Source of the DNA: Streptacidiphilus sp. P02-A3a
Lineage (GTDB): Bacteria; Actinomycetota; Actinomycetes; Streptomycetales; Streptomycetaceae
Reading direction: 5' to 3'
Assembly (NCBI RefSeq): GCF_014084105.1
Contig: NZ_CP048289.1
Coordinates: 6,209,922 to 6,273,921, forward strand
DNA length: 64,000 bases
Shown in pieces: positions 1-64,000 of this stretch; position 1 is the stretch's first letter, and each line of letters opens with the position of its first letter. Under the pieces are notes generated by a model that was not told the DNA's origin, did no database searches, and was given only the letters and a program-made list of their open reading frames with translations. The position numbers and the translations under genes are program-made.

Positions 1-1379
1 AGCCGGAACATCCGCCAGGCCGGGTGCCCGGCCAGCTCCACGCCGCCGCCCTCGCGTCCGGCGGCGGTGTAGCCGTCCAGCAGCAGCCCGGCGACCGCGG
101 CGGACCACAGCTGCGCGGTGCCGCGCAGCCGCTCCAGCGCCGCCAGCCGCTCGGGCGTCCAGCCGGGGGTGTCCGGCGGCGCGCCGGCCGCGCACAGCAG
201 CGCGGTGCGGCAGGTCTCGTCGCTGTCCAGGTCGAGCACGATCGCCGCCTGGTGGGCCAACTCGTCGGCGGTGAAGCACTCCAGGCCCCGGAGCAGCCCG
301 ACCAGGTCCTGCCAGGGCGACTGCGCGGAGGTCGGGTCGTCCGGGTCGAGGACCGGCGTGGACAGGTCGATCACGCACATCTCCCAGCCGCCGGGGGTCT
401 CCCGGCGCAGGAAGTGCGACAGGTGCAGGTCGCCGTGGCTGGGGCCGGACGGCGGTGGCGCCAGGGGCAGTTCGCGGACCAGCGCCGCCTCCCGGTCCAG
501 CGCGGCCAGGGCGGCGCGGCGGACGGCCACCGGGAACCGGTCGTCGGCGAGGATCCTCGGGCGCAGCTCGGCGGTCCGCGCGGCGGTCCCGGCGTGGTAG
601 CCCTCGGCCGGGAACTCCGGTGCCGGGCCCAGCCGCTGGGCCAGTTCCCGGTGGAAGTCGCGGAGGAACCGCCCGGCCCCGCGCAGCGGTTCGGCCAGCC
701 GCTGCCGCGCCGCCGCCACCGCCCGCTCCGGGGCGAGCCCGTCGGCCACCGGCTGCCACAGTCCGCGCAGGCTGTCCCGCAGCGGGACGTCGAGGCCGTC
801 GCCCGCCGCGTAGGCGTAGACCACGCCGAGCGGTTCCAGCCGTCCGGTGCCAGGTTCGCGGTAGCCGTAGTCGCCGACCAGCCGCTGGGTGCGCCCGCCG
901 GGGGCCATCAGCCGCAGCAGTTCCGGCTCCCGGTTGCCGGTGTCGAGCCGCCGGTAGGTCTTGTGGGCGTGCGCGGCCCCGCCGAGGTCGACCAGGGTGA
1001 GCGAGTTGGAGGACCAGCCCGGGTCGAACGGCAGTTGGCCGCGGAAGTCCGCCGGGGCGCCGTGGAACTCGATCCGGCCGCCCCGGGCGGTGGGCAGCCG
1101 CAGCCCCTCGGCCAGTGCCCGGACCACCGCCCGGTCGTAGTCGGCGGCCCCGGCCGCCTCCGGGCCCCGGCCGTGGTCGGCGACCGGCACGAACCAGCGG
1201 CTCGGCTCCCCGCCGACCGGGGCCACCAGCAGCAGCCGGAACTCGCCGAGGGCGGCCTGGTCGAGGACGTCGAACCGCCGCGCGGCGCGCCCGTTCCCGT
1301 CCATCCACGGCGCCCGTCGCAGCAGTTCCGCCAGTCGCGGCGGGGCACTGCCGAGCAGCAGGGTGTCCAGTCCTTCCAT
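1..1379 (-). CDS. Maltokinase-like phosphotransferase (partial, 3' end outside window)
   Basis: The ATG at 1379 lies 2 bp after the stop of the upstream permease gene, and the reading frame is open to the window edge (about 459 residues). An HGDLHLSHFL motif at about residue 315 gives the phosphotransferase catalytic Asp (D317). About 22 residues later CVIDLSTP supplies the metal-binding Asp, followed by SPWQDLVGLLR. The N-terminal half contains a KTYRRLDTGNREPELLRL stretch. This order matches maltokinase (Mak) and the kinase domain of TreS-Mak fusions, which phosphorylate maltose, and more broadly the aminoglycoside phosphotransferase fold. It is the last visible gene of the cyclitol operon, so a pseudo-sugar or cyclitol substrate is more likely than maltose; that is inference. 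Mak proteins are about 450 residues, so little is missing. Confidence 0.7.
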   Translation of the reverse strand, partial: MEGLDTLLLGSAPPRLAELLRRAPWMDGNGRAARRFDVLDQAALGEFRLLLVAPVGGEPSRWFVPVADHGRGPEAAGAADYDRAVVRALAEGLRLPTARGGRIEFHGAPADFRGQLPFDPGWSSNSLTLVDLGGAAHAHKTYRRLDTGNREPELLRLMAPGGRTQRLVGDYGYREPGTGRLEPLGVVYAYAAGDGLDVPLRDSLRGLWQPVADGLAPERAVAAARQRLAEPLRGAGRFLRDFHRELAQRLGPAPEFPAEGYHAGTAARTAELRPRILADDRFPVAVRRAALAALDREAALVRELPLAPPPSGPSHGDLHLSHFLRRETPGGWEMCVIDLSTPVLDPDDPTSAQSPWQDLVGLLRGLECFTADELAHQAAIVLDLDSDETCRTALLCAAGAPPDTPGWTPERLAALERLRGTAQLWSAAVAGLLLDGYTAAGREGGGVELAGHPAWRMFR

Positions 1380-1381
1380 GG

Positions 1382-2197
1382 TCAGCTCCCGGTCATCTCG
1401 TAGCGGTCCACGCCCCGGTGCCAGGTGGTCAGCGCGAGCGCCGCCAGGGCGGCGGTCACCACGGGCAGCCAGGGCAGCAGCCCGGTCCGTCCGAAGACCA
1501 GGTAGGACGCGGGGACGTAGGCGGTGAAGGCGTAGGGCAGTACCCAGGTCAGCAGCCACCGCAGGGAAGGTTGGTAGAGGTCCAGCGGGTACCCAGCGAA
1601 GTCGCCGAGCTGGCCCGCCGCGTAGAGCGCCGGGAAACTGTTGGTGGTCCAGAACGACAGCGAGGCGAACAGCGTCTTGATGGACGCCAGGATCACCGCG
1701 CCGCAGAGCACCAGCAGCGGCGCCAGCACCAGTTGCAGCGGCGTCAGCCGCAGCCGCAGCCCGTCGGCGGCGTACCAGGTGATGCCGATCCCGGTGGCCA
1801 GCTCGCCGAACGCGTCCGGGTACAGGAAGCGCTCGGAGAGCAGCGTGAACAGCGGGTTCACCGGCCGGATCAGGTACCGGTAGAAGTCGCCGGACTGCAC
1901 CAGCCGCCGGGCCAGGATCCACATCTGGTCGGTGAACAGCCGGTCCAGGCCGCGCGGCAGCAGCGAGAACCCGAGCAGGAAGAGCACCTGCCGGTAGTCC
2001 CAGCCGCCGATCACCGACACCTGCTGGAAGACCATCGCCACCACCAGCAGCTGGCAGCCGACCCGGGCCAGGAACCCGCCCGCGCCGATCAGGAAGTCCA
2101 TCCGGTACTCGGTCAGCCGGTGCAGGCTGACCCCGCTCAGGTACCAGGTGAGCCGGGTGTACCGGGCCGCCGTCGCGGCGGCGCCGCGCGCGCTCAT
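1382..2197 (-). CDS. ABC-2 type exporter permease 2
   Basis: A 271-residue membrane protein with about six hydrophobic segments, for example around GFLARVGCQLLVVAMVF and LVLAPLLVLCGAVILASI. It resembles the uncharacterised ABC-2 permeases that work in pairs with a DrrA-like ATPase (the COG3694/COG4587 type). The ATG at 2197 overlaps the stop of the preceding permease (ATGA), so the two are translationally coupled. With the ATPase at 3015-4043 it should form a heteromeric exporter. Placement inside the cyclitol operon suggests export or self-resistance for that product, comparable in role to the AcbWXY/GacWXY exporters of acarbose loci; the comparison is by context only. Confidence 0.8.
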   Translation of the reverse strand: MSARGAAATAARYTRLTWYLSGVSLHRLTEYRMDFLIGAGGFLARVGCQLLVVAMVFQQVSVIGGWDYRQVLFLLGFSLLPRGLDRLFTDQMWILARRLVQSGDFYRYLIRPVNPLFTLLSERFLYPDAFGELATGIGITWYAADGLRLRLTPLQLVLAPLLVLCGAVILASIKTLFASLSFWTTNSFPALYAAGQLGDFAGYPLDLYQPSLRWLLTWVLPYAFTAYVPASYLVFGRTGLLPWLPVVTAALAALALTTWHRGVDRYEMTGS

Positions 2198-3018
2198 CCG
2201 CCCAGCACCTCCACCCGGCGTACCGCGCGGCGCCAGGCCAGGGCGGTGAGCAGCGACATCCCGGCGGTCCAGGCGGCCTGCCCGGCCAGGATCTCCGCCG
2301 CCTCGGCCGGGCCCTGGTACTCGCCGAGCAGCAGCCGCAGCGGGCTGTCCACCAGTCCGGCGAACGGCAGCAGCCGGGCGGTGGCGGCCAGCGGTCCGGG
2401 CATCAGGCTGATCGGCACGACCTGCCCGGCGAGCAGCGCGACCAGGCAGTCCTTGACGATCCGGATGCCCCAGATGTTGGTGGTGGCGAACCCGGCGAGG
2501 CCGACCAGCAGGTTCACCTCGAACGCGATCACCATGGCGAGCAGCGAGGACGCGGTGAACAGCAGCGCGTCGCCCGCGCCCGGCCGTTGCAGCGGCAGCA
2601 GCCCGGCGTACAGCAGCACCACCGGGCCGCCCACCAGTCCGGCGTTGACCAGCGAGACGGGCACCCCGGCGCAGAACCGGGTGAGCGGGTAGCTGACCGG
2701 CCGGATCAGCGAGACCGCGATGTCGCCGCGCTGGATCTCGCCGGAGACCTCCTCGTCGACCCGGTTCGCGTGCAGCAGCCCGAGCACCTGCGCCAGCAGC
2801 ACGTAGGTGGTGATCCCGGCGCGGTCGAAGCCGCCGGGCCCGGAGCCGCTGTCCCCGTTGTAGACCGCCCGCCACAGGAAGACCTGGAGGCTGACGGCGG
2901 TGGTCGCGGTGAGCGCGTTGACGAAGAAGGTGGAGCGGTAGCGCAGCATCGTCTGCAGGCTGCCGACCGCGAACGGCGTGTAGCGGCGCAGCCCGGCGAG
3001 CCCGGTGGCGGCGCTCAC
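2194..3018 (-). CDS. ABC-2 type exporter permease 1
   Basis: A 274-residue membrane protein with a cytoplasmic N-terminus and about six membrane spans. The segment EVSGEIQRGDIAVSLIRPVSYPL is typical of the DUF990/COG4587 ABC-2 permease group. The GTG at 3018 overlaps the TGA of the ATPase gene (GTGA), and its own stop overlaps the next permease start. It is one half of the membrane channel of the exporter; the partner is at 1382-2197 and the ATPase at 3015-4043. The transported compound cannot be read from sequence. Confidence 0.8.
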   Translation of the reverse strand: MSAATGLAGLRRYTPFAVGSLQTMLRYRSTFFVNALTATTAVSLQVFLWRAVYNGDSGSGPGGFDRAGITTYVLLAQVLGLLHANRVDEEVSGEIQRGDIAVSLIRPVSYPLTRFCAGVPVSLVNAGLVGGPVVLLYAGLLPLQRPGAGDALLFTASSLLAMVIAFEVNLLVGLAGFATTNIWGIRIVKDCLVALLAGQVVPISLMPGPLAATARLLPFAGLVDSPLRLLLGEYQGPAEAAEILAGQAAWTAGMSLLTALAWRRAVRRVEVLGG

Positions 3019-4043
3019 GCGGTACTCCCCTGCAACTCGTCCGGGCGCCCGGCCTGGCCCGCGTAGATCCGGCGCAGCACGGTCTCCAGGTCCGGTTCCG
3101 GGGCGAAGCAGTCGGTCAGTTCGAAGTGCTCCAGCAGGAAGGACATCACCTGCTGCGCGGTCCAGCGCCCGGCCGGGTACTCGACCTTGATCCGGCCGCC
3201 CTCGACCGCGCTGGCCCGCACCGCGTCCAGACCCGACTCGATCAGCGCGACCGCCCGCTCCGGCGGGACACTGCCGCTGTGGTCGAACAGCACGGCCCGG
3301 GTGTCGGCGCTGCGCAGCAGTTCGTGCATGGTGCCCTGGTGCACCACCGTGCCGTGGTCGACCACCAGTACCTGGTCGCAGATGGCGGTGATGTCGCCGA
3401 TGTCGTGGCTGGTCAGCATGACGGTGGTGCCGAGCTGCTGGTTGGCCCGGTTGACGAGTTCCCGAACGGCCTCCTTCAGCACCAGGTCGAGGCCGATCGT
3501 CGGCTCGTCCAGGAACACCACCGCCGGGTCGTGCAGCAGGCTGGCGGCGACCTCGGCGCGCATCCGCTGGCCCAGGCTCAACTGCCGGACCGGGGTGGTG
3601 CCGAGGGCGCCGAGGTCGAGCAGTTCCTCGTAGGTGGCCATGTTGCGGTGGTAGACCGGGTCGGGTATCTCGTAGATGCGGCGCAGGATCCGGAACGAGT
3701 CCAGTACCGGCAGGTCCCACCAGAGCTGGCTGCGCTGGCCGAAGACCACGCCGATGTTGCGGGCGTTGCGGCCGCGCTCACGGTGCGGGTCGAGCCCGGC
3801 CACCCGGCACAGGCCGGAGGTGGGGCGCATGATGCCGGTGAGCATCTTGATGGTGGTGGACTTCCCGGCGCCGTTGGAGCCGATGTAGGCGACCTTGGTC
3901 CCGGCCGGGATCGAGAAGGAGACCCCGGAGACCGCGCGGACCGTCCGGTGGCTGCGGCTGAACAGCGTGCGCAGGCTCCCGGCCAGGCCGGGGCGCCGGT
4001 CGTGCACGGTGAACTCCTTGACCAGGTCCTCGGCGACGATCAC
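3015..4043 (-). CDS. ABC-2 exporter ATPase (DrrA-like)
   Basis: A 342-residue ATPase. Walker A GSNGAGKST lies at about 55-63, the signature LSLGQ at 155-159 and Walker B AVVFLDEP at about 174-181, followed by the switch His in TSHD. The long N-terminal strand before Walker A and the C-terminal accessory region are typical of the COG4586 branch of DrrA-type drug and polysaccharide exporters. The start chosen is the GTG at 4043, which overlaps the stop of the aminotransferase gene (GTGA); the upstream extension of this frame is antisense-like noise. It powers the two permeases encoded directly downstream. Confidence 0.9.
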   Translation of the reverse strand: MIVAEDLVKEFTVHDRRPGLAGSLRTLFSRSHRTVRAVSGVSFSIPAGTKVAYIGSNGAGKSTTIKMLTGIMRPTSGLCRVAGLDPHRERGRNARNIGVVFGQRSQLWWDLPVLDSFRILRRIYEIPDPVYHRNMATYEELLDLGALGTTPVRQLSLGQRMRAEVAASLLHDPAVVFLDEPTIGLDLVLKEAVRELVNRANQQLGTTVMLTSHDIGDITAICDQVLVVDHGTVVHQGTMHELLRSADTRAVLFDHSGSVPPERAVALIESGLDAVRASAVEGGRIKVEYPAGRWTAQQVMSFLLEHFELTDCFAPEPDLETVLRRIYAGQAGRPDELQGSTA

Positions 4044-5341
4044 CGGTGGGCCTCCGTCGCCTGTTCCAGCGCCCGGCCGAGCAGGGTCAGGCCCTCCTCC
4101 AGCAGCGTCCGGTCGATGGTGAACGGCGGTGCCAGCCGGATGACGTGGCCGCCGACCGAGGTCCGCAGGCCCAGGTCGAGCGCGGCCAGGTAGACCGCCC
4201 GGGCGAGCTCCGGCGCGGGCTCGCGGGTGGCCGGGTCGCGGACGAACTCCAGCCCGTGCAGCAGCCCGAGTCCGCGCACGTCGCCCAGCACCGGGAAGCG
4301 GGACCGCAGTTCGGCGAGCCGTTCGTCCATCAGCGCGCCCAGCGTGCGGACCCGGGCGATCAGCGTGTCCCGGGCGACGACCTCCAGCGTGGCCCGGGCC
4401 GCGGCGATGCCCAGCGGGTTGTTGGCGTAGGTGGAGGCGGTGGAACCGGCCGCCGCGGCCCGGGGGTGCCGCAGCACCGAGGACCGCCCGGCCAGCACCG
4501 CGAACGGGAAGCCCGAGGCCAGGCCCTTGGACAGGGTGACCAGGTCGGGCTCGATGCCGAACCGCTCGCAGGCCAGGAAGGTCCCGGTGCGGCCGCCGCC
4601 GGTCAGCACCTCGTCGGCGACCAGCAGCACGCCGTTGTCCCGGCAGGTGTCGGCGATCCGCTCCCAGTAGCCGGGCGGCGGCACGATCACCCCGGCGGCG
4701 CCCAGCACCGGCTCGAAGACCAGCGCCGAGACGTTGGGCTTCTCGGCGATGTGGCGGCGCACCAGCCCGGCGCAGCGCACCTCGCAGGAGGGGTACTCCA
4801 GGTCCAGCGGGCAGCGGTAGCAGTACGGCGAGTAGCCGAGGACGCTGTTGCCGGCGTGCGCCTGGTTGCCGATGTCCCAGTGCACCAGCATCCGGGCTCC
4901 CTGGGTCTTGCCGTGGAAGCCGTGCCGCAGCGCCCCGATCCGGTTGCGTCCGGGCTCGGCGACGGCCTGCACCGCGCGCAGCGCGGCCTCGACCACCTCG
5001 GCGCCGGTGGAGAAGAAGGCGTAGGTGTCCAGTTCCTCCGGCAGCAGCCGGGCCAGCAGTTCGCAGAGCGCGGCCCGGTCCGGGGTGGCCGAGTCGTGGA
5101 CGTTCCACAGCCGGGCGGCCTGCTCGGTCAGCGCCGCCACGACCTCCGGCGGGCAGTGCCCGAGCGACTGGGTCAGCGTCCCGGCGGCGAGGTCGATGTA
5201 CTGGTTCCCGTCGAGGTCGGTGAGGACCGCGCCGCGGCCCTCGACGAAGACCCGGCGGCCCAGCGCGGACTCCTCGGACGCGCCGGGGGCCAGGTGCGCG
5301 GCCTCCCGGTGCAGGAGTTCCTCCTGGCGCGGCCCGGTCAC
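4040..5341 (-). CDS. Class III PLP-dependent aminotransferase
   Basis: A 433-residue protein with the GabT/ornithine-aminotransferase fold. The phosphate-binding stretch FFSTGAEVVEAA, the cofactor Asp in LVADEVLTGGGRTG and the Schiff-base Lys K272 in TLSKGLASGF are all present. The segment PYCYRCPLDLEYPSCEVRCAG is cysteine-rich, as seen in a subgroup of class III aminotransferases. The GTG at 5341 overlaps the cupin stop (GTGA). Between a sugar-phosphate cyclase and an exporter, the likely job is to install an amino group on a keto-cyclitol, as aminotransferases do in C7N-aminocyclitol pathways. That role is inferred; a house-keeping omega-aminotransferase is the alternative. Confidence 0.85.
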   Translation of the reverse strand: MTGPRQEELLHREAAHLAPGASEESALGRRVFVEGRGAVLTDLDGNQYIDLAAGTLTQSLGHCPPEVVAALTEQAARLWNVHDSATPDRAALCELLARLLPEELDTYAFFSTGAEVVEAALRAVQAVAEPGRNRIGALRHGFHGKTQGARMLVHWDIGNQAHAGNSVLGYSPYCYRCPLDLEYPSCEVRCAGLVRRHIAEKPNVSALVFEPVLGAAGVIVPPPGYWERIADTCRDNGVLLVADEVLTGGGRTGTFLACERFGIEPDLVTLSKGLASGFPFAVLAGRSSVLRHPRAAAAGSTASTYANNPLGIAAARATLEVVARDTLIARVRTLGALMDERLAELRSRFPVLGDVRGLGLLHGLEFVRDPATREPAPELARAVYLAALDLGLRTSVGGHVIRLAPPFTIDRTLLEEGLTLLGRALEQATEAHR

Positions 5342-5769
5342 CGCGGGTCCCCCTCGGCGGTGCCGAGCGGGCCCAGTTCGAACACCAGCAGGTGCAGGTC
5401 GGTACCGGCGTCGTTGCGCAGCCCGTGCTCGCCCCACGGACGGTTGCGCACCACGTCGCCCGCCCGCACCGGGAACTCCGCGCCGTCCAGGGTCATCCGG
5501 CCGCTGCCGGTCAGGATCACGTAGGTCTCCTCGTCGTCGCCGTGGCGGTGCCGCCCGATCGAGGTGCCCGGCGGCAGCACCACCAGGTCGATGAAGGCGA
5601 TCGGGGGCCGGGGCCCGTCCGGTCCGCCGCGCTGGTAGGCGCGGTGGGCGAGGATCGACCCCTCGCCGCCGTGGTCCTCGGTGACCAGGCGCAGCAGCCC
5701 CTCGTGCAGGTTGGAGACCTGCCTGCGGGTCACCCCGGCTGCCGCCCCGGCTGGTTCGGTCGGGCTCAT
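5338..5769 (-). CDS. Small cupin protein
   Basis: A 143-residue single-domain cupin. Motif 1 appears as GTSIGRHRHGDDEETYVILTGSG (two His and one Glu as metal ligands, near residues 72-79) and motif 2 as GDVVRNRPWGEHGLRN with the last His. The ATG at 5769 has a GGAG about 10 bp upstream. It sits between the cyclase and the aminotransferase and is coupled to the latter. Possible roles are isomerisation or epimerisation of the cyclitol, dioxygenation, or binding of a product; the sequence alone does not choose. A known valiolone epimerase family (VOC fold) is not seen here, so this cupin could replace it. Confidence 0.75.
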   Translation of the reverse strand: MSPTEPAGAAAGVTRRQVSNLHEGLLRLVTEDHGGEGSILAHRAYQRGGPDGPRPPIAFIDLVVLPPGTSIGRHRHGDDEETYVILTGSGRMTLDGAEFPVRAGDVVRNRPWGEHGLRNDAGTDLHLLVFELGPLGTAEGDPR

Positions 5770-5874
5770 CTGGGCGCTGCTCCTGTTCTGCGGTGGTACC
5801 GCCGTGCGGTCGCGGACCCGTGGTACGGGGCCCGCCTCGGTGCTCCGGGGGGGGTCAGCGGGGTGCCTTGCCCC

Positions 5875-7065
5875 TCAGTGGCTGACGGCCATGGGGCCGG
5901 AGCGCTGCTCGGGCGGCCGGACCGCGAGCGCGTCCAGGGCCTCCTCCAGGGCCGCGGCCGGTACGTCCTCCAGGTCGTCGACGAAGGCGGCGGCGCCGAT
6001 GCCGACCGGCACCACCAGGTGCAGCCGCCGTCCGCGCCGTTCGTAGGACGCCAGCAGCGCCTGCCGCATCAGCTCCGGCGTGCAGGTCCGCGGGTCGTGC
6101 ACGGGCAGGCCGAGGCCGGAGATCAGCCGGACGATCCGCTCGCAGTCCTCGGCGCCGAGCAGGCCGAGCACCCGGGCGAGTTCGGCGGAGATCGCCATGT
6201 CGATCGCGACCGACTCGCCGTGCGCGATCCGGTAGCCGCTGGCGGTCTCGATCACCGGGCCGAAGGTGTGGCCGAAGTCCACCAGCCGGGCCAGGTCGTG
6301 CTCGCGCAGGTTGGGGCAGAGCTCGCGCAGCATCAGTTCCATCGCGCTGCGCAGCACGTAGTCCTGGAGTTGCGGCAGCGGCTGCCGGAACACGTCGGGG
6401 TGCTCCTCCAGGACCTGGAACAGCCGCGGGTCCTTGATGATCGCCATCTTGGCGGTCTCGCCGAGGCCGCAGCGGATCTGCCGGTCGGGCAGGGTGCGCA
6501 GGAAGGCCGGGTCGTTGATCGAGGCGTGGGCCGGGTGGTAGGCGCCCAGCATGTTCTTGGTGCCGAGGGCGTTGACGCCGGTCTTGACCCCCACACCGAC
6601 GTCGATCTGGCCGACCAGGGTGGTGTTCACCTTGATGTAGCGCAGGCCCCGTCCGTAGATCGCGGCGGCGAAGCCGACCAGGTCGCAGGTGACGCCGCCG
6701 CCGACGGCGATCATCACCCCGCGCCGGTCGAGGCCGGACTCCTTGGCCACGGCGCAGATCTCCTGCACCGACTCCATGGTCTTGTGCCGCTCGCCGGTGC
6801 GGATCACCCGCACGCTCCAACTGCCGTCAGCCAGACGGGCGGTGAGGTAGCGGCGGAGCCGCTCCCCGTACAGCCGGTCCACCGTCGGGCCGAGGAAGGC
6901 GATCACCCGGCGGCCCTCGCAGTAGTCCGCGAGCAGGGGGTTGTCCGGCGAGAGGACGTCCTCGGTCAGGTCCACCCGGTACCCGGTCCCCTCCGGGGCG
7001 AGCAGGTCGAATCCGCCCTCGTCAGCGTGCACGCCCGGCTCGGGCGATGGCCTGTGACCTGTCAA
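5875..7065 (-). CDS. Sugar-phosphate cyclase, 2-epi-5-epi-valiolone synthase-like
   Basis: A 396-residue enzyme of the dehydroquinate-synthase superfamily. NAD-binding and active-site blocks are GGGVTCDLVGFAA, NTTLVGQIDVGVGVKTGVN and KNMLGAYHP. The zinc ligands are E203 (GETAKM), H266 (DFGHT) and H282 (HGES). In dehydroquinate synthase the second block reads FGHTFGHAIE; here it is FGHTFGPVIE. As far as I recall, the His-to-Pro change is characteristic of sedoheptulose-7-phosphate cyclases such as valiolone synthases, so this is unlikely to be shikimate AroB. The TTG at 7065 was chosen because GAGGAG lies 5 bp upstream; the frame stays open to 7122. Predicted reaction: cyclisation of sedoheptulose 7-phosphate to a C7 cyclitol. 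The exact product (EEVS, EVS or a relative) needs assay. Confidence 0.8.
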   Translation of the reverse strand: MTGHRPSPEPGVHADEGGFDLLAPEGTGYRVDLTEDVLSPDNPLLADYCEGRRVIAFLGPTVDRLYGERLRRYLTARLADGSWSVRVIRTGERHKTMESVQEICAVAKESGLDRRGVMIAVGGGVTCDLVGFAAAIYGRGLRYIKVNTTLVGQIDVGVGVKTGVNALGTKNMLGAYHPAHASINDPAFLRTLPDRQIRCGLGETAKMAIIKDPRLFQVLEEHPDVFRQPLPQLQDYVLRSAMELMLRELCPNLREHDLARLVDFGHTFGPVIETASGYRIAHGESVAIDMAISAELARVLGLLGAEDCERIVRLISGLGLPVHDPRTCTPELMRQALLASYERRGRRLHLVVPVGIGAAAFVDDLEDVPAAALEEALDALAVRPPEQRSGPMAVSH

Positions 7066-7088
7066 CAGCGCTCCTCGGGTGGGCCGGT

Positions 7089-7114
7089 GGCAACCGGACT
7101 CGGCAACCGGACTC
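7089..7114. repeat. 13-bp tandem repeat before the cyclase gene
   Basis: GGCAACCGGACTC occurs twice head to tail, just upstream of the chosen cyclase start. It lies in the cyclase/alpha-glucosidase divergent region, so it could be an operator, or it could simply be part of an N-terminal extension if a more upstream start is used. Confidence 0.5.
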
Positions 7115-7174
7115 GGCGTCAACTGACTGTGCCGGGGGGCAAGTCAAACACTTTGATCCACTTGTCTGCAAGAC

Positions 7175-7204
7175 GCTTCAGAGACTTTCAGCAAATTGTT
7201 GCAG
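7175..7204 (+). promoter_or_regulatory. Shared starch-gene operator, copy 1
   Basis: A 30-bp element containing CAGAGACTTTCAGCAA followed by TTGTTGCAG. It aligns without gaps to sites at 9046-9075 (21 of 30 identical) and 23653-23682 (19 of 30), each upstream of a starch-degrading enzyme. The core resembles the imperfect palindrome GAAANTTTC that LacI-family regulators of polysaccharide genes often use. Here it lies 90 bp before the alpha-glucosidase and about 110 bp before the divergent cyclase start, so it could control both. Confidence 0.55.
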
Positions 7205-7293
7205 CCGTACGTCCACGGTGGAACCATCGACTGCTGCCCGTGGAACCGCCACGGCGCCCGCCGCACCGGCCCGAGTCCCGAAGGACACCCCCC

Positions 7294-8961
7294 ATGACCC
7301 TGACCGCAGACACGAGCCCACCGCCCGCACCCGGCCAGCTCCCCGGCGCCGACGGCGACTGGTGGCGGGGCGCCGTGGTCTACCAGGTCTACCCGCGCAG
7401 CTTCGCCGACGGGAACGGCGACGGCATCGGCGACCTCAGCGGGATCCGCGACCGGCTCGGCTACCTCAGGGACCTGGGCGTGGACGCGGTCTGGCTCTCC
7501 CCGATCTACACCTCGCCGCAGGCCGACGGCGGCTACGACGTCGCCGACTACCGCACCGTCGACCCCTGCTACGGCACCGTCCGCGACGTGGAACTGCTGG
7601 TGGCGGACGCCCACGCGCTGGGCCTGCGGGTGATCACCGACCTGATCCCGAACCACTGCTCGGACCAGCACCCGTGGTTCCTGCGGGCGCTGCGCGAGGG
7701 CCCCGGGTCACCCTCCCGGGCCCGGTTCCACTTCCGCCCGGGGCGGGGCGAGGGCAACGCGCAGCCGCCCAACGACTGGCTGTCGCTGTTCGGCGGTCCG
7801 GCGTGGACCCGCACCGTGAACCCGGACGGCAGCCCCGGCGAGTGGTACCTGCACCTGTTCACCCCCGGCCAGCCGGACTTCAACTGGGACTCCGGCGCCG
7901 TCCGCGACGAGTTCCGCTCGATCATGCGCTACTGGCTGGACCGGGGCCTCGACGGCTTCCGGGTCGACGTGGCCCACGGCCTGGTGAAGGCGCCCGGACT
8001 GCCCGACGTGGGCCACTCGGAGGCGGTCCCACTGCTCGGCGGGAACCGCGTCCCCTACTTCGACCAGGACGGCGTGCACGAGATCTACCGTTCCTGGCGC
8101 ACCGTGCTGGACGAGTACCCGGGTGGCCGGATCGCCGTCGCCGAGGCCTGGACCAAGACCCTGGAGCGCTCGGCCAGGTACGTCCGCCCCGACGAACTGC
8201 ACCAGGCCTTCAACTTCAAGTTCCTCAGCGCCCCTTGGGACGCCACCGGGCTGCGCGACCTGATCGGGCGCTCGCTGGACGCCATGTCCGCCGTGGACGC
8301 CCCCACCACCTGGACCCTGTCCAACCACGACGTGGTCCGCCACGCCAGCCGCTACGCCTGCGGCGACCCGGGGCGCGGCCTGCGGCGGGCCCGCGCGGCC
8401 AGCCTGCTGATGCTCGCCCTGCCCGGCTCCGCCTACCTCTACCAGGGCGAGGAGCTGGGCCTGCCGGAGGTCACCGACCTGCCGGACGAGGCCCGGCAGG
8501 ACCCCTCCTTCCTGCGCAAGGACGGCGGCAACGGGCTGCGCGACGGCTGCCGGGTGCCGCTGCCGTGGTCCGGCGACCAGCCGCCGTACGGCTTCGGCGC
8601 GGCCGTCGGCGGGCCCAGCTGGCTGCCGCAGCCCGCGCACTGGTCGGCGCTCAGCGTGCAGACCCAGGCGGGCGACCCGGCGTCCACCCTGGAGCTCTAC
8701 CGGGCGGCGCTGGCCCTGCGGCGGCGGCACCCGGCGCTGGGCGCGGGCACCTCGGTGCGGTGGCTGGACCTGGCCCCCGGACTGCTGGCGTTCCGCCGGG
8801 ACAGCCCGCGGGGCTCGCTGGTGTGCGTCGCCAACACCACCGGGGCGCCGGTCCGGACCCCGAGCCCGGGACGGCCGCTGCTGGCGTCCGAGGCCCCGGT
8901 GGCCGACGGCGCCGAGGTGCTGCTGCCGGCCGACAGCGCGAGCTGGTGGCAGGCGGACTGA
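7294..8961 (+). CDS. Alpha-glucosidase / oligo-1,6-glucosidase (GH13)
   Basis: A 555-residue enzyme without a signal peptide, so cytoplasmic. The N-terminus AVVYQVYPRSFADGNGDGIGDL and the four GH13 regions are clear: nucleophile D225 in GFRVDVAHG, acid/base E284 in AVAEAW and stabiliser D346 in SNHDVVRH. Overall features fit the actinobacterial alpha-glucosidase branch (AglA, GH13 subfamily 30), which cleaves maltose and maltodextrins brought in after amylase action. The ATG at 7294 follows AAGGA. It is divergent from the cyclitol operon and shares its upstream site with the amylase and pullulanase genes, suggesting common starch-dependent control. Confidence 0.9.
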   Translation: MTLTADTSPPPAPGQLPGADGDWWRGAVVYQVYPRSFADGNGDGIGDLSGIRDRLGYLRDLGVDAVWLSPIYTSPQADGGYDVADYRTVDPCYGTVRDVELLVADAHALGLRVITDLIPNHCSDQHPWFLRALREGPGSPSRARFHFRPGRGEGNAQPPNDWLSLFGGPAWTRTVNPDGSPGEWYLHLFTPGQPDFNWDSGAVRDEFRSIMRYWLDRGLDGFRVDVAHGLVKAPGLPDVGHSEAVPLLGGNRVPYFDQDGVHEIYRSWRTVLDEYPGGRIAVAEAWTKTLERSARYVRPDELHQAFNFKFLSAPWDATGLRDLIGRSLDAMSAVDAPTTWTLSNHDVVRHASRYACGDPGRGLRRARAASLLMLALPGSAYLYQGEELGLPEVTDLPDEARQDPSFLRKDGGNGLRDGCRVPLPWSGDQPPYGFGAAVGGPSWLPQPAHWSALSVQTQAGDPASTLELYRAALALRRRHPALGAGTSVRWLDLAPGLLAFRRDSPRGSLVCVANTTGAPVRTPSPGRPLLASEAPVADGAEVLLPADSASWWQAD

Positions 8962-9332
8962 CCCGGCCCGCGGGTCCGGCCGGACAGACGCCCATACCAC
9001 CGCCGCACACCGGCAAACGGAACATCCGGCTCATTACAGAAAGCGTATTCAGAAGTTTTCAGAAATTTCTTCCAGCTTCTTGACCCTGATACCGGATCAG
9101 GGGAATCGTATGACCCGCTCACCGGGCCGCTTGTGCGGGCAGTCGGCCCGGAGACGTCGTCAGGGCGTCCGCTGAGCGACGGAACCGCCGTGGACGGGCA
9201 ACCCCCGGCCACGGCGGTGAGCACTGGCAGTGGTCGGCCTCCCCGACAGCGTCCGGCCGTCTCCCCCCGTTCACGGGGTTCCCCCATCCCCCACGCCGTC
9301 CTCGCGACGGTCCACCCTCGGGAGCACACACC
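8962..9332 (+). promoter_or_regulatory. Alpha-amylase upstream region
   Basis: A 371-bp gap without a gene. It holds the second starch-gene operator (9046-9075). A candidate -35 TTGACC at 9080-9085 is followed by the small palindrome CTGAT-ACCGG-ATCAG (9086-9100). The amylase promoter is probably here; the -10 is not clear. Confidence 0.4.
9046..9075 (+). promoter_or_regulatory. Shared starch-gene operator, copy 2
   Basis: Contains TTCAGAAGTTTTCAGAAATT then TCTTCCAG. It matches copy 1 (7175-7204) at 21 of 30 positions with no gaps and also contains overlapping GAA/TTC half-sites. It lies about 260 bp upstream of the amylase start and just before a candidate -35 box, a position suited to repression. 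Confidence 0.55.
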
Positions 9333-11888
9333 TTGCCACCCTTCCGGAGATCCACCCGCACCGATCCGTCAGCGCAACCGTCCCGTCGCGGCCGGGGCGG
9401 CCTCATGCTCGCCGGGACGCTTGTCGCCGGCGCGCTCCTCCCGCTCACTCTGCAGACCGCCGCCCACGCGACCAGTGGCAGCAACGGCGGCGACGTCATC
9501 GCCAACCTCTTCGAGTGGAACTGGCCCTCGGTCGCCAACGAGTGCACCAACGTGCTCGGCCCCAAGGGCTACGGCGCGGTCCAGGTGGCCCCGCCGCAGG
9601 ACTCCATCCGGCTGGCCGGGAGCACCCACTCCTGGTGGGACGTCTACCAGCCGGTCGGCTACGACCTCAACAGCCGGATGGGCAACACCGCCCAGTTCCA
9701 GGCGATGGTGGCGGCCTGCCACGCGGCGGGCGTCAAGGTCTACGCCGACGCGGTGATCAACCACACCTCCGGCAACGACCAGACCAGCACCGACTCCTAC
9801 GGTGGCGACAGCTTCAACGTCACCACCAAGAACTACAGCGAGGTCCCCTACGGGCCCGCCGACTTCCACACCTCGCCCGCGAACTGTCCCAACTCGGACA
9901 TGTCCATCCAGGACTGGAACAGCCAGACCCAGGTGCAGGAGTGCGACCTGGAGAACCTGTCCGACCTCTACACCGAGACCGACGACGTCCGCTCGAAGAT
10001 CGCCGGCTACCTCAACACGCTGATCAGCTACGGCGTGGACGGCTTCCGGGTGGACTCGGCCAAGCACATCAACCAGGCCGACATGGCCAACATCATCTCC
10101 CGGCTGAACAACACCCAGTGGGGCCAGCGCCCTTACATCCTGCAGGAGGTCGCCCTCGGCAGCTCCGGCAACCTCGCTCCGTCCGCCTTCGAGAGCAACG
10201 GCAGCGTCATCGGCTTCGACTACGCCAACGCGCTGAAGTCGCAGTTCCAGGGCAGCATCGCCAACCTCAAGACGTTCGGCCAGAGTTGGGGTCTGGAGCC
10301 GAGTGGCAAGGACGGCGCCATGGTCGCCAACCACGACACCGAGCGCAACGGCTCCACGCTCAACTACAAGAACGGCGCGGTCTACAACCTCGCCACCGAG
10401 TTCATGCTGGCCTGGGGCTACGGCGTGCAGCCGACCGTCTACTCCGGCTTCGCCTTCAACACCTCGGACGACTCGCCGCCGGCCGACGCCAACGGCTTCG
10501 TCACCAACACCGACTGCTCCTCCAGCGCCTGGGTCTGCACCGACCGGGTCACCGGGGTCGCCAACATGGTCGGCTGGCACAACGCGGCCCAGGGGCAATC
10601 CGTCGCCAACTGGTACGACGACGGCTCCAACCTGATCGCCTTCTCCCGCGGCAACGCGGCGTGGATCGCCATCAACAACGAGAGCACCACGCAGACCAAG
10701 ACCTTCGAGACCGGCCTCCCGGCCGGCACCTACTGCGACGTCATCCACGGCAACTACAGCAACGGCAGCTGCTCCGGCCCGCTGGTCACCGTGAACAGCA
10801 GCGGTGACGCCACGGTCTCGATCGCGGCCGAGGACTCGGTGGCCCTGTACGACCTGGCCACCACCAACTCCTCCTCGCCCACCGCGAGCCCCAGCGCCTC
10901 CGCGTCCGCCGGCGCCTCGGCCACCCCGAGCGCCAGCGCCAGTGCCAGCGCCAGTGCCTCGGCCACCCCGAGCGCCGGCTCCACCGCCACCGCTCCGGCC
11001 GGTGAGGTCGCCGAGACCTTCACCGTCAGCGGCACCCCGGCCAGCGCGCCGATGTACCTGGTCGGCTCGGTCGCCGGCCTGGGCAACTGGGCTCCGGCGT
11101 CGGCGATCCCGATGACCCAGTCCGGCGGCAACTGGACGGTGACGGTCGATCTGCCCCAGTCCACCGCGATCCAGTACAAGTACATCGAGCAGGACTCCTC
11201 CGGGAACGTCACCTGGGAACCGGGCGCCAACCACTCGGCGACCACCGGCTCCGGCAGCACCGCGACGCTGACCGACGCCTACAACGGCTCCAGCACCACG
11301 GTCAGTGAGAGCTTCACCGACAACGCCACCACCTGGCTCGGCCAGAGCGTCTACGTGGTCGGCTCGGTGCCCGCGCTGGGCTCCTGGAACACCGCCGACG
11401 CCGTCCCGCTCTCCTCGACGAACTACCCGAACTGGACCGGGACCGTCTCCCTGCCTTCCAACACCGCCTTCGAGTACAAGTTCATCAAGAAGGACCCGGA
11501 CGGCACCATCGAGTGGGAGTCCGGGGCCAACCACACCGCGACCACCGGCACCACCGCGGCCGGCCTGAGCAACACCTGGGGCGCCGCGGCCACCTCCCCG
11601 GTCGGGGTGACCTTCGACGAGAAAGAGACCACCGTCCCCGGCCAGAACGTCTACGTGATCGGCGACATCGCGGCCCTGGGCCAGTGGAACACCACCCAGG
11701 CGGTCGAGTTGAGCTCGGCCAACTACCCCACCTGGTCCTCGACCCTGAGCATCAGCCCGAACACCACCTTCCAGTACAAGTTCATCGTGGAGGACGCCGC
11801 CGGGAACATCACCTGGGAGTCCGGCGCCAACCGCAGCTACACCACCGGCGCCTCCGGCTCGGTGACCCTGAACGACACCTGGCAGTAG
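9333..11888 (+). CDS. Secreted alpha-amylase with three CBM20 domains
   Basis: An 851-residue exported enzyme. An arginine-rich N-terminus and hydrophobic core end in a likely cleavage after AHA near residue 46. The GH13 domain (subfamily 32 type, about residues 50-510) has D241 (GFRVDSAKH), E272 (LQEVAL) and D335 (ANHDTERN). A Ser/Ala/Pro linker (about 512-556) leads to three tandem CBM20 starch-binding domains at about 560-650, 657-749 and 758-851; each shows a YLVG/YVVG/YVIG strand, a WN or NW pair and a YKYI or YKFI strand. Streptomyces amylases usually carry one CBM20. The TTG at 9333 has GGGAG 8 bp upstream. It liquefies starch outside the cell; the products suit the alpha-glucosidase encoded upstream. 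Confidence 0.95.
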   Translation: MPPFRRSTRTDPSAQPSRRGRGGLMLAGTLVAGALLPLTLQTAAHATSGSNGGDVIANLFEWNWPSVANECTNVLGPKGYGAVQVAPPQDSIRLAGSTHSWWDVYQPVGYDLNSRMGNTAQFQAMVAACHAAGVKVYADAVINHTSGNDQTSTDSYGGDSFNVTTKNYSEVPYGPADFHTSPANCPNSDMSIQDWNSQTQVQECDLENLSDLYTETDDVRSKIAGYLNTLISYGVDGFRVDSAKHINQADMANIISRLNNTQWGQRPYILQEVALGSSGNLAPSAFESNGSVIGFDYANALKSQFQGSIANLKTFGQSWGLEPSGKDGAMVANHDTERNGSTLNYKNGAVYNLATEFMLAWGYGVQPTVYSGFAFNTSDDSPPADANGFVTNTDCSSSAWVCTDRVTGVANMVGWHNAAQGQSVANWYDDGSNLIAFSRGNAAWIAINNESTTQTKTFETGLPAGTYCDVIHGNYSNGSCSGPLVTVNSSGDATVSIAAEDSVALYDLATTNSSSPTASPSASASAGASATPSASASASASASATPSAGSTATAPAGEVAETFTVSGTPASAPMYLVGSVAGLGNWAPASAIPMTQSGGNWTVTVDLPQSTAIQYKYIEQDSSGNVTWEPGANHSATTGSGSTATLTDAYNGSSTTVSESFTDNATTWLGQSVYVVGSVPALGSWNTADAVPLSSTNYPNWTGTVSLPSNTAFEYKFIKKDPDGTIEWESGANHTATTGTTAAGLSNTWGAAATSPVGVTFDEKETTVPGQNVYVIGDIAALGQWNTTQAVELSSANYPTWSSTLSISPNTTFQYKFIVEDAAGNITWESGANRSYTTGASGSVTLNDTWQ

Positions 11889-11917
11889 CCGCGCGCGACT
11901 GACCACCGCAGGCCCAG

Positions 11918-11954
11918 CACCCCCGGGCGCCGACCCCGTCGGCACCCGGGGGTG
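11918..11954 (+). terminator. Terminator after the amylase gene
   Basis: A 17-bp stem with one mismatch, CACCCCCGGGCGCCGAC pairing with GTCGGCACCCGGGGGTG, with a 3-base loop, starts 30 bp after the amylase stop. Confidence 0.7.
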
Positions 11955-12083
11955 TCCCGTCGTCCTCCGGGGGCGACCGGCTCGCCTCGCCGCCGGGGCG
12001 GCCGACTGCTAGCGTGCGACATGTCCCTTCCGGGGCGCATCGCCGTACCGCGCAGTCGTGCCGTCGACCCCACGGGAGCAGGA

Positions 12084-12326
12084 ATGACGGGAGAGCCCGA
12101 GCCGATCAGTCAGACCGCTCGGCGGGCGCTGGAGCAGGAGCTCACCGACCTGCGCAGCGAGCGCGAGACGGTCGCCGCGACCCTGCGCGACCACGACCCG
12201 GGCAACGCCGGCGACCAGGCCGACGAGCTTCAGCGGGCCACCGGGCTCACCCGTCTGGACGACCGCACAGCCCGCTCGGGCGGGCGGGGTACCGCCACGG
12301 TGACGGCACTGTCCGCCGGGGGCTGA
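12084..12326 (+). pseudogene. Truncated Gre-type transcription factor remnant
   Basis: An 80-residue frame starting MTGEPEPISQTARRALEQEL and continuing through RATGLTRLDDR. This matches the N-terminal coiled-coil of actinobacterial GreA/GreB-like elongation factors (normally about 150 residues), which reach into RNA polymerase and stimulate transcript cleavage. The FKBP-like C-terminal domain is missing. The last residues GTATVTALSAGG resemble the final strand of such proteins, so an in-frame internal deletion is likely. A GGAG-containing Shine-Dalgarno precedes the ATG, so it may still be translated. Function is probably lost or altered. Confidence 0.5.
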
Positions 12327-12356
12327 CCCGGATCGGCCGAAGCAGGAGGGACCTTC

Positions 12357-13277
12357 ATGCGCGCGGTAACGTACGACGCCTTCGCCCCCGACAACTCCCG
12401 GCTGCGCTACGGCGAGGTCCCGGAGCCCACGTTCGGGCCCGGGCAGGTGCTGGTCCAGGTCAAGGCGGCCGGGGTGAACCCGGTCGACTGGAAGGTGATG
12501 GCCGGCGGGCTCGACCAGATGATGGACACGTTCTTCCCGGTCGTCCCCGGCTGGGACGTGGCCGGGGTGGTCGTCGCCACCGGCCCGGACACCCCGGAGT
12601 TCGCGGTCGGCGACGAGGTGATGGCCTACGCCCGCAAGGACTCCGTGCACGCCGGGACCTTCGCGGAGTACGTGGCCGTGAACGCGACGGCGGTCGCCCG
12701 CAAGCCGGTCGGCCTGGACTGGGCGCAGGCCGGGGGGCTGCCGCTGGTCGGCCTCACCGCGCAGCGCGTCCTGGACCGGCTGGAGGTCGGCCCCGGCGAC
12801 GTGCTGCTGGTGTACGGGGCCGCCGGCGGCGTCGGCAGCGCCGCGGTGCAACTCGGCGTCGACCGGGGCGCCCGGGTGATCGGCACCGCCTCCGAACACA
12901 ACCACGCGTTCGTCCGGGCCCTCGGCGCGGAGCCGGTCGGCTACCACGACGGGCTCGCCGAGCGGGTACGCGCGCTGGCTCCTGACGGCGTGTCAGCGGT
13001 GGCGGACCTGGTCGGCGGGCAGTGGCCGGTCACCTCGGCCGTGCTCGCCCCGGGCGGGCGGCACGCCTCGATCGTGGACTCCTCCGTGGAGCAGCACGGC
13101 GGCCACTGGATCTGGGTGGGCCCGAACGGCGCGAAGCTGGCCGAGCTGGCGGCGGCGGTGGACCGGGGCGTGCTGACCATCGAGGTCGCCCAGACCTTCC
13201 CGCTGGACAAGGTGGGCGAGGCCTTCGACGCCAGCCGCACCGGCCACACCCGGGGCAAGCTCGTGATCGTCCCCTAG
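12357..13277 (+). CDS. NADPH quinone oxidoreductase (zinc-independent MDR family)
   Basis: A 306-residue medium-chain dehydrogenase/reductase. The N-terminal GroES-like domain (MRAVTYDAF, VKAAGVNPVDWKV, PGWDVAGVVVATG) is followed by a Rossmann domain with VYGAAGGVGSAAVQL (about 148-162). It lacks the zinc-binding Cys/His set of alcohol dehydrogenases, which fits the quinone-oxidoreductase branch that reduces quinones or enones with NADPH. The ATG at 12357 follows AGGAGGG. No clear partner; it begins 30 bp after the Gre remnant and may share its transcript. Confidence 0.85.
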   Translation: MRAVTYDAFAPDNSRLRYGEVPEPTFGPGQVLVQVKAAGVNPVDWKVMAGGLDQMMDTFFPVVPGWDVAGVVVATGPDTPEFAVGDEVMAYARKDSVHAGTFAEYVAVNATAVARKPVGLDWAQAGGLPLVGLTAQRVLDRLEVGPGDVLLVYGAAGGVGSAAVQLGVDRGARVIGTASEHNHAFVRALGAEPVGYHDGLAERVRALAPDGVSAVADLVGGQWPVTSAVLAPGGRHASIVDSSVEQHGGHWIWVGPNGAKLAELAAAVDRGVLTIEVAQTFPLDKVGEAFDASRTGHTRGKLVIVP

Positions 13278-13283
13278 CCACGA

Positions 13284-13312
13284 GCCACGAGCCCCTGGCC
13301 ACGAGCCACGGT
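13284..13312. repeat. Short repeat CCACGAGCCACG
   Basis: In the gap between the oxidoreductase stop and the potassium-channel start, CCACGAGCCACG occurs twice around CAGCCC/CTGG-like spacer sequence (approximate limits). No function is evident. Confidence 0.3.
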
Positions 13313-13322
13313 CGGAGGTCAG

Positions 13323-14288
13323 GTGTTCGCCCGGTTCCGTCTGCCGCTGCTGCTGGTGGTGCTGGCGCTGTGCTACGGCACCTTCGGGTACTGGCTGATC
13401 GAGAACCAGAGCCCGCTGGACGCCTTCTACACCACCGTCCTGACCTTGAGCACCGTCGGCAGCGGGCCGGAGCTCGGTGTCGGCGGGAAGCTGTTCACGG
13501 TCTCCCTGATCCTCTTCGGCGTCGCCACCCTGTTCGCCGCGATCGGGGTGGCCACCGAGGTACTGAGCTCGGGCGAACTGGCCCGCTGGCTGCGGAGGAA
13601 GCGGATGTCCAGACGCACCGGGCAGCTCCGCGGCCACTATGTGGTCTGCGGCTACGGCCGGGTGGGCCGAACGGTGACCGGGGAGCTGGGCCGCCATCAG
13701 CGCCAGGTCCTGGTGATCGAGTCCAAACCGGAGTTGCACCTGCTGCTGGAGGAGCAGGGCATCCCCTACGTCACCGGCGACGCGGCCGACGAGACGGTGC
13801 TGCGGCAGGCCGGGATCGAACGCGCCGACGGCCTGGTGTGCGCGGTGGACTCGGACTCGGGCAACGTCTTCATCGCGCTCACCGCGCGGGCGATGAACCC
13901 CGGGCTGCGGATCGTCGCCCGCGCCGCCGAACAGCGCTCGGTCGACAAGCTGCGGCGCGCCGGGGCCGACGAGGTGATCTCCCCGTACGGCCTGAGCGGA
14001 CGCCGGATGGCGCTGCTCGCGCTACAGCCGTCGGTGCTGGAGGTGCTGGACCTGCTCGACCTCGGCGCCGACATCCGGCTGGAGGAGGTGGCCGTGCAGC
14101 CCGGCACGCCGCTGCACGCGATGACCGTCGCCGAGGCGCAGACCCGCTTCGCCGGGGTGGCCATCCTCGCCGTCCGCCAGCCCGGTGGCGAGCTGACCAC
14201 CAGCCCCGACCAGAACCTGCGGCTGGGCACCGGGGACCTGGTCATCGCGCTGGGCCCGGTGACCATTCTGGAGGGCATGACGAACTGA
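13323..14288 (+). CDS. Potassium channel family protein with RCK/TrkA domains
   Basis: A 321-residue protein. Two membrane helices (about 5-25 and 58-82) flank a pore loop, followed by a Rossmann RCK domain beginning HYVVCGYGRVGRTV (about 105-118) and a TrkA-C domain near the end. This is the MthK-like plan: two spans plus a ligand-gated ring. The filter reads TVGSG (residues 44-48) where K+ channels have TVGYG or TVGFG; the Tyr/Phe-to-Ser change could alter selectivity. The GTG at 13323 follows GGAGGT. Likely an inner-membrane K+ channel controlled by nucleotides or ions. Confidence 0.85.
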   Translation: MFARFRLPLLLVVLALCYGTFGYWLIENQSPLDAFYTTVLTLSTVGSGPELGVGGKLFTVSLILFGVATLFAAIGVATEVLSSGELARWLRRKRMSRRTGQLRGHYVVCGYGRVGRTVTGELGRHQRQVLVIESKPELHLLLEEQGIPYVTGDAADETVLRQAGIERADGLVCAVDSDSGNVFIALTARAMNPGLRIVARAAEQRSVDKLRRAGADEVISPYGLSGRRMALLALQPSVLEVLDLLDLGADIRLEEVAVQPGTPLHAMTVAEAQTRFAGVAILAVRQPGGELTTSPDQNLRLGTGDLVIALGPVTILEGMTN

Positions 14289-14360
14289 CGACATGCCCGG
14301 GTGGCGGCACTGTGGCACTGTGGAAGGACGGAGCATCCGCCCGCTGCGAGAGGAGCGACC

Positions 14361-14438
14361 ATGTCGTCGACCCGGCGTCGGAAGAAGAGGGCCCGCCGCA
14401 AGCACCACGCCAACCACGGCCGCCGTCCCTCCTGCTGA
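14361..14438 (+). CDS. 25-residue highly basic micro-protein
   Basis: ATG with GAGGAG 4-5 bp upstream, encoding MSSTRRRKKRARRKHH and ending in HGRRPSC, 25 residues with 11 Arg/Lys. The strong ribosome site, the clean stop and the position before a strong terminator favour a real gene. Short Arg/Lys-rich proteins of this kind occur in streptomycetes without known function; RNA or ribosome binding is a guess from charge. Confidence 0.55.
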   Translation: MSSTRRRKKRARRKHHANHGRRPSC

Positions 14439-14502
14439 GCGGCCCGGTTCCCGGGCCGTCGGTCGAGGTGGCCGGGGGTACCTCGGCCCGGCCGCGGCCA
14501 GA

Positions 14503-14567
14503 ACGACGGGGCTCCCCGGGGGCGGGACGTCCTGGTTGACGTCCCGTGTCCCGGGGAGCCCCGTCGT
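14503..14567. terminator. Long bidirectional hairpin terminator
   Basis: An 18-bp perfect outer stem (ACGACGGGGCTCCCCGGG with its complement) encloses a second 8-bp stem (GGGACGTC / GACGTCCC). It lies between the plus-strand potassium channel/micro-protein unit and the minus-strand alpha-galactosidase, and can stop transcription from both sides. Confidence 0.85.
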
Positions 14568-14600
14568 CAGCTCGGTGACGAGCGGATCAGCTCACGCGGG

Positions 14601-16787
14601 TCAGGGGGTCACCGACAGGGCGAAGAGGTGGATCGCGGGCTGGTTCGGCAAGGTCACGCTCCGTACCGTCTTGCCCGCCGTCAGCGGGATGGTGTTGCTG
14701 AACACCTGGTAACTGATGCCGAAGTTGGCCGGGCCGGTGGGGGTGTCGCGGTGGTCCGTGGTGATCGCGACCCGCGCGCCGTAGGCGGTGGGCGGAGTGC
14801 AGCACCAGTTGGGGAAGCCGAGCTGGCCGGTGCTGGTGCTGCCGTCGGTGTAGGTGACGGTGACCGGGGCGGAGACGGCGCCGGTCTCCGAGCCGAGGAA
14901 GGCCAGGCTGCTGCCCGTGCCGGAGAGGGTGACCTGTTCGCCGGAGGCGGCCACGTTGTCCGGGGTTCCGGCGGCGGCGGTGGGCCAGCTGAAGCCGAGG
15001 CCGTTGGCGCTGACCGTGGCGCCGGGGGTGACCCCGGCCGTGGCCAGCGCCTGGGCGGAGTAGCTGTCGCCGGTGGAGTCGAAGTCGCCCGGGGTCGGGG
15101 CGCTCTCCGAGGTGACGCCGACGTTGTTGAAGGCGGCCGAGAGGGTCGGGTACGGGACCGTACTGGTGATCGTCCGTTCGCCGCTGACCTGTCCGGCCCC
15201 GGCGGATCCGGCCCGGTACCTGGCGGTGGCGGTGATCTCGCTGACGGTGGTGCCCGGGGCCGCGTTCCTCGGGCCCTTGACGGTGACCACGGCGTACGCC
15301 GCCGCGCCGGTGCGCACATCGCCCAGCCGGGTGCTGACCGGGGAGACCGTCCAGCCCTTGGGCGCGCTCACCGACAGCCGGACGTCGGACAGCCGGGCCG
15401 CGCCGTGGTCGCTCAGGCTGATCAGGTAACTGTCGGGCCTGGCTGCGGTGCTGACGTCCTGCCAGCTGATCGCGGTGGCCGGTTGCAGCCCGCGGGAGGC
15501 CCCGGCCCCGACCCGGTAGATCACGGTCGCGTGCGGCGGGACGTCCGCCGAGATGGTGCCGTCGGTCTGGGTGACCGCCTTGGTCACCAGGTTCCTCAGC
15601 TGGTACGAGGAGCCCTTGCCGAACCCGGCGGCGGCGGCCGTGGTGGTGATCGTCAGGGCCTGGTCGGAGGAGTTGAACAGGGCGACCGCGCGGTCGCCGC
15701 CCGCCAGCGGCTTGGCCAGCACGTTGTAGCCGGTGCCCTGGGCCACGATCCGGCCCTGCACCCCGAGCGGGTCCTGGTCGACGGCGATGACGTCCTTGTT
15801 GCCGAGCGCGGCCAGCGCGCCCGGGGTGAGCTTGGTCAGGTCGGTGCTGGAGATCAGCGGCGCGGCCATCATCGCCCACAGCGAGACCTGGCTCTGGATC
15901 TCGTCCTGGGTCAGTCCGGAGTCACCGGCGAGCAGGAAGTCCGGGTCGTTCCAGCGGCCGGGGCGCTGCAGGTCGGCCAGGCCGACGTTGTAGCCGTAGT
16001 TGTAGGAGATGGCGCTCCACTTGGCCGCGCCGCTCTCCTGGCCGAGCGCGGTGTCCGCGCCCTCCCGCCACAGGTTGCCGAGCTGGGCGGACCACTTGAT
16101 CACGGTGTCCCAGTCGGGGGTGCCCTGGAAGTACGCCGGGGCCGAGATCGAGAAGACCATCTTGCGGCCGCTGTGCAGCAGCGCCTGGCTCATCGCGGCG
16201 TAGGTGGCGTAGTAGGCCTGCTCGTCGGTCTGCCCGCTGGGGGTGGGCACGTTGCAGCCGTCGAGTTTGACGTAGTCGACGCCCCAGGCGGCGAACAGGT
16301 CGGCGTCCTGCTGCCAGTGGCCCTCGGAGCCCGGATAGCCGCCGCAGGTCTCCGTACCGGCGTCCTCGTAGATGCCGAACTTCAGCCCCAGCTCGTGCAG
16401 TTGCCTGCCGACGTAGGCCATTCCGTCGGGGAACCTGGTCGGGTCGGCGACCAGGTTGCCGGAGGAGTCGCGGTTGGGCGCCATCCAGCAGTCGTCGATG
16501 GTGACGGTGTTGTAGCCCTTGGCCGCCAGGCCGCTGGTGACCAGGGCGTGGGCGTTGGCGAGCACGATCTGCTCGTTCTCGCCGCACTGGTAGTACGACC
16601 AGTCGTTCCAGCCCATGGGCGGGGTCGGCGCGTAGTTCGGATACTGGCCGGGGGCGGCCGTGCCGGCGGCCGACGGCGCGGCCGAGGCCGGGGTGGCCAG
16701 CAGCAGTCCGGCGGACGCGGTGGCGAGCGCGCAGCTCGCCGCGAGCGTCGCACGGATGCGCCGATGGAGGGGGAAGTCACAGGGCAA
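14601..16787 (-). CDS. Secreted alpha-galactosidase (GH27) with C-terminal domains
   Basis: A 728-residue exported enzyme. The signal peptide is about residues 1-36 (cleavage near ASA-AP). The GH27 barrel starts PPMGWNDWSYYQC; the nucleophile is D176 in YVKLDGCN and the acid/base D281 in RWNDPDFL. After the beta-sandwich that closes GH27 enzymes (to about 440), a NEW3-like domain (SVSAPKGWTVSPVSTRL) and a C-terminal module of about 180 residues follow, ending in FALSVTP, similar to extensions in large Streptomyces alpha-galactosidases. It releases galactose from galactomannan, raffinose-type sugars or melibiose outside the cell. It is monocistronic between a terminator and its own promoter region. 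Confidence 0.9.
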   Translation of the reverse strand: MPCDFPLHRRIRATLAASCALATASAGLLLATPASAAPSAAGTAAPGQYPNYAPTPPMGWNDWSYYQCGENEQIVLANAHALVTSGLAAKGYNTVTIDDCWMAPNRDSSGNLVADPTRFPDGMAYVGRQLHELGLKFGIYEDAGTETCGGYPGSEGHWQQDADLFAAWGVDYVKLDGCNVPTPSGQTDEQAYYATYAAMSQALLHSGRKMVFSISAPAYFQGTPDWDTVIKWSAQLGNLWREGADTALGQESGAAKWSAISYNYGYNVGLADLQRPGRWNDPDFLLAGDSGLTQDEIQSQVSLWAMMAAPLISSTDLTKLTPGALAALGNKDVIAVDQDPLGVQGRIVAQGTGYNVLAKPLAGGDRAVALFNSSDQALTITTTAAAAGFGKGSSYQLRNLVTKAVTQTDGTISADVPPHATVIYRVGAGASRGLQPATAISWQDVSTAARPDSYLISLSDHGAARLSDVRLSVSAPKGWTVSPVSTRLGDVRTGAAAYAVVTVKGPRNAAPGTTVSEITATARYRAGSAGAGQVSGERTITSTVPYPTLSAAFNNVGVTSESAPTPGDFDSTGDSYSAQALATAGVTPGATVSANGLGFSWPTAAAGTPDNVAASGEQVTLSGTGSSLAFLGSETGAVSAPVTVTYTDGSTSTGQLGFPNWCCTPPTAYGARVAITTDHRDTPTGPANFGISYQVFSNTIPLTAGKTVRSVTLPNQPAIHLFALSVTP

Positions 16788-16840
16788 CCTCGCAGGTTCG
16801 GTCGGGCCGAATGGGCGGCTGGTCCGGAACAGCTGAGGGA

Positions 16841-16871
16841 TTGTCTACTCGTATCTGCTCGTAGTTGACAA
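16841..16871 (-). promoter_or_regulatory. Operator-like repeats upstream of the alpha-galactosidase
   Basis: On the minus strand a TTGTCA box is followed 18 bp later by TAGACA, a plausible -35/-10 pair. Between them TACGAG occurs twice with a 10-bp period. The outer TTGTC and GACAA also form an inverted repeat. This looks like a regulated promoter about 55 bp upstream of the start. Confidence 0.45.
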
Positions 16872-16955
16872 GAGTGCCATCAAAATAAGCAGAACTGAGC
16901 ATGAGTCATGCGCGATTGGGCATACTTGTGCCGAGGCCCCTGGACCGCCCGGGGA

Positions 16956-17555
16956 TCAGCGGTCCAGCGCGCAGCCGGTGACCGTGGCGGCGAAGCCGTG
17001 CAGCAGGTGCAGCACCTCGCCGCGGTGGCGGCGGCCGGACAGCACGTCCATCTGGTAGCCGTCCTCCAACGCCACGAAGTTGCCCGCCAGTTCGCGCGGC
17101 GGGGCGGTGAGCCGGAAGTACCCCTGGGCCTCCCCCAGCAGCAGCACCCCGTAGTAGACCGCGACCTGACGCTCCGTCAATGTCGCGTCCAGGGCCGCGA
17201 CCCGGGGGTCGCGCAGGCTGCGCGGGCAGTACTCGAAGAGCAGTCGGGGGATGGTGTCGTCGGGGCCGGTCGCGACGCCCGCGTCGATGCAGGCGAGCAG
17301 CCGGTCGCGGGCGTCCGGCAGCCGCTCGGCCGCCTCCTCGCGGCGGGCACAGAAGCGTTCGATGCCCCGCTGGAAGGTCTCGTTCATGAGCTCGTCCAGA
17401 TCGCCGTAGTAGTAGAGGACGGCGGCCGGGGTGACCCCCGCCTCCTCGGCGACGTCGCGCAGCCGCAGGCCTTCGAGGCCGCGCGCGAGCAGTGCCCGCC
17501 GAGCGGCCTCGCCGAGCTGGGCCCGCCGCGCCTCTTGATCCTTCTGTCGAGCCAT
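16956..17555 (-). CDS. TetR-family regulator
   Basis: A 199-residue repressor starting MARQKDQEARRAQL. The helix-turn-helix is LRLRDVAEEAGVTPAAVLYYYGDLDEL (about 31-57). The C-terminal ligand domain is all-helical and resembles the BetI-like group. The start at 17555 avoids a spurious upstream extension. It is divergent from the amino-acid permease and amidase genes, sharing a 115-bp promoter region with a palindrome, so these are its likely targets. Confidence 0.85.
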   Translation of the reverse strand: MARQKDQEARRAQLGEAARRALLARGLEGLRLRDVAEEAGVTPAAVLYYYGDLDELMNETFQRGIERFCARREEAAERLPDARDRLLACIDAGVATGPDDTIPRLLFEYCPRSLRDPRVAALDATLTERQVAVYYGVLLLGEAQGYFRLTAPPRELAGNFVALEDGYQMDVLSGRRHRGEVLHLLHGFAATVTGCALDR

Positions 17556-17612
17556 GGCTCCAGTCTTCCAGATCATTGACTAAACGTAGCCGTAGCGAGA
17601 TCTTGCCTGCCC

Positions 17613-17651
17613 TTGACGTGGGACATCCCCTTCTCTTAAATCACTGTTTAA
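17613..17651 (+). promoter_or_regulatory. Permease promoter with operator palindrome
   Basis: -35 TTGACG (17613-17618), 17-bp spacer, -10 TTAAAT (17636-17641). The -10 lies inside the inverted repeat TTAAATCACTGTTTAA (17636-17651), a good site for repression by the neighbouring TetR protein. GGAAGGAGGG precedes the ATG. Confidence 0.6.
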
Positions 17652-17670
17652 CAAAAGGAAGGAGGGCTCC

Positions 17671-19170
17671 ATGACCACGAACCTGTCCGAGCGGACCACC
17701 CCCGAACCGCCCCAGGGCCGCGACAAGGGCCTGGCGGCCGGCTCGGTCGGCCTGCTGTCGATGGTCTCCCTCGGCCTCGCCTCGGTCGCCCCGGCCTACA
17801 GCATCACCGTCACCCTGGGGCTGGTGACGCTCGTCGTCGGCCACCTGGCCCCCGCCGCGCTCCTGGTCGGCTTCGTGCCGATCCTGTGCACCGCCTACGC
17901 CTTCCGCGAGCTCAACCGGGTGATGCCGGACTGCGGCACCAACTTCGTCTGGATCACCCGCGCCTTCGGTCCCTGGAGCGGCTGGATCTTCGGCAACTGG
18001 ATCCCGCAGATCGCCACCCTGATCGCCATGACCGCGCTCTCCCAGGTCGGCGCGACCAGCCTGCTCTCCCTGGTCGGCCTGAGCTCCTACGCCGCCCGGA
18101 CGGTGCCGGTGACCCTGCTCGGACTGCTGCTGCTGGCCGTGGCCACCGCCGTGGCCTACCGGGGCGTCCAGCTCTCGGCCGCGATCCAGAACGGCATGGT
18201 CGCCATCCAGTTCGTCGCCCTGATCGGCTTCGGCATCGCCGCGCTCGCCCACCACCACGCGGCCACCCCCTCCCTGGCCTGGGTGAACCCCCTCGGCTTC
18301 CACGGCACCGGCCCGTTCGCCGAGTCGGTGCTGCTCTGCCTGTTCATCTACTGGGGCTGGGACTCGGCGCTCACCGTCAACGAGGAGGCCCGCGACCGCA
18401 CCCGGGCCCCCGGCCGGGCCGCCGTGATCTCCACCGTGACCCTGCTCGGCACCTACCTGTTCACCGCCGTGGCCGCGATCAGCTTCGCCGGGACCGGCAG
18501 CACCGGCCTGGGGCTCGGCAACCAGGCCAACGCCGCCGACGTGCTGGCGACGCTCGCCCCCGCCGCGCTCGGCGGGCCGGTGGCCAAGGTGGTCCAGCTC
18601 GCGGTCTGCCTGTCCGCCGTCGCCGGGCTGCTCACCTGCGTGGTCTCCACCGCCCGGCCCAACGTGTCGGTGGCCTCGCACGGCGCGATGCCGCGGATCT
18701 TCGCCCGGGTGCACCCGCGTTTCCGCACCCCCACCTTCGCCACGCTGTTCAGCGGCGTGCTGGCCGCGGTCCTGCTCACCTCGCTCACCGCCGCCTCGCC
18801 CTCCTTCCTGAGCGACGCGATCCTCTCCATCGGCCTGATGGTGTGCTCGTACTACGGAGCCACCGCCTTCGCCTGCGTCTGGCACTTCCGCCGCGAGCTG
18901 CGCGGCTCCGCCCACGCGCTGGTCTTCAAGGGCCTGCTGCCGCTGGCGGGCGGCCTGATGATGCTCGCCGCGTTCCTGCGCAGCGCGCACGACATGCTCG
19001 CCCCCGGCTACGGCAGCACCTCCTTCGACGGCGTCGGCGGCGTGTTCCTGCTCGGCATGGGGTCGATGGTGTTCGGCATCGCCGTCACCGCGCTGATGCG
19101 CGTGCTCCACCCCGGCTTCTTCCGCAACGGCCGGACCACCGTCACCGACCTGATCATCACCGAGGACTGA
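17671..19170 (+). CDS. APC-family amino acid / amine permease
   Basis: A 499-residue inner-membrane transporter with about 12 hydrophobic helices. The first helix carries GLASVAPAYSITVTLG, where unwound-helix residues bind substrate in the APC fold; the YWGWDSALTVNEEARD stretch is typical of actinobacterial APC members. It is followed after 4 bp by the nitrilase-family gene, so both are co-transcribed. The amidase suggests uptake of an amide- or amine-containing compound; polyamines or amino acids are candidates. Confidence 0.88.
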   Translation: MTTNLSERTTPEPPQGRDKGLAAGSVGLLSMVSLGLASVAPAYSITVTLGLVTLVVGHLAPAALLVGFVPILCTAYAFRELNRVMPDCGTNFVWITRAFGPWSGWIFGNWIPQIATLIAMTALSQVGATSLLSLVGLSSYAARTVPVTLLGLLLLAVATAVAYRGVQLSAAIQNGMVAIQFVALIGFGIAALAHHHAATPSLAWVNPLGFHGTGPFAESVLLCLFIYWGWDSALTVNEEARDRTRAPGRAAVISTVTLLGTYLFTAVAAISFAGTGSTGLGLGNQANAADVLATLAPAALGGPVAKVVQLAVCLSAVAGLLTCVVSTARPNVSVASHGAMPRIFARVHPRFRTPTFATLFSGVLAAVLLTSLTAASPSFLSDAILSIGLMVCSYYGATAFACVWHFRRELRGSAHALVFKGLLPLAGGLMMLAAFLRSAHDMLAPGYGSTSFDGVGGVFLLGMGSMVFGIAVTALMRVLHPGFFRNGRTTVTDLIITED

Positions 19171-19174
19171 ACCC

Positions 19175-20050
19175 ATGCGCACCCTGGCCATCGCCGCCCT
19201 CCAGACCCGCCCCGTGACGCACGACCTCGCGGCCTCCTGGCGGCGCTTCCGCGAACAGGTACTGGCCGTCCGGGCCGCCTTCCCGCAGGTCCAGCTGGTC
19301 ACCGTGCCGGAGTTGCTGCTGGCGGCCGAGGCGCCGCTGCTGGAGGCCCGGGAGGACTGGACCGAGCAGGCCGCCGTGCCCGTGCCCGGCGAGCTCACCG
19401 ACCGGCTCTGCGACCTCGCCCGGGAGACCGGACTGTGGCTGGTCCCCGGCAGCCTCTACGAACGCGCCGCCGACGGGCGGATCCACAACACCGCCCTGGC
19501 CGTCTCGCCCGAGGGCCGGATCGCCGCGACCTACCGCAAGGTCTTCCCCTGGCAGCCCTGGGAGAGCTGCGCCCCGGGCAGCGACTTCGTCGTCTTCGAC
19601 ATCCCCGACATCGGCCGGATCGGCCTGGCCATCTGCTACGACGGCTCCTTCCCGGAGACCGTGCGGCAGCTCGCCTGGCTGGGTGCCGAGGTGATCATCC
19701 AGCCGACGCTGACCACCACCCGCGACCGGGAGCTGGAACTGGTCTGCGCCCGCGCCAACGCCTGGACCAACCAGGTCTACGTGGTCAACGTGAACGCCGC
19801 CGACCCGGCCGGGGTCGGCGCCAGCGCCATCGTCGACCCCGAGGGCATCGTCCGCCAGCAGGCCGGTTCCGGGGAGGAGATCCTGGTCGACGTGCTCGAC
19901 CTGGACGCGGTGACCCGGGTCCGCGCCCACGGCAGCACCGGCCTGAACCGGCCCTGGGACCAGATCGCCCGGTACGGCTCAGAGATCAACCTGCCCATGT
20001 ACGGCGGCGGCTTCCGGACCCCGCCGTGGCACCCCTCCGCCCGGGCCTGA
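19175..20050 (+). CDS. Carbon-nitrogen hydrolase (nitrilase superfamily)
   Basis: A 291-residue cytoplasmic amidase. The catalytic triad is visible: E46 (TVPELLL), K122 (YRKVFPW) and C154 (AICYDGSFPE). Members include aliphatic amidases, formamidases and N-carbamoyl-amine hydrolases, all releasing ammonia from C-N bonds through a cysteine thioester. The start is 4 bp after the permease stop. With the divergent TetR gene the three form an amide/amine uptake and use unit. Exact substrate unknown. Confidence 0.88.
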   Translation: MRTLAIAALQTRPVTHDLAASWRRFREQVLAVRAAFPQVQLVTVPELLLAAEAPLLEAREDWTEQAAVPVPGELTDRLCDLARETGLWLVPGSLYERAADGRIHNTALAVSPEGRIAATYRKVFPWQPWESCAPGSDFVVFDIPDIGRIGLAICYDGSFPETVRQLAWLGAEVIIQPTLTTTRDRELELVCARANAWTNQVYVVNVNAADPAGVGASAIVDPEGIVRQQAGSGEEILVDVLDLDAVTRVRAHGSTGLNRPWDQIARYGSEINLPMYGGGFRTPPWHPSARA

Positions 20051-20095
20051 CCCGGCTCCGGGCCGCCCGCCCCCGCGCGGGTGGCCGCGACGCGC

Positions 20096-20129
20096 GGGCG
20101 GGGCGGGCACCGGCGTGCCCGCCCCGCCC
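20096..20129. terminator. Bidirectional terminator
   Basis: A perfect 15-bp stem GGGCGGGGCGGGCAC with loop CGGC and its complement, placed between the convergent amidase and pullulanase genes. Confidence 0.85.
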
Positions 20130-20139
20130 ATCCGGTGCT

Positions 20140-23100
20140 TCAGCGCTGGACGAAGACCGCCACGGTGTAGCCGGGGACGGTGAAGCTCCCGGTGGCCGGG
20201 TCGAAGGCGGACTGCCTGACCACCGGGTCGGTGCCGCCGGCCTGGACCGGGTCGAGCGCCTGCCGGGTGCCGGCCAGTCCGGCGAGGGTCTGCGTCCGGG
20301 TGGTACCGGTGGCGTTGTAGATCACCGTGACCGAGGCGTAGCCGCCCAGTCCGTGCCCGTCCAGGTGCTCGGTGATCACCCCGGGCACCTGCCCGGCGGT
20401 GCCCGACAGCGGGAAGCCGACCCGCTGCCGCACGGCCTCGGCGGTGGTCAGCGAGAACAGCGGGGAGGACTTCTTGATCTCCAGGAACTGCTGGAACTCG
20501 TCCGTGGAGTCCTGGGTCGCGGCGCAGGTCGGGACCAGCGCCGGGTTCGCCAGCAGCGGCTGGGCGTAGGACCACAGCGACTGGTTGGACGCGGCCATCG
20601 GCAGGCCCCGGCCGAAGCCGTTGCCGTCGGCGCAGTTCCACTGGATGTCGTTGAACCAGTCGCCGCTGTCGTACGAGTTGGAGTCCAGCGACTTGGAGCG
20701 CAGCAGGTCGGTGCCCGCCTGGGCGAATCCGGGCCCCTCGCCGAGGGTGCTGGTGGCCAGGTCGAGTGCCTGGATCCGGGCCCGGTCGGCCGGGCTGGTG
20801 CCGGAGGCCAGCTTGTAGACGAGCGTGTCGTACAGCGCGAGGTTGTCGTGCGCGTCGACGTAGTCGACGGCCTCGCCGGGGGCCGCGGTGTACCCGGCCG
20901 GTACTCCGTTGTAGTCCACGCCGCTGCCGGCGACCCGGCTGCCCTCGGTGTCGGTGAAGCGGTAGTCGGCGAGGTCGCCGGTCAGGCCGAGTTCCACCAG
21001 GTCCGTGTCGTGCAGCAGGGTGGTCCGCTGCTGGGCGGGGGTGCCGTTGACCGGGTCGTCGTCGGGTTCGGTGTACTGGCCGGAGCCGAAGCCCTGGATC
21101 CGCGGGTCGGTGTCGAAGGGGCTGCCGCCGCGCACCGCGTCGCGCAGCCGGTCGTTGAAGGTGCCGATGCCGGTCCCGGCCATGTTGGCCTGGGTGGCCT
21201 GGACGAAGCGGGCGTCGTTGGCGACCACGCCGAAGTTCCAACCCTCCCCGTACAGGGTCTCCGCCGTGCCGTCGATGCCGTCCCGGCTCGCGGTGAGCCG
21301 GTCCAGTGAGGACCTGACGTCGAGCATGGTGCTCTTCGGGTCCAGGCCCATCAGGTCGAAGCGGAAGCCGTCGATGTGGTACTCCTTCGCCCAGGTGGTG
21401 ACCGAGTCGACGACCAGCTTGTTCATCATCGCGTTCTCCGGCGCGGTGTCGGCGCAGCAGGAGTCGGTGGTGACCGCGCCGTTGGCGTCCAGGCGCTGGT
21501 AGTAGCCGGGGACGATCTGGTCCAGGACCGAGTTCGGGTCCTCGCCGGAGGCGGCGGTGTGGTTGTAGACGACGTCCATGACCACCCGCAGTCCGGCCTT
21601 GTGCAGGGCGGCGACCATGTCGCGCAGCTGCACGGTGCGGGCGGCGCCGGTGGAGTCGGTCGCGTAGGCGCCCTCCGGGACGGTGAAGTGCAGCGGGTTG
21701 TAGCCCCAGTTGTAGCCGTCGGTCTCCTGGGTCCGGGTGATGCAGGCCTGCTGCTGGTCCGAGTCCGGTGCGAAGCCCGCCAGGTCGCACGGCGGCTGCG
21801 CCTGGTCGGCGCGGACCTGCGGGACTCCGGCGAAGTCGAAGGTCGGCATGATCTGGACGGTGGTCACCCCGGCCTTGGCGAGCACCTCCAGGTGCTTCAT
21901 CCCGGCCGAGTCGGGGTCGGTGAAGGCGAGGTAGGTGCCGCGTTCGGCGGCCGGGACGGTGGTGTCGGCCTCGGAGAAGTCGCGGACGCTCAGCTCCTGG
22001 ATCTCCTGCTGGGTGCTGGGGATCGGCTTGGGCGAGCGGCTGTCGGCGAAGGAGGCCGGGATCAGGCCGGGGTCGTCCAGGTCGACGATCTGGCTGCGGG
22101 TGGAGTCCGCGTTCAGGGCCAGCGAGTAGGGGTCGGTGACCTGGTTGGTCATCAGCTTCAGCTGGTCCGGCACCCACACGGTGACCTGGTACAGGTAGTA
22201 CGCGCCGTTCCAGCTGGGCTTTCCGGTGACCGACCAGGCGCCGGTGCGGGCGTCGCGGGTCATCGGGACCAGCGTCGGGGTGGTCGCGTCGGCGCCGTCG
22301 TAGAGCTCGACGTCGACGTTCCGCGCGGTGGGCGCCCACACCGTGAGCGTGGGCGTCCGGCCGTGGAAGACCGGGCCGAACGTGGTGCGGGCGGCCGGGG
22401 CCGCGTAGAGGTCGTCCAGCACCCCGGCGGTCTGCAGCGAGGTGGCGGCGCTGAGGTCGCCGTGCGCGTCCAGCGCGGCCACGGCGACCTGGCCGCGCAG
22501 CAGTTGGGCGGCCCGCGCGGCGTACCCGGCCGGGACCCGCAGCGCGCCGAGGGCGGCCAGGTCGGGGTACTTCTTCCTGAGCGCGGCGGGCAGCCCGGCC
22601 GGGTCGTAGGTCAGCGGGATGACGGTGCCGCCGGTGAGCCCGGTACCGCCCTCGGACAGGCCGCCGTCGGCGGAGGCGGCCAGCTGGTAGCTCTGGTCGG
22701 CCGGGTCGGCGCCCAGGTTCCAGGCGATGTAGCCGGTGGACAGCCAGTAGGCCTGGGCCTTGACCAGGCTGGGCTTGGCCACTCCGGGGTAGACGCTGAG
22801 CTGGTGCGAGGTGCTGTTGTAGCTGAAGGTCGTGGTGGCGTCGTCGGTGGCGACGGTGAAGCCCGCCGCCGCGCCGCCGGGCGTCCCGTCCTGGCCGTAG
22901 CTGACGGCGCCGGTCAGCCCGAGGGCGGTCCTCGCCTGGTAGGTACCGGCGGGCAGGGCGCTGGTGGTGAAGGTGTAGGTGCCGTCGCCCTCCGGGTCCT
23001 CCAGCCAGGACTGGACGCAGCTCGCGGCCCAGTCGGCGCAGCCCAGGGCGTGCTCGAAGTCGCCGACCGCGACCGGGACCGGGTCGTTGACGGTGTCGGT

Positions 23101-23505
23101 GATCCAGTGGCTGCCCTGGTCGAACAGGAAGGTGACGTCGGCGCCCCCGGCCGGGACGGTCAGCGGGATGTTCGCGCCCCCGGCGGCGGCGTGCAGGCCG
23201 TAGCTGACGTCCCAACTGTCGTCCAGCGCGGCCTTGTAGGTGTAGCTGCCGGCGGGCAGGTGCGCGGTGAGCGTCCAGATGCCGCCGGGCTGCGCGGTCA
23301 TCTGGGCCTGGGCGCAGTCGGCGGCCCACTCGCTGCCGCAGCCGAGCAGGGTGTCCAGGTCGCCCGCGACGGTGACCGCGGTGGGGGCGGTGTCGGCGTG
23401 CGCGGCCGGGGCGAGCAGCAGGCCGGACAGCGCGGCGACCAGCGCCAGCGTCCCGGCCGCGGCCCGCCGCCGTCCGGGGGCGGCGGTCGGTGATGGTGGT
23501 GTCAT
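20140..23505 (-). CDS. pulA: Secreted pullulanase-type alpha-1,6-glucosidase
   Basis: A 1121-residue exported protein. The signal peptide ends near AHADTAP (about 37). Two repeated N-terminal modules (about 38-130 and 140-240) each show a GCxxWAxxCxQ segment, matching X25 modules of bacterial pullulanases. A CBM48-like region (TPTLTVWAPTARNVDVELYDG) precedes the GH13 domain, with nucleophile Asp in GFRFDLMG, acid/base Glu in LYGEGWNF and stabiliser Asp in VDAHDNLALYD. It removes alpha-1,6 branches of pullulan, amylopectin and limit dextrins. It complements the amylase and alpha-glucosidase and carries the same upstream element. Confidence 0.93.
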   Translation of the reverse strand: MTPPSPTAAPGRRRAAAGTLALVAALSGLLLAPAAHADTAPTAVTVAGDLDTLLGCGSEWAADCAQAQMTAQPGGIWTLTAHLPAGSYTYKAALDDSWDVSYGLHAAAGGANIPLTVPAGGADVTFLFDQGSHWITDTVNDPVPVAVGDFEHALGCADWAASCVQSWLEDPEGDGTYTFTTSALPAGTYQARTALGLTGAVSYGQDGTPGGAAAGFTVATDDATTTFSYNSTSHQLSVYPGVAKPSLVKAQAYWLSTGYIAWNLGADPADQSYQLAASADGGLSEGGTGLTGGTVIPLTYDPAGLPAALRKKYPDLAALGALRVPAGYAARAAQLLRGQVAVAALDAHGDLSAATSLQTAGVLDDLYAAPAARTTFGPVFHGRTPTLTVWAPTARNVDVELYDGADATTPTLVPMTRDARTGAWSVTGKPSWNGAYYLYQVTVWVPDQLKLMTNQVTDPYSLALNADSTRSQIVDLDDPGLIPASFADSRSPKPIPSTQQEIQELSVRDFSEADTTVPAAERGTYLAFTDPDSAGMKHLEVLAKAGVTTVQIMPTFDFAGVPQVRADQAQPPCDLAGFAPDSDQQQACITRTQETDGYNWGYNPLHFTVPEGAYATDSTGAARTVQLRDMVAALHKAGLRVVMDVVYNHTAASGEDPNSVLDQIVPGYYQRLDANGAVTTDSCCADTAPENAMMNKLVVDSVTTWAKEYHIDGFRFDLMGLDPKSTMLDVRSSLDRLTASRDGIDGTAETLYGEGWNFGVVANDARFVQATQANMAGTGIGTFNDRLRDAVRGGSPFDTDPRIQGFGSGQYTEPDDDPVNGTPAQQRTTLLHDTDLVELGLTGDLADYRFTDTEGSRVAGSGVDYNGVPAGYTAAPGEAVDYVDAHDNLALYDTLVYKLASGTSPADRARIQALDLATSTLGEGPGFAQAGTDLLRSKSLDSNSYDSGDWFNDIQWNCADGNGFGRGLPMAASNQSLWSYAQPLLANPALVPTCAATQDSTDEFQQFLEIKKSSPLFSLTTAEAVRQRVGFPLSGTAGQVPGVITEHLDGHGLGGYASVTVIYNATGTTRTQTLAGLAGTRQALDPVQAGGTDPVVRQSAFDPATGSFTVPGYTVAVFVQR

Positions 23506-23652
23506 CGGACCTCTCTCTGACGGAGTCTGCGGTCGCGTTCCGGGACGTCACGCGGGTCCAGCACCCGGTCACCCGGTTCCATCAGCGCGGGGTCGTGGGC
23601 AGCGGGATCGGACAACGGGAAGTTAACAGAGCCGCAACATGATGAGGAAGGC

Positions 23653-23682
23653 CTTGCAGAAACTTTCCGAATGCCGTTGCAC
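23653..23682. promoter_or_regulatory. Shared starch-gene operator, copy 3
   Basis: Contains GCAGAAACTTTCCGAAT then CGTTGCAC on the plus strand and aligns with copy 1 at 19 of 30 positions without gaps. The centre GAAACTTTC is a perfect odd palindrome. It lies about 150 bp upstream of the pullulanase start, in the opposite orientation relative to its gene compared with copies 1 and 2, which a palindromic core would tolerate. Confidence 0.5.
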
Positions 23683-23706
23683 TCCTACGGCGGCATGCGG
23701 CCGTGG

Positions 23707-23745
23707 CGCGCGGGCGGCGGTCCGGTGTCCGCCGCCGCCCGCGCG
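23707..23745 (-). terminator. Terminator after the lectin gene
   Basis: A 14-bp perfect stem CGCGCGGGCGGCGG with its complement and an 11-base loop, beginning 12 bp past the stop of the minus-strand lectin gene. Confidence 0.75.
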
Positions 23746-23757
23746 GGTCCGCCGTCG

Positions 23758-25287
23758 TCAGCCGACCGTGATCTCACCGACGCGGGTCGGGATGTACACC
23801 TGCGTGGGGTTCGCCATCAGGTTCCACAGATGGTCGTCGAACCCGTGGTTGACCCCCCACTGCGAGCCGGTCCCGGAGCACTGGAAGACCCCGAGCGCGG
23901 CGTCCGGGCTCTTGTCGCTGTTGTCGTAGGCCCAGCCGGAGACGTCGAGGCAGAGGCCGTCCTTGTAGTTGCGGACCAGCACCCCGAGGCCGCCGGAGCT
24001 GGTCGAGTTGACGAAGGGGAGCTCCCACAGCTGGTTGTCGGAGCTCACCGGCGTCGTGCAGGTGAACGTGGCGGCGCGGGATCCGGACGCTGCGGCACCG
24101 TAGTCGGGAAGGTCCAGGCACAGGTTGGATCCGAGCGCGTTGCGGATCCAGTAGAGCGGTTCACCGTCCGGCGCCGTGCCCTGCTGCTGCAAGTACCACA
24201 TCTGGTTGTCCGAACTGCCGTACGCGCACTGGAACTGCTCCATCCCGTCGGCGAGCGTGGGCGCGCCGTAGTTCGGGAGGTCCGCGCACTGGCCGGTCCA
24301 GTTGTTCTGGATCACGAAATGCACCGGGGCGGTGTTGGCCGGTGCGGCTCCGGCCGTGGAGCCGGTCTTCGGGCCCGAGCCGCCGGGGGTGGCGGCGCCG
24401 CCGCCCGCGGGTGACGCCGGCGCGCTGCTCGGAGCCGAGGCGGCGGAGGGTGACGCCGCCGCCGTGGTCGGCGCCGCGGCGAGCGGCGCGGGCGTCGCGG
24501 CGGGCAGCGGGGCCACCGCCGACTGGACCTCCGCCTGGGCCAGGGTGGCGACATGGGGCTGGTAGGCGAACCAGAGCGCGACCAGGGCGACGGCCAGTCC
24601 GAGCCCGACGCCGAAGAACCCGGCGAGCCAGCGCGGCAGCACCCCCTTCTGCACGTAGGTCCCGTCCACGCCGACGGGCGTGCTCCCGGACCGCTGCACG
24701 GACAGCTGGTACGGGCGGTTCTCCTTGTGCCCGAACCAGATGATCCGCTGCGGCTTCAGCGTGGCCTTGACGAAGGTCGCGCGCCCGGGCTCGACCTGCA
24801 CGTTGGCGGGGTGGACGTGGTAGCTGAGCTGTCCCCCGTTGTCGGCGCCGCCGACCGAGGCGGTGAGCTTGGTGTTGCCGAGGTTGTCGATGGCGAGAAC
24901 GGAACGCCCCCGGAAGCGCCCCCTGACGGTCGGCGGCACCAGCTCGGCCCGGACCTCGGTGAAGGCGGTGACCGTGATGTTCCCCTCGGGGACGGTGGTC
25001 GCCTCGGGGTTCTCCGTCGGAATGATCTGCACCGCGTACGGGTTCGGCCCGGCCGTGGCGTCGGGACTGCGCGGCGGCGCGAAGGTGAGCTCGACGGTCC
25101 CGGTGGTACCCGGGTACAGCCGGAGCGTCGCTGGTTCAAGGGTGACGTAGGGAGAGATCTCGCCGACCGGTATGAAGCGGTACTCGTCGACGACATCGCT
25201 GGTATTCCGTACCCGCAGCCTCACCGTAGTCGTGCCGCCGGGGTCCACGATGGTGGACGCTGGTTCGAGGGATGTCCAGATGCTCAC
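23758..25287 (-). CDS. Membrane-anchored ricin-type lectin protein
   Basis: A 509-residue protein without a signal peptide. Residues 1-220 form two beta-sandwich, hydrolytic-protein-like (COG1470) domains on the cytoplasmic side. One membrane helix lies near 228-250 (WLAGFFGVGLGLAVALVALWFAY). A long Ala/Pro/Ser linker (about 265-340) leads to a C-terminal ricin B-like beta-trefoil (about 345-490) with repeated QCADLPNYG, LCLDLPDYG and LCLDVSGW units. The domain order places the lectin outside the cell, with large cytoplasmic domains for an unknown partner. Such proteins are found in actinomycetes without assigned function; carbohydrate sensing is a reasonable guess given the neighbours. Confidence 0.75.
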   Translation of the reverse strand: MSIWTSLEPASTIVDPGGTTTVRLRVRNTSDVVDEYRFIPVGEISPYVTLEPATLRLYPGTTGTVELTFAPPRSPDATAGPNPYAVQIIPTENPEATTVPEGNITVTAFTEVRAELVPPTVRGRFRGRSVLAIDNLGNTKLTASVGGADNGGQLSYHVHPANVQVEPGRATFVKATLKPQRIIWFGHKENRPYQLSVQRSGSTPVGVDGTYVQKGVLPRWLAGFFGVGLGLAVALVALWFAYQPHVATLAQAEVQSAVAPLPAATPAPLAAAPTTAAASPSAASAPSSAPASPAGGGAATPGGSGPKTGSTAGAAPANTAPVHFVIQNNWTGQCADLPNYGAPTLADGMEQFQCAYGSSDNQMWYLQQQGTAPDGEPLYWIRNALGSNLCLDLPDYGAAASGSRAATFTCTTPVSSDNQLWELPFVNSTSSGGLGVLVRNYKDGLCLDVSGWAYDNSDKSPDAALGVFQCSGTGSQWGVNHGFDDHLWNLMANPTQVYIPTRVGEITVG

Positions 25288-25645
25288 CCGCCGATACTAC
25301 GTTGACGCATTCTTGTCAGCCGCCCAGCGGGGTACCCCATCCCAATCCCTCCAGGTCAGCGGCTCGGCACGGCGCCCGCACCCCACATCCATCGGCGCCG
25401 ACCACCTGGTCGTCACCTGGCTGACGGGTCAGCCGAGTTGACGCCAACCGCAGCGACCCACGCTTCGTGAACCCGAGTTGACGCGGCGTCATGCACCGCG
25501 AAGCATTCCGACCCCGACTCCCCCGGACCGGAATGCGCCAGGACCGGCCGACGAACCCGGCGATCCGATATGACGGGTCATCCATCCCCTATCGGACTGG
25601 GCAAATCTCCAGCCTATCTCGATTCCGCCGACGGTACAGCTGGGA
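25288..25645. other. Intergenic region with GTTGACGC repeats
   Basis: No convincing gene. GTTGACGC occurs at 25301-25308, 25437-25444 and 25477-25484; the last two extend to CCGAGTTGACGC, 40 bp apart. The region must hold the lectin gene promoter and part of the micropeptide control region. Confidence 0.4.
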
Positions 25646-25689
25646 GTCGAACGGTGTCGAACTCCGCTACAGTTACGATCAACGTTGAT
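25646..25689 (+). promoter_or_regulatory. SARP-type promoter of the micropeptide gene
   Basis: GTCGAAC is repeated at 25646-25652 and 25656-25662, where a -35 box would be expected, and a good -10 TACAGT follows at 25668-25673. Direct repeats at -35 close to the -10 are typical of SARP binding sites (TCGAG-like heptamers), as at the AfsR-controlled afsS promoter, although the usual period is 11 and here it is 10. The perfect palindrome ATCAACGTTGAT (25678-25689) covers the expected transcription start. Confidence 0.5.
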
Positions 25690-25720
25690 TCGGAGCACCA
25701 CGTTTAGGAGCAACCGACAC

Positions 25721-25783
25721 ATGCACGCCGAGCTCATAGCCTGCTGCGTCTGCATTATCTGCATATTCATGCGCGGCTCCTAG
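25721..25783 (+). CDS. 20-residue cysteine-rich hydrophobic micropeptide
   Basis: Encodes MHAELIACCVCIICIFMRGS: four Cys in a C-C-x-C-x-x-C arrangement within a hydrophobic stretch. AGGAG lies 10 bp before the ATG, and a SARP-like promoter precedes it at 25646-25673. It is convergent with the large SARP regulator gene and overlaps its stop by a few bases. It could be a membrane-active or signalling peptide, a small regulator like AfsS, or a metal-binding peptide. No homologue is recognised; the gene rests on the ribosome site, promoter and neighbourhood. Confidence 0.45.
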   Translation: MHAELIACCVCIICIFMRGS

Positions 25784-28700
25784 ATTACCGAAGGGTAATC
25801 CAGGCTGGCGAGGCGGTGTCGCAGGAGCTCTGCTCTCGGCACCGCCATTCCTTCGTACAGCACCAGTGCCCGCTGCCAAAACGATGCCGCGAGGGCACGG
25901 CCCTGCAGTGCGAGGACAACTTCGCCGAGGCTCTCCAGAGCTTGGGCACCCTCGAAGACCGCGCCGAGACGGCGGGCCAGCTCCAGCGCCTCACGGCCCG
26001 CAGCCAACGCTACCAGGTAACTGCCAGCGGCGCGTTGAGCCGAGGCGATGCCGAGCAGCGCGCGCTGGCGGCAGCTCTGGCTACGGATCTGCTGACTGAT
26101 CTGTTCAGCCAGCGTGAAGCTGGTGAGCGCGTCCGCATTCCTGCCTAATGCCTGATACGTGAGGCCTATGCTGATCAGCGACTCGGCTTCCGATTCCAAA
26201 TCGCGGAGATCGTGGAACATTCGAGCCGCGCGCCGATGGCTGACCAGTGACCGCACTGTCTCACCGCTCCCCCTGAGCGCCGTCCCGAGATTTTCGTAGA
26301 GTATTCCCATCTCCTGCCGCCCGCCGATTCTCCGCACCAAGGAGAGGGCTTCCTCGAAACGGGCGCGGGCAGCCTCGTACCGTTCCAGGCGCAGCAGGAT
26401 CTCCCCGGTATTGCTGAGCGCCCAGACCTGTCCGTGGAGGTCTCCGATCTCCCGCTCCAGCAATAACATCGCGCGGAACTGGGCGAGTGACTCCTGAAAC
26501 TTTCCGGTCTCGCCAAGAAAGACGCCGTACTGGTTGGCTATCTCGGCCTGGCCGCGCCGGTTTCCGGCCTGCCGCTGGAGCACCAGGGCCTCGTCGAGGT
26601 AGCGCAGGCCCTCCTGCGGCTGGTCGGAGGTCAGCCGCACCCGCGCCACCTGGTACAGCGCCTCAGCTTGACCTGCCGGATCCGCAGCGGACCGGCTCAG
26701 GGCCAGCGCCTCAAGACCCCAGTGCAACGCGTCCTCGCGGGAGCCGAGAGCCCACAGCGCGGACGCGCGGTCGACCATGATCTGGGCTCGGGCCACCGGG
26801 TTGTCCTGATGCTCCCAGGCCTGGAGCGCGGCTGCGTGCAGGTTTTCCGCAATTTTCCAAGATCCCCAGTTGTACAACGATTTGGCGAGCACATGCGGGA
26901 TCAGCCGTGCGTGTGCGGGCGACCGATCGACTGCCGCACGGGCTACAGCCAGCAGATTGGATCGCTCGATGTCAAGCCAGGCTCCGGCTTCGTCCGCATC
27001 CGAAAGAGAAGGGAGGCATACCGGATCACCGACCAACTGGAGCGGAAGTCTGCGTCGGCCCGGATAGGCCAGCCGATCCGCCGCGTCGGCGGCGGCCAGA
27101 TAGTAGTCCAGCAGCCGAGAAATCGCGGCGCGCAGGGTCTTGTCCGTCTCCTCGCGTTCGGCCACGCGGAGTGCGAAATCCCGAGCGAGATCATGGAATA
27201 GGTAGCGGTCCTTCACCGACTCCTCCAGCAGGTGGGAGTCAAGTAGATCTTCGAGACTATGACCTACCTCAACCGCGTTCCGTCCGTCCAACGCGGTAGC
27301 TGTCCGCAGCGTGAGGTCGGGGCCGGGGTGCAGGGCCAGCAGGCGGAGCAACCGGCGCTCCGGCTCAGCCAGTTCGCCGTAGGAGAGGTCGAAGGAACTC
27401 CCGACCGCGCGGAGGGCGTGGTTGCCGAAACGTGGCCCAGTGGGCTGGGCCAACCGCTCTGCCAAGTCCTGCACAGACCAGGCCGTCTGGTGGCGGAAGC
27501 GGTTGGCGGATATCTGCAGGGCCAAGGCAAGTCGACCGCAGAGGTGCGTGACGCGACGCACGCCCACCCGGTCCGCTGTCCGTGCCGGGCCTACGATTCG
27601 GGTGAAGAGCTCCATCGCTTCGGACTCTGACAGTGTGTCAAGGTAGAGCGACCGCGAACCCTCCAGCTCGGCCAGCCAGTGGCGGCTGGTGACGATGACC
27701 CCGCACGACGGTGTCCCGGGCAGCAGCGGGCGGATCTGCTCGGCATCGTGCGCGTCGTCGAGCACCAGCAGCGTGCGGCTGTGCGCCATTCGCTCCCGCC
27801 ACAGCGACGCACGCCCCTCCAGGTCGGGCGGCATGGCCTGGGCCGGCATGCCGACCAGCGCCAACAGGCTTGCCAGCGCGTCGGACGGGTGCTGCGGCGA
27901 CTGCCGCGCGTAGCCGCGGCCGATGCTCGCGAAGAGCACACCGTCCGGGTAGCGGTCACGGAGCCGGTGGGCGGCCCGGGTCGCCAGGGCGCTCTTGCCG
28001 CTTCCCGGCATGCCGTGGATGACCAGTAGCGGCAGCGTCGCCGGGGCCTCCCCGCCGAACGCCGTCAGGATGATCCCGAGCTCGGCCCGGCGGCCGGTGA
28101 AGTCCTTGATGTCCCGAGGCAGGTTGAACAGCGGCCGGGCGGGCCGCCCCGGGGGCTCCGGTTCCGTCGGGACGGCCAGCAGGTCGGCGTCGCCGCGCAG
28201 GACGCGTTGGTGCAGGGTGTCGAGTTGGATGCTCGGGGCCAGGCCCAGTTCGTCCCGCAGCCTGGTCCGGGCGCGCCGGTACACGGCCAGGGCGTCGCCC
28301 TGGCGGCCGCTGCGGAAGAGGGCCAGCATCAGGTCCATCACCACCGGCTCCGCGGCCGGGCTGCGTTCCGCCAACTCGGTGAGCTCACCCACGAGTTCCT
28401 CGTGCAGACCGAGGCCGAGCTCCAGGTGTACCCGCAGTTCCTGGACCGCCCGGCGCTCCTCGTTCAGGCGGTTGCGCAGACCAGTGGCCCAGTCTCCGGT
28501 GAATTCCACCAACGCCTCTCCCCGCCACAGGGTTTCGGCCTCACGCAGCAGTTCCGCCGCTCCCTCCGCGTCGCCGGTCCGGCTCAGCACGCGGGCTTTC
28601 CGATGGAGATGACGGAATCTCAATAAATCGACATTCTCGGCCTCCATGACCAGCCGGTAGGCGCGCGCCGAGAAGTCCACCCGGACCAGATCCCCGGTGG

Positions 28701-28926
28701 CGGTCCGCAGCCGGTTCCGCAGTCTGGAGACGTAGCTCTGCAGCGTCTCCGCGCCCTTGGGCGGTGGTTCGCCGTCCCAGACCCGGTCCAGCAGCACGTC
28801 GACCGGCACGGAGGTACCGGCGGCGCACAGCAGGACGGCCAGCAGGGCCCGCTCCTTGGGCGAGCCGAGGCGGACTCGGCGCCCGTCGACCAGCAGCTCC
28901 AAGGGCCCGAGTAACCGGAATTCCAC
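25780..28926 (-). CDS. SARP-NB-ARC-TPR regulator (AfsR-like)
   Basis: A 1048-residue transcription factor. The OmpR-like winged helix (residues 1-95, ending RAYRL) is followed by the bacterial transcriptional activation domain (about 98-245), an NB-ARC ATPase with Walker A GMPGSGKS at 305-312 and LLVLDDAHD as Walker B, and TPR repeats (about 680-1020). AfsR, of the same plan, activates the small gene afsS. The GTG at 28926 has GGAGG about 10 bp upstream. The C-terminal half (25.8-27.7 kb) is visibly less GC-rich than the N-terminal half and neighbouring genes, suggesting a mosaic origin. Its probable target is the micropeptide promoter next to its 3' end. Confidence 0.88.
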   Translation of the reverse strand: MEFRLLGPLELLVDGRRVRLGSPKERALLAVLLCAAGTSVPVDVLLDRVWDGEPPPKGAETLQSYVSRLRNRLRTATGDLVRVDFSARAYRLVMEAENVDLLRFRHLHRKARVLSRTGDAEGAAELLREAETLWRGEALVEFTGDWATGLRNRLNEERRAVQELRVHLELGLGLHEELVGELTELAERSPAAEPVVMDLMLALFRSGRQGDALAVYRRARTRLRDELGLAPSIQLDTLHQRVLRGDADLLAVPTEPEPPGRPARPLFNLPRDIKDFTGRRAELGIILTAFGGEAPATLPLLVIHGMPGSGKSALATRAAHRLRDRYPDGVLFASIGRGYARQSPQHPSDALASLLALVGMPAQAMPPDLEGRASLWRERMAHSRTLLVLDDAHDAEQIRPLLPGTPSCGVIVTSRHWLAELEGSRSLYLDTLSESEAMELFTRIVGPARTADRVGVRRVTHLCGRLALALQISANRFRHQTAWSVQDLAERLAQPTGPRFGNHALRAVGSSFDLSYGELAEPERRLLRLLALHPGPDLTLRTATALDGRNAVEVGHSLEDLLDSHLLEESVKDRYLFHDLARDFALRVAEREETDKTLRAAISRLLDYYLAAADAADRLAYPGRRRLPLQLVGDPVCLPSLSDADEAGAWLDIERSNLLAVARAAVDRSPAHARLIPHVLAKSLYNWGSWKIAENLHAAALQAWEHQDNPVARAQIMVDRASALWALGSREDALHWGLEALALSRSAADPAGQAEALYQVARVRLTSDQPQEGLRYLDEALVLQRQAGNRRGQAEIANQYGVFLGETGKFQESLAQFRAMLLLEREIGDLHGQVWALSNTGEILLRLERYEAARARFEEALSLVRRIGGRQEMGILYENLGTALRGSGETVRSLVSHRRAARMFHDLRDLESEAESLISIGLTYQALGRNADALTSFTLAEQISQQIRSQSCRQRALLGIASAQRAAGSYLVALAAGREALELARRLGAVFEGAQALESLGEVVLALQGRALAASFWQRALVLYEGMAVPRAELLRHRLASLDYPSVI

Positions 28927-28997
28927 CAGTATCCCCCTCCGCGAGGTGGGCAGGGACGCGGTGGCGGTACTGCCCGTCTCGCTGGTCGACTCTATGC

Positions 28998-29026
28998 TTT
29001 TTGATCACGATGATTTTTGATCACGA
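28998..29026. repeat. Direct repeat TTTTTGATCACGA in a divergent promoter region
   Basis: Two exact 13-bp copies (28998-29010 and 29014-29026) with a 3-bp spacer, in the 279-bp gap between the SARP gene and the divergent gene at 29206. A TTGACA box follows at 29057-29062. Two copies on one helix face (16-bp period is not a full turn) may bind a dimer; the regulator is unknown. Confidence 0.5.
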
Positions 29027-29205
29027 AGGTGATGCCGGGATATCCGCAGCCCGATATTGACATGTTCTGTTCGTTTGCGACAGAGCATGGACGCGAGTAC
29101 CCAGGCAACGTGCAAGCGTCCTGCAAGCGGGGCATCCACCGCCGGGGGCATCCCCACCGTGACGGCGGCAACCAGTCGCGGTCGGTGATGGGGGGCAAGC
29201 AGACA

Positions 29206-30453
29206 ATGTTTGACAAGGACATGAGTTGGCGCCAGGTTCCGGTGCGGCTGGACGCCAAGCGCTGGTCGACCTGGCCCCGGTCCAGGACGGTGCTGGTCGT
29301 GGTCCACACGGTGACCACCGGCCAGCGGCTGCTCGACGCCGTGGCCCTGCTGGCGGGCGACCTGCGGGTGCAGGTGGTCTTCACCATGGCCAGGGACGTC
29401 TTCAGCAACGGCGTGCCGGAGTTCCTCGGCAGCCTCCGGGCGGTGGTGCTCCCCTGGGAGCAGGCCGTCGAGACCCGGTTCGACCTCGCGCTGGCGGCGG
29501 CCTATGAGGGGATCCACCAGTTGCACGCGCCGGTGGTGGTGCTGCCGCACGGCGCCGGCTACAACAAGTTCGTCAGCGCCGGGGACCGCAAGCGGGTGGT
29601 CGACGACCGGGGGACGTACGGCCTCGGACGCCAGTGGCTGATCCGCGACGGCGCGCTGGTGCCCGCCGCGATCGTGCTCGCGCACCGCGAGGAACTGGTC
29701 CGGCTGGCGCACTCCTGCCCGGAGGCCACCTCGGTGGCGGCGGTCGTCGGCGATCCGTCCTACGACTGCATCCGGGCCAGCCTGCCCTCCCGCGCGCTCT
29801 ACCGCGCCGCGCTGGGCGCCCGCCCCGACCAGCGGCTGGTCGTGGTCTCCTCGACCTGGGGCCCGAACTCGCTGCTGGCGCGGTCCTCGGCGCTGCTGGC
29901 CCAACTGCTGTCCGAACTGCCGCACGAGAACTACCGGGTGGCCCTGCTGCTGCACCCCAACGCCTGGAACGCGCACGGGGAGTTCCAGGTCGCCTCCTGG
30001 CTCTCCGGGCTGCGCCGCGCCGGGCTGGCCCTGGTCAGCCAGCACGCGGACTGGCGCGGGGTGCTGGTGGCCGCCGACCACGTGGTCGGCGACCACGGCT
30101 CGGCGACGCTGTACGGCACGGCCACCGGCGCGCCGGTGATGCTGGCCGGGCACGGCGACACCGACACCGACCCCGGCTCCCCGATGGGCGAGCTGGCGTC
30201 GGTCGCGCCCCGGCTCGACCCCGCCCGCCCGCTGCTGCGGCAGCTCCAGCGCAGCGTCCGCGCCTGCCCGCACGACGACCTGGCCCGCGTCTCGGCCCGG
30301 ATCTCCTCCGAGCCGGGCCAGTTCGCCCGGAACATGCGGGCCCTGCTGTACCGCACCATGAAGCTGCGCCCGCTCGGCCCCTGCTCCCCCGTCGAGCCGG
30401 CCGCGCTGCCCGTCCTGGTGTCCGGAAGCCCGTACGAGAGCGCGCGGTCGTGA
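29206..30453 (+). CDS. Conserved actinobacterial protein, glycosyltransferase-fold-like
   Basis: A 415-residue cytoplasmic protein with VLVVVHTVTTGQRLLDAV, VVLPHGAGYNKF, VVGDPSYDCI, VVSSTWGPNSLL, LLLHPNAWNAHGEF and VVGDHGSATLYG. The repeated strand-turn blocks and the HGAG and GDHGS motifs recall the two-domain fold of CDP-glycerol glycerophosphotransferase and GT-B enzymes. From memory, similar streptomycete proteins are sometimes labelled translation initiation factor 2, which nothing here supports. I chose the ATG at 29206 after GGGGGGC; an earlier ATG at 29188 is possible. It is coupled (GTGA overlap) to the next gene and flanked by two AfsR-type regulators. Confidence 0.6.
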   Translation: MFDKDMSWRQVPVRLDAKRWSTWPRSRTVLVVVHTVTTGQRLLDAVALLAGDLRVQVVFTMARDVFSNGVPEFLGSLRAVVLPWEQAVETRFDLALAAAYEGIHQLHAPVVVLPHGAGYNKFVSAGDRKRVVDDRGTYGLGRQWLIRDGALVPAAIVLAHREELVRLAHSCPEATSVAAVVGDPSYDCIRASLPSRALYRAALGARPDQRLVVVSSTWGPNSLLARSSALLAQLLSELPHENYRVALLLHPNAWNAHGEFQVASWLSGLRRAGLALVSQHADWRGVLVAADHVVGDHGSATLYGTATGAPVMLAGHGDTDTDPGSPMGELASVAPRLDPARPLLRQLQRSVRACPHDDLARVSARISSEPGQFARNMRALLYRTMKLRPLGPCSPVEPAALPVLVSGSPYESARS

Positions 30454-31097
30454 GCACCGCGGGCATCGTGCTGCTGCCGGGCGGCCTCCGGCTGTCCGCC
30501 GTGCTGACGTCCACCCCGGTCGCGCCCGGCGTGACCGAGGTGGCGGCGGTGGTGCGGCGGGGGGACGGCACGGCCCCGGTCCTGGACCGCCACCTCCGGG
30601 CCCGCGCCCGGGGAGCCCGGCCGTGGCCCCGGCTGGCCGATGTGCTGACCGACGTGCCGACCGACGTGGCGGCCGACGTGCCGACCGGGGGCCGGGACCG
30701 CTCACCGGAGGGCGCGCTGCGGGAGCTCGCCCGGCTGCGGCAGCAGCACCCGGGCGCACTGGTGACGGTCGTCGGCTGCGCGGACCGGCGCTGCGTGGTC
30801 CGGCTCGGCCCGGGGACGGTGCTGCTGCTCGCCCCGGCCCCGGGAACGTCGGCGCGGACCTCGCCGCCGTCGCCGACGGTGGCCTCGCTGCTGCACGCCT
30901 GCCTGGCGGCCGGGATCCCACCGGCCGCGCTCAGCCGGGCGGTGATCGAGACCGTCCGCCTCGGCCCCGCCGGGGACCCGGGCTCGGGTGCCCGTGGGCC
31001 GCGGGCCCGGCTGCGCTGCCGCCCGCAGCCCACCGGGGACGGTCAGGACGGTTCGCCGACTCGCTCGATGCCCGCGCGCAGCGAGTCCGGCGGCTGA
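30450..31097 (+). CDS. Unknown small partner of the upstream gene
   Basis: A 215-residue protein starting at a GTG that overlaps the previous stop (GTGA). No family is recognised. It has a beta-rich N-terminal half (GIVLLPGGLRLSAVL, VTEVAAVVRRGDG), a short repeat DVPTDVAADVPT near residue 65, VTVVGCADRRCVVRLGPGTVLLL in the middle and a charged disordered tail. No signal peptide. Tight coupling suggests it acts with the glycosyltransferase-fold-like protein. The last 55 bp overlap the 3' end of the convergent NB-ARC gene. Confidence 0.55.
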   Translation: MSTAGIVLLPGGLRLSAVLTSTPVAPGVTEVAAVVRRGDGTAPVLDRHLRARARGARPWPRLADVLTDVPTDVAADVPTGGRDRSPEGALRELARLRQQHPGALVTVVGCADRRCVVRLGPGTVLLLAPAPGTSARTSPPSPTVASLLHACLAAGIPPAALSRAVIETVRLGPAGDPGSGARGPRARLRCRPQPTGDGQDGSPTRSMPARSESGG

Positions 31098-33208
31098 CCG
31101 AGCCGGCCGGGCAGCGACCCGTACAGCTGGGCTGCCTCCCGGTAGCGTTCCCGCGCCAGCGGGGGCAGTCCCAGCTGTTCGGCGGCCTGGCCCAACGCCA
31201 GCAGCGCCCGGGCGAGTTCGCGGTTCGCTGAGACCCGGCGCAGGTGGCCGACGGCGTCGAGCAGGTGCGCCTCGGCCGGACCGGGTGCGCCGGAGCCCAG
31301 CTGCGCCTCGCCGAGGAGCACGGTGGCGCGGGCGGCGTTGTACGGGTCCCCCTCGTCCAGCAGGACGCCGCGGGCACCGGCGGCGGCCGCGGCGGCCTCG
31401 TCGAAGTGCTTCAACGCGAGCGAGACATCCGCCAGGTTCAACCGGGCCAGGGCGCCCGCGCGCCGGTCGCCCAGTGCCGCGCAGTCCGCGGCGGCCTGCC
31501 GGAAGGCCCCGGTGGCCTCCGCCAGGCGGCCCAGGCGCTGGTGGGCGAGGCCCCGGTAGTTCCAGGTACGCGCGACGCCGAGTTCGTCGCCGATCTGCCG
31601 CAGCAGTCGCGCGGCCCGGTCGAACATCTCCAGCGCGCGGGCGTGCTCGCCGCTGCCGAGCTCCCCCAGCCCACCGGAGGTGAGCATGCGCGCCTCGGCG
31701 GCCCGGTCGCCGCAGCTCCGGGCGGCGGCCAGCCCCTCGGCGTGGGCGGCCCGGGAGTCCTCGTAGTACTTGCGGCGGACGAACAGCGGCCACATCGCGT
31801 CGACCAACTGCCAGGCCACCGACGGTAGTCCAGCAGTCCGGGCGCGACGTACCGAGGCCATCAGGCTGGTCCGCTCGGCCTCCAGCCAGTCCAGGGCGGA
31901 ACGGTCGTCCTGGCCCAGATCCGGTCCGGCCACCGGCTGCGGACCCAGCTCGCGCGGCAGCGACCGGTGGTGCGGATCCAGGATCTCCTCGGCTCGGAAC
32001 ACGCCGCTCAGCTGGTGGTCGAGGATCCGTCGCAGGGCGGCGCCGCTGGCCTCCGGCGGGTCCTGTTCGGCCAGCGAGGCGGCGTGCAGCCGGACCAGGT
32101 CGTGGAAGCGGTAGCGCTCGGCCCGGGACTCGGTCAGCAGGTTCGCCTCCACCAGGAGGTCCAGCAGTTCGGCGGAGTCCGGCGCGCCCTCCCCCGGCTC
32201 GGCCGCCGCGGCGGCCAGGCTGCCGCCGAACTCCACGCCGGGAAAGAGCCCGAGCCAGCGGTACAGCGCGGCAGCGGGGGCGGGAAGCTCCTGGTAGGAG
32301 AGGTCGAGCGCGGCCCGGACGGTGTGGTCGCCGTCGATGGCGAGGACGTTCAGCCGGTCCTGCTCGCGGGCCATCGCCCGCACCATGGCGTTGATCGGGC
32401 GCTGGGGCCTGGCCGCGAGCCGGGCACCGGCGACCCGGACCGCCAGCGGCAGCCCGTCGCAGAGGTCGACCAGCGCACGGGCGTCGGCCGGCTGCTGGTC
32501 CACCCGGTTGTCGTCCAGGGTGGACGCGAGCAGGTCGACCGCGTCCTGCTGGTCCATCGGCTCCAGGTGGACGGTGGTGAAGCCGTCGACGGACAGTCCG
32601 GGCAGGCGTTTGCGGCTGGTGACCACGGCGATGCCCGGGCTGCTCGGCAATAACGGTCTGACCTGGGCGGCGGTCATCGCGTCGTCCAGCAGCACGGCCA
32701 GACCGCGGCCCGCGGTCAGCGATCTGAAGGTGGCCGCCCGCTCCTCCACGGTCGGCGGGATCCGGTCGGGTGGCAGGCCCAGCGCCCGCAGGAACCGGCT
32801 GAGGGCCTCGCCCGGGAGCACCGGGCCGTCCTGGCCCTGGGCGCCGAGGTCCACGTGCAACTGGCCGTCCGCGCACCGGTCACGGGAGCCGTGCAGCCAG
32901 GACGTCGCCAGCACCGTCTTGCCGACCCCGCCCAGGCCGCTGAGCACGATCAGCGTCGGGCCGCCTCGTTGTTCGGCCTGTGCCCGGGCCTGGTCCATCG
33001 CCGCCAGTTCCACGGCCCGGTTGGTCAGCGGTACCGACGGTGGGAGCTGCCAGGGGATCCGGTTCCCGCTGGGGGCGGCGGCCGTGATGTGGATTCCCCC
33101 GTGCACGGTTCCGGCCTGGACGCTCGGCCCTTCCACCGTCCCGCTCAGATCATTGCCGATACGGGCACCCCCCGGTGTGCTTCCGGCTTCCTCGTGCGAC
33201 GCATCCAT
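31043..33208 (-). CDS. NB-ARC-TPR signalling protein without a SARP domain
   Basis: A 721-residue STAND ATPase. The N-terminus carries GTVEGPSVQAGTVHGGIHI, a short repeat motif seen at the start of many streptomycete NB-ARC proteins. Walker A SGLGGVGKT is at about 91-99 and LAVLLDDA serves as Walker B. A winged-helix-like region follows, then TPR repeats from about 480 to 700 (RALEMFDRAARLLRQIGDE and similar). It lacks an obvious DNA-binding domain at the N-terminus, so it probably acts through protein contacts. The ATG at 33208 (MDASHEEAGS) was chosen over an upstream extension. Confidence 0.8.
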   Translation of the reverse strand: MDASHEEAGSTPGGARIGNDLSGTVEGPSVQAGTVHGGIHITAAAPSGNRIPWQLPPSVPLTNRAVELAAMDQARAQAEQRGGPTLIVLSGLGGVGKTVLATSWLHGSRDRCADGQLHVDLGAQGQDGPVLPGEALSRFLRALGLPPDRIPPTVEERAATFRSLTAGRGLAVLLDDAMTAAQVRPLLPSSPGIAVVTSRKRLPGLSVDGFTTVHLEPMDQQDAVDLLASTLDDNRVDQQPADARALVDLCDGLPLAVRVAGARLAARPQRPINAMVRAMAREQDRLNVLAIDGDHTVRAALDLSYQELPAPAAALYRWLGLFPGVEFGGSLAAAAAEPGEGAPDSAELLDLLVEANLLTESRAERYRFHDLVRLHAASLAEQDPPEASGAALRRILDHQLSGVFRAEEILDPHHRSLPRELGPQPVAGPDLGQDDRSALDWLEAERTSLMASVRRARTAGLPSVAWQLVDAMWPLFVRRKYYEDSRAAHAEGLAAARSCGDRAAEARMLTSGGLGELGSGEHARALEMFDRAARLLRQIGDELGVARTWNYRGLAHQRLGRLAEATGAFRQAAADCAALGDRRAGALARLNLADVSLALKHFDEAAAAAAGARGVLLDEGDPYNAARATVLLGEAQLGSGAPGPAEAHLLDAVGHLRRVSANRELARALLALGQAAEQLGLPPLARERYREAAQLYGSLPGRLGQPPDSLRAGIERVGEPS

Positions 33209-33442
33209 CCAGTCCCCGCTGCCTGGCCATCTGTCGACCCTTATTGATCGTTTTTTGCTGCCCTTTGTTGGGACATGCCAATGCGGGCATTCTTTCCTGA
33301 AGCCGCGAGCGCCACACCGGTCGGCCGGGGCCAATAGCGGAAACGTCCCGCCGGGCGGTGGGCCGCGGTCGGTCAACTTGTCGTGTCCAGCCTCTTGCGG
33401 CGCAACCTGTTCGATACAAACATCGGTCTCCAGCCGGAAGTT

Positions 33443-33452
33443 GAAGCGCTTC
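33443..33452 (+). promoter_or_regulatory. LacI-type operator palindrome
   Basis: GAAGCGCTTC is a perfect 10-bp palindrome with a central CG step, the hallmark of LacI-family operators, 45 bp upstream of the secreted hydrolase start. Confidence 0.55.
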
Positions 33453-33496
33453 GACACGGCCATCCCCGTCGCTCCACGTCCAGCGAGAGGACCACC

Positions 33497-35404
33497 ATGC
33501 CCACCTCACGGTCCAGCGGTGTGCGCGCCTGTGCCGCACCCGCCGGAAGGCCTCGGCGCCGAAGCCGGTTCGCGGTCGGGGTCGCCCTGGCCGCGGCCGC
33601 CCCGCTCGCCCTGCTCGGGGTGCTGACCAGCACTCCGACGGCGTTCGCGGCGACCTCCGCCTCGGTCGGCGTCAACGCCGGGGCCTCGCTCGGCACCGTC
33701 CCCGCGGCCGGGGAGGGCGTCAACACCGCGATCTACGACGGCGATCTGAACGACGCCTCGGTACCCGGACTGCTCTCCGGCGCCGGTGTCGACGCGCTCC
33801 GCTTCCCGGGCGGATCCGAGTCCGACGTGTACAACTGGCAGAACAGCACCGTGATCTCCGGCCAGGGTTACGCGAATCCGGCGAACACCTTCGACGATTT
33901 CATGGGAATCGCCAAGAGCACCGGTGCCCAGCCGATCATCACCGTCAACTACGGCTCGGGCACCGCCGCCGAGGCCGCCGACTGGGTCGACTACGCCAAC
34001 GTCACCAAGGGCTACGGCGTCAGGTACTGGGAGATCGGCAACGAGACCTACGGTGACGGCACTTACGGTTCCAAGTGGGAGTACGAGAACAACGCGCTCG
34101 GCGCGACCACCTACGCGAACAACGCGGCGAACTACATCACCGCGATGAAGGCCGCCGACCCCACGATCAAGCCCGGCGTGGTGCTGACCACCCCGGGCAA
34201 CTGGCCGGACGGGCTGGTCGCCTCCGCCTACGGCGACACCCAGGACTGGAACCAGACGGTCCTGTCGAAGGTCGCCACCCAGATCGGCTTCGTCGTCGTC
34301 CACTGGTACCCGAACAGCACCTCCGAGTCGCAACTGCTCGGGCAGAGCTCCGGTATCGCCTCGATGGTGTCCTCGGTGCGCGCCCTGATCAACGAGTACG
34401 CGGGCAGCAACGCCCCCAACGTGCAGATCCTGGTCACCGAGACCGACTCCAACTACGAGCAGGACAGCGTCCCGGCGGCGCTGTTCGCCGCCGACTCGGA
34501 CATGACCTGGCTGGAGAACGGGGTCAGCAGCGTCGACTGGTGGGACCTGCACAACGGCATCGGGACGGTCGCCGACGACAGCGACGGCTCGACCGACTAC
34601 GGCGACCAGGGCCTGCTCTCCAACGCCAGTTGCGCCACCAGCGGCAGCCCCTGCGAACCGGCCGCCGAGACGCCGTTCAGCCCCTACTACGGGCTGAAGC
34701 TGGACGGCCAACTGGCGCCCCCGGGTTCGACCATGGTGTCCGCGACGTCCAGCCAGCCACTGATCGCGGTGCACGCGGTACGGACCACGGGCGGCGGGCT
34801 GAACGTGATGCTGGTGAACAAGGACCCCGCCAACAGCTACACGGTCGGGCTGAACTACTCGGGCTTCACCGCGGGCAACTCGCCCGAGCTGGAGAGCTTC
34901 AGCGAGGCCAGTAGGACGATCACCACCAGCACCGGCAGCAGCGGGAGTTCGGTGACCGTCCCGCCCTACTCGATCACCGTGCTCAAGCTGACCGCCGCCT
35001 CCGGTGCGAGCCCCTCCGCGAGCCCGACGCCGACAGCCACCCCGAGCGCCAGTCCCTCGCCCACGCCGACCAGCACGCCCACGGCCGCCTCCTGCAAGGT
35101 CGGGTACGCGGTGTCCAGCGACTGGGGCAGCGGCTTCGGGGCCAACGTGACCGTCACCAACACCGGCAGCACCGCGATCAACGGCTGGACCCTGGGCTTC
35201 TCCTTCCCGGGCAGCCAGGCCCTCACCCAGATCTGGGACGCCACCGACACCCAGTCCGGCCAGGCCGTCTCGGTCGGCTCACTGAGCTACGACGCGGCGA
35301 TCGCGCCCGGCGCGAGTGCGAGCTTCGGCTTCCTCGGCAGCTACAGCGGCAGCAACACCGCGCCCACCGCCTTCACCCTGAACGGCTCCAGCTGCTCCAG
35401 TTAG
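33497..35404 (+). CDS. Secreted GH-A-clan hydrolase with CBM2 (arabinofuranosidase-like)
   Basis: A 635-residue exported protein. The signal peptide (RRRSRFAVG then a hydrophobic core, cleaved near AFA-AT at about 52) is possibly a Tat type. The catalytic domain (about 55-410) is a clan GH-A barrel: acid/base E183 in YWEIGNETYG and a likely nucleophile E315 in ILVTETDSN, with FPGGSESDVYNW typical of alpha-L-arabinofuranosidase-related enzymes. A beta-sandwich follows to about 500, then a Ser/Pro/Thr linker and a C-terminal CBM2 (531-635) with Trp residues for binding cellulose. It probably trims plant hemicellulose; the exact family and sugar are unsure. Confidence 0.75.
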   Translation: MPTSRSSGVRACAAPAGRPRRRSRFAVGVALAAAAPLALLGVLTSTPTAFAATSASVGVNAGASLGTVPAAGEGVNTAIYDGDLNDASVPGLLSGAGVDALRFPGGSESDVYNWQNSTVISGQGYANPANTFDDFMGIAKSTGAQPIITVNYGSGTAAEAADWVDYANVTKGYGVRYWEIGNETYGDGTYGSKWEYENNALGATTYANNAANYITAMKAADPTIKPGVVLTTPGNWPDGLVASAYGDTQDWNQTVLSKVATQIGFVVVHWYPNSTSESQLLGQSSGIASMVSSVRALINEYAGSNAPNVQILVTETDSNYEQDSVPAALFAADSDMTWLENGVSSVDWWDLHNGIGTVADDSDGSTDYGDQGLLSNASCATSGSPCEPAAETPFSPYYGLKLDGQLAPPGSTMVSATSSQPLIAVHAVRTTGGGLNVMLVNKDPANSYTVGLNYSGFTAGNSPELESFSEASRTITTSTGSSGSSVTVPPYSITVLKLTAASGASPSASPTPTATPSASPSPTPTSTPTAASCKVGYAVSSDWGSGFGANVTVTNTGSTAINGWTLGFSFPGSQALTQIWDATDTQSGQAVSVGSLSYDAAIAPGASASFGFLGSYSGSNTAPTAFTLNGSSCSS

Positions 35405-35413
35405 CCTTTTCGC

Positions 35414-35459
35414 AGGCATGATTGATGGCTCGTCAGATGACGGGCCATCAACCATGCCT
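35414..35459. terminator. Bidirectional terminator
   Basis: Stem AGGCATG-A-TTGATGGC pairing with GCCATCAA-C-CATGCCT, loop 14 bases. It lies between the convergent CBM2 hydrolase and CE7 esterase genes. Confidence 0.8.
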
Positions 35460-35465
35460 GGCATG

Positions 35466-36443
35466 TCAGACGGCGGCCAGACCGCGCTCGTGCAGCCACT
35501 CCAGCTGCACCCGGGGGGCCGAGGAGTAGCCGCCCCCGTGGTCCGCGTAGCGCCAGACGCTGATCTCGCGGTCGGCGCCCGCGTACCGGTTGTACGCGGC
35601 GAAGACCGTCGACGGCGGGCAGATCGGGTCCATCAGGCCGACGCTGAACAGCGCCGGTACGGTGGCCCGTTCGGCGAAGTGGACGCCGTCGAAGTAGGCC
35701 AGCGTGGCGAACACCGTCTCCACGCTCTCGCGGCTGTGCCAGCGCAGGTACTCGGCGAGTTCCAGGTACGGCCCCTCGGCGCTGATGTCCGCGCCGCGCC
35801 GGTAGTGGCACAGGAAGGGCACGTCCGGCAGCACCGCCGCGACCAGGTCCGAGGTCAGCCCGGCGGTGGCCAGGGCCAGGCCGCCGCCCTGGCTGCCGCC
35901 GGTGAGGATGATCCGCGCCGGGTCGATCCGCGGCAGCTGCCGGACCGCGTCCACCGCGCGGACGCAGTCGGTGATCAGCCGCCGGTAGTAGTGGTTGCGC
36001 GGGTCCTCTATGCCCCGGGTCATGAAGCCGTTGACCCACTGGGTGCCGGAGCCCTGGCCCTGGTCGGGGGTGTCGTGGCCCTGCCCCCGGCTGTCGACGA
36101 CCAGGTGGGCGTACCCGGCGGCGGGCGGCAGCAGGTGGTCGGTGGGGAAGCTCCGGCCGCCGCTGTAGCCGAGGTACTTGACGACCACCGGCAGCGGGGC
36201 GTCCGCGCCCCTGGGGAGCAGCAGCCAGGCGGCGATGGGCTCGCCGTTCCAGCCGGGGAAGCGGACGTCGAACACCTCGGTGGTGCGCAGCAGGGTGCCC
36301 TCGACCCGCGTCAGGGTGGGGGCGCCGCCGAGGCCGCGGGCCTCGGCGAGGGTCCCGGCCCAGAAGGCGTCGAAGTCGGCGGGGGCCGTGAGGGTGGGTC
36401 GGTAGTCGACGAGTTCGTCGTGGGGCAGATCGGTGAGTGGCAT
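35466..36443 (-). CDS. CE7 acetylxylan esterase / cephalosporin C deacetylase
   Basis: A 325-residue cytoplasmic alpha/beta hydrolase of family CE7. The nucleophile Ser is in LTGGSQGGGLA (about 183), the acid Asp in VGLMDPICPP and the His in YADHGGG. The family signature RGQGHDTPD is present. CE7 enzymes remove acetyl groups from short xylo- or other oligosaccharides after import. The ATG at 36443 follows GAGGA. The gene is 89 bp downstream of the GH5-like gene and likely in its operon, under the LacI regulator. Confidence 0.85.
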   Translation of the reverse strand: MPLTDLPHDELVDYRPTLTAPADFDAFWAGTLAEARGLGGAPTLTRVEGTLLRTTEVFDVRFPGWNGEPIAAWLLLPRGADAPLPVVVKYLGYSGGRSFPTDHLLPPAAGYAHLVVDSRGQGHDTPDQGQGSGTQWVNGFMTRGIEDPRNHYYRRLITDCVRAVDAVRQLPRIDPARIILTGGSQGGGLALATAGLTSDLVAAVLPDVPFLCHYRRGADISAEGPYLELAEYLRWHSRESVETVFATLAYFDGVHFAERATVPALFSVGLMDPICPPSTVFAAYNRYAGADREISVWRYADHGGGYSSAPRVQLEWLHERGLAAV

Positions 36444-36532
36444 GTGCCTGGTCCTCGGGTGGGTCGGGTGCGGGCGGTGCGGGGTGGCGCCGCCGCGGGC
36501 TGCCGCGGTGGCGCCACCGCTCGCCGCGGTGA

Positions 36533-38497
36533 TCAGTCCGACGTGCGCCACTCCACGACCCGGACCCCGTACCGGGGCAGGGTCAGCTCGCTGAGCGCGG
36601 TGCCGTCGAGGTCGAACAACCCGCCGCCGAACGGCAGCGCGGGCTTGACCGTCAGTTCCTCGCCGGACTGGCTGACCAGCCAGACGAAGGAGCGGCCGTC
36701 CTCGTGCAGCAGCCGGTCGACGGAGACCCGGGCGTCGTCCACGGTGACCGGGCGGCGCACCCCGGCGTGGCTCGCCAGGGCCTGGTACAGGGTGCTGGTG
36801 GCCTCCGGGTTGACCCGGGGCGTACCGGCCGCCATCTGCTCCAGCGGGTAGGTGGAGAAGACCACGCTGCCGCTGCCGACCTGGCGCAGCAGCAGCGCCG
36901 GGCGGCCGTGCGCGTCGGTGGCCAGCACCTCGGCGTCGAGCGGGACGACCGGCAGGAACACCCGGCCGCTGGCGTCCCCGGCGGCGCGGAAGCTCAGCCG
37001 TGCTCCCTCGGCCAAGCCGCCGAAGGGCCGGGTGAGGGTGAACACGATCTCGTCGTCCTCGATCGGGTTGACCAGGCCGTACTCCAACTGGTGCCGCACG
37101 CCGAACAGGTGGTTGAGGTGCGCGTACCAGGGGCCGCGCTGCTCGTCGTGGCTGCCGGCCGAGTAGGAGACGTAGACGGTCGCTCCGTCGCGGGCGCGCC
37201 GCTCCAGGGCGTACCAGGTCGGGGAGAGCAGTTGCTTGACCGAGGGGACGAGGTACAGCCGGGCGCCGTCGGCGAGGCCGTCGCTCTCGCGGGTCAGCGC
37301 CGGGGGCGCGTCGGCGAGCCGGGCGGCGACCCAGGCCTGGCGCAGCGTGGTCTGCGCGGAGCTGCGGTCCTCGGCCCGGGTGAACGGGTAGAGGGTGTCG
37401 AAGTAGGAGGTGACCACCAGCGCGGTGTCGCTGGGAGCGCGGTGGCAGCGGCCGAAGTCGACCTGCTCCAGGATCTTCGAGAAGGCCCTGAGTTCGGCGA
37501 ACTGCGGTTTGGGCGCGCCGGTGCGGTCGGTCAGCCCGAAGTGCATCTCGAAGGCGTGGTGCAGGTAGGGCGGCTGGTCGGCCAGGTCGTCGTAGTCGGT
37601 GTTGTTCCAGGCGATCCAGCCGGTGGCGCCGGCCAGCAGCGAGTTGTGCAGCGACTGGCGGTAGTAGTGGCAGGCGTTGGCGTCCGAGACGAAGTCGCTG
37701 GTGACGCCGAACTCCTCAAGCACGACCGGGGCGCCGAAGGTGCTGTTGAGTTCGCAGACCCAGGCGGCGGCGTGGTGCTGGCGGACCGGGTCGTCCTCCA
37801 TCCGGTAGACGTGCGGGCCGAGGAAGTCGCAGATCTCGACGCTGTGGCGGATCCGGAAGCCGTTGTCGTGGCCGGTGTTCTCCAGGCCCCAGGCGCCGTC
37901 GCCGAGGGAGACCGGCTGGGTGGCCCCGGCGGCGCGGACGGCGTTGACGACCGTCTCGGCCCAGGAGGAGACCGCCTCGGCGGTGGCGGTGCGGGCGTCG
38001 CCGTAGATCGGCATCTCGTTGGAGACCAGCCAGCCGGCGACGGCGGGGTGGTCCTTGAAGCGGCGGACCATCTCCTTGGCGAACCAGGCCTGGCGGGCGA
38101 CCATCCAGACGTCGTTGTAGAGGTCCCGGTCGCCGCGCCAGGCGGGGTCCCAGTTCTCGCCGGACATGTGGCCGACGATGAAGGTGGGGATGGTGGTCAG
38201 GCCCTCGGCCTGGTGGCGGTCGAGGAAGTCGGCGAACCGGTCGCACAGTTCCTCGTCCACCCGGTCGGGGGCGGGCATGAAGTCCGGCCAGTAGTAGAAC
38301 GAGCGGGTGACGTTCAGACCGTGCTCGCGCAGCGTGCGCAGTTCGGTGCTGATCAGCTCGCCGTCGTAGCAGCGCCACATCAGCGGTCCGCCGGCCCGGG
38401 ACCAGTAGTTGACGCCCAGCCAGGTGACCGGGCGGCAGTCGGTGCCGAGGCGGGCGGAGCCCCGGGGCAGGGCTTGCTGGTGGAGGCTTTCGAGCAT
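36533..38497 (-). CDS. GH5-like glycoside hydrolase
   Basis: A 654-residue protein without a signal peptide. A (beta/alpha)8 domain (about 20-390) contains WLGVNYWSR, the likely acid/base E161 in WLVSNEMPIYG and a nucleophile among E261/E262 in VVLEEFGVTS, the clan GH-A pattern of GH5 mannanases and glucanases. A glutamine-amidotransferase-like middle domain (VVTSYFDTLYPF, VYVSYSAGSHD) and a C-terminal beta domain follow, a composition also seen in GH42-like and related intracellular enzymes. The ATG at 38497 begins MLESLHQQAL. It probably cleaves imported hemicellulose oligosaccharides; beta-mannosides fit the surroundings, but this is inference. Confidence 0.7.
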   Translation of the reverse strand: MLESLHQQALPRGSARLGTDCRPVTWLGVNYWSRAGGPLMWRCYDGELISTELRTLREHGLNVTRSFYYWPDFMPAPDRVDEELCDRFADFLDRHQAEGLTTIPTFIVGHMSGENWDPAWRGDRDLYNDVWMVARQAWFAKEMVRRFKDHPAVAGWLVSNEMPIYGDARTATAEAVSSWAETVVNAVRAAGATQPVSLGDGAWGLENTGHDNGFRIRHSVEICDFLGPHVYRMEDDPVRQHHAAAWVCELNSTFGAPVVLEEFGVTSDFVSDANACHYYRQSLHNSLLAGATGWIAWNNTDYDDLADQPPYLHHAFEMHFGLTDRTGAPKPQFAELRAFSKILEQVDFGRCHRAPSDTALVVTSYFDTLYPFTRAEDRSSAQTTLRQAWVAARLADAPPALTRESDGLADGARLYLVPSVKQLLSPTWYALERRARDGATVYVSYSAGSHDEQRGPWYAHLNHLFGVRHQLEYGLVNPIEDDEIVFTLTRPFGGLAEGARLSFRAAGDASGRVFLPVVPLDAEVLATDAHGRPALLLRQVGSGSVVFSTYPLEQMAAGTPRVNPEATSTLYQALASHAGVRRPVTVDDARVSVDRLLHEDGRSFVWLVSQSGEELTVKPALPFGGGLFDLDGTALSELTLPRYGVRVVEWRTSD

Positions 38498-38605
38498 GGA
38501 GGCATCCCCTCGGAGCGCGAGCCAGATGTCGCGGCGCAGATCGGGCGGTCGTGCCTGCGGACCCGTTGCGGACGGGCGGCTCCGTTGGCGTGCCCATAGA
38601 AGCAC

Positions 38606-38621
38606 TAGACCGGTTTACTGG
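38606..38621. promoter_or_regulatory. LacI operator upstream of the GH5-like gene
   Basis: TAGACCGGTTTACTGG, matching AAACCGGTTCAGTGG in front of the lacI-type gene at 12 of 15 aligned positions. The shared core ACCGGT is palindromic. The site is about 110 bp before the GH5-like start. Confidence 0.6.
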
Positions 38622-38771
38622 CAATGCCGCGGACGCACTCCGTTTGCCTGCGGGAGATATTCGACAGGTTTCGACGGGCCCAGCGGCGGCTGACGTTGCC
38701 GGATTGTTACCGGATCGACTAAACCGCATTAGCAGAACGCCGCAGGTGGGGCTGCGGGCCCCGTCCGGCGG

Positions 38772-39803
38772 TCAGCCGCGCGGGGCCGGGCCGGTGCTGC
38801 TGCGGATCTGCAGCCGGGGTGCCGGGTCCTCCAGGTCACCGACCTCCGCGCCGCCCGCGAGCTCCCGCAGCAGCCGGGCGGCGCGCGCGCCGTAGCCCGC
38901 GATGTCCCGGCTCAGCGCCGTCAGCGAGGGGTTGACCAGCCCGCACAGCGGCGAGTCGTCCCAGGCGATCAGCGAGACGTCCCGCGGTACCCGCAGGCCC
39001 AGGGCCTGCACCGCGGTCAGGCCGGAGAGCGCCATCACGTCGTTGTCGTACACCAGCGCGGTCGGCGGCAGCCCGCCGTCCGGCTGGTCCGGGCGCAGCA
39101 GCAGCCGGGTCGCCGCCGCCCCCTGCTCGCCGCTGTAGTCGGTGGCCACGGTCCGGCCGAGCACCCCGTACTCGGCGCTGAGCTGCTCGAACGCGGTGCC
39201 CCTGATCCGGGTGTGCAGCAGTGGCTCCGGTCCGGAGATCCGGCCGATCCGGCGGTGCCCGAGTCCGACCAGGTGCCGCAGCGCGGTCCGGACCGCGGCC
39301 CGGTCGTCGCTCCAGACCGCGGGCAGGCTGCCGGAGGAGCCGGGGCCGCCGACCACCACGGTCGGCATCCTCAGCTCCTCCAGCACCGGGATGCGCGGAT
39401 CGTCCTGCCTCAGGTCGACCAGGAACACCCCGTCCACCCGGCGGCGGGCCCACCAGGAGCGGTAGATGCCGAGCTCGGCCCGCTGGTCCTCGGCGACGGT
39501 GAACAGCAACGGAGTGCCGTCGCCCGAGAGTTCGCCCTGGATGCCGGAGATCAGGTTCATGAAGAAGGGCTCCAGGCCCAGGGTCCGCGCGGGACGGTCC
39601 ACGACCAGCCCGAACGCGCCCGCGCGGCCGTCGGACAGGGCCACGGCGGCGCTGTTGGGCTGCCAGCCCAGCTCCTCGGCGATGGCGAGGATCCGCCGCC
39701 GGGTCGGTTCGGAGACGCCGGGTCGGCCGTTGAGCGCGAAGGACACCGCGCCCTTGGTCACACCGGCGCGGTTGGCGATGTCGAGCATCGTCGGACGTTT
39801 CAC
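38772..39803 (-). CDS. LacI-family regulator of the hemicellulose locus
   Basis: A 343-residue repressor. The N-terminal helix-turn-helix KRPTMLDIANRAGVTKGAVSFALNGRPGVSE and hinge AEELGWQPNSAAVAL are followed by a periplasmic-binding-protein-like sugar domain (GAFGLVVDRPA, GLGHRRIGRISGP, LIAWDDSPL). The GTG at 39803 has AGGAG 6 bp upstream; the longer frame is not needed. An operator-like site lies 40 bp upstream (39843-39857) and a matching one before the GH5-like gene, indicating autoregulation and control of the glycosidase/esterase unit, and probably of the divergent importer operon. Confidence 0.9.
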   Translation of the reverse strand: MKRPTMLDIANRAGVTKGAVSFALNGRPGVSEPTRRRILAIAEELGWQPNSAAVALSDGRAGAFGLVVDRPARTLGLEPFFMNLISGIQGELSGDGTPLLFTVAEDQRAELGIYRSWWARRRVDGVFLVDLRQDDPRIPVLEELRMPTVVVGGPGSSGSLPAVWSDDRAAVRTALRHLVGLGHRRIGRISGPEPLLHTRIRGTAFEQLSAEYGVLGRTVATDYSGEQGAAATRLLLRPDQPDGGLPPTALVYDNDVMALSGLTAVQALGLRVPRDVSLIAWDDSPLCGLVNPSLTALSRDIAGYGARAARLLRELAGGAEVGDLEDPAPRLQIRSSTGPAPRG

Positions 39804-40178
39804 GGGGGCTCCTCGGATGGGCACCGGAGGTGGGAGAGCACAAAACCGGTTCAGTGGTACCGGTGTACCCGGCAGTATCGGCACAGGGATTTACCTAAAT
39901 CAACACCGGGGCATTGACACCCCGCCGGACTCCATTCTACGTTTTCGGCACGCCATACCCTTATCCGGTCGCCGGTGTGCGGACCGCCGCCGACCATACT
40001 CCGCGTCACCGTGCGGAGACTCTTCGCGGGTGTGGCCCCCCTTCCCGTGCGCCCCCCTGCGACGCGTTTCGGCGTCCCCGGCCCGGGACGGGAGCCGTCC
40101 TGCCGCGCGCCCTTGGCCCGGCGGGGCACGTGAGCGCCTTCCCGATCTGCTCGACCACTCTCCAGAGGGACCCTCGAC
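39804..40178 (+). promoter_or_regulatory. Importer operon promoter and leader
   Basis: This 375-bp gap has no gene. -35 TTGACA at 39914-39919, 18-bp spacer and -10 TACGTT at 39938-39943 form a good plus-strand promoter about 50 bp from the LacI site, leaving a leader of about 225 bp before the binding-protein gene. Nothing else is recognised in the leader. Confidence 0.55.
39843..39864. promoter_or_regulatory. LacI operator in front of its own gene
   Basis: AAACCGGTTCAGTGG followed at once by TACCGGT, giving two ACCGGT cores 14 bp apart. It matches the site at 38606-38621. Confidence 0.6.
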
Positions 40179-41858
40179 ATGAATCTCAGACCGAAGCCCG
40201 CCGGACTGCTCGCCGGTGCCACCGCCGTCACCGCGCTGATCGCCCTGTCCGGGTGCGGCGGTTCCGCCTCCGGTGGCGGCTCGTCCTCCTCCGCCTCGGG
40301 CCCGCACGGGACGCTGACCCTGGCCACCGGCGCCACCGGGAGCTTCGCGGACGACTTCAATCCGTTCTCGCCGAACGTCGAGGCCCCGACCAACGGGATG
40401 ATCTACGAGCCGCTGTTCTTCTTCAACACCGCCAAGGCCGGGGACGTGCAGAGCTGGCTCGGCACCAGCTACGCCTGGTCCAACGGCGGCAGGACCCTCA
40501 CGGTGAACCTGCGGCACGGGGTCACCTGGTCCGACGGGCAGCCGTTCACCAGCGCCGACGTCGCCTTCAGCTTCAACCAGAAGATCCAGAACAAGGCGCT
40601 GAACAGCTACGGGCTGCCGCTGGCCGGTGCCACCACCAACGGCGACTACCAGGCGATCATCACGTTCACCCAGTCCCAGGTCACCAACGGCTACCTGATC
40701 CTGGGCAAGTCCTTCATCCTGCCGAAGCACATCTGGTCCACCGTGAGCGACCCGACGACCTGGCAGAACACCAGGCCGGTCGGCACCGGCGCGTTCGAGG
40801 TGCAGAGCGTGTCCGGTCAGGTGATGACCCTGACCGCGAACACCCACTACTACATGCCCGGCTTCCCGAAGGTGAAGACGCTGAAGTACCTCGCCTTCAG
40901 CGGCAACAACGGCACCGACGCGGCGGTGGAGAGCGGCGAGGTGGACTGGGGCGGCGGCTTCATCCCCGACATCCAGACCACCTACCTCGACAAGAACAAG
41001 AACTACGTGCTCAGCAACGTGCCGCTGGCGGACACCTTCCTGCTGCCGAACACGAGGTCCGGCCCGACCACCGACCTCGCGCTGCGGCAGGCGATCAGCG
41101 AGGCGATGGACCGCGACTTCATCAGCAAGTCCGTCTACAACGGCGAGACCACCCCGACCAACCCCGAGGCGCTGCTCTCGCCGAACTTCGACTCGGTGGC
41201 CGACCCGGCGCTGGCCAACGCCTCCTTCGACGAGGGTCCGGCCAACGCCAAGGCGACTCTCGGCAAGGCCGGGTACAAGCTGGGCTCCGACGGCATGTTC
41301 AGCCTGCCGGACGGACAGCCGCTGAACCTCACCGTGCAGTACGTCTCCGGCTACACGGACTACGAGAGCATCCTGCAGATCGTGCAGCAGGAGCTGGCCG
41401 AGGCCGGGATCAGGATCACCATCGCCGCCCCGTCCTACGCGCAGTACACCACCAACCAGGACGACGGAGACTTCCAACTGCTGCTCACCAACGCGGGCTA
41501 CACCCCCAGCCCGTACTCGTACTACTACAACCTGCTGGACAGCGCGGTCGCCCCGGCCATCGGCACCGCCGACACCGTCGGCAACTTCGGCCGCTACGCC
41601 AACCCGGCGGTGGACGCCGCGCTCACGCGGATCGCCGGGACCAGCGACACCGCCGTCCAGGACCAGGCCTTCGCCACGGTCGAGCAGGCGGTCGCCGACG
41701 ACCTGCCGATCATCCCGCTGTTCCAGGCCCAGGACGAGATCGAGATCAACGGCGACAACGTCACCGGCTACCCGACAGCCGCCGACCCGTACGCCGCGAC
41801 CCCGCTGTGGTTGCAGCCCGACGACGCCTGGGTCGCCATGCGGATCGCCACCAAGTAA
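40179..41858 (+). CDS. Extracellular solute-binding lipoprotein (family 5)
   Basis: A 559-residue substrate-binding protein of the Dpp/Opp type. The lipobox LSGC (Cys about residue 26) marks it as a lipoprotein, followed by a Gly/Ser tether. Family-5 signatures include FNPFSPNVEAPTNGMIYEPLFFF, WSDGQPFTSADVAFSF and LRQAISEAMDRDFI. AGAGGGA precedes the ATG. Family 5 proteins bind peptides, nickel or, in several bacteria, oligosaccharides. The LacI regulator, glycosidases and galactosidase remnant around it favour a hemicellulose oligosaccharide. Confidence 0.88.
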   Translation: MNLRPKPAGLLAGATAVTALIALSGCGGSASGGGSSSSASGPHGTLTLATGATGSFADDFNPFSPNVEAPTNGMIYEPLFFFNTAKAGDVQSWLGTSYAWSNGGRTLTVNLRHGVTWSDGQPFTSADVAFSFNQKIQNKALNSYGLPLAGATTNGDYQAIITFTQSQVTNGYLILGKSFILPKHIWSTVSDPTTWQNTRPVGTGAFEVQSVSGQVMTLTANTHYYMPGFPKVKTLKYLAFSGNNGTDAAVESGEVDWGGGFIPDIQTTYLDKNKNYVLSNVPLADTFLLPNTRSGPTTDLALRQAISEAMDRDFISKSVYNGETTPTNPEALLSPNFDSVADPALANASFDEGPANAKATLGKAGYKLGSDGMFSLPDGQPLNLTVQYVSGYTDYESILQIVQQELAEAGIRITIAAPSYAQYTTNQDDGDFQLLLTNAGYTPSPYSYYYNLLDSAVAPAIGTADTVGNFGRYANPAVDAALTRIAGTSDTAVQDQAFATVEQAVADDLPIIPLFQAQDEIEINGDNVTGYPTAADPYAATPLWLQPDDAWVAMRIATK

Positions 41859-41889
41859 CGGCCCGGGTAAGCCCGTTCGCCGTTCCGCA

Positions 41890-41934
41890 CCGTCCGTGCG
41901 GCGCGGGCCGCCCCGGCCCGTGCCGCACGGACGG
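41890..41934 (+). terminator. Intra-operon attenuating hairpin
   Basis: A 20-bp stem with one mismatch (left CCGTCCGTGCGGCGCGGGCC) and a 5-base loop between the binding-protein and permease genes. Such hairpins usually let the binding protein be made in excess of the membrane parts. Confidence 0.7.
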
Positions 41935-41964
41935 GCGTCCGCACATCCCCAAGGAGGTCCAGGA

Positions 41965-42951
41965 GTGCGCTACATACTCCGCAAACTCGGTTTCTACGCG
42001 GTGGCCGGCTGGCTGGCCATCACGCTCAACTTCCTGCTGCCGCAACTGATCCCCGGCAACCCGGTGCAGCTGATCCTGGCCCGGGAGTCGCAGACCGCCC
42101 CGGTCACCCCGGGCGAGGCCGCCGCGCTGACCAAGCTGCTCGGCCTCGGCCACGGCTCGCTGCCCACCCGCTACTGGCAGTACCTCGACAACCTGCTGCA
42201 CCTGCGGCTCGGCCTGTCCGTCTACGAGTTCCCGATACCGGTCACCTCGGTGCTGCGCGGCACCGTCCTGTGGACGCTGATCCTGGTCGGCACCTCACTG
42301 GTGGTCAGCGTGCTGCTGGGGATCACCCTGGGCGCGCTGGCCGGCTGGAAGCGCGGGACCTGGCTGGACTCGCTGGTCCCGGCCACCACCTTCCTGTCCT
42401 CGGTGCCGTACTTCTGGCTGGCGCTGCTGCTGCTCTACCTGTTCACCAGCGTCTGGCCGGTCTTCCCGCTCAGCGGCGGCTACAGCTCGGACGACACGAT
42501 CGGCCTCAACGCGCAGTTCGTCGGCAGTGCGATCACCCACTCGATCCTGCCCGCGCTGACCATCGTGATCAGCTCGGTCGGCGGCTGGCTGCTCGGCATG
42601 CGCAACATGATGGTGTCCACCCTCGCCGAGGACTACGTCACCGCGGCCGAGGCCAAGGGGCTGCGCCCGCGCCGGATCATGATCGGGTACGCCGCCCGCA
42701 ACGCGGTCATCCCCAGCGTGGCCGGGTTCGCGATCTCGCTCGGCTTCGTCATCAGCGGCTCCCTGGTCACCGAGATCGTGTTCTCCTACCCCGGCATCGG
42801 CTTCACCCTGCTCAACGCCGTACAGAACGACGACTACCCGCTCATGCAGGGCATCTTCCTGCTGATCACGCTCGCCGTGCTCGTCGCCAACCTCATCGTC
42901 GACATCGCCTACGGCGTGATCGACCCGCGCACCCGGCAGGCCACCCGATGA
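41965..42951 (+). CDS. Opp/Dpp-type ABC importer permease 1
   Basis: A 328-residue inner-membrane permease with six spans. The N-terminal helix (LRKLGFYAVAGWLAITLNFLLPQLIPGNP) is typical of DppB/OppB proteins, and the EAA loop for ATPase contact reads EDYVTAAEAKGLRPRRI (about 225-241). The GTG at 41965 has AAGGAGG 7 bp upstream. Its stop overlaps the next permease start (ATGA). Confidence 0.9.
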   Translation: MRYILRKLGFYAVAGWLAITLNFLLPQLIPGNPVQLILARESQTAPVTPGEAAALTKLLGLGHGSLPTRYWQYLDNLLHLRLGLSVYEFPIPVTSVLRGTVLWTLILVGTSLVVSVLLGITLGALAGWKRGTWLDSLVPATTFLSSVPYFWLALLLLYLFTSVWPVFPLSGGYSSDDTIGLNAQFVGSAITHSILPALTIVISSVGGWLLGMRNMMVSTLAEDYVTAAEAKGLRPRRIMIGYAARNAVIPSVAGFAISLGFVISGSLVTEIVFSYPGIGFTLLNAVQNDDYPLMQGIFLLITLAVLVANLIVDIAYGVIDPRTRQATR

Positions 42952-43925
42952 CCACCGCGGCCACGGCACCCACCACCGACGCCAGGCCCGGCTCCGGCCG
43001 GGCGGCCACCCTGCTCCGCTCCCGCCGACTGCTGGTCGGGGTCGGCATCGTGCTGTTCTTCGTGCTGCTCGGCGCGGTCGGACCGCTGTTCCTCGGCAAC
43101 GCCAACGCGTTCAGCGACACCCAGCTCGCCGCCCCGAGCGGGGCGCACTGGCTCGGCACCACCCAGATCGGCCAGGACGTCTTCTCCCAGCTGGTCGTCA
43201 GCACCCGTACCTCGCTGGAGATCGGCGCCGCGTCAGGGGCGCTGGCCACCATCGTGTCGGTGGTGATCGGGATCTTCGGCGGCTACCTCGGCGGCTGGGC
43301 GGACGAACTGCTGTCGCTGCTCAGCAACGTGGTGCTGGTCATCCCGGCGCTGCCGCTGATCATCGTGGTCTCCGCCTACGTCAAGGGCAGCAGCATCCTG
43401 CCGACCATCGCGATCATCGCGTTCACCAGCTGGGCCGCCTCGGCGCGGGTGCTGCGCGCGCAGACGCTGTCGCTCCGCGAGCGCGACTACGTGCTCGCCT
43501 CGCGGGTGTCCGGGGAGCGCGCCTGGCGGATCGTGCTGGTCGAGATCCTGCCGAACGTGCTGCCGATCATCGTGTCGCAGTTCATCTTCGGCGTGATCTT
43601 CGCGATCCTCACCCAGGCCGGTCTGGCCTTCCTCGGCCTGGAGGACCCCTCCATCCTGACCTGGGGCAACATGCTGTACTTCGCCCAGAACGACCAGGCG
43701 CTGTCCACCGGCGCCTGGTGGTGGTTCGTGCCGCCGGGCCTGTGCATCGCGGTGCTCGGCGCCGGACTGGCCATGATCAACTTCGGTCTGGACGAGGTGC
43801 TGAACCCCCGGCTGCGCACCGTCCGGGTGAAGCGGGACCGCCGGAGCCCGGCCGGGCCGACCCCGCCGGAACCGGGCGCCGCACCCAGGACCGAGACCAG
43901 CGAGCCCGCGGAGGCCCAGCGATGA
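42948..43925 (+). CDS. Opp/Dpp-type ABC importer permease 2
   Basis: A 325-residue DppC/OppC-type permease. It has an N-terminal cytoplasmic tail and a first helix LLVGVGIVLFFVLLGAVGPLFL. The HWLGTTQIGQDVFSQLVVSTRTSL segment is characteristic, and the EAA loop reads ERDYVLASRVSGERAWRIV. The C-terminal tail is rich in Pro and Arg. The ATG overlaps the stop of permease 1, and its own stop overlaps the first ATPase start, so all transporter parts are translationally coupled. Confidence 0.9.
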   Translation: MTTAATAPTTDARPGSGRAATLLRSRRLLVGVGIVLFFVLLGAVGPLFLGNANAFSDTQLAAPSGAHWLGTTQIGQDVFSQLVVSTRTSLEIGAASGALATIVSVVIGIFGGYLGGWADELLSLLSNVVLVIPALPLIIVVSAYVKGSSILPTIAIIAFTSWAASARVLRAQTLSLRERDYVLASRVSGERAWRIVLVEILPNVLPIIVSQFIFGVIFAILTQAGLAFLGLEDPSILTWGNMLYFAQNDQALSTGAWWWFVPPGLCIAVLGAGLAMINFGLDEVLNPRLRTVRVKRDRRSPAGPTPPEPGAAPRTETSEPAEAQR

Positions 43926-45094
43926 GCACGCTCCTCACCCCCGAGAACCCCCGGCCGACCGCCGGTTCCGACGTCGTCCTGTCGGCCCGGAACGTCTCCG
44001 TGGTCTACGACGGCGACCGGCCCACCCGCGCCGTCCGCGACGTGTCGCTGGACCTGCGCCGGGGCGAGATCCTCGGCATCGCCGGGGAGAGCGGCTGCGG
44101 CAAGTCGACGCTGGCCTACGCGCTCACCCGGATGCTCCGCTCCCCCGCCCGCCTGGACGGCGGCAGCGTGCACTTCACCGGGCGCGACGGCGGGACCGTC
44201 GACCTGACCGCGCTGGACGACCGGGCCCTGCGCGCCTTCCGCTGGCGGCGGATCTCCATGGTCTTCCAGAGCGCCATGAGCTCACTGAACCCGGTCACCA
44301 GCCTGGCCCGGCAGTTCGACGACATCTTCCGCACCCACCTGCCGGAACTGCCCAGGGAGGAGCGGCGGCAGCGGGCCAGGGACCTGCTGACCATGGTCGG
44401 CATCGCCCCCGACCGGATCGGCGGCTTCCCGCACGAGCTCTCCGGCGGCATGCGGCAGCGCGTCGGCATCGCCATGGCCCTGGCACTGGACCCGGAGGTC
44501 GTGATCATGGACGAGCCGACCACCGCGCTGGACGTGGTGGTCCAGCGGGAGATCCTGGACGAGGTCACCCGGCTCCAGGAGGAACGCGGCTTCAGCGTCG
44601 TCTTCATCACCCACGACCTGTCGCTGCTGATGGAGATCAGCGACCGGATCGCGGTGATGTACGGCGGCGAGATCGCCGAACTCGGCCCGGCCGACGCCAT
44701 CAGCGCGCACCCCGCCCACCCGTACGCGCTCGGCCTGCTGCGCTCCTTCCCGGACGTCCGCGCCGCCCGCCGCGAGCTGCGCGGCATCCCGGGCAGCCCG
44801 CCCGACCTGCGCGGGCCGGTGGTCGGCTGCGCCTTCGCGCCGCGCTGCGAGTACGCCTTCGACGCCTGCGGGCGGACCACGCCGCGACTGCTGACGATCC
44901 AGCGGTCCGCGCCGGAACCCGGCGCGGAGCAGGTCGCCCGCTGCCTGCTGCACGACCGGCGGGAACACCGGGCCGGACCACCGCCGGAGCTGGCCGGGGC
45001 GGATCCCGCCGCGCCCACCGGCGACCGGCCCGACCGGCCCGACCGGCCGCGGCAGCCCCAACCAGCCCAGCACTCCCCGGAGGAGACCCGATGA
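43922..45094 (+). CDS. Opp/Dpp-type ABC importer ATPase D
   Basis: A 390-residue ATPase. Walker A GESGCGKST (about 56-64), signature LSGGMRQRV, Walker B VVIMDEPTTALD and the switch His in ITHD. The C-terminal oligopeptide-transporter extension has the Cys-bearing motif GCAFAPRCEYAFDAC, which coordinates an iron-sulfur cluster in some homologues. The proline/arginine-rich tail (about 355-390) is poorly conserved. The start overlaps permease 2 and the stop overlaps the second ATPase. Confidence 0.92.
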   Translation: MSTLLTPENPRPTAGSDVVLSARNVSVVYDGDRPTRAVRDVSLDLRRGEILGIAGESGCGKSTLAYALTRMLRSPARLDGGSVHFTGRDGGTVDLTALDDRALRAFRWRRISMVFQSAMSSLNPVTSLARQFDDIFRTHLPELPREERRQRARDLLTMVGIAPDRIGGFPHELSGGMRQRVGIAMALALDPEVVIMDEPTTALDVVVQREILDEVTRLQEERGFSVVFITHDLSLLMEISDRIAVMYGGEIAELGPADAISAHPAHPYALGLLRSFPDVRAARRELRGIPGSPPDLRGPVVGCAFAPRCEYAFDACGRTTPRLLTIQRSAPEPGAEQVARCLLHDRREHRAGPPPELAGADPAAPTGDRPDRPDRPRQPQPAQHSPEETR

Positions 45095-46131
45095 GCACCA
45101 TGGAGGTCAAGGACCTCACCGTCGAGTTCCGCACCCGCGGCGGGCGGCTGCGCGCGGTCGACGGCGTCTCGCTGTCGCTGGAGGCCGGGCGCACCGTCGC
45201 CCTGGTCGGCGAGAGCGGCAGCGGCAAGTCCACCATCGTCCGGGCGCTGAGCCGGCTCACCCCCGCCGCCTCCGGGCAGGTGCTGCTCGACGGCGCGGTG
45301 CCGGGGCGCGGCGGCGCGGCGATGCGCGCCTACCGCCGCCGGGTGCAGATGGTGTTCCAGGACCCGTTCGCCTCGCTCAACCCGGCGCACTCGATCGGCC
45401 ACCACCTCAGGCGCCCGCTGCTGGTCCAGCGGCGGGTCGGCCGCGGCGGCGCCGACCAGGGCGTGCGGGAGCTGCTGGACTCGGTGAACCTCACCCCGGC
45501 GGCCGACATCGCCGCCAAGTACCCGCACGAGCTGTCCGGCGGCCAGCGCCAGCGCGTCGCCATCGCCCGCGCGATCGCCACCGAACCGGAGGTGCTGCTC
45601 GCCGACGAACCGGTGTCGATGCTGGACGTGTCGATCCGGCTGGAGATCCTCAACCTGCTCGACCGGCTCAAGCGCGACCGTGACCTGGCGCTGCTGTACG
45701 TCACCCACGACCTGGCCACCGCCCGGCACTTCTCCTCCGAGGTACTGGTCATGTACCGGGGCGAGATCGTCGAACGCGGCCCGGCGGACGAGGTGATCGG
45801 CGACCCCAGGCACCCGTACACCCAGCTGCTCGCCTCGGCCGCGCCGGACGGCGCCCGCTCGCGCTCCCAGGTCGCCGCCGAGCGCCGGGCGCGGCTGGCC
45901 GCCCGGGCGGCGGACGCGGCCGAGAACCGGGAGGCGGTCGCCGCCGGGGGCTGCCAGTTCCGGCCCCGCTGCCCGTTCGCGATGGACGCCTGCGCGCGGC
46001 GCCCCGGAGACTTCGCGGCCGGGCCGGGCCGCCAGGCCCGCTGCTGGCTGTACGCCGGGGACGCCGCCGCGGCGAACGCGGCGCAGCCCAGTGCTACGCC
46101 CCGGTCCGGGAAGGGGTCGGCGGATGACTGA
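45091..46131 (+). CDS. Opp/Dpp-type ABC importer ATPase F
   Basis: A 346-residue ATPase. Walker A GESGSGKST (about 35-43), Q-loop VFQDPFASLNP, signature LSGGQRQRV, Walker B VLLADEPVSMLD and switch YVTHD. The C-terminal motif CQFRPRCPFAMDAC is typical of the oligopeptide family. It completes a two-ATPase, two-permease importer. The stop codon overlaps the start of the GH36-like remnant, so that gene was once part of this operon. Confidence 0.92.
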   Translation: MSTMEVKDLTVEFRTRGGRLRAVDGVSLSLEAGRTVALVGESGSGKSTIVRALSRLTPAASGQVLLDGAVPGRGGAAMRAYRRRVQMVFQDPFASLNPAHSIGHHLRRPLLVQRRVGRGGADQGVRELLDSVNLTPAADIAAKYPHELSGGQRQRVAIARAIATEPEVLLADEPVSMLDVSIRLEILNLLDRLKRDRDLALLYVTHDLATARHFSSEVLVMYRGEIVERGPADEVIGDPRHPYTQLLASAAPDGARSRSQVAAERRARLAARAADAAENREAVAAGGCQFRPRCPFAMDACARRPGDFAAGPGRQARCWLYAGDAAAANAAQPSATPRSGKGSADD

Positions 46132-46357
46132 CCCGCGGCTGGTCGCCCTGTCGGCGGACGGCGTCTTCCTGGTCCTCGACATCGCCGGTCCCGCCCTGCC
46201 ACGGGTGCTGTACTGGGCGCCGACCCCGGCGTCTGCCCGGCCGAGGACGCCGAGGACGCCGCCCGCGCCTTCGCCACCGGCGACCGGGACCGGCGCTGCC
46301 GCTCGTGGACGCGCCCCGGCGGCGGGTCGGCACCAGCCGCCGGGGCGTCAGCACGGG
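46124..46357 (+). pseudogene. Frameshifted 5' fragment resembling GH36 alpha-galactosidase
   Basis: From the ATG at 46124 (8-bp overlap with the ATPase gene) the protein reads RLVALSADGVFLVLDIAGP then LPRVLYW. This resembles the N-terminal strand of GH36 alpha-galactosidases, where LPxVLHWGADLG usually follows. Here TACTGGGCGCCGACC lacks one G: adding it continues the frame as WGADPGVCPAEDAEDAARAFATGDRD. The rest of the expected 700-residue enzyme is absent, replaced by the convergent rox gene. The operon has therefore lost an alpha-galactosidase, which hints at the transporter's substrate. The similarity rests on about 45 residues from memory. Confidence 0.5.
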
Positions 46358-47833
<1,476 letters not shown>

Positions 47834-47838
47834 TCACC

Positions 47839-47880
47839 GGGGTCTTGCCACAAGCCCCCGGCCACGCTATAGATTGATAG
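47839..47880 (-). promoter_or_regulatory. Rifamycin-associated element (RAE) and rox promoter
   Basis: The minus strand reads GGGGCTTGTGGCAAGACCCC at 47858-47839. From memory the published RAE is GGGGCTTGCGGCAAGGCCC, an inverted repeat found before rifamycin-inactivation genes in actinomycetes; only two positions differ. Just upstream on the same strand is CTATCAATCTATAGCG, with TATAGC as a possible -10. Expression of rox should be induced by rifamycins. Confidence 0.8.
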
Positions 47881-47905
47881 TGGCGGGGAGTATCGAAGTC
47901 CCTGG

Positions 47906-48223
47906 TCAGGGCGTGTCCTCGCGGGCGAGGGTGAGGGCCAGTCCCTGGAGCAGCTCCTCGGTCGGGGTCTCCGGATCGGTCCGGTCGTAGGACTCCGCGA
48001 CCGTCTCGAACGCCAGGACGAACCCGGAGAGCAGCGCGCTGAGCGGCTGCGAGAGCTGGCCGAGCACCGCCAGGCCGATGGTCTGCGGGTCGGCCGGGAC
48101 GGGCACCACGAAGTGCGTCGGAATCACCTCGCTGAGCAGGTCGGAGACGTAGTCCGGCTGCACCCCGCCGCGCAGGCCGGTGAGCGCGGCGACAGCCTTC
48201 AGCTTGATCTCGTTCTCGGTCAC
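47906..48223 (-). CDS. Small protein of unknown function
   Basis: A 105-residue, mostly helical acidic protein (MTENEIKLKAVAALTGLRGG, DPQTIGLAVLGQLSQPLSALL). No membrane segment is long enough to be sure of, and no motif is recognised. It ends 26 bp before the rox promoter on the same strand and starts near the end of the TetR gene region. Codon use looks normal. It might be co-transcribed with the TetR gene upstream. Confidence 0.5.
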   Translation of the reverse strand: MTENEIKLKAVAALTGLRGGVQPDYVSDLLSEVIPTHFVVPVPADPQTIGLAVLGQLSQPLSALLSGFVLAFETVAESYDRTDPETPTEELLQGLALTLAREDTP

Positions 48224-48321
48224 TCCTGGAGACTATGCGGCCCGGCCGACCACACCGCGGGGGAAACGCCGCCACCGGGACCCCGGCCCAGGTCAGGCCG
48301 CCCGCGGGCGGCCGAAGAGCC

Positions 48322-48981
48322 TCAGGCGCCGTGGCCTGCCTCCGCCGGGCGGGCGGCGGCGGGGGCGGGCAGGGCGGCCCGGGTGAGCGCGGTCGCGGTG
48401 TGCACGGCGCTGGCCACCGCCGCGTCGGGGTCGAGCCCGCACAGGTCGGTGAGGGTGAACAGGGCCTCGGCGCTGACCACCACCGCGAGGTCGCGCTTCA
48501 GCTGCGCCAGGGCCGCCGGGTCGGTCGCGCCAAGGGTCTCGGCCAGGGGGGCGAGCGCGTGGTCGATCAGGCCCAGCCGCAGCGCGGGCCTGGCGCCGGT
48601 GGTGGCGGGTCGGGTGATGGTGGCGGCGATCATGGCGCGGGTCGCGCCCTGGAAGGTCAGCACCAGGCGCAGCAGGTGCTCGGTGGCGGCGGCGACGCGT
48701 TCGACCGGGTCCCGGGAGTCGGCCACGGCCGCGAGCGCCTGCTCCGGGGTGGGCAGCTGCCCGACCATCGCCTCCCGCAGCAGGCTCGCCAGGTCGGGGA
48801 AGTAGCGGTAGGCCGTGGCCTCGGAGACCAGCGCGGTCCGGGCCACCCCCGGCATGGTCACCTCCTGGCCGGAGCGCATCAGCTCCGCCGCGGCCTGCAG
48901 GATCGCGGTCCGGGTACGCAGCTTCTGGTTGCTGCGGCCGCCGGTACCGGCCGGTGGGGTGGTCACATCGCTCTTCGCCAT
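48322..48981 (-). CDS. TetR-family regulator
   Basis: A 219-residue repressor. The helix-turn-helix is EVTMPGVARTALVSEATAYRYFPDLASLLREAM (about 40-72). The ligand-binding helices follow, with an Ala/Pro-rich tail. It is divergent from the cupin gene at 49088 across a 106-bp region that contains the palindrome AGTCGACT at 48999-49006, flanked by TTGG and GGAA. The likely targets are its own gene and the cupin (and possibly the following hydrolase). Confidence 0.85.
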   Translation of the reverse strand: MAKSDVTTPPAGTGGRSNQKLRTRTAILQAAAELMRSGQEVTMPGVARTALVSEATAYRYFPDLASLLREAMVGQLPTPEQALAAVADSRDPVERVAAATEHLLRLVLTFQGATRAMIAATITRPATTGARPALRLGLIDHALAPLAETLGATDPAALAQLKRDLAVVVSAEALFTLTDLCGLDPDAAVASAVHTATALTRAALPAPAAARPAEAGHGA

Positions 48982-48998
48982 GGCACCACCATAGTTCC

Positions 48999-49006
48999 AG
49001 TCGACT
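48999..49006. promoter_or_regulatory. Candidate TetR operator
   Basis: AGTCGACT, an 8-bp palindrome inside the wider TTGG-AGTCGACT-GGAA, 18 bp before the TetR gene start in the TetR/cupin divergent region. Confidence 0.4.
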
Positions 49007-49087
49007 CCAATGACGAGAGGACACTTGCATCATGTCCACGAGGATCCCAGCGTCAGCGCTCGCAGTGCTTTCAGTGAGGAGCAGACC

Positions 49088-49534
49088 ATGAACGACGTCT
49101 CCGTCGTCACCCCCGGCGACGGCGAGGTGATCGACCTGGGCACCGCCCGGATCCGGATCCTGGAGGACGGCGGCACCACCGGGCACCGGCTCGGGGTGGC
49201 CGAGATCACCGTCCCACCGCGGACCGCCGGGCCGCCGCAGCACCGCCACGCCCAGCACGACGAGGGCTTCTACGTGGTCTCCGGCAGCGCCAGGTTCACC
49301 GTCGGCGACACCGTCCACGACGCGCCGACCGGGACGCTGGTGACGGTGCCGCCCGGCGCCCCGCACACCTTCGCCAACCCGGGCGACCAGCCGCTGGTCA
49401 TGATCAACACCTTCACCCCCGATCTCTACCTGGAGTACTTCCGGGATCTGCGCGACCTGATCACCGGCGGCCGGGGGCTGACCCCGGACGCGATCGCCGA
49501 GGTGATGGGCCGCTACGGCACGCATGTCGACTGA
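49088..49534 (+). CDS. Cupin-domain protein
   Basis: A 148-residue protein with one cupin. Motif 1 is PPQHRHAQHDEGFYVVSGSARFTVG (two His and a Glu) and motif 2 PPGAPHTFANPGDQPL. The ATG at 49088 follows GAGGAG-like bases. Under the divergent TetR regulator it may bind or modify a small aromatic or quinone compound, like other TetR-linked cupins. No stronger assignment is possible. Confidence 0.75.
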   Translation: MNDVSVVTPGDGEVIDLGTARIRILEDGGTTGHRLGVAEITVPPRTAGPPQHRHAQHDEGFYVVSGSARFTVGDTVHDAPTGTLVTVPPGAPHTFANPGDQPLVMINTFTPDLYLEYFRDLRDLITGGRGLTPDAIAEVMGRYGTHVD

Positions 49535-49545
49535 TTCCCCTCGTC

Positions 49546-49606
49546 ATGAGAGTTCGCTTGCACGAAGTACTGACACCGACCTACAGTGATGACAGTTGGC
49601 TCTCAT
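49546..49606 (+). promoter_or_regulatory. Promoter flanked by inverted repeats, before the hydrolase
   Basis: -35 TTGCAC (49558-49563), 18-bp spacer, -10 TACAGT (49582-49587). ATGAGAG (49546-49552) and CTCTCAT (49600-49606) bracket the promoter as an inverted repeat, possibly two half-sites of a loop-forming or dimeric regulator. Confidence 0.45.
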
Positions 49607-49636
49607 AATGACCCGCAGCCGAGGGAGACCCGCGCC

Positions 49637-50461
49637 ATGACCGTCACCACCGCCACCAGCACCACCCGCACCATCGACCTGCCCAACGGGCTGGCCCTGA
49701 CCGTCCAGGAGTTCGGCGCGAACACCGACGGCACCGGCGTACTGATGCTGCACGGCGGCGCCGGGCCGCGCTCGATGGCCGGTTTCGCCGCCGGGATGTC
49801 CGAGCACGCCTACGTGGTCGTGCCGACCCACCCCGGATTCGACGGCACTCCCCGCCCCGACTGGGCCGACACCGTCGCCGACCTGGCCGGCGTCTACCTG
49901 GACCTGGTCGACGCGCTCGGACTGACCGGGGTGCTGGTGGCCGGCAGCTCGGTCGGCGGCTGGATCGCCGCCGAGATGGGGCTGCGCGACAACCACGGCC
50001 GGATCAGCGCCCTGGTCCTGCTCGGCGCGACCGGGATCACCCCGGAGCCGCCGCTGGAGATCGCCGACCCGGCTCGGATCGGTCCCGGTAGGACCGGTGA
50101 ACTGGCCTTCCACAAGCCGGAGTTGCGGCTCGATGTGGCCTCGCTCAGCGAACCGCGGCGGGCCGCGATGGCCGCCAACCAGCGGACGCTGGCGCTGTAC
50201 GCGGGCGACCCGTTCTGCCACGACCCGAAGCTCCGCGGCCGACTGCACCGGGTCACCGTCCCGGTGCTGGTGCTCGCCGGTGAGCAGGACGGCATCGTCC
50301 CGCTCGGATACGAGCGGGCCCTGGCCGACGCCTTCCCCCGGGCCACCTTCCGGCCGGTCCCGGAGGCCGGGCACTTCCCGCACATCGAGCAGCCCGGCGT
50401 GGTGTTCGGCGCCATCGGCGAGTTCGTCGCCACGGAGGTAGAGGCCCAGGTCGGGGCCTAG
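49637..50461 (+). CDS. Alpha/beta hydrolase
   Basis: A 274-residue hydrolase. The oxyanion region is LMLHGGAGPRS, the nucleophile Ser lies in VAGSSVGGWIAAE (about 97), the acid Asp in LAGEQDGIVPL and the catalytic His in PEAGHFPHIEQP. The fold is common to esterases, haloperoxidase-like and meta-cleavage hydrolases; the substrate cannot be told. The ATG at 49637 (MTVTTATST) follows GAGGGAGA and excludes an upstream extension. Confidence 0.85.
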   Translation: MTVTTATSTTRTIDLPNGLALTVQEFGANTDGTGVLMLHGGAGPRSMAGFAAGMSEHAYVVVPTHPGFDGTPRPDWADTVADLAGVYLDLVDALGLTGVLVAGSSVGGWIAAEMGLRDNHGRISALVLLGATGITPEPPLEIADPARIGPGRTGELAFHKPELRLDVASLSEPRRAAMAANQRTLALYAGDPFCHDPKLRGRLHRVTVPVLVLAGEQDGIVPLGYERALADAFPRATFRPVPEAGHFPHIEQPGVVFGAIGEFVATEVEAQVGA

Positions 50462-50480
50462 GTCGGGGCGCTGGCGGCGG

Positions 50481-50509
50481 CGGTCCCCTCCCGGCGCGGG
50501 AGGGGACCG
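50481..50509. terminator. Bidirectional terminator
   Basis: A perfect 12-bp stem CGGTCCCCTCCC with a 5-base loop between the hydrolase gene and the 3' end of the NRPS-PKS operon. Confidence 0.85.
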
Positions 50510-50514
50510 TCCGG

Positions 50515-51237
50515 TCACATCCGGGTGACCTCGAAGGCCACCGCGAACCGGCTGCCGAGGCCGTGCCCGGCGGTGCGGGCGAGCGACTCCAGGAACTCGG
50601 CCGGGTCGAAGTCCGGCTCGTTCAGACCGGCGAGGTAGGCCTCGTGCGCGCGCAGCGAGGCGATCCCGGCGTCGAGGTGCTCGCTGACGTCGACGCCGTG
50701 CCCGGCCGACGGCGAGTACGCGGCCCAGACCTGGCGGACCCCGGACCACGGTTCCAGGCCCTCGTCCAGCAGCTCCGGGAACACCCAGCGGTTGCCCGCG
50801 TCCCGGACCGCGTCGAGGATGACCCGGCCGGTGGCGATGTGGTCGGCCTGGTTCAGCTCCCCGCCCTCCCAGGTGTCACGGAAGTTGTTGGTGATCACGA
50901 TCTCCGGGCGGCGCAGCCGGATCTCCCGGGCGACGGCGCGCCGCAGCGGCAGGCCGTACTCCAGTACCCCGTCCGGGAATCCGAGGAAGTCGACCGTCCG
51001 GACGCCCACCACGGCCGCCGAGGCGTGCTGCTCGGCCTCGCGGACGACCCTGGTCCGCTCCGGCGGGATGCTGTCGATCCCCGCCTCGCCGCTGGTGAGC
51101 AGGCAGTACGCGATCTCCTTGCCCTGGCCGGTCCAGCGGGCGATCGCGGCGGCCGCGCCGTACTCCAGGTCGTCCGGGTGGGCGACCACGGCCAGGGCCG
51201 AACTCCAGTCCTCGGCCAGCGGCTCAAGGGTGGTCAT
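50515..51237 (-). CDS. PIG-L (LmbE) family deacetylase
   Basis: A 240-residue zinc hydrolase. The metal-binding motif is VVAHPDDLEYG (His, Asp, Asp) with the later His in ADHIATGRVIL. Relatives deacetylate N-acetylglucosaminyl compounds (MshB, BshB, PIG-L) and N-acetylated intermediates of antibiotics. The ATG at 51237 overlaps the stop of the flavin reductase (TGATG), making it the last gene of the operon. In this pathway it could remove an acetyl or acyl protecting group late in synthesis; that role is inferred. Confidence 0.85.
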   Translation of the reverse strand: MTTLEPLAEDWSSALAVVAHPDDLEYGAAAAIARWTGQGKEIAYCLLTSGEAGIDSIPPERTRVVREAEQHASAAVVGVRTVDFLGFPDGVLEYGLPLRRAVAREIRLRRPEIVITNNFRDTWEGGELNQADHIATGRVILDAVRDAGNRWVFPELLDEGLEPWSGVRQVWAAYSPSAGHGVDVSEHLDAGIASLRAHEAYLAGLNEPDFDPAEFLESLARTAGHGLGSRFAVAFEVTRM

Positions 51238-51800
51238 CAGTGCTCCTTCGTCGGTGCGGCGGTACTCGGCGGCCGGGCGCCGCCGGTCGTCCGGTACCCG
51301 CTGTCCACGAAGACCAGCGGGTCCTTGGCGTCATCATGATCGAACCAGAGCACCTCGCCGAGGACCAGGTCGTGGTCCCCGGCCGGGTGCAGTTCGGTGA
51401 CCCGGCACTCGAACACGGCTCGGGCCCCGGTCAGCGCCCTCCCTCCGGTCGCGGGCGCCGGGTACCCGGCGATGCCCGCGAAGCCCGGCTCCCCCGGCGG
51501 CCGGTGCGCGCCGGAGAAGTGCCGGGCCGCGTGCTCCTGGTCCACCGCCAGCACGTTGACCACGAACGGGTGGCCCGGCGCGAGCGCCGCGCGCAGTCGG
51601 CTGCCGCGGCCGAGCGACAGCAGCACCAGCAGCGGGTCCAGCGACAGCGAGACGAAGGAGCCGACGGTGGTTCCCCAGGGCCCCTCCGCCGTGTGCGTGG
51701 TGACCACGGTGACGCCGGTGGGAAAGCACCCGGCCGCCCGGCGGAAGGCCCGCTGCCCGGCGTCGCCCCGGGGCGGCCCGGTCAGCTGCCGGACCGTCAC
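51237..51800 (-). CDS. Flavin reductase (FMN-binding, HpaC/RutF-like)
   Basis: A 187-residue flavin reductase-like protein with a split-barrel fold: FRRAAGCFPTGVTVVTTHT, TVGSFVSLSLDPLLVLLSLG and HPFVVNVLAVDQEHAARHFSG are family signatures. It uses NAD(P)H to supply reduced FMN to a partner oxygenase. The luciferase-like monooxygenase of the same operon (56208-57239) is the obvious recipient. The GTG at 51800 overlaps the methyltransferase stop (GTGA). Confidence 0.88.
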   Translation of the reverse strand: MTVRQLTGPPRGDAGQRAFRRAAGCFPTGVTVVTTHTAEGPWGTTVGSFVSLSLDPLLVLLSLGRGSRLRAALAPGHPFVVNVLAVDQEHAARHFSGAHRPPGEPGFAGIAGYPAPATGGRALTGARAVFECRVTELHPAGDHDLVLGEVLWFDHDDAKDPLVFVDSGYRTTGGARPPSTAAPTKEH

Positions 51801-52891
51801 TGGGCCATCTCCAGCGCCAGCCTGATCTCGGCGTTCAGGCCGTCCCAGTCGACGCTGCCCTTGTTGCCCGGGTGCGGGTCCAACGACGGCCGCAGCACCG
51901 ACCGGTGGAACTCCGGCTGGTCCGCCGGGCTGAGCGTGAGCAGCAGGTTGTGCATGTGCGTGTAGCCGCGGGCGACCAGACCGGCCTCCCAGGCGACGGT
52001 GTCGGCCCGGTCGGCGAAGGGCACCAGGCTCTCCGCGATCGGCGCCGGGCGGTCGAAGATCTGGGTGACGTGCAGCGCCATCGCCCGCCCCTCGGCGTGG
52101 TCGAGCAGCAGCGACTCCAGCTCGGACAGGTGCCGGGCGCCCGGTGACAGCGAGACCAGGCAGACCGTGCCGCGCGGCCGGAGCAGCTCCGGGAGCCGCC
52201 GCAGCAGCAGCCGGACGAAGTCCAGGCCGTCGACGCCACCGGCGCCGCTGGTCATGAACCGGGTCTCCGGCGGCACCGGCACGAACGGCGGGTTGTTGAC
52301 CAGCACGTCGTAGCGGCCGTCCGCGGGCTGGAAGTCCGCCAGCCCCACCCGCAGCACGTCCTGGTGCGGCAGCCCGTTCAGGGCCAGGTTGAAGCGGGTC
52401 ATCGCGACCGCCCTCGGCGAGATGTCGACCGAGGTGACCGATCCGGCGCCGCGCCGGTACGCCGCGACCGCCTGCACCCCGGAGCCGCAGCCGAGGTCGA
52501 GCACCCGCAGGCCGTCGCAGCGCGGCAGGGTGCGGGCGCGCAGCAGCGACTCGTTGTCCGAGAGGTAGAGCACCCGGTCGCCGCCCTGGTGCTCCGGCGG
52601 GTCGGTGACCAGGAAGTCGTCGCCCAGCCGGGTGATCCGGAACCGGCAGACCAGTCGCCCCTCGGTATCGGTCTCGGCCAGGCCGGTGCCGACGAGCAGC
52701 GCGGCCAGGCCCGCGAACTCCTCCCGGTCCGCGAACTCGGCCCGGTCCAGCGGCAGTCCGAGTGCGAACGCCCGGTGGAACAGGTCGTACCGGCGGTCGT
52801 ACAGCGTCCGCAGCCGGTCGGCCGCACCGGCGGCCCCGGCGGGCAGGCCGGTGGGGCTGGGGACAGCGGTCACCCGCTGGGCGGTGCTCAC
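51797..52891 (-). CDS. SAM-dependent methyltransferase (NPPF type)
   Basis: A 364-residue class I methyltransferase. The N-terminal 120 residues form a winged-helix-like domain with EFAGLAALLVG and DDFLVTDPP. The SAM site is VLDLGCGSGVQAVAA (about 129-143), with SVDISPRAV after it. The catalytic motif VNNPPFVPVP is the (N/D)PP(Y/F) motif of enzymes that methylate an amide or amine nitrogen (PrmC, RsmC-like). In this operon N-methylation of the product is likely. The GTG at 52891 overlaps the carrier-protein stop. Confidence 0.8.
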   Translation of the reverse strand: MSTAQRVTAVPSPTGLPAGAAGAADRLRTLYDRRYDLFHRAFALGLPLDRAEFADREEFAGLAALLVGTGLAETDTEGRLVCRFRITRLGDDFLVTDPPEHQGGDRVLYLSDNESLLRARTLPRCDGLRVLDLGCGSGVQAVAAYRRGAGSVTSVDISPRAVAMTRFNLALNGLPHQDVLRVGLADFQPADGRYDVLVNNPPFVPVPPETRFMTSGAGGVDGLDFVRLLLRRLPELLRPRGTVCLVSLSPGARHLSELESLLLDHAEGRAMALHVTQIFDRPAPIAESLVPFADRADTVAWEAGLVARGYTHMHNLLLTLSPADQPEFHRSVLRPSLDPHPGNKGSVDWDGLNAEIRLALEMAQ

Positions 52892-53178
52892 AGGTCGCCC
52901 TCCTCAAGGAGCGGGGCCGCGGCGCGCGCCTGCTCGACGCAGGCCGCCATCCGGGCCGGGGTGGGGTCCTCGAACACGGCCATCAGGTCGAGGGCGGTGC
53001 CGAACTCGCGGTCGATCCGGGCCACCAGCGTCATCGCCAGCAGCGACGAGGCGCCCAGGGTGAACAGGTTGTCGTCCGGCCCGACCCGCAGGTCGGGCTC
53101 GTCGAACAGCTCCCGCCACAGCTCGACCACCCGGTCCAGGGTGCCGTCGGCGGTGGCGGTGGCGTCAGTGGTGCTCAT
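52888..53178 (-). CDS. Free-standing carrier protein (PCP/ACP)
   Basis: A 96-residue acidic four-helix carrier protein. The phosphopantetheine site reads FTLGASSLLAM, with the modified Ser near residue 45; LGGxS/LGAxS is the peptidyl- or acyl-carrier signature. It may present an amino acid or acyl group to the free condensation domain or the KAS III-like protein. It overlaps the PaiB-like gene by 14 bp and the methyltransferase by 4 bp. Confidence 0.85.
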   Translation of the reverse strand: MSTTDATATADGTLDRVVELWRELFDEPDLRVGPDDNLFTLGASSLLAMTLVARIDREFGTALDLMAVFEDPTPARMAACVEQARAAAPLLEEGDL

Positions 53179-53824
53179 GGGAACCCCCGGCGTCGGTGCG
53201 GTGGCTCTCCAGCCACCCGGCGAACGTGTCGGCGCTGTCGGTGCCCCGGCCGCGGAAGGCCGCCGCCTGGGCCGCGATGTCCTCGGGCTGCTTGTTCTGC
53301 CCCAGCTTGAAGATGCCCTCGATCCGGTCGATCTCCAGCTCGAAGGCGGTGATCATGCGGCGGTACTGGTCGGTCAGCCCCTCCGGGGCGCGGTCCAGCG
53401 TCCACGGCGGTTTCGGCGCGAGCCGCCCCTCCTGGTCCGCGATCAGGTCGGTGAGCTGTTGGAAGGCCTCCTGCTCGGACAGGACCCGGGGGGTGCCGTA
53501 GGCGTGCACCGCCACGTAGTTCCAGGTCGGGAAGTGCGGCTCGGAGGCGTAGTCGTCCGGGCAGATGTAGGACTGCGGTCCGGTGAACACCACCATCGCC
53601 TCCGCACCCGCCTCCAGTGCCCCGGCGAGCGGGTTCGCCCCGGACAGGTGGGCGCGCAGGCGGCCGCGTGGACCGGCGTCGGCGTCGAGGTCGAGCACGA
53701 ACGGGAGGTGTACCCCGGCCTGCCTGCCGTCGGTCGGGAGGACCAGCAGGCCGAAGGGGTGGTCCCGGATCACCGCGTGCATGGCCGCGAGGTCGGCCGG
53801 CTCGTAGAGCTCGGGTACGTACAA
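53165..53824 (-). CDS. PaiB-like FMN-binding protein
   Basis: A 219-residue protein starting MYVPELYEP, the usual beginning of the PaiB family. It has the split-barrel FMN-binding fold (PFGLLVLPTDG, VHLPFVLDLD, SYICPDDYASEPHFPTWNYVAVHAYG). In Bacillus PaiB is called a negative transcriptional regulator, but pathway members may act as flavin- or heme-dependent enzymes or chaperones. The TTG at 53824 has GGAGG 7 bp upstream. A role in the pathway is suggested only by its operon place. Confidence 0.75.
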   Translation of the reverse strand: MYVPELYEPADLAAMHAVIRDHPFGLLVLPTDGRQAGVHLPFVLDLDADAGPRGRLRAHLSGANPLAGALEAGAEAMVVFTGPQSYICPDDYASEPHFPTWNYVAVHAYGTPRVLSEQEAFQQLTDLIADQEGRLAPKPPWTLDRAPEGLTDQYRRMITAFELEIDRIEGIFKLGQNKQPEDIAAQAAAFRGRGTDSADTFAGWLESHRTDAGGSHEHH

Positions 53825-53881
53825 GGTGTGCCTCCGGCGGAGTGGTGGGCGCCCGGGTCGGGCGCCCGGGCAGACAGGTGG

Positions 53882-54835
53882 TCAGGCGGCGGGCACCGGG
53901 CGGGCGTCCAGCAGGACCGCGCCGAGGTGGGAGATCCCGGAGCCCATCAGCAGGTAGTGGCCCAGCGGGTCGCCCGGACCCGGCCCGGGTCCGGCGGCGA
54001 GCCGGTCGGCCAGGTTGACCAGCGGGTCGCTGCCCAGGCAGTGGGCGATCCGGCCGACGTTGCCCAGCGCCAGCTGCGCCTCGGTGAACCCGACGTCGGA
54101 CAGGTAGAGCCGGACCACGTTGCGGGCGAAGTTGCTGGGCAGCAGCCGGGCCACCGCGTCGCGCCGGAACGGGTACCGGGCCTCCAGCCGGGCGAACAGT
54201 TCCCGGTGCGCCCGGATCCGGGCCACCAGTTGCTGCTGCCGACTGGTGTCCCGGCCCGGCTCCGGGGCCGCGTGGTGGGCCATGGCCAGCACCGGCAGAC
54301 CCGGCGCGACCGCGCTGACCAGCGCCGTCGCCGCCGCGTCGGAGGCGATGGCGGCCCCTCCGGCGACGATCCGGTGACCGCCGGTGGCCCGGTCGGCCAG
54401 GTCGCCGGTGACCACCAGCACGTTCCGGGCGGTGCCGTCGCGCACCAGTGACGCCGCCGAGCCGACCGCCACCATCGCCGTGGCGCAGTCCATCAGCCCC
54501 AGGGTGAGCACGGTGGCGCCGGTGGTCCCGGTCTCCTCCTGGAGTTCGGCGACCCGACGCTGGGCACTGCGGTCCCGGGGCAGCGAGTCGCTGGCCACCA
54601 GCACGGTGTCCACCTCGCTCCCGGCGACACCGGAACCGGCCAGGGTGCGCCGGGCCGCCGCGCTCATCAGCTCCACGATGTCGGCCTCGGACCACCAGTA
54701 GGTCTCGAATCCGGCGTCCGGATGGGTGAGCGCGTCGGCCAGCTCCGGCGCCGCGAGCAGTTCCGGCAGCTCGGCCACCTTGTCCGCGAACTCCCCCAAC
54801 TCGTAGGCGGGCGCGCAGAGACGGGGAACGGTCAT
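53882..54835 (-). CDS. KAS III-like (FabH-like) acyltransferase, atypical active site
   Basis: A 317-residue thiolase-fold protein. The active-site Cys is C117 in GLMDCATAMVAVG. FabH enzymes then have PHQANxRI with the catalytic His; here the equivalent segment is LLPSNFARNVV (about 231-241), so the His appears to be Ser. The Asn of the third motif may be N259 in LGNVGRIAH. Loss of His argues against ordinary decarboxylative condensation and for acyl transfer, as in KAS III-like ester- or amide-forming enzymes of antibiotic pathways (for example CerJ, PtmR). The ATG at 54835 overlaps the condensation gene. Confidence 0.75.
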   Translation of the reverse strand: MTVPRLCAPAYELGEFADKVAELPELLAAPELADALTHPDAGFETYWWSEADIVELMSAAARRTLAGSGVAGSEVDTVLVASDSLPRDRSAQRRVAELQEETGTTGATVLTLGLMDCATAMVAVGSAASLVRDGTARNVLVVTGDLADRATGGHRIVAGGAAIASDAAATALVSAVAPGLPVLAMAHHAAPEPGRDTSRQQQLVARIRAHRELFARLEARYPFRRDAVARLLPSNFARNVVRLYLSDVGFTEAQLALGNVGRIAHCLGSDPLVNLADRLAAGPGPGPGDPLGHYLLMGSGISHLGAVLLDARPVPAA

Positions 54836-56211
54836 CGGTCGCCCTCCGATCCGCCCGGCGTGGCCGCCCGCTCGGCGAAGGCGCTGAACCGCCGCACCAG
54901 TCGGCGTGCGGTGGACTCGTCGTACCGGTCGGTGTCGTACTCCAGCCAGCAGTCGGCGCCGTCGGCGCCCGGGTGGACCGCGAAGGTGAGGTCGTAGCGG
55001 GCGGTGCCCTTGTCGACGTCGGCGGTGGCCACCCGGGCCCCCTGGATCCGGCGTTCTTGCTGCCCGAGGTTGTCGAACACGAGCACCGCGTCGAACAGCG
55101 GGTGCGCCCCGGGCAGGCCGCGTCCGGCGTCGCGGGCGATCAGCTCCCCGGGGTAGCCGAGGTGCCGCTGCCCGGCCCGGGTGGCCGCCCGGACGGCCCG
55201 CACCCGGGACCGGTGCGTGCCGTCGCCGGGGTCCCGCAGCCGCAGCGGCAGCACGTTCAGCAGGTAGCCGACGACCTCCCCGGCCTCCGGGGTGTCCCGG
55301 TTCGCGGTGAAGGTCCCGAGCACGGTGTCCTCGGTGCCGCCGAACTCCGCGAGCGTGGCCCACAGCACCGCGAGCCAGCCCGCGTAGGGGGTGGCCGCCT
55401 CGCTCCTGGCCGCCTCCGCGATGCCCCGGGCGGTCGCCGCCGACTGGCTGAACTCCAGCCGTCGGCCCGGGCGCCCGGTGGCCGCGCGGCGCGGCCGGTC
55501 GGTCGGCAGCGGCGCGGGGGCGGCGGCGAGTTCCGCGCCCCAGTACGCGGCGGCGGCCCGCCCGGCGGGCCCGGCGCACCAGGCCCGCTGCTCCCGGGCG
55601 AACGCGCCGAACGGCCGTGCCGGTGCCCTGTCCGCTGCCGGTGCGCTGTCCGCTGCCGGTGCGTCGTCCGCTGCCGGTGCGGCCAGCCAGTCCAGCAGGA
55701 GTTCGAACGACCAGGCGTCGAAGACCAGGTTGTGCACCGCCACCAGCAGCCAGCACTCCTCCGGCGAAGCCCCCTCGGCGAGTACCACCCGCAGCAGCGG
55801 GCCGCCCGCCAGGTCGAACGGCTCCTCGGCCAACTCCCTTGCGCGGGAGTGCGCCTGGGCCTCGCCGGAGCAGCGCTCGCGGCGCAGCAGTGGCGGCAGC
55901 CGCGGGTGCGCCACCGGCCGGACGACGTCCCCGGTCGTCTCGAAGGTGGTCCGCAGCGCCTCCTGGGCCTGGACGAACTCCCGCAGCCGCGCTGCCAGTC
56001 GGTCCAGGTCGACGCCCGCGCCGGTGAGCCGCACGGCTTGGCAGACCACGTCCACCGGGCGGCCCGGGGCCGCCCGCTGCACCTCCCAGAGCCGCTGCTG
56101 ACCTGGCGTCAGTTGACGATCATTCAATTCTGATGTCCGGGCGCGTAGTCGGGCCAGTTGCTCGGGGCTCAGCGCGGCCAGCCGCGCGGCCAGCCCGGTC
56201 TCGGGGCTCAC
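54832..56211 (-). CDS. Free-standing NRPS condensation domain, atypical motif
   Basis: A 459-residue protein made of one condensation domain: LTPGQQRLWEVQR (C1-like), RTTFETTGDVVRPV, PFDLAGGPLLRVVL, VLGTFTANRD and YDLTFAVH. The catalytic motif HHxxxDG reads HNLVFDA, with H160, N161 and D165, so the second, general-base His is Asn. The domain may be inactive, may act by another mechanism, or may serve as a scaffold. A short repeat APAADDAPAADSAPAADRAPA (about 178-198) sits on the surface loop. The GTG at 56211 overlaps the monooxygenase stop (GTGA). Confidence 0.85.
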   Translation of the reverse strand: MSPETGLAARLAALSPEQLARLRARTSELNDRQLTPGQQRLWEVQRAAPGRPVDVVCQAVRLTGAGVDLDRLAARLREFVQAQEALRTTFETTGDVVRPVAHPRLPPLLRRERCSGEAQAHSRARELAEEPFDLAGGPLLRVVLAEGASPEECWLLVAVHNLVFDAWSFELLLDWLAAPAADDAPAADSAPAADRAPARPFGAFAREQRAWCAGPAGRAAAAYWGAELAAAPAPLPTDRPRRAATGRPGRRLEFSQSAATARGIAEAARSEAATPYAGWLAVLWATLAEFGGTEDTVLGTFTANRDTPEAGEVVGYLLNVLPLRLRDPGDGTHRSRVRAVRAATRAGQRHLGYPGELIARDAGRGLPGAHPLFDAVLVFDNLGQQERRIQGARVATADVDKGTARYDLTFAVHPGADGADCWLEYDTDRYDESTARRLVRRFSAFAERAATPGGSEGDR

Positions 56212-57239
56212 GCGTACCTCCGGCGCAGCTCGTTGAGGTGCCGCAGGCTCTCCACCACCAGGCTCTCCTCCACCCCGAAGTCGATCAGGCAGGCGATCTC
56301 GTTCACGCCCATCCCGGCGAACCGGTCGACCACGGCGGAGCAGGAGTCGGGCGTGCCGAGCAGCGCGCCCTTCTCGAAGTACTTGTCGAAGGCGAAGCGG
56401 ATCAGTTCGTCCTGCTCGCTCCCGGAGATGTCGCGGACCCCGGCGCCGGGCGCGAGGTTGCGCTTCTGCGAGTCGACCACGGTGAAGAACGACCGCAGGT
56501 AGTCGCTGAACGGGCCCCACACGGTCTCCCTGACCTCGTCCAGGTCGGTGCCGATGAAGGTGTGCAGCATCAGGGTGACCGTGGTGTCCTCGCGGTCGTG
56601 GCCGTGCGCCTCCAGCGCCTTGTAGTAGACGGCCAGCTTCTCCTCCAGCTCCTCGTTGGTCATGTCGATGAGGGCGGTGAGCACGTTGCAGCCGAGCCGT
56701 CCGGCGGTCTCGAAGGTCTCCACGCTCTTGGTGCAGGTCAGCCAGATCGGCAGTTGCGGTTGCGTGGGCCGGGGGTGCAGCTCCACCTCGACGTGGTTGC
56801 CCAGGCCGTCCTGGACGTAGACCGGTGAGCCCTCCCACAGTTCGCGGATGGTGCCGACCGCGTCGAAGGTCCGCTGCCTGCGGTCCGCCCAGCCGTCCGG
56901 CCGGATCGCGAAGTCGACCGGGCTGAAGCCGGTCGCCAGCGCGATCCCGGCGCGGCCCCGGGACAGGTTGTCCACCACGGACCACTCCTCGGCCACCCGG
57001 ACCGGGCTGTGCAGCGGCAGGATCACGCTGCCCGCCCGGATCTTCAGCCGCTGGGTGGTCATCGCCAGCGCGGCGCCCAGCACCGACGGGTTCGGGTACA
57101 GCCCGCCGAAGCGGTGGAAGTGGCGCTCCGGCGTCCAGATCGCGGTGAAGCCGTTCCGGTCCGCGTAGTCGGCCGCGTCCAGGACGAAGCGGTACTTGTT
57201 CTTCTCGTCACCGGAGAAGAAGATCAGGCTGAAGTCCAC
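56208..57239 (-). CDS. Luciferase-like FMN-dependent monooxygenase (NRPS/PKS-associated)
   Basis: A 343-residue LLM-class flavin enzyme. The start MDFSLIFFSG, the block DRNGFTAIWTPERHFHRFGGLYPNPSVLGAALA and LATGFSPVDFAI are typical of the subgroup found inside or beside assembly lines (the MupA/Atu3671-like type). It adds an oxygen to a carrier-bound intermediate (alpha- or beta-hydroxylation or N-oxidation). The flavin reductase at 51237-51800 can supply FMNH2. The GTG at 57239 has AAGGAG 9 bp upstream, within the end of the PKS gene. Confidence 0.9.
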   Translation of the reverse strand: MDFSLIFFSGDEKNKYRFVLDAADYADRNGFTAIWTPERHFHRFGGLYPNPSVLGAALAMTTQRLKIRAGSVILPLHSPVRVAEEWSVVDNLSRGRAGIALATGFSPVDFAIRPDGWADRRQRTFDAVGTIRELWEGSPVYVQDGLGNHVEVELHPRPTQPQLPIWLTCTKSVETFETAGRLGCNVLTALIDMTNEELEEKLAVYYKALEAHGHDREDTTVTLMLHTFIGTDLDEVRETVWGPFSDYLRSFFTVVDSQKRNLAPGAGVRDISGSEQDELIRFAFDKYFEKGALLGTPDSCSAVVDRFAGMGVNEIACLIDFGVEESLVVESLRHLNELRRRYA

Positions 57240-57245
57240 GGTCGG

Positions 57246-60200
57246 TTACTCCTTTCCCTCAGTGGCCTCGGCCAGCAGGCGTTCGATCTCCGCCGCGCCG
57301 AGTCCGGCCAGTTCCGAGGCGAGCGCCCCGATCTCGTCGTGTGTGTCGCCGTCCGGCGCCGTGCCGTCCGCCGGGGCCCGGCCCGCGCGGGCATCCAGGC
57401 GGGCCTGGACCAGGGCGGCCAGCACCCGGGGGGTGGGCTCGCCGAGGATGTCCGCGAGCGCGACCTCGGCGCTGAACTGGCTGCGTACCGTCGACAGCAG
57501 CCGGACGATCAGCAGCGAGTCGCCGCCGTACTCGAAGATGTCCGCGTCGGCGGGCATCTCGGCGCTGCCCAGGGCCTCGCGCACCAGCGCCAGTACCTGC
57601 CCGGCCAGGTCGTCCAGTTCCTCGCTGCCGGCGCCCCCGGCGACAGCGGCGGTCCCCGGGTCGGTGCCGGGGGCCGGGTCCGGCCGCACCCACTGGTCCA
57701 GCCGGTACGCCATGTCCCAGGTGGAGACCGCGACATGGGAGACGTCGCGGAGGCTGAGCAGCCGCCGGATCGCCTCCAGGCCCTCCTCCGGCTGGATCGC
57801 CTTGTCGTCCATGCCCCGGCCGATCGCGGACAGCGCCCGCTTCTCGTCCTGGTGGTGCTGCCAGACGTCCCAGGCCGCGCTTATCCACACGGTGCGGTCA
57901 AGGCCCCGGTTGGCCCGTTCGGCGGCGGCGTCCATGAAGTGGTTGGCCGCGCCGTAGCCCAGCAGCCGCAGCCCGCCGAGCACCCCCGCGAGCGAGGAGA
58001 GCAGCAGGACGAAGTCGACCTGGCGGTCCGCCAGCACCCGCTCCAGTGCCATCTGGCCGTGCGCCTTGGAGACGAAGTGCCACTGGCACTGCTCGACGGA
58101 GGCGGCGGTGACCGCGCGGTCCCACTGCTCGCTGGGCAGTCCGGCGGCGTGGACCACGCCGTTCAGCTCGCCGAAGTGCCGCTCCACCCGCGCCACCGCG
58201 ACGCCCAGCCCGTCCGGGTCCGACACGTCCGCGTGGACCAGCAGCGGCTCCGCCCCGGCCTGTTCCAGCGCGCGCAGCCGCTGGATCCGCAGCACCGTCT
58301 CGTCGGTGGCCTCGCGCTGCTCGACCAGCGCGTCCCAGCTGTCGCGCGGCGGCAGCGGATCGCGGGTGAGCAGGGCCAGTCGGGCGCCGCTCGCGCGGTG
58401 CAGCCAGCCGGCGACGGTGCTGCCGATCTCGCCGAGCCCGCCGGTGATCAGGTACACCCCGCCGTCGCGCAGCCGACTGGTGGCCGGGGCGGACCAGTCC
58501 GCGCGCACCGGCGCCAGGTCGGTGATCCAGCGGGTGGTGCCGCGTACGGCGGTGGCGACCTCGCCGCGGCGGGTGCGCCGCAGTTCCTCGGCGAGCAGCC
58601 GCAGCGAGCGGTCGTCCGGCGCGGCCGGCAGGTCGAACTGCCGGGAGGTGATGTTGCCGTGCTCCTGGCCGACGACCTTGGCCGCGACCGCGAGGGTGAC
58701 CAGCTCGGCCAGCGGCTCCGGCTCGCCGGGGCCGACCGCGTAGGCCCCGGCGCTGACCAGGTCCAGCCGCAGCGGCTCCACCACACCGTGCTTGCTGAGC
58801 GCCTTGACCAGGGCGATCACGCTGTACAGGCCGTGCTCCTGGGCCCGCTCGAAGCGCCGCGCGCCGCGCTCGGGCGGCAGCGGGGCGGTGGACCAGGCGT
58901 GCAGCAGCCGCTGCGGCAGCCTGCCCTCGGCGACCAGGTCCCCGATCAGCTGGACGTGGTCCTCCTCGGAGCCGGGGCGCACCGTCCACCGGTCCGGGCC
59001 CTGGCGCAGGTACGCCGCGCCCGGGGTGACCGTCAGCACCTCCCCGGCGCAGGCGAACCCGGCCAGCCGCTCGGCCACCCCGGCCGGGTCGGCGAACAGC
59101 AGCACCGGCTCGGTGTCCGGCTCACCGGGAAGGTCGGTGCTGCCGACCGCCGGACGCCACACCGGCACGGTGAACCAGTCGTCCAGCGGCAGCTTGCCCA
59201 CCGCCGGGGCCCGGCCGCCGCCGGTGCTCGCCAGTGTGGTCGAGCCGGGCTCGACCCAGTAGCGGACGCCCTCGAACGGGTAGGTGGGCAGCGGTACCCG
59301 GCGCCGTCCGCGTCCGGCGTAGTAGGCCGCCCAGTCGACCGGCAGCCCGGCCGCCCACAGCTGGCCGAGCGCGGCGGTGACCGCGGTGAGGTCGGCCTCG
59401 CTGTCCCGGCCGCGCGCGGCCGAGGCGACCACCGGTACGCCGGTCTCCCGGTCGGGGTGCCGCCGGGCGAAGGCGGACAGGGTCTGGCCGGGCCCGGTCT
59501 CCAGGAAGACGTGGCCGCCGACGGCCAGCACCGTGGCCAGGCTGTCGGCGAAGCGGACGGTGTCCCGCAGGTGGCCGCCCCAGTAGCCGGGGTCGGTCGC
59601 CTCGTCGTCGCGCAGCCAGGTGCCGGTCCGGTTGGACAGGATCGGGATCTGCGGGCGGCGCAGCTCGACCCCGCGCAGCAGCTCGGTCAGCGGCCCGACG
59701 GCGGGTTCCATCATCACCGAGTGGAAGGCGTGCGAGGTGGTGACCCTGCGGTGGGCGACCCCGTCGGCCGTCAGCGCGTCGGTCAGCTCGCGGACCGCCT
59801 GCCGGGTGCCCGCGACGGTGCACACGGCGGGCTCGTTGACGGCGGCGATCTCCACCGGCTCGGCCAGGGCGGCGAGGTAGGGCGCCAGTTCCTCGGGCGA
59901 GAGCATCACCGCCGCCATCACCCCGCCCGGCAGCTCCTCCACCAGCCGCCCGCGTTCGGCGACCACCCGCAGCGCGTCCGGCAGGGTGAACACCCCCGCC
60001 AGCGCGGCGGCGACGTACTCGCCGATGCTGTGCCCGAGCAGCGCGGCCGGGCGCACGCCCCAGGCCGCCCACTGCCGGGCGAGCGCGTACTCCACCGCGA
60101 ACAGCGCCGGCTGGGCGATCCCGGTCCGGTTCACGTCGGTCGGCGCGCCGGGGTGGTCCTGGTGCGGCGCCGGGTGCAGCGCCTGGCGCAGGTCCAGGCC

Positions 60201-62003
60201 GAGGAGCGGCCGCAGCAGTTCGGCGCACTCGTCGAAGACCTGCCGGAACACCGGGAGGTGCCGGTACCAGCCGTGGCCCATCCCCGGGTGCTGCGCGCCC
60301 TGTCCGGGCAGCAGGAACACCACCGGGCGGTCGCTCGGCTGGCCGGAGTCCTGCCGGACGAACCGGGGATCGGCGGTGCGCAGCGCCCGGACGGCCGTGG
60401 CCCGGTCCGGGGCGGTGACCACGGCCCGGTAGTTGAAGGTGCGGCGGGCGACGGCGAGGGTGTGCGCGGCGTCCTCGAACCCGAAGTCGCCGTCACCCGC
60501 GCCGCCGTCACCCGCGTCGCCGTCACCCGCGTCGCCGTCACCCGCCGTCCCGGCTTCGAGCCAGTCGGCCAGGGCCGCCCGGGCGGTCTCCAGCGCGGCC
60601 GGGGACTTGGCCGACACCGGCAGCAGCAGCACCGGCGCGGCGGGCGGCAGCGGTCGGTCCGCCGGGTCGGCCGGTGGTGCCTCCTCCAGCACCACGTGCG
60701 CGGTGGTGCCGCCCATCCCGGTCGAGGTCACCGCGCAGCGCAGCGGCCCCGGACCGGCCGTCCACGGCTCGGCCGCGACGCCGACCCGGAACCGGCCGCC
60801 CTCGGCCCGGCACTCCGGGTTCCACTCGGTGAAGTGCGCGGTCGGCACCAGCGTCCGGTGGTGCAGCATCAGCACGCACTTGATGAACCCGGCGATCCCG
60901 GCGGCGGTGCTCAGGTGGCCGATGCTGCCCTTCACCGAGCCGATGGTGAGCGGCCGCTCCGCGGTGTCGCCGTAGGCCCGCGCGACGGCGGACAGCTCGA
61001 TCGGGTCGCCGAGCCTGGTGCCGGTCCCGTGCGCCTCCAGGTAGCTGACGCTCGCGGGTTCGACGTCCGCCACCGCCAGCGCCTCGGCCAGCACCGCCGC
61101 CTGTCCGGCGGCGCCCGGCGCGGTGTAACCGGCCCGGTCCGCCCCGTCGTTGCCGACGGCCGACCCGCGGACCACGGCCCAGACCGTGTCCCCGTCGGCG
61201 ATCGCGTCGGCGAGCCGCTTCAGCACCACCACGCCGACGCCGTTGCCGAACACCGTGCCGTCCGCCCCGGCGTCGAACGGCCGGACCGTGCCGGAGGCCG
61301 AGCTGATGCCGTCGGGCTCGTGCAGGTAGCCGCTCTGCTGCGGGAAGCGCAGCGCCACGCCCCCGGCCAGGGCCACGTCGCACTCCGCCGACAGCAGGCT
61401 CTGCACCGCCAGGTGCACCGCGACCAGCGAGGTCGAACAGGCGGTCTGCACCGAGATGCTGGGACCGGTCAGGTTCAGGTGGTACGAGACCCGGGTGGCC
61501 AGGTGGCTCGGGTCGTTGCCCATCAGCGTGGCGGGGTCCTGCCGCATCCGGGACAGCGAGCCGTTGAAGCCCTCGGCCCCGGTCAGCACGTTGTTCAGCA
61601 GGTAGGTGCTGGTCAGCGAGCCCGCGAAGACGCCGATCCGGCCCTGGTACCGCTCCGAGTCGTGGCCGCTGTGCTCCAGCGCGGACCAGGAGGACTGGAG
61701 GAACAGCCGCAGCTGCGGGTCCATCCGCGCCGCCTCGCGGGCGCTGAGGTAGAAGAACGAGGCGTCGAACAGGTCCGCGTCCTCGACCACGGCCGCGCGC
61801 CGGACGTAGCGGGGGTCGGCCGCCTCCGCCTCGGTCACGCCCGAGGCCCGCAGCTGCTCCTCCCCCAGGTCGCTCAGGCCGTCCGCGCCTGCCAGCAGGT
61901 TCCGCCAGAACTCGGTGTGGCTGCGGGCCCCCGGCAGTCGGCAGTCCAGGCCGACGACGGCGATCCGGCCGTCCGGCTCACTCGCGTAGGAACGGTCAGT
62001 CAC
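57246..62003 (-). CDS. Type I PKS module, KS-AT-KR-ACP
   Basis: A 1585-residue single extension module. KS (10-430) has C189 in TACSTS, H325 in EAHGTGT and H363 in GSIGHL, a complete triad. AT (about 555-860) has S659 in GHSIGEY and HAFH at 758-761, the malonyl-CoA signature. KR (about 940-1370) has TGGLGEIG (1187-1194), K1313, S near 1336 and Y1350 in LGYGAANHF. ACP (about 1465-1540) has S1496 in YGGDSLL. No DH, ER or TE is seen, so it should add a beta-hydroxy C2 unit. The KS-AT linker holds a GDGDA-type repeat (about 487-506). The GTG at 62003 overlaps the A-PCP gene by 8 bp. Confidence 0.95.
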   Translation of the reverse strand: MTDRSYASEPDGRIAVVGLDCRLPGARSHTEFWRNLLAGADGLSDLGEEQLRASGVTEAEAADPRYVRRAAVVEDADLFDASFFYLSAREAARMDPQLRLFLQSSWSALEHSGHDSERYQGRIGVFAGSLTSTYLLNNVLTGAEGFNGSLSRMRQDPATLMGNDPSHLATRVSYHLNLTGPSISVQTACSTSLVAVHLAVQSLLSAECDVALAGGVALRFPQQSGYLHEPDGISSASGTVRPFDAGADGTVFGNGVGVVVLKRLADAIADGDTVWAVVRGSAVGNDGADRAGYTAPGAAGQAAVLAEALAVADVEPASVSYLEAHGTGTRLGDPIELSAVARAYGDTAERPLTIGSVKGSIGHLSTAAGIAGFIKCVLMLHHRTLVPTAHFTEWNPECRAEGGRFRVGVAAEPWTAGPGPLRCAVTSTGMGGTTAHVVLEEAPPADPADRPLPPAAPVLLLPVSAKSPAALETARAALADWLEAGTAGDGDAGDGDAGDGGAGDGDFGFEDAAHTLAVARRTFNYRAVVTAPDRATAVRALRTADPRFVRQDSGQPSDRPVVFLLPGQGAQHPGMGHGWYRHLPVFRQVFDECAELLRPLLGLDLRQALHPAPHQDHPGAPTDVNRTGIAQPALFAVEYALARQWAAWGVRPAALLGHSIGEYVAAALAGVFTLPDALRVVAERGRLVEELPGGVMAAVMLSPEELAPYLAALAEPVEIAAVNEPAVCTVAGTRQAVRELTDALTADGVAHRRVTTSHAFHSVMMEPAVGPLTELLRGVELRRPQIPILSNRTGTWLRDDEATDPGYWGGHLRDTVRFADSLATVLAVGGHVFLETGPGQTLSAFARRHPDRETGVPVVASAARGRDSEADLTAVTAALGQLWAAGLPVDWAAYYAGRGRRRVPLPTYPFEGVRYWVEPGSTTLASTGGGRAPAVGKLPLDDWFTVPVWRPAVGSTDLPGEPDTEPVLLFADPAGVAERLAGFACAGEVLTVTPGAAYLRQGPDRWTVRPGSEEDHVQLIGDLVAEGRLPQRLLHAWSTAPLPPERGARRFERAQEHGLYSVIALVKALSKHGVVEPLRLDLVSAGAYAVGPGEPEPLAELVTLAVAAKVVGQEHGNITSRQFDLPAAPDDRSLRLLAEELRRTRRGEVATAVRGTTRWITDLAPVRADWSAPATSRLRDGGVYLITGGLGEIGSTVAGWLHRASGARLALLTRDPLPPRDSWDALVEQREATDETVLRIQRLRALEQAGAEPLLVHADVSDPDGLGVAVARVERHFGELNGVVHAAGLPSEQWDRAVTAASVEQCQWHFVSKAHGQMALERVLADRQVDFVLLLSSLAGVLGGLRLLGYGAANHFMDAAAERANRGLDRTVWISAAWDVWQHHQDEKRALSAIGRGMDDKAIQPEEGLEAIRRLLSLRDVSHVAVSTWDMAYRLDQWVRPDPAPGTDPGTAAVAGGAGSEELDDLAGQVLALVREALGSAEMPADADIFEYGGDSLLIVRLLSTVRSQFSAEVALADILGEPTPRVLAALVQARLDARAGRAPADGTAPDGDTHDEIGALASELAGLGAAEIERLLAEATEGKE
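60491..60545. repeat. 15-bp tandem repeat in the PKS linker
   Basis: CGTCACCCGCGYCGC repeated three and a half times, coding for the Gly-Asp-Ala linker between KS and AT. Length variation by slippage would stay in frame. Confidence 0.8.
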
Positions 62004-63906
62004 GGGTGCCTCCTGGGGCGGGGTTCGGTTCTCCGCCGGAGACCGGCAGCGGGGACGTGGAAGGGGTGCGGGTACGGCTACGGGCGCGCGCGGCCAGCCG
62101 CCGGGCGCCGCGCGCGGCGCCGCCGTCCGGGGCCTCGGCGGCGGCGGTCGGCGCGACCAGCCGGGCCAGCGCGCGGACGGTCGGCGCCCGGTACAGGTCG
62201 ACCATCAGCAGCCGGGGGGCGACCGAGCGGGTGAGCCGTTCGTGCAGCGCGGCCATCCGCAGCGAGGTGCCGCCCAGGTCGAAGAAGTTCTCGTCCAGGC
62301 CGACCGCGGACCGGCCCAGGACCTCGCGCCAGGCCTCGGCGACGGCGCGCTCCAGCGGGTTGCCCGCGGTCGCGGGCGCGTCGGTGACGGCCGCCGTCAG
62401 CGGGTCGGGCAGCGCCGCGCGGTCGATCTTGTGGTTGACGGTGAGCGGCAGCGCGTCCAGGAGCACGAACGCGGTCGGTACCGCGTGGTCCGGCAGCACC
62501 CGGCGCAGCGCCGCGCGCAGCGCGCCGGGCCGGGGCCCGGCCCCCGGCGCCGGGACCAGGTGGGCGGCCAGCTGCCGTTCGCCCCGCCGGTCGGTGAACG
62601 GCATCACCACCGCCTCGTCCACCTGCGGCAGGCCCTTGAGCACGCTCTCCACCTCGCCCGGCTCCACCCGGATCCCGGAGACCTTGACCTGGAAGTCGCG
62701 GCGGCCGACCAGCAGCAGCGTCCCGTCCTCCAGCCGCCGGGCCAGGTCGCCGGTGCGGTGCACGCCCGGGACCGGGCCGGTGCCGGGGGCGAGGTAGCGG
62801 CTGTGGACGACGAGTTCGCCCTCGCCGGGCCCGTCGACCGGCTGCCCGTCCGGGCCCTCCAGCAGCACCGTGGTCTCCGGCACCGGGAAGCCGAGCGGCA
62901 GCACCCCGGTCGGCGGCCGGTAGTCCCGGTCGGCGACCCGGAGCAGCACGCAGGAGCACTCGGTGGAGCCGTAGGCCCCGGCGACCCGGCAGTGCCCGGC
63001 GAAGGCCCGCCGGTAGCTGTCGAGGTCGGCGCGGTGCAGCGGGTCGCCGCCCAGGGCGAGCATGCGCACGGCCGGGAGCCCGGTGCCGCGCGCGTCCATG
63101 GCCCGGACCAGCGCCCGGTACACCGGCAGCGTGGAGTGGTAGACGCTCAGCCGCTCGGCGGCCATCCAGTCGAGCAGCCCGGCGATGCCGAGCGCCTTGA
63201 GGTCGACCGGGTACAGCGCCGCGCCGTTCAGCAGCGCGGAGAAGGTGTCCTGGACGGCCGAGTCCCAGCTGTAGGCGGACTGCAGGGCGACCCGGTCCAG
63301 TGGCCCGATGCCGAGGCCGTCGGTCCAGGCGCGGGTGTGGTGCAGCACGTTGCGGTGGGTCTGCGCGACCGGCTTGGGCCGCCCGGTGGAGCCGGAGGTG
63401 TACAGCACGTACGCCTCGCCGTCGGGCACGGCGGCGGTGCCCGCGGCGGGCTCGGCCAGGAGCAGGTCCTGGTAGGCCAGCACCGGCCGGTCCGGCGCCA
63501 ACCGCCGGGCCTGGCCGGTGTTCGCGGCGTCGGTGACGACGGCGGCGACCCCGGCGTCGGCGGCCATGAACGCGAGCCGGTCCAGCGGGTAGGCGGCGTC
63601 CAGCGGGACGTAGCAGAGCCCGGCGCGGAGCGTCCCGAGCAGCGCCGCGACCATCTCCGCGCCGTGCGCGAAGAGCAGGCCCACCCGGTGCCCGGGCCGC
63701 AGCCCGGCTCCGGCCAGCGCGGACGCGATCCGCGCCGACAGCTCGGCCGTCTCCCGGTAGGTCCACCGGGTGGCGGGGGTGACCACGGCCTCCCGGTCGG
63801 CGTGCGCGGCGGCCCGGTCGAGGAAGCGGTGCACCAGCGTGCCCGCCGCGTCGGCCTCGGGGAAGGGGCGGTGACCGGTGGTCGGCTGCCCCGTCGGTGC
63901 GGTCAC
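61996..63906 (-). CDS. NRPS adenylation-PCP initiation module
   Basis: A 636-residue protein. The A domain has core A3 LYTSGSTGRPK (168-178), an A4 region with Asp D215 in AYSWDSAVQD (the Asp that binds an alpha-amino group), A5 YGSTECS, A7 HRTGDL, A8 GRRDFQVKVSGIRVEPGEVE and K493 in NHKIDR. A PCP follows with S548 in FFDLGGTSLR, then a basic Pro/Ser-rich tail. No condensation domain precedes it, so it likely loads the starter amino acid for the PKS encoded next. The substrate is not predictable here because the pocket is unusual. The GTG at 63906 overlaps the upstream gene's stop. Confidence 0.93.
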   Translation of the reverse strand: MTAPTGQPTTGHRPFPEADAAGTLVHRFLDRAAAHADREAVVTPATRWTYRETAELSARIASALAGAGLRPGHRVGLLFAHGAEMVAALLGTLRAGLCYVPLDAAYPLDRLAFMAADAGVAAVVTDAANTGQARRLAPDRPVLAYQDLLLAEPAAGTAAVPDGEAYVLYTSGSTGRPKPVAQTHRNVLHHTRAWTDGLGIGPLDRVALQSAYSWDSAVQDTFSALLNGAALYPVDLKALGIAGLLDWMAAERLSVYHSTLPVYRALVRAMDARGTGLPAVRMLALGGDPLHRADLDSYRRAFAGHCRVAGAYGSTECSCVLLRVADRDYRPPTGVLPLGFPVPETTVLLEGPDGQPVDGPGEGELVVHSRYLAPGTGPVPGVHRTGDLARRLEDGTLLLVGRRDFQVKVSGIRVEPGEVESVLKGLPQVDEAVVMPFTDRRGERQLAAHLVPAPGAGPRPGALRAALRRVLPDHAVPTAFVLLDALPLTVNHKIDRAALPDPLTAAVTDAPATAGNPLERAVAEAWREVLGRSAVGLDENFFDLGGTSLRMAALHERLTRSVAPRLLMVDLYRAPTVRALARLVAPTAAAEAPDGGAARGARRLAARARSRTRTPSTSPLPVSGGEPNPAPGGTRD

Positions 63907-64000
63907 GGCGCGGTGCTCCCTTCGGTGGTGTGGTAGCGGAACAGCGCGGCCGGGTGGGCCGGCCGCCGCCGCAACTCCTGGTAGGCCTCGGCGGCCCGGT
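63903..64000 (-). CDS. 3' end of an upstream gene (partial)
   Basis: Only the last 31 codons are visible, ending LRRRPAHPAALFRYHTTEG and a few further residues, TGA at 63905-63903. The stop overlaps the start of the A-PCP gene (GTGA), so it belongs to the same operon. Too short to name. Confidence 0.6.
   Translation of the reverse strand, partial: RAAEAYQELRRRPAHPAALFRYHTTEGSTAP

Follow-up and report, generated by a model that had tools for sequence, protein, structure and literature searches.

The window, a 64,000-nucleotide stretch of the soil actinomycete Streptacidiphilus sp. P02-A3a, contains the upstream part of an operon that very probably makes and exports an acarbose-type pseudo-oligosaccharide inhibiting alpha-glucosidases and amylases. 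Judged by homology, the operon is an acarbose-type cluster, and its product is likely acarbose or a close congener. Gene content, gene order, homology and phylogeny were computed, and every enzymatic step was inferred from characterised homologues. Because acbA and acbB are missing, we regard the cluster as a variant of the acarbose-type class and not as acb or gac proper. The operon comprises 17 tightly coupled genes (~20.7 kb), all on the minus strand, and is completed by the left flank on the same contig (C1). Its features and neighbours are as follows.

C1:6196282, about 13.6 kb left of window position 1: left end of the operon
Left flank, minus strand: continuation after kinase U with S, R, M, RmlD-like, P, I, J, Q, K and GMC
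1..1379 (cut by the window, ends at C1:6209831), minus strand: APH-family kinase AcbU, predicted valienol 7-phosphate 1-kinase (PF01636, 2.4e-6)
1382..2197, minus strand: exporter permease AcbY (PF06182, ABC2_membrane_6)
2194..3018, minus strand: exporter permease AcbX (PF06182, ABC2_membrane_6)
3015..4043, minus strand: exporter ATPase AcbW (PF00005)
4040..5341, minus strand: class III aminotransferase AcbV/SctV (PF00202, 1.3e-82)
5338..5769, minus strand: SctJ-like cupin, candidate cyclitol 2-epimerase (PF07883, Cupin_2, 1.6e-15)
5875..7065, minus strand: sedoheptulose 7-phosphate cyclase of the 2-epi-5-epi-valiolone synthase type, SctC/GacC-like (PDB match, trees, residues)
7066..7293, no strand: divergent promoter region with a putative degenerate MalR/AcrC-type operator (motif pairs of relatives)
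7294..8961, plus strand: GH13 alpha-glucosidase transcribed away from the cyclase, similar in size to SctE1 (PF00128, 3.7e-99)
9333..11888, plus strand: alpha-amylase with three CBM20 domains (PF00128, PF00686)

The initial annotation had read a cyclase, a cupin, an aminotransferase, an ABC exporter and a kinase as one coupled operon continuing left of position 1. This description held: all of these genes lie on the minus strand and have Pfam matches, position 1 cuts the kinase, and the operon runs on to its left end in the flank. There we found two predicted GT5-like glycosyltransferases, which the annotation had proposed to look for. The flank further encodes a nucleotidyltransferase resembling GlgC, two additional kinases, a phosphatase of the HAD family, a reductase resembling RmlD, a NUDIX hydrolase, an amylomaltase and a GMC oxidoreductase. 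Eleven of the 16 junctions overlap by 4-34 bases and four have gaps of 2-37 bases, while the remaining one, after the cyclase, measures 105 bases. The grouping is more than chance, because the gene set keeps its order in other genomes. The operon C-cupin-V-W-X-Y-U-S-R-M-O-P...-K-GMC is shared with two groups of collinear relatives, A1 (G125, G128, G202, G180) and A2 (G046, G361, S. griseofuscus, S. hygroscopicus NBRC 3401 and a plasmid of Streptomyces sp. NBC_00467). The A2 loci lack AcbI, and in S. griseofuscus and S. hygroscopicus Q is missing as well. Extra aldo/keto reductase and radical SAM genes are carried by the three A2 loci that were followed further to the right.

The back end of the cluster (V U S R P I J Q K) resembles acb in both its genes and their order, while the front end is of the gac/sct type. 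The L187/L188 loci were taken as the acb cluster because K of genome G891 is identical to the stretch in PDB 6wb7 at all 298 residues compared. Compared with the acb genes of G891, the identities were 79% for V, 68% for W, 55% for X, 58% for Y, 56% for U, 69% for S, 74% for R, 68% for P, 57% for I, 63% for J, and 62% for both amylomaltase Q and kinase K. U, J and R make up the predicted NDP-valienol route. K scored 366.5 bits against 6wb7, the crystallised acarbose 7(IV)-phosphotransferase AcbK (62% identity over 295 residues). The glycosyltransferases GT1 (AcbS) and GT2 (AcbI) are a paralogue pair with 48% identity, and in the trees they grouped with acb S and I, apart from the sct/gac type (support 100/99 for S, 99/99 for I). 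The resemblance to acarbose-type, C7 pseudo-sugar loci that had been noted at first extends gene by gene through the back end. In the acb cluster of Actinoplanes sp. SE50/110, the acarbose producer, V, U, S, R, P, I, J, Q and K keep this relative order and W, X and Y are present. However, rmlA/rmlB lie beside C there, acb has nothing that matches the cupin, RmlD-like and GMC genes, and our operon lacks AcbL, AcbN and AcbO.

The sct (Streptomyces coelicoflavus ZG0656, acarviostatins) and gac (S. glaucescens, acarbose) clusters were compared by way of S. coelicoflavus NBRC 15399 (L068) and other loci of the same layout. The front end C, J, M and O is common to them, as are the assembly genes except P, which was not found in sct/gac; the gene order differs, and rmlA/rmlB lie beside V. 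The identity of V to six sct/gac-type loci was 77-81%, that of K 44-46% (six loci), of U 41-50% and of I 47-51%. With U, K and I so diverged, details of the acceptor or the product may differ. The validamycin cluster shares a homologous cyclase (ValA) and the pseudoglycosyltransferase principle (VldE), but VldE is GT20-like (PMC9200736) whereas our S is GT5-like, and ValA falls outside the sct-type cyclase clade. The cluster had been proposed as undescribed. This holds only in part and was not supported as to kind, since both ends are homologous to known systems; what is distinctive is the acb/sct hybrid, the missing acbA/acbB and the GMC gene.

Kinase U had been called maltokinase-like, which we could not sustain at the level of sequence. 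It belongs to the APH family, its HGDLH loop is invariant in 10 aligned rows, and its 458 in-window residues matched 0 of 177,635 distinct PDB sequences (phmmer, E 0.001), solved maltokinases and SjGlcNK among them. We likewise rejected a connection with the glucosamine kinase cluster published for Streptacidiphilus jiangxiensis: the gene set described for it is different, and U has no PDB match at this threshold.

The cyclase frame was listed as 5875-7122, and by eye the likelier start is the TTG at 7065 behind GAGGAG. It matched Pfam DHQ_synthase (3e-36), and its best PDB match was ValA (4p53, 245.6 bits; next best 170.7). It lies in the sct/gac-type cyclase clade in the first tree (75 loci and two PDB stretches; support 100/99), in which L011, on a long branch, was labelled AroB by hand, and in the second (support 99), to which just 17 of the remaining cyclase loci were added. 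In the residue alignment, which omits L011 and L151, the zinc ligands and lysines are conserved and AroB-type residues are absent at three columns. The initial annotation had called the enzyme valiolone-synthase-like and listed a phylogenetic position within AroB as a refutation; AroB and the group of this cyclase fell on opposite sides of a branch with support 100/99. The residue features agree with the use of sedoheptulose 7-phosphate as substrate.

The front end consists of the cyclase, the cupin, the ROK kinase M and the RmlD-like gene, which match SctC/J/M/O in size and place (PMC8234114 Table 1; SctJ has 138 aa). Its identities to seven sct/gac-type loci were 62-71% for C, 57-65% for the cupin, 59-63% for M and 55-64% for the RmlD-like protein, compared with 41% for C and 32% for M in acb, where the other two have no counterpart. 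In the mapped loci of sct type, the cupin adjoins the cyclase. It is likely the 2-epimerase, because none of the 20 other genomes that carry such a front end yielded a homologue of AcbO. It is not itself an AcbO homologue, AcbO being a xylose-isomerase-like TIM barrel; nor is the RmlD-like gene an AcbN homologue, since it is unmatched in acb loci and AcbN is unmatched in the operon. The absence of a VOC epimerase is therefore no departure from known clusters, as was first thought: acb has a TIM-barrel epimerase and sct-type clusters have a cupin. The acb-type front end C, M, L, N and O is not in the operon; its homologues lie at a second locus 620 kb away (C1:6835227-6840355). An sct-type cyclase with a cupin occurred in 20 of 22 other clusters tabulated, a ratio biased by collecting most of them with this cyclase as query; in a glycosyltransferase-drawn sample (354 Micromonosporaceae genomes) the sct-type front end was present in 3 of 5 clusters. 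The survey of named-genome contigs yielded 11 loci in a single scan. The cluster table and the S/I trees omit G290, which was mapped but not entered, and S. malaysiense, S. murinus, S-118 and S. cupreus, whose loci stop early or are broken.

In the proposed pathway, the cyclase would convert sedoheptulose 7-phosphate to 2-epi-5-epi-valiolone, the cupin would invert C2, M would phosphorylate O7, and the RmlD-like enzyme, by itself or together with a partner, would dehydrate and reduce the product to valienol 7-phosphate. The review PMC8234114 describes the chemistry of this sct-type route as uncharacterised, none of the sct-cluster enzymes having been characterised biochemically at that time. 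For the back end, with chemistry taken from PMC9200736, U would add the 1-phosphate, phosphatase J would remove the 7-phosphate and R would form GDP-valienol. In parallel, housekeeping RmlA/RmlB would supply dTDP-4-keto-6-deoxyglucose for amination by V. GT2 would place the amino sugar on maltose, and GT1, as a pseudoglycosyltransferase, would form the C-N bond. WXY would export the product, K would phosphorylate it at O7 inside the cell, and Q and the alpha-glucosidase would trim its glucose chain. The least secure assignments are the cupin as epimerase, the RmlD-like enzyme as dehydratase/reductase, the supply of the dTDP sugar by genes elsewhere in the genome and the function of GMC.

The last two of these bear on the product. 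The genome's only rmlA/rmlB pair over the cut-offs lies 2.1 Mb away, as rmlD-rmlB/rmlA-rmlC beside tuf and fusA (names by eye), and acbA/acbB were not near the cluster in any of the six collinear relatives with flanks fetched. In contrast, G027 and all six sct/gac-type loci whose upstream flanks were mapped carry rmlA and rmlB. A GMC oxidoreductase closes the operon here and in relatives, and no counterpart was found in the two acb loci examined. Together with the diverged AcbI, these observations would fit a cluster of the same class whose product is not acarviosine-based: V would aminate a different keto sugar, such as a product of GMC, and the amino sugar would keep its 6-OH, as in adiposin, or sit elsewhere. 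S. murinus, which has a related cluster, also shows no true RmlB, but as its assembly is fragmented we did not use this as proof. We consider this reading fairly unlikely, since V is so close to both AcbV and the sct/gac V, rmlB occurs in all 14 genomes of the genus, rmlA and rmlB both lie within 9 kb of the NBC_00467 plasmid cluster, and GMC is also found in two loci having rmlA/rmlB beside the cluster. An RmlB gene 16 kb from the S-118 cyclase was not accepted as a cluster gene, because the intervening genes point to a neighbouring sugar cluster. Quite unlikely, in our estimate, is a broader proposal of two different valienol 7-phosphate routes in this genome, one through the operon's cupin and RmlD-like enzyme and the other through the acb-type set 620 kb away, together with a new pseudo-oligosaccharide as the operon product and the cupin as a new family of cyclitol epimerase. 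The dTDP-sugar genes having been lost and a GMC oxidase gained, the amino sugar would derive from an oxidised sugar and not from dTDP-4-keto-6-deoxyglucose.

The back-to-back alpha-glucosidase and the large alpha-amylase alongside, both annotated initially, were recovered on the plus strand. The alpha-glucosidase has the same place in all four other A1 loci (in pieces in G202), and G234, of sct/gac layout, has one with 71% identity near its cluster. In the other four A1 loci, the 20 kb upstream yielded no such amylase; the gene here is a neighbour, and its membership in the cluster is only possible. Exact CTTGCAG pairs, 13 bases apart, occur in the matching intergenic region of G125, G202 and G180, while positions 7066..7293 hold only near-matches to such pairs and one CTGCAAG at 7166. 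Counted within the window alone, CTTGCAG is not significant (5 found, 4.98 expected), and only the conserved paired arrangement in relatives was used as evidence. The degenerate operator is the one, indirect, sign that the cluster might be silent or decayed and make nothing. This is very unlikely, because all 17 frames are open to their own stops, the metal ligands and lysines of the cyclase are conserved, and compared with the A1 relatives (61-89% identity) no gene looks decayed. An operon of shikimate type, or an unrelated one for glycogen, as the Pfam and NCBIfam labels (DHQ synthase/AroB-like cyclase, GlgC-like R, starch-synthase-like glycosyltransferases) might suggest, is hardly credible, since the cyclase, R and GT2 scored 226.2, 193 and 48 bits on aroB (TIGR01357), glgC and glgA against cut-offs of 305, 425 and 328, and a separate AroB is encoded at C1:3118164; in the tree, AroB forms its own group.

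As an acarbose-type cluster, the operon represents another source of this antidiabetic drug class, and its acb/sct hybrid structure shows pathway evolution by modules. For acarbose, the textbook front end (AcbC, M, O, L, N) may represent only one of two, and the presence of both in one genome would allow a direct swap or rescue test of C2 epimerisation and dehydration.

The genome of Streptacidiphilus sp. P02-A3a consists of one contig (C1) of 9.33 Mb, on which the window covers C1:6209922-6273921 and the operon extends beyond its left edge to C1:6196282. The genes named in the initial annotation were all borne out by Pfam, and the glycosyltransferases that it had sought in the left flank are present there, one AcbS-like (GT1) and one AcbI-like (GT2). 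The junctions between the genes range from -34 to +7 bases, with the exceptions of 105 bases after the cyclase and 37 bases before GT2. The left-flank genes were assigned to families, and the gene letters follow the Actinoplanes acarbose cluster (acb) and the Streptomyces coelicoflavus acarviostatin cluster (sct).

Genes of the operon in transcription order (C1 coordinates, minus strand)
6215796 to about 6216986, minus, cyclase C
6215259-6215690, minus, cupin
6213961-6215262, minus, class III aminotransferase V
6212936-6213964, minus, exporter W
6212115-6212939, minus, exporter X
6211303-6212118, minus, exporter Y
6209831-6211300, minus, kinase U
6207718-6209823, minus, glycosyltransferase GT1
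6206529-6207725, minus, GlgC-like R
6205508-6206536, minus, ROK kinase M
6204594-6205511, minus, RmlD-like
6204016-6204597, minus, NUDIX P
6201786-6203978, minus, glycosyltransferase GT2
6200856-6201782, minus, HAD phosphatase J
6198673-6200889, minus, amylomaltase Q
6197775-6198683, minus, PfkB kinase K
6196282-6197778, minus, GMC oxidoreductase

The kinase K scored 366.5 bits against PDB 6wb7 (acarbose 7(IV)-phosphotransferase) and 213.6 bits against PDB 6wb4 (acarbose kinase Mak1). Since K of the genome G891 is identical to the 6wb7 stretch in 298/298 residues, its locus (L187 and L188) was used as the characterised acb cluster, with S, I, L, N, and O named from their position in it. According to the available part of PMC9200736, the functions of AcbC, M, O, L, N, U, J, R, I, and S were assigned experimentally, there or earlier; acb genes are also described in excerpts of PMC3364876 and PMC7081202. 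The operon contains counterparts of U, J, R, I, S, V, W, X, Y, P, Q, and K with 55-79% identity to acb. When the two glycosyltransferase paralogues were placed in a single tree, so that each served as root for the other, GT1 grouped with acb S (15 rows, 100/99), together with G792, Hamadaea, G989, and the collinear relatives. GT2 grouped with acb I (8 rows, 99/99), together with G792 and the A1 subgroup of collinear relatives, namely G125, G128, G202, and G180. The glycosyltransferases of the sct type and of the S. glaucescens acarbose cluster (gac) type fell outside both groups. The operon is very likely an acarbose-type cluster, and its product is likely acarbose or a close congener.

An AroB placement would have spoken against a cyclitol pathway. 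The cyclase fell outside AroB, both in a tree of 77 rows, where the AroB group (11 rows) and the group of this cluster type (26 rows) were each set apart from all remaining rows by a branch with 100/99 support, and by its TIGR01357 score of 226.2 against a cut-off of 305. One of the 11 AroB rows, L011, was labeled as AroB in this analysis and sits on a long branch. The best solved relative in PDB was ValA (245.6 bits), followed by 5tpr (170.7) and DHQ synthases (170.1 or less). Three alignment columns read D, N, and H in 10/10 AroB rows compared with N, D, and P in 25/25 rows of this type, and ValA also has N, D, and P. In the numbering of the 415-aa reading, the Zn ligands E222, H285, and H301 as well as K180 and K225 were identical in all AroB, this-type, and ValA rows. 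Relatives of the cyclase at 63-81% identity were found in 14 of the 393 other genomes searched in the family, Streptomyces and Kitasatospora relatives included, with the next best match at 46%. Within the genus (14 genomes, this one among them), the best match in the other 13 was 43%. GT1 relatives at 1e-150 occurred in 5/354 Micromonosporaceae genomes.

As described in the accessible text of PMC8234114, the sct cluster has no homologues of AcbO, AcbL, and AcbN. These are replaced by SctM, the 138-aa SctJ, put forward as the 2-epimerase, and the 324-aa SctO, put forward as the dehydratase, and SctC is 39% identical to AcbC. Compared with seven sct/gac-type loci, the cyclitol genes (front end) of the operon showed identities of 62-71% for C, 57-65% for the cupin, 59-63% for M, and 55-64% for the RmlD-like protein, whereas C and M reached 41 and 32% to acb, where the cupin and RmlD-like protein had no match. 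In contrast, K (62% versus 44-46%), U (56% versus 41-50%), I (57% versus 47-51%), and S (69% versus 60-64%) were nearer to acb than to sct/gac. V did not discriminate (79% versus 77-81%), R, Q, J, and W gave no separation, and X and Y were marginally nearer to sct/gac. Over the stretches mapped, P was present in acb and in the collinear relatives but in no other locus. The acb order is V U S R P I J Q K M L N O C (L187/L188; PMC7682106, in part), while the operon reads V (WXY) U S R (M, RmlD-like) P I J Q K. Judged from these identities, the operon is a hybrid with a sct-type front end and a back end (assembly genes) closer to acb.

A second cyclitol locus, L006 (C1:6835227-6840355), lies 620 kb from the operon, and its genes run C M L N O with 47, 57, 60, 63, and 50% identity to acb, respectively; the Pfam families agree with this assignment. 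Another zinc-type dehydrogenase follows these homologues, and the vicinity of the locus includes an MFS transporter and a NUDIX gene that shares 49% identity with P.

In the acb locus, AcbO belongs to the xylose-isomerase-like TIM barrels (PF01261). When the AcbO homologue of this genome was searched in 26 genomes, matches at 1e-20 or better came from the genome itself, G891 and G994 (both acb-type), G318, and weakly G004. None came from the 20 other genomes with a sct-type cyclase and cupin, although weaker homologues may lie below this limit. Because in all 20 the cupin also adjoins the cyclase, it is a natural candidate for the epimerase of the sct-type route.

The dTDP-sugar genes acbA and acbB (rmlA and rmlB) were not in the cluster. 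The sole matches above cut-off in the genome to TIGR01181 (C1:8354336-8355292) and TIGR01207 (C1:8355465-8356319) lie in a rmlD-rmlB/rmlA-rmlC group adjoining tuf, fusA, and rpsG (gene names by eye), and RmlB was found in 14/14 genomes of the genus. Both rmlA and rmlB adjoin the cluster in the sct/gac-type G307, G234, G373, G387, G328, and G287, and also in G027; in G290, rmlB is 16 kb away. The fetched flanks of six collinear relatives (G125, G128, G202, G046, G180, and G361) contained no rmlB; in these genomes it was located on a different contig or no closer than 84 kb. A missing rmlB could point to a new sugar, but upstream of the collinear cluster on the Streptomyces sp. NBC_00467 plasmid, rmlB is found at 3 kb and a thymidylyltransferase at 7 kb, which counts against this. 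We therefore think that housekeeping enzymes supply the dTDP sugar.

The cyclase/alpha-glucosidase intergenic region of G125, G202, and G180 contains two CTTGCAG motifs 13 bases apart, the MalR/AcrC half-site according to the available part of PMC5526262. One was found in G128, and the window has near-matches at the corresponding place and one CTGCAAG; taken by itself, the window provides no evidence from this motif. The alpha-glucosidase adjoins the cyclase in 4/4 other A1 loci. That of G202 (L138, 764-2062) matches in pieces in different frames, indicating a pseudogene or a sequencing error. An alpha-amylase with three CBM20 domains adjoins the cluster (window 9333-11888) and was not beside the cyclase in the four other A1 loci.

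AcbI was lost in a collinear sublineage, the A2 subgroup (L074, L076, L169, L170, and L175), with Q also missing in two of the five. The part of PMC9200736 available reports AcbS/AcbI homologues in nine genera, including an AcbS branch without AcbI, which fits the loci of the A2 subgroup. The clusters of G046, G361, and the NBC_00467 plasmid, the three of these that were followed further to the right, may have a different product, since genes for a radical SAM protein and an aldo/keto reductase are added behind the GMC gene. L175 (NZ_CP107895.1, 126384-168486) is an acarbose-type cluster carried by a linear plasmid of 396 kb. It has additional HAD and glycogen-synthase-like genes, as well as a LacI regulator adjoining an IS4 transposase. 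The stretch fetched from Streptomyces cupreus (L070) matches C, the cupin, and part of V only, and another cyclase (37%) lies on the opposite strand 5 kb beyond it.

Clusters of this class are already in print, as far as the available portions of these sources extend: beside one to four amylases in 12/295 Streptomyces (PMC13240717), linked to trestatin (PMC12498427), and as an acarviostatin-like cluster in one Kitasatospora (PMC8545861). The term "undescribed" thus does not hold for the class; for the hybrid architecture, no description was found in the passages covered of the literature on acarbose-family and valiolone synthase clusters, which included few subscription papers. As a variant of this class, the operon is new in its mixed make-up, in lacking acbA/acbB, in carrying a GMC gene, and in sharing its genome with a second front end.
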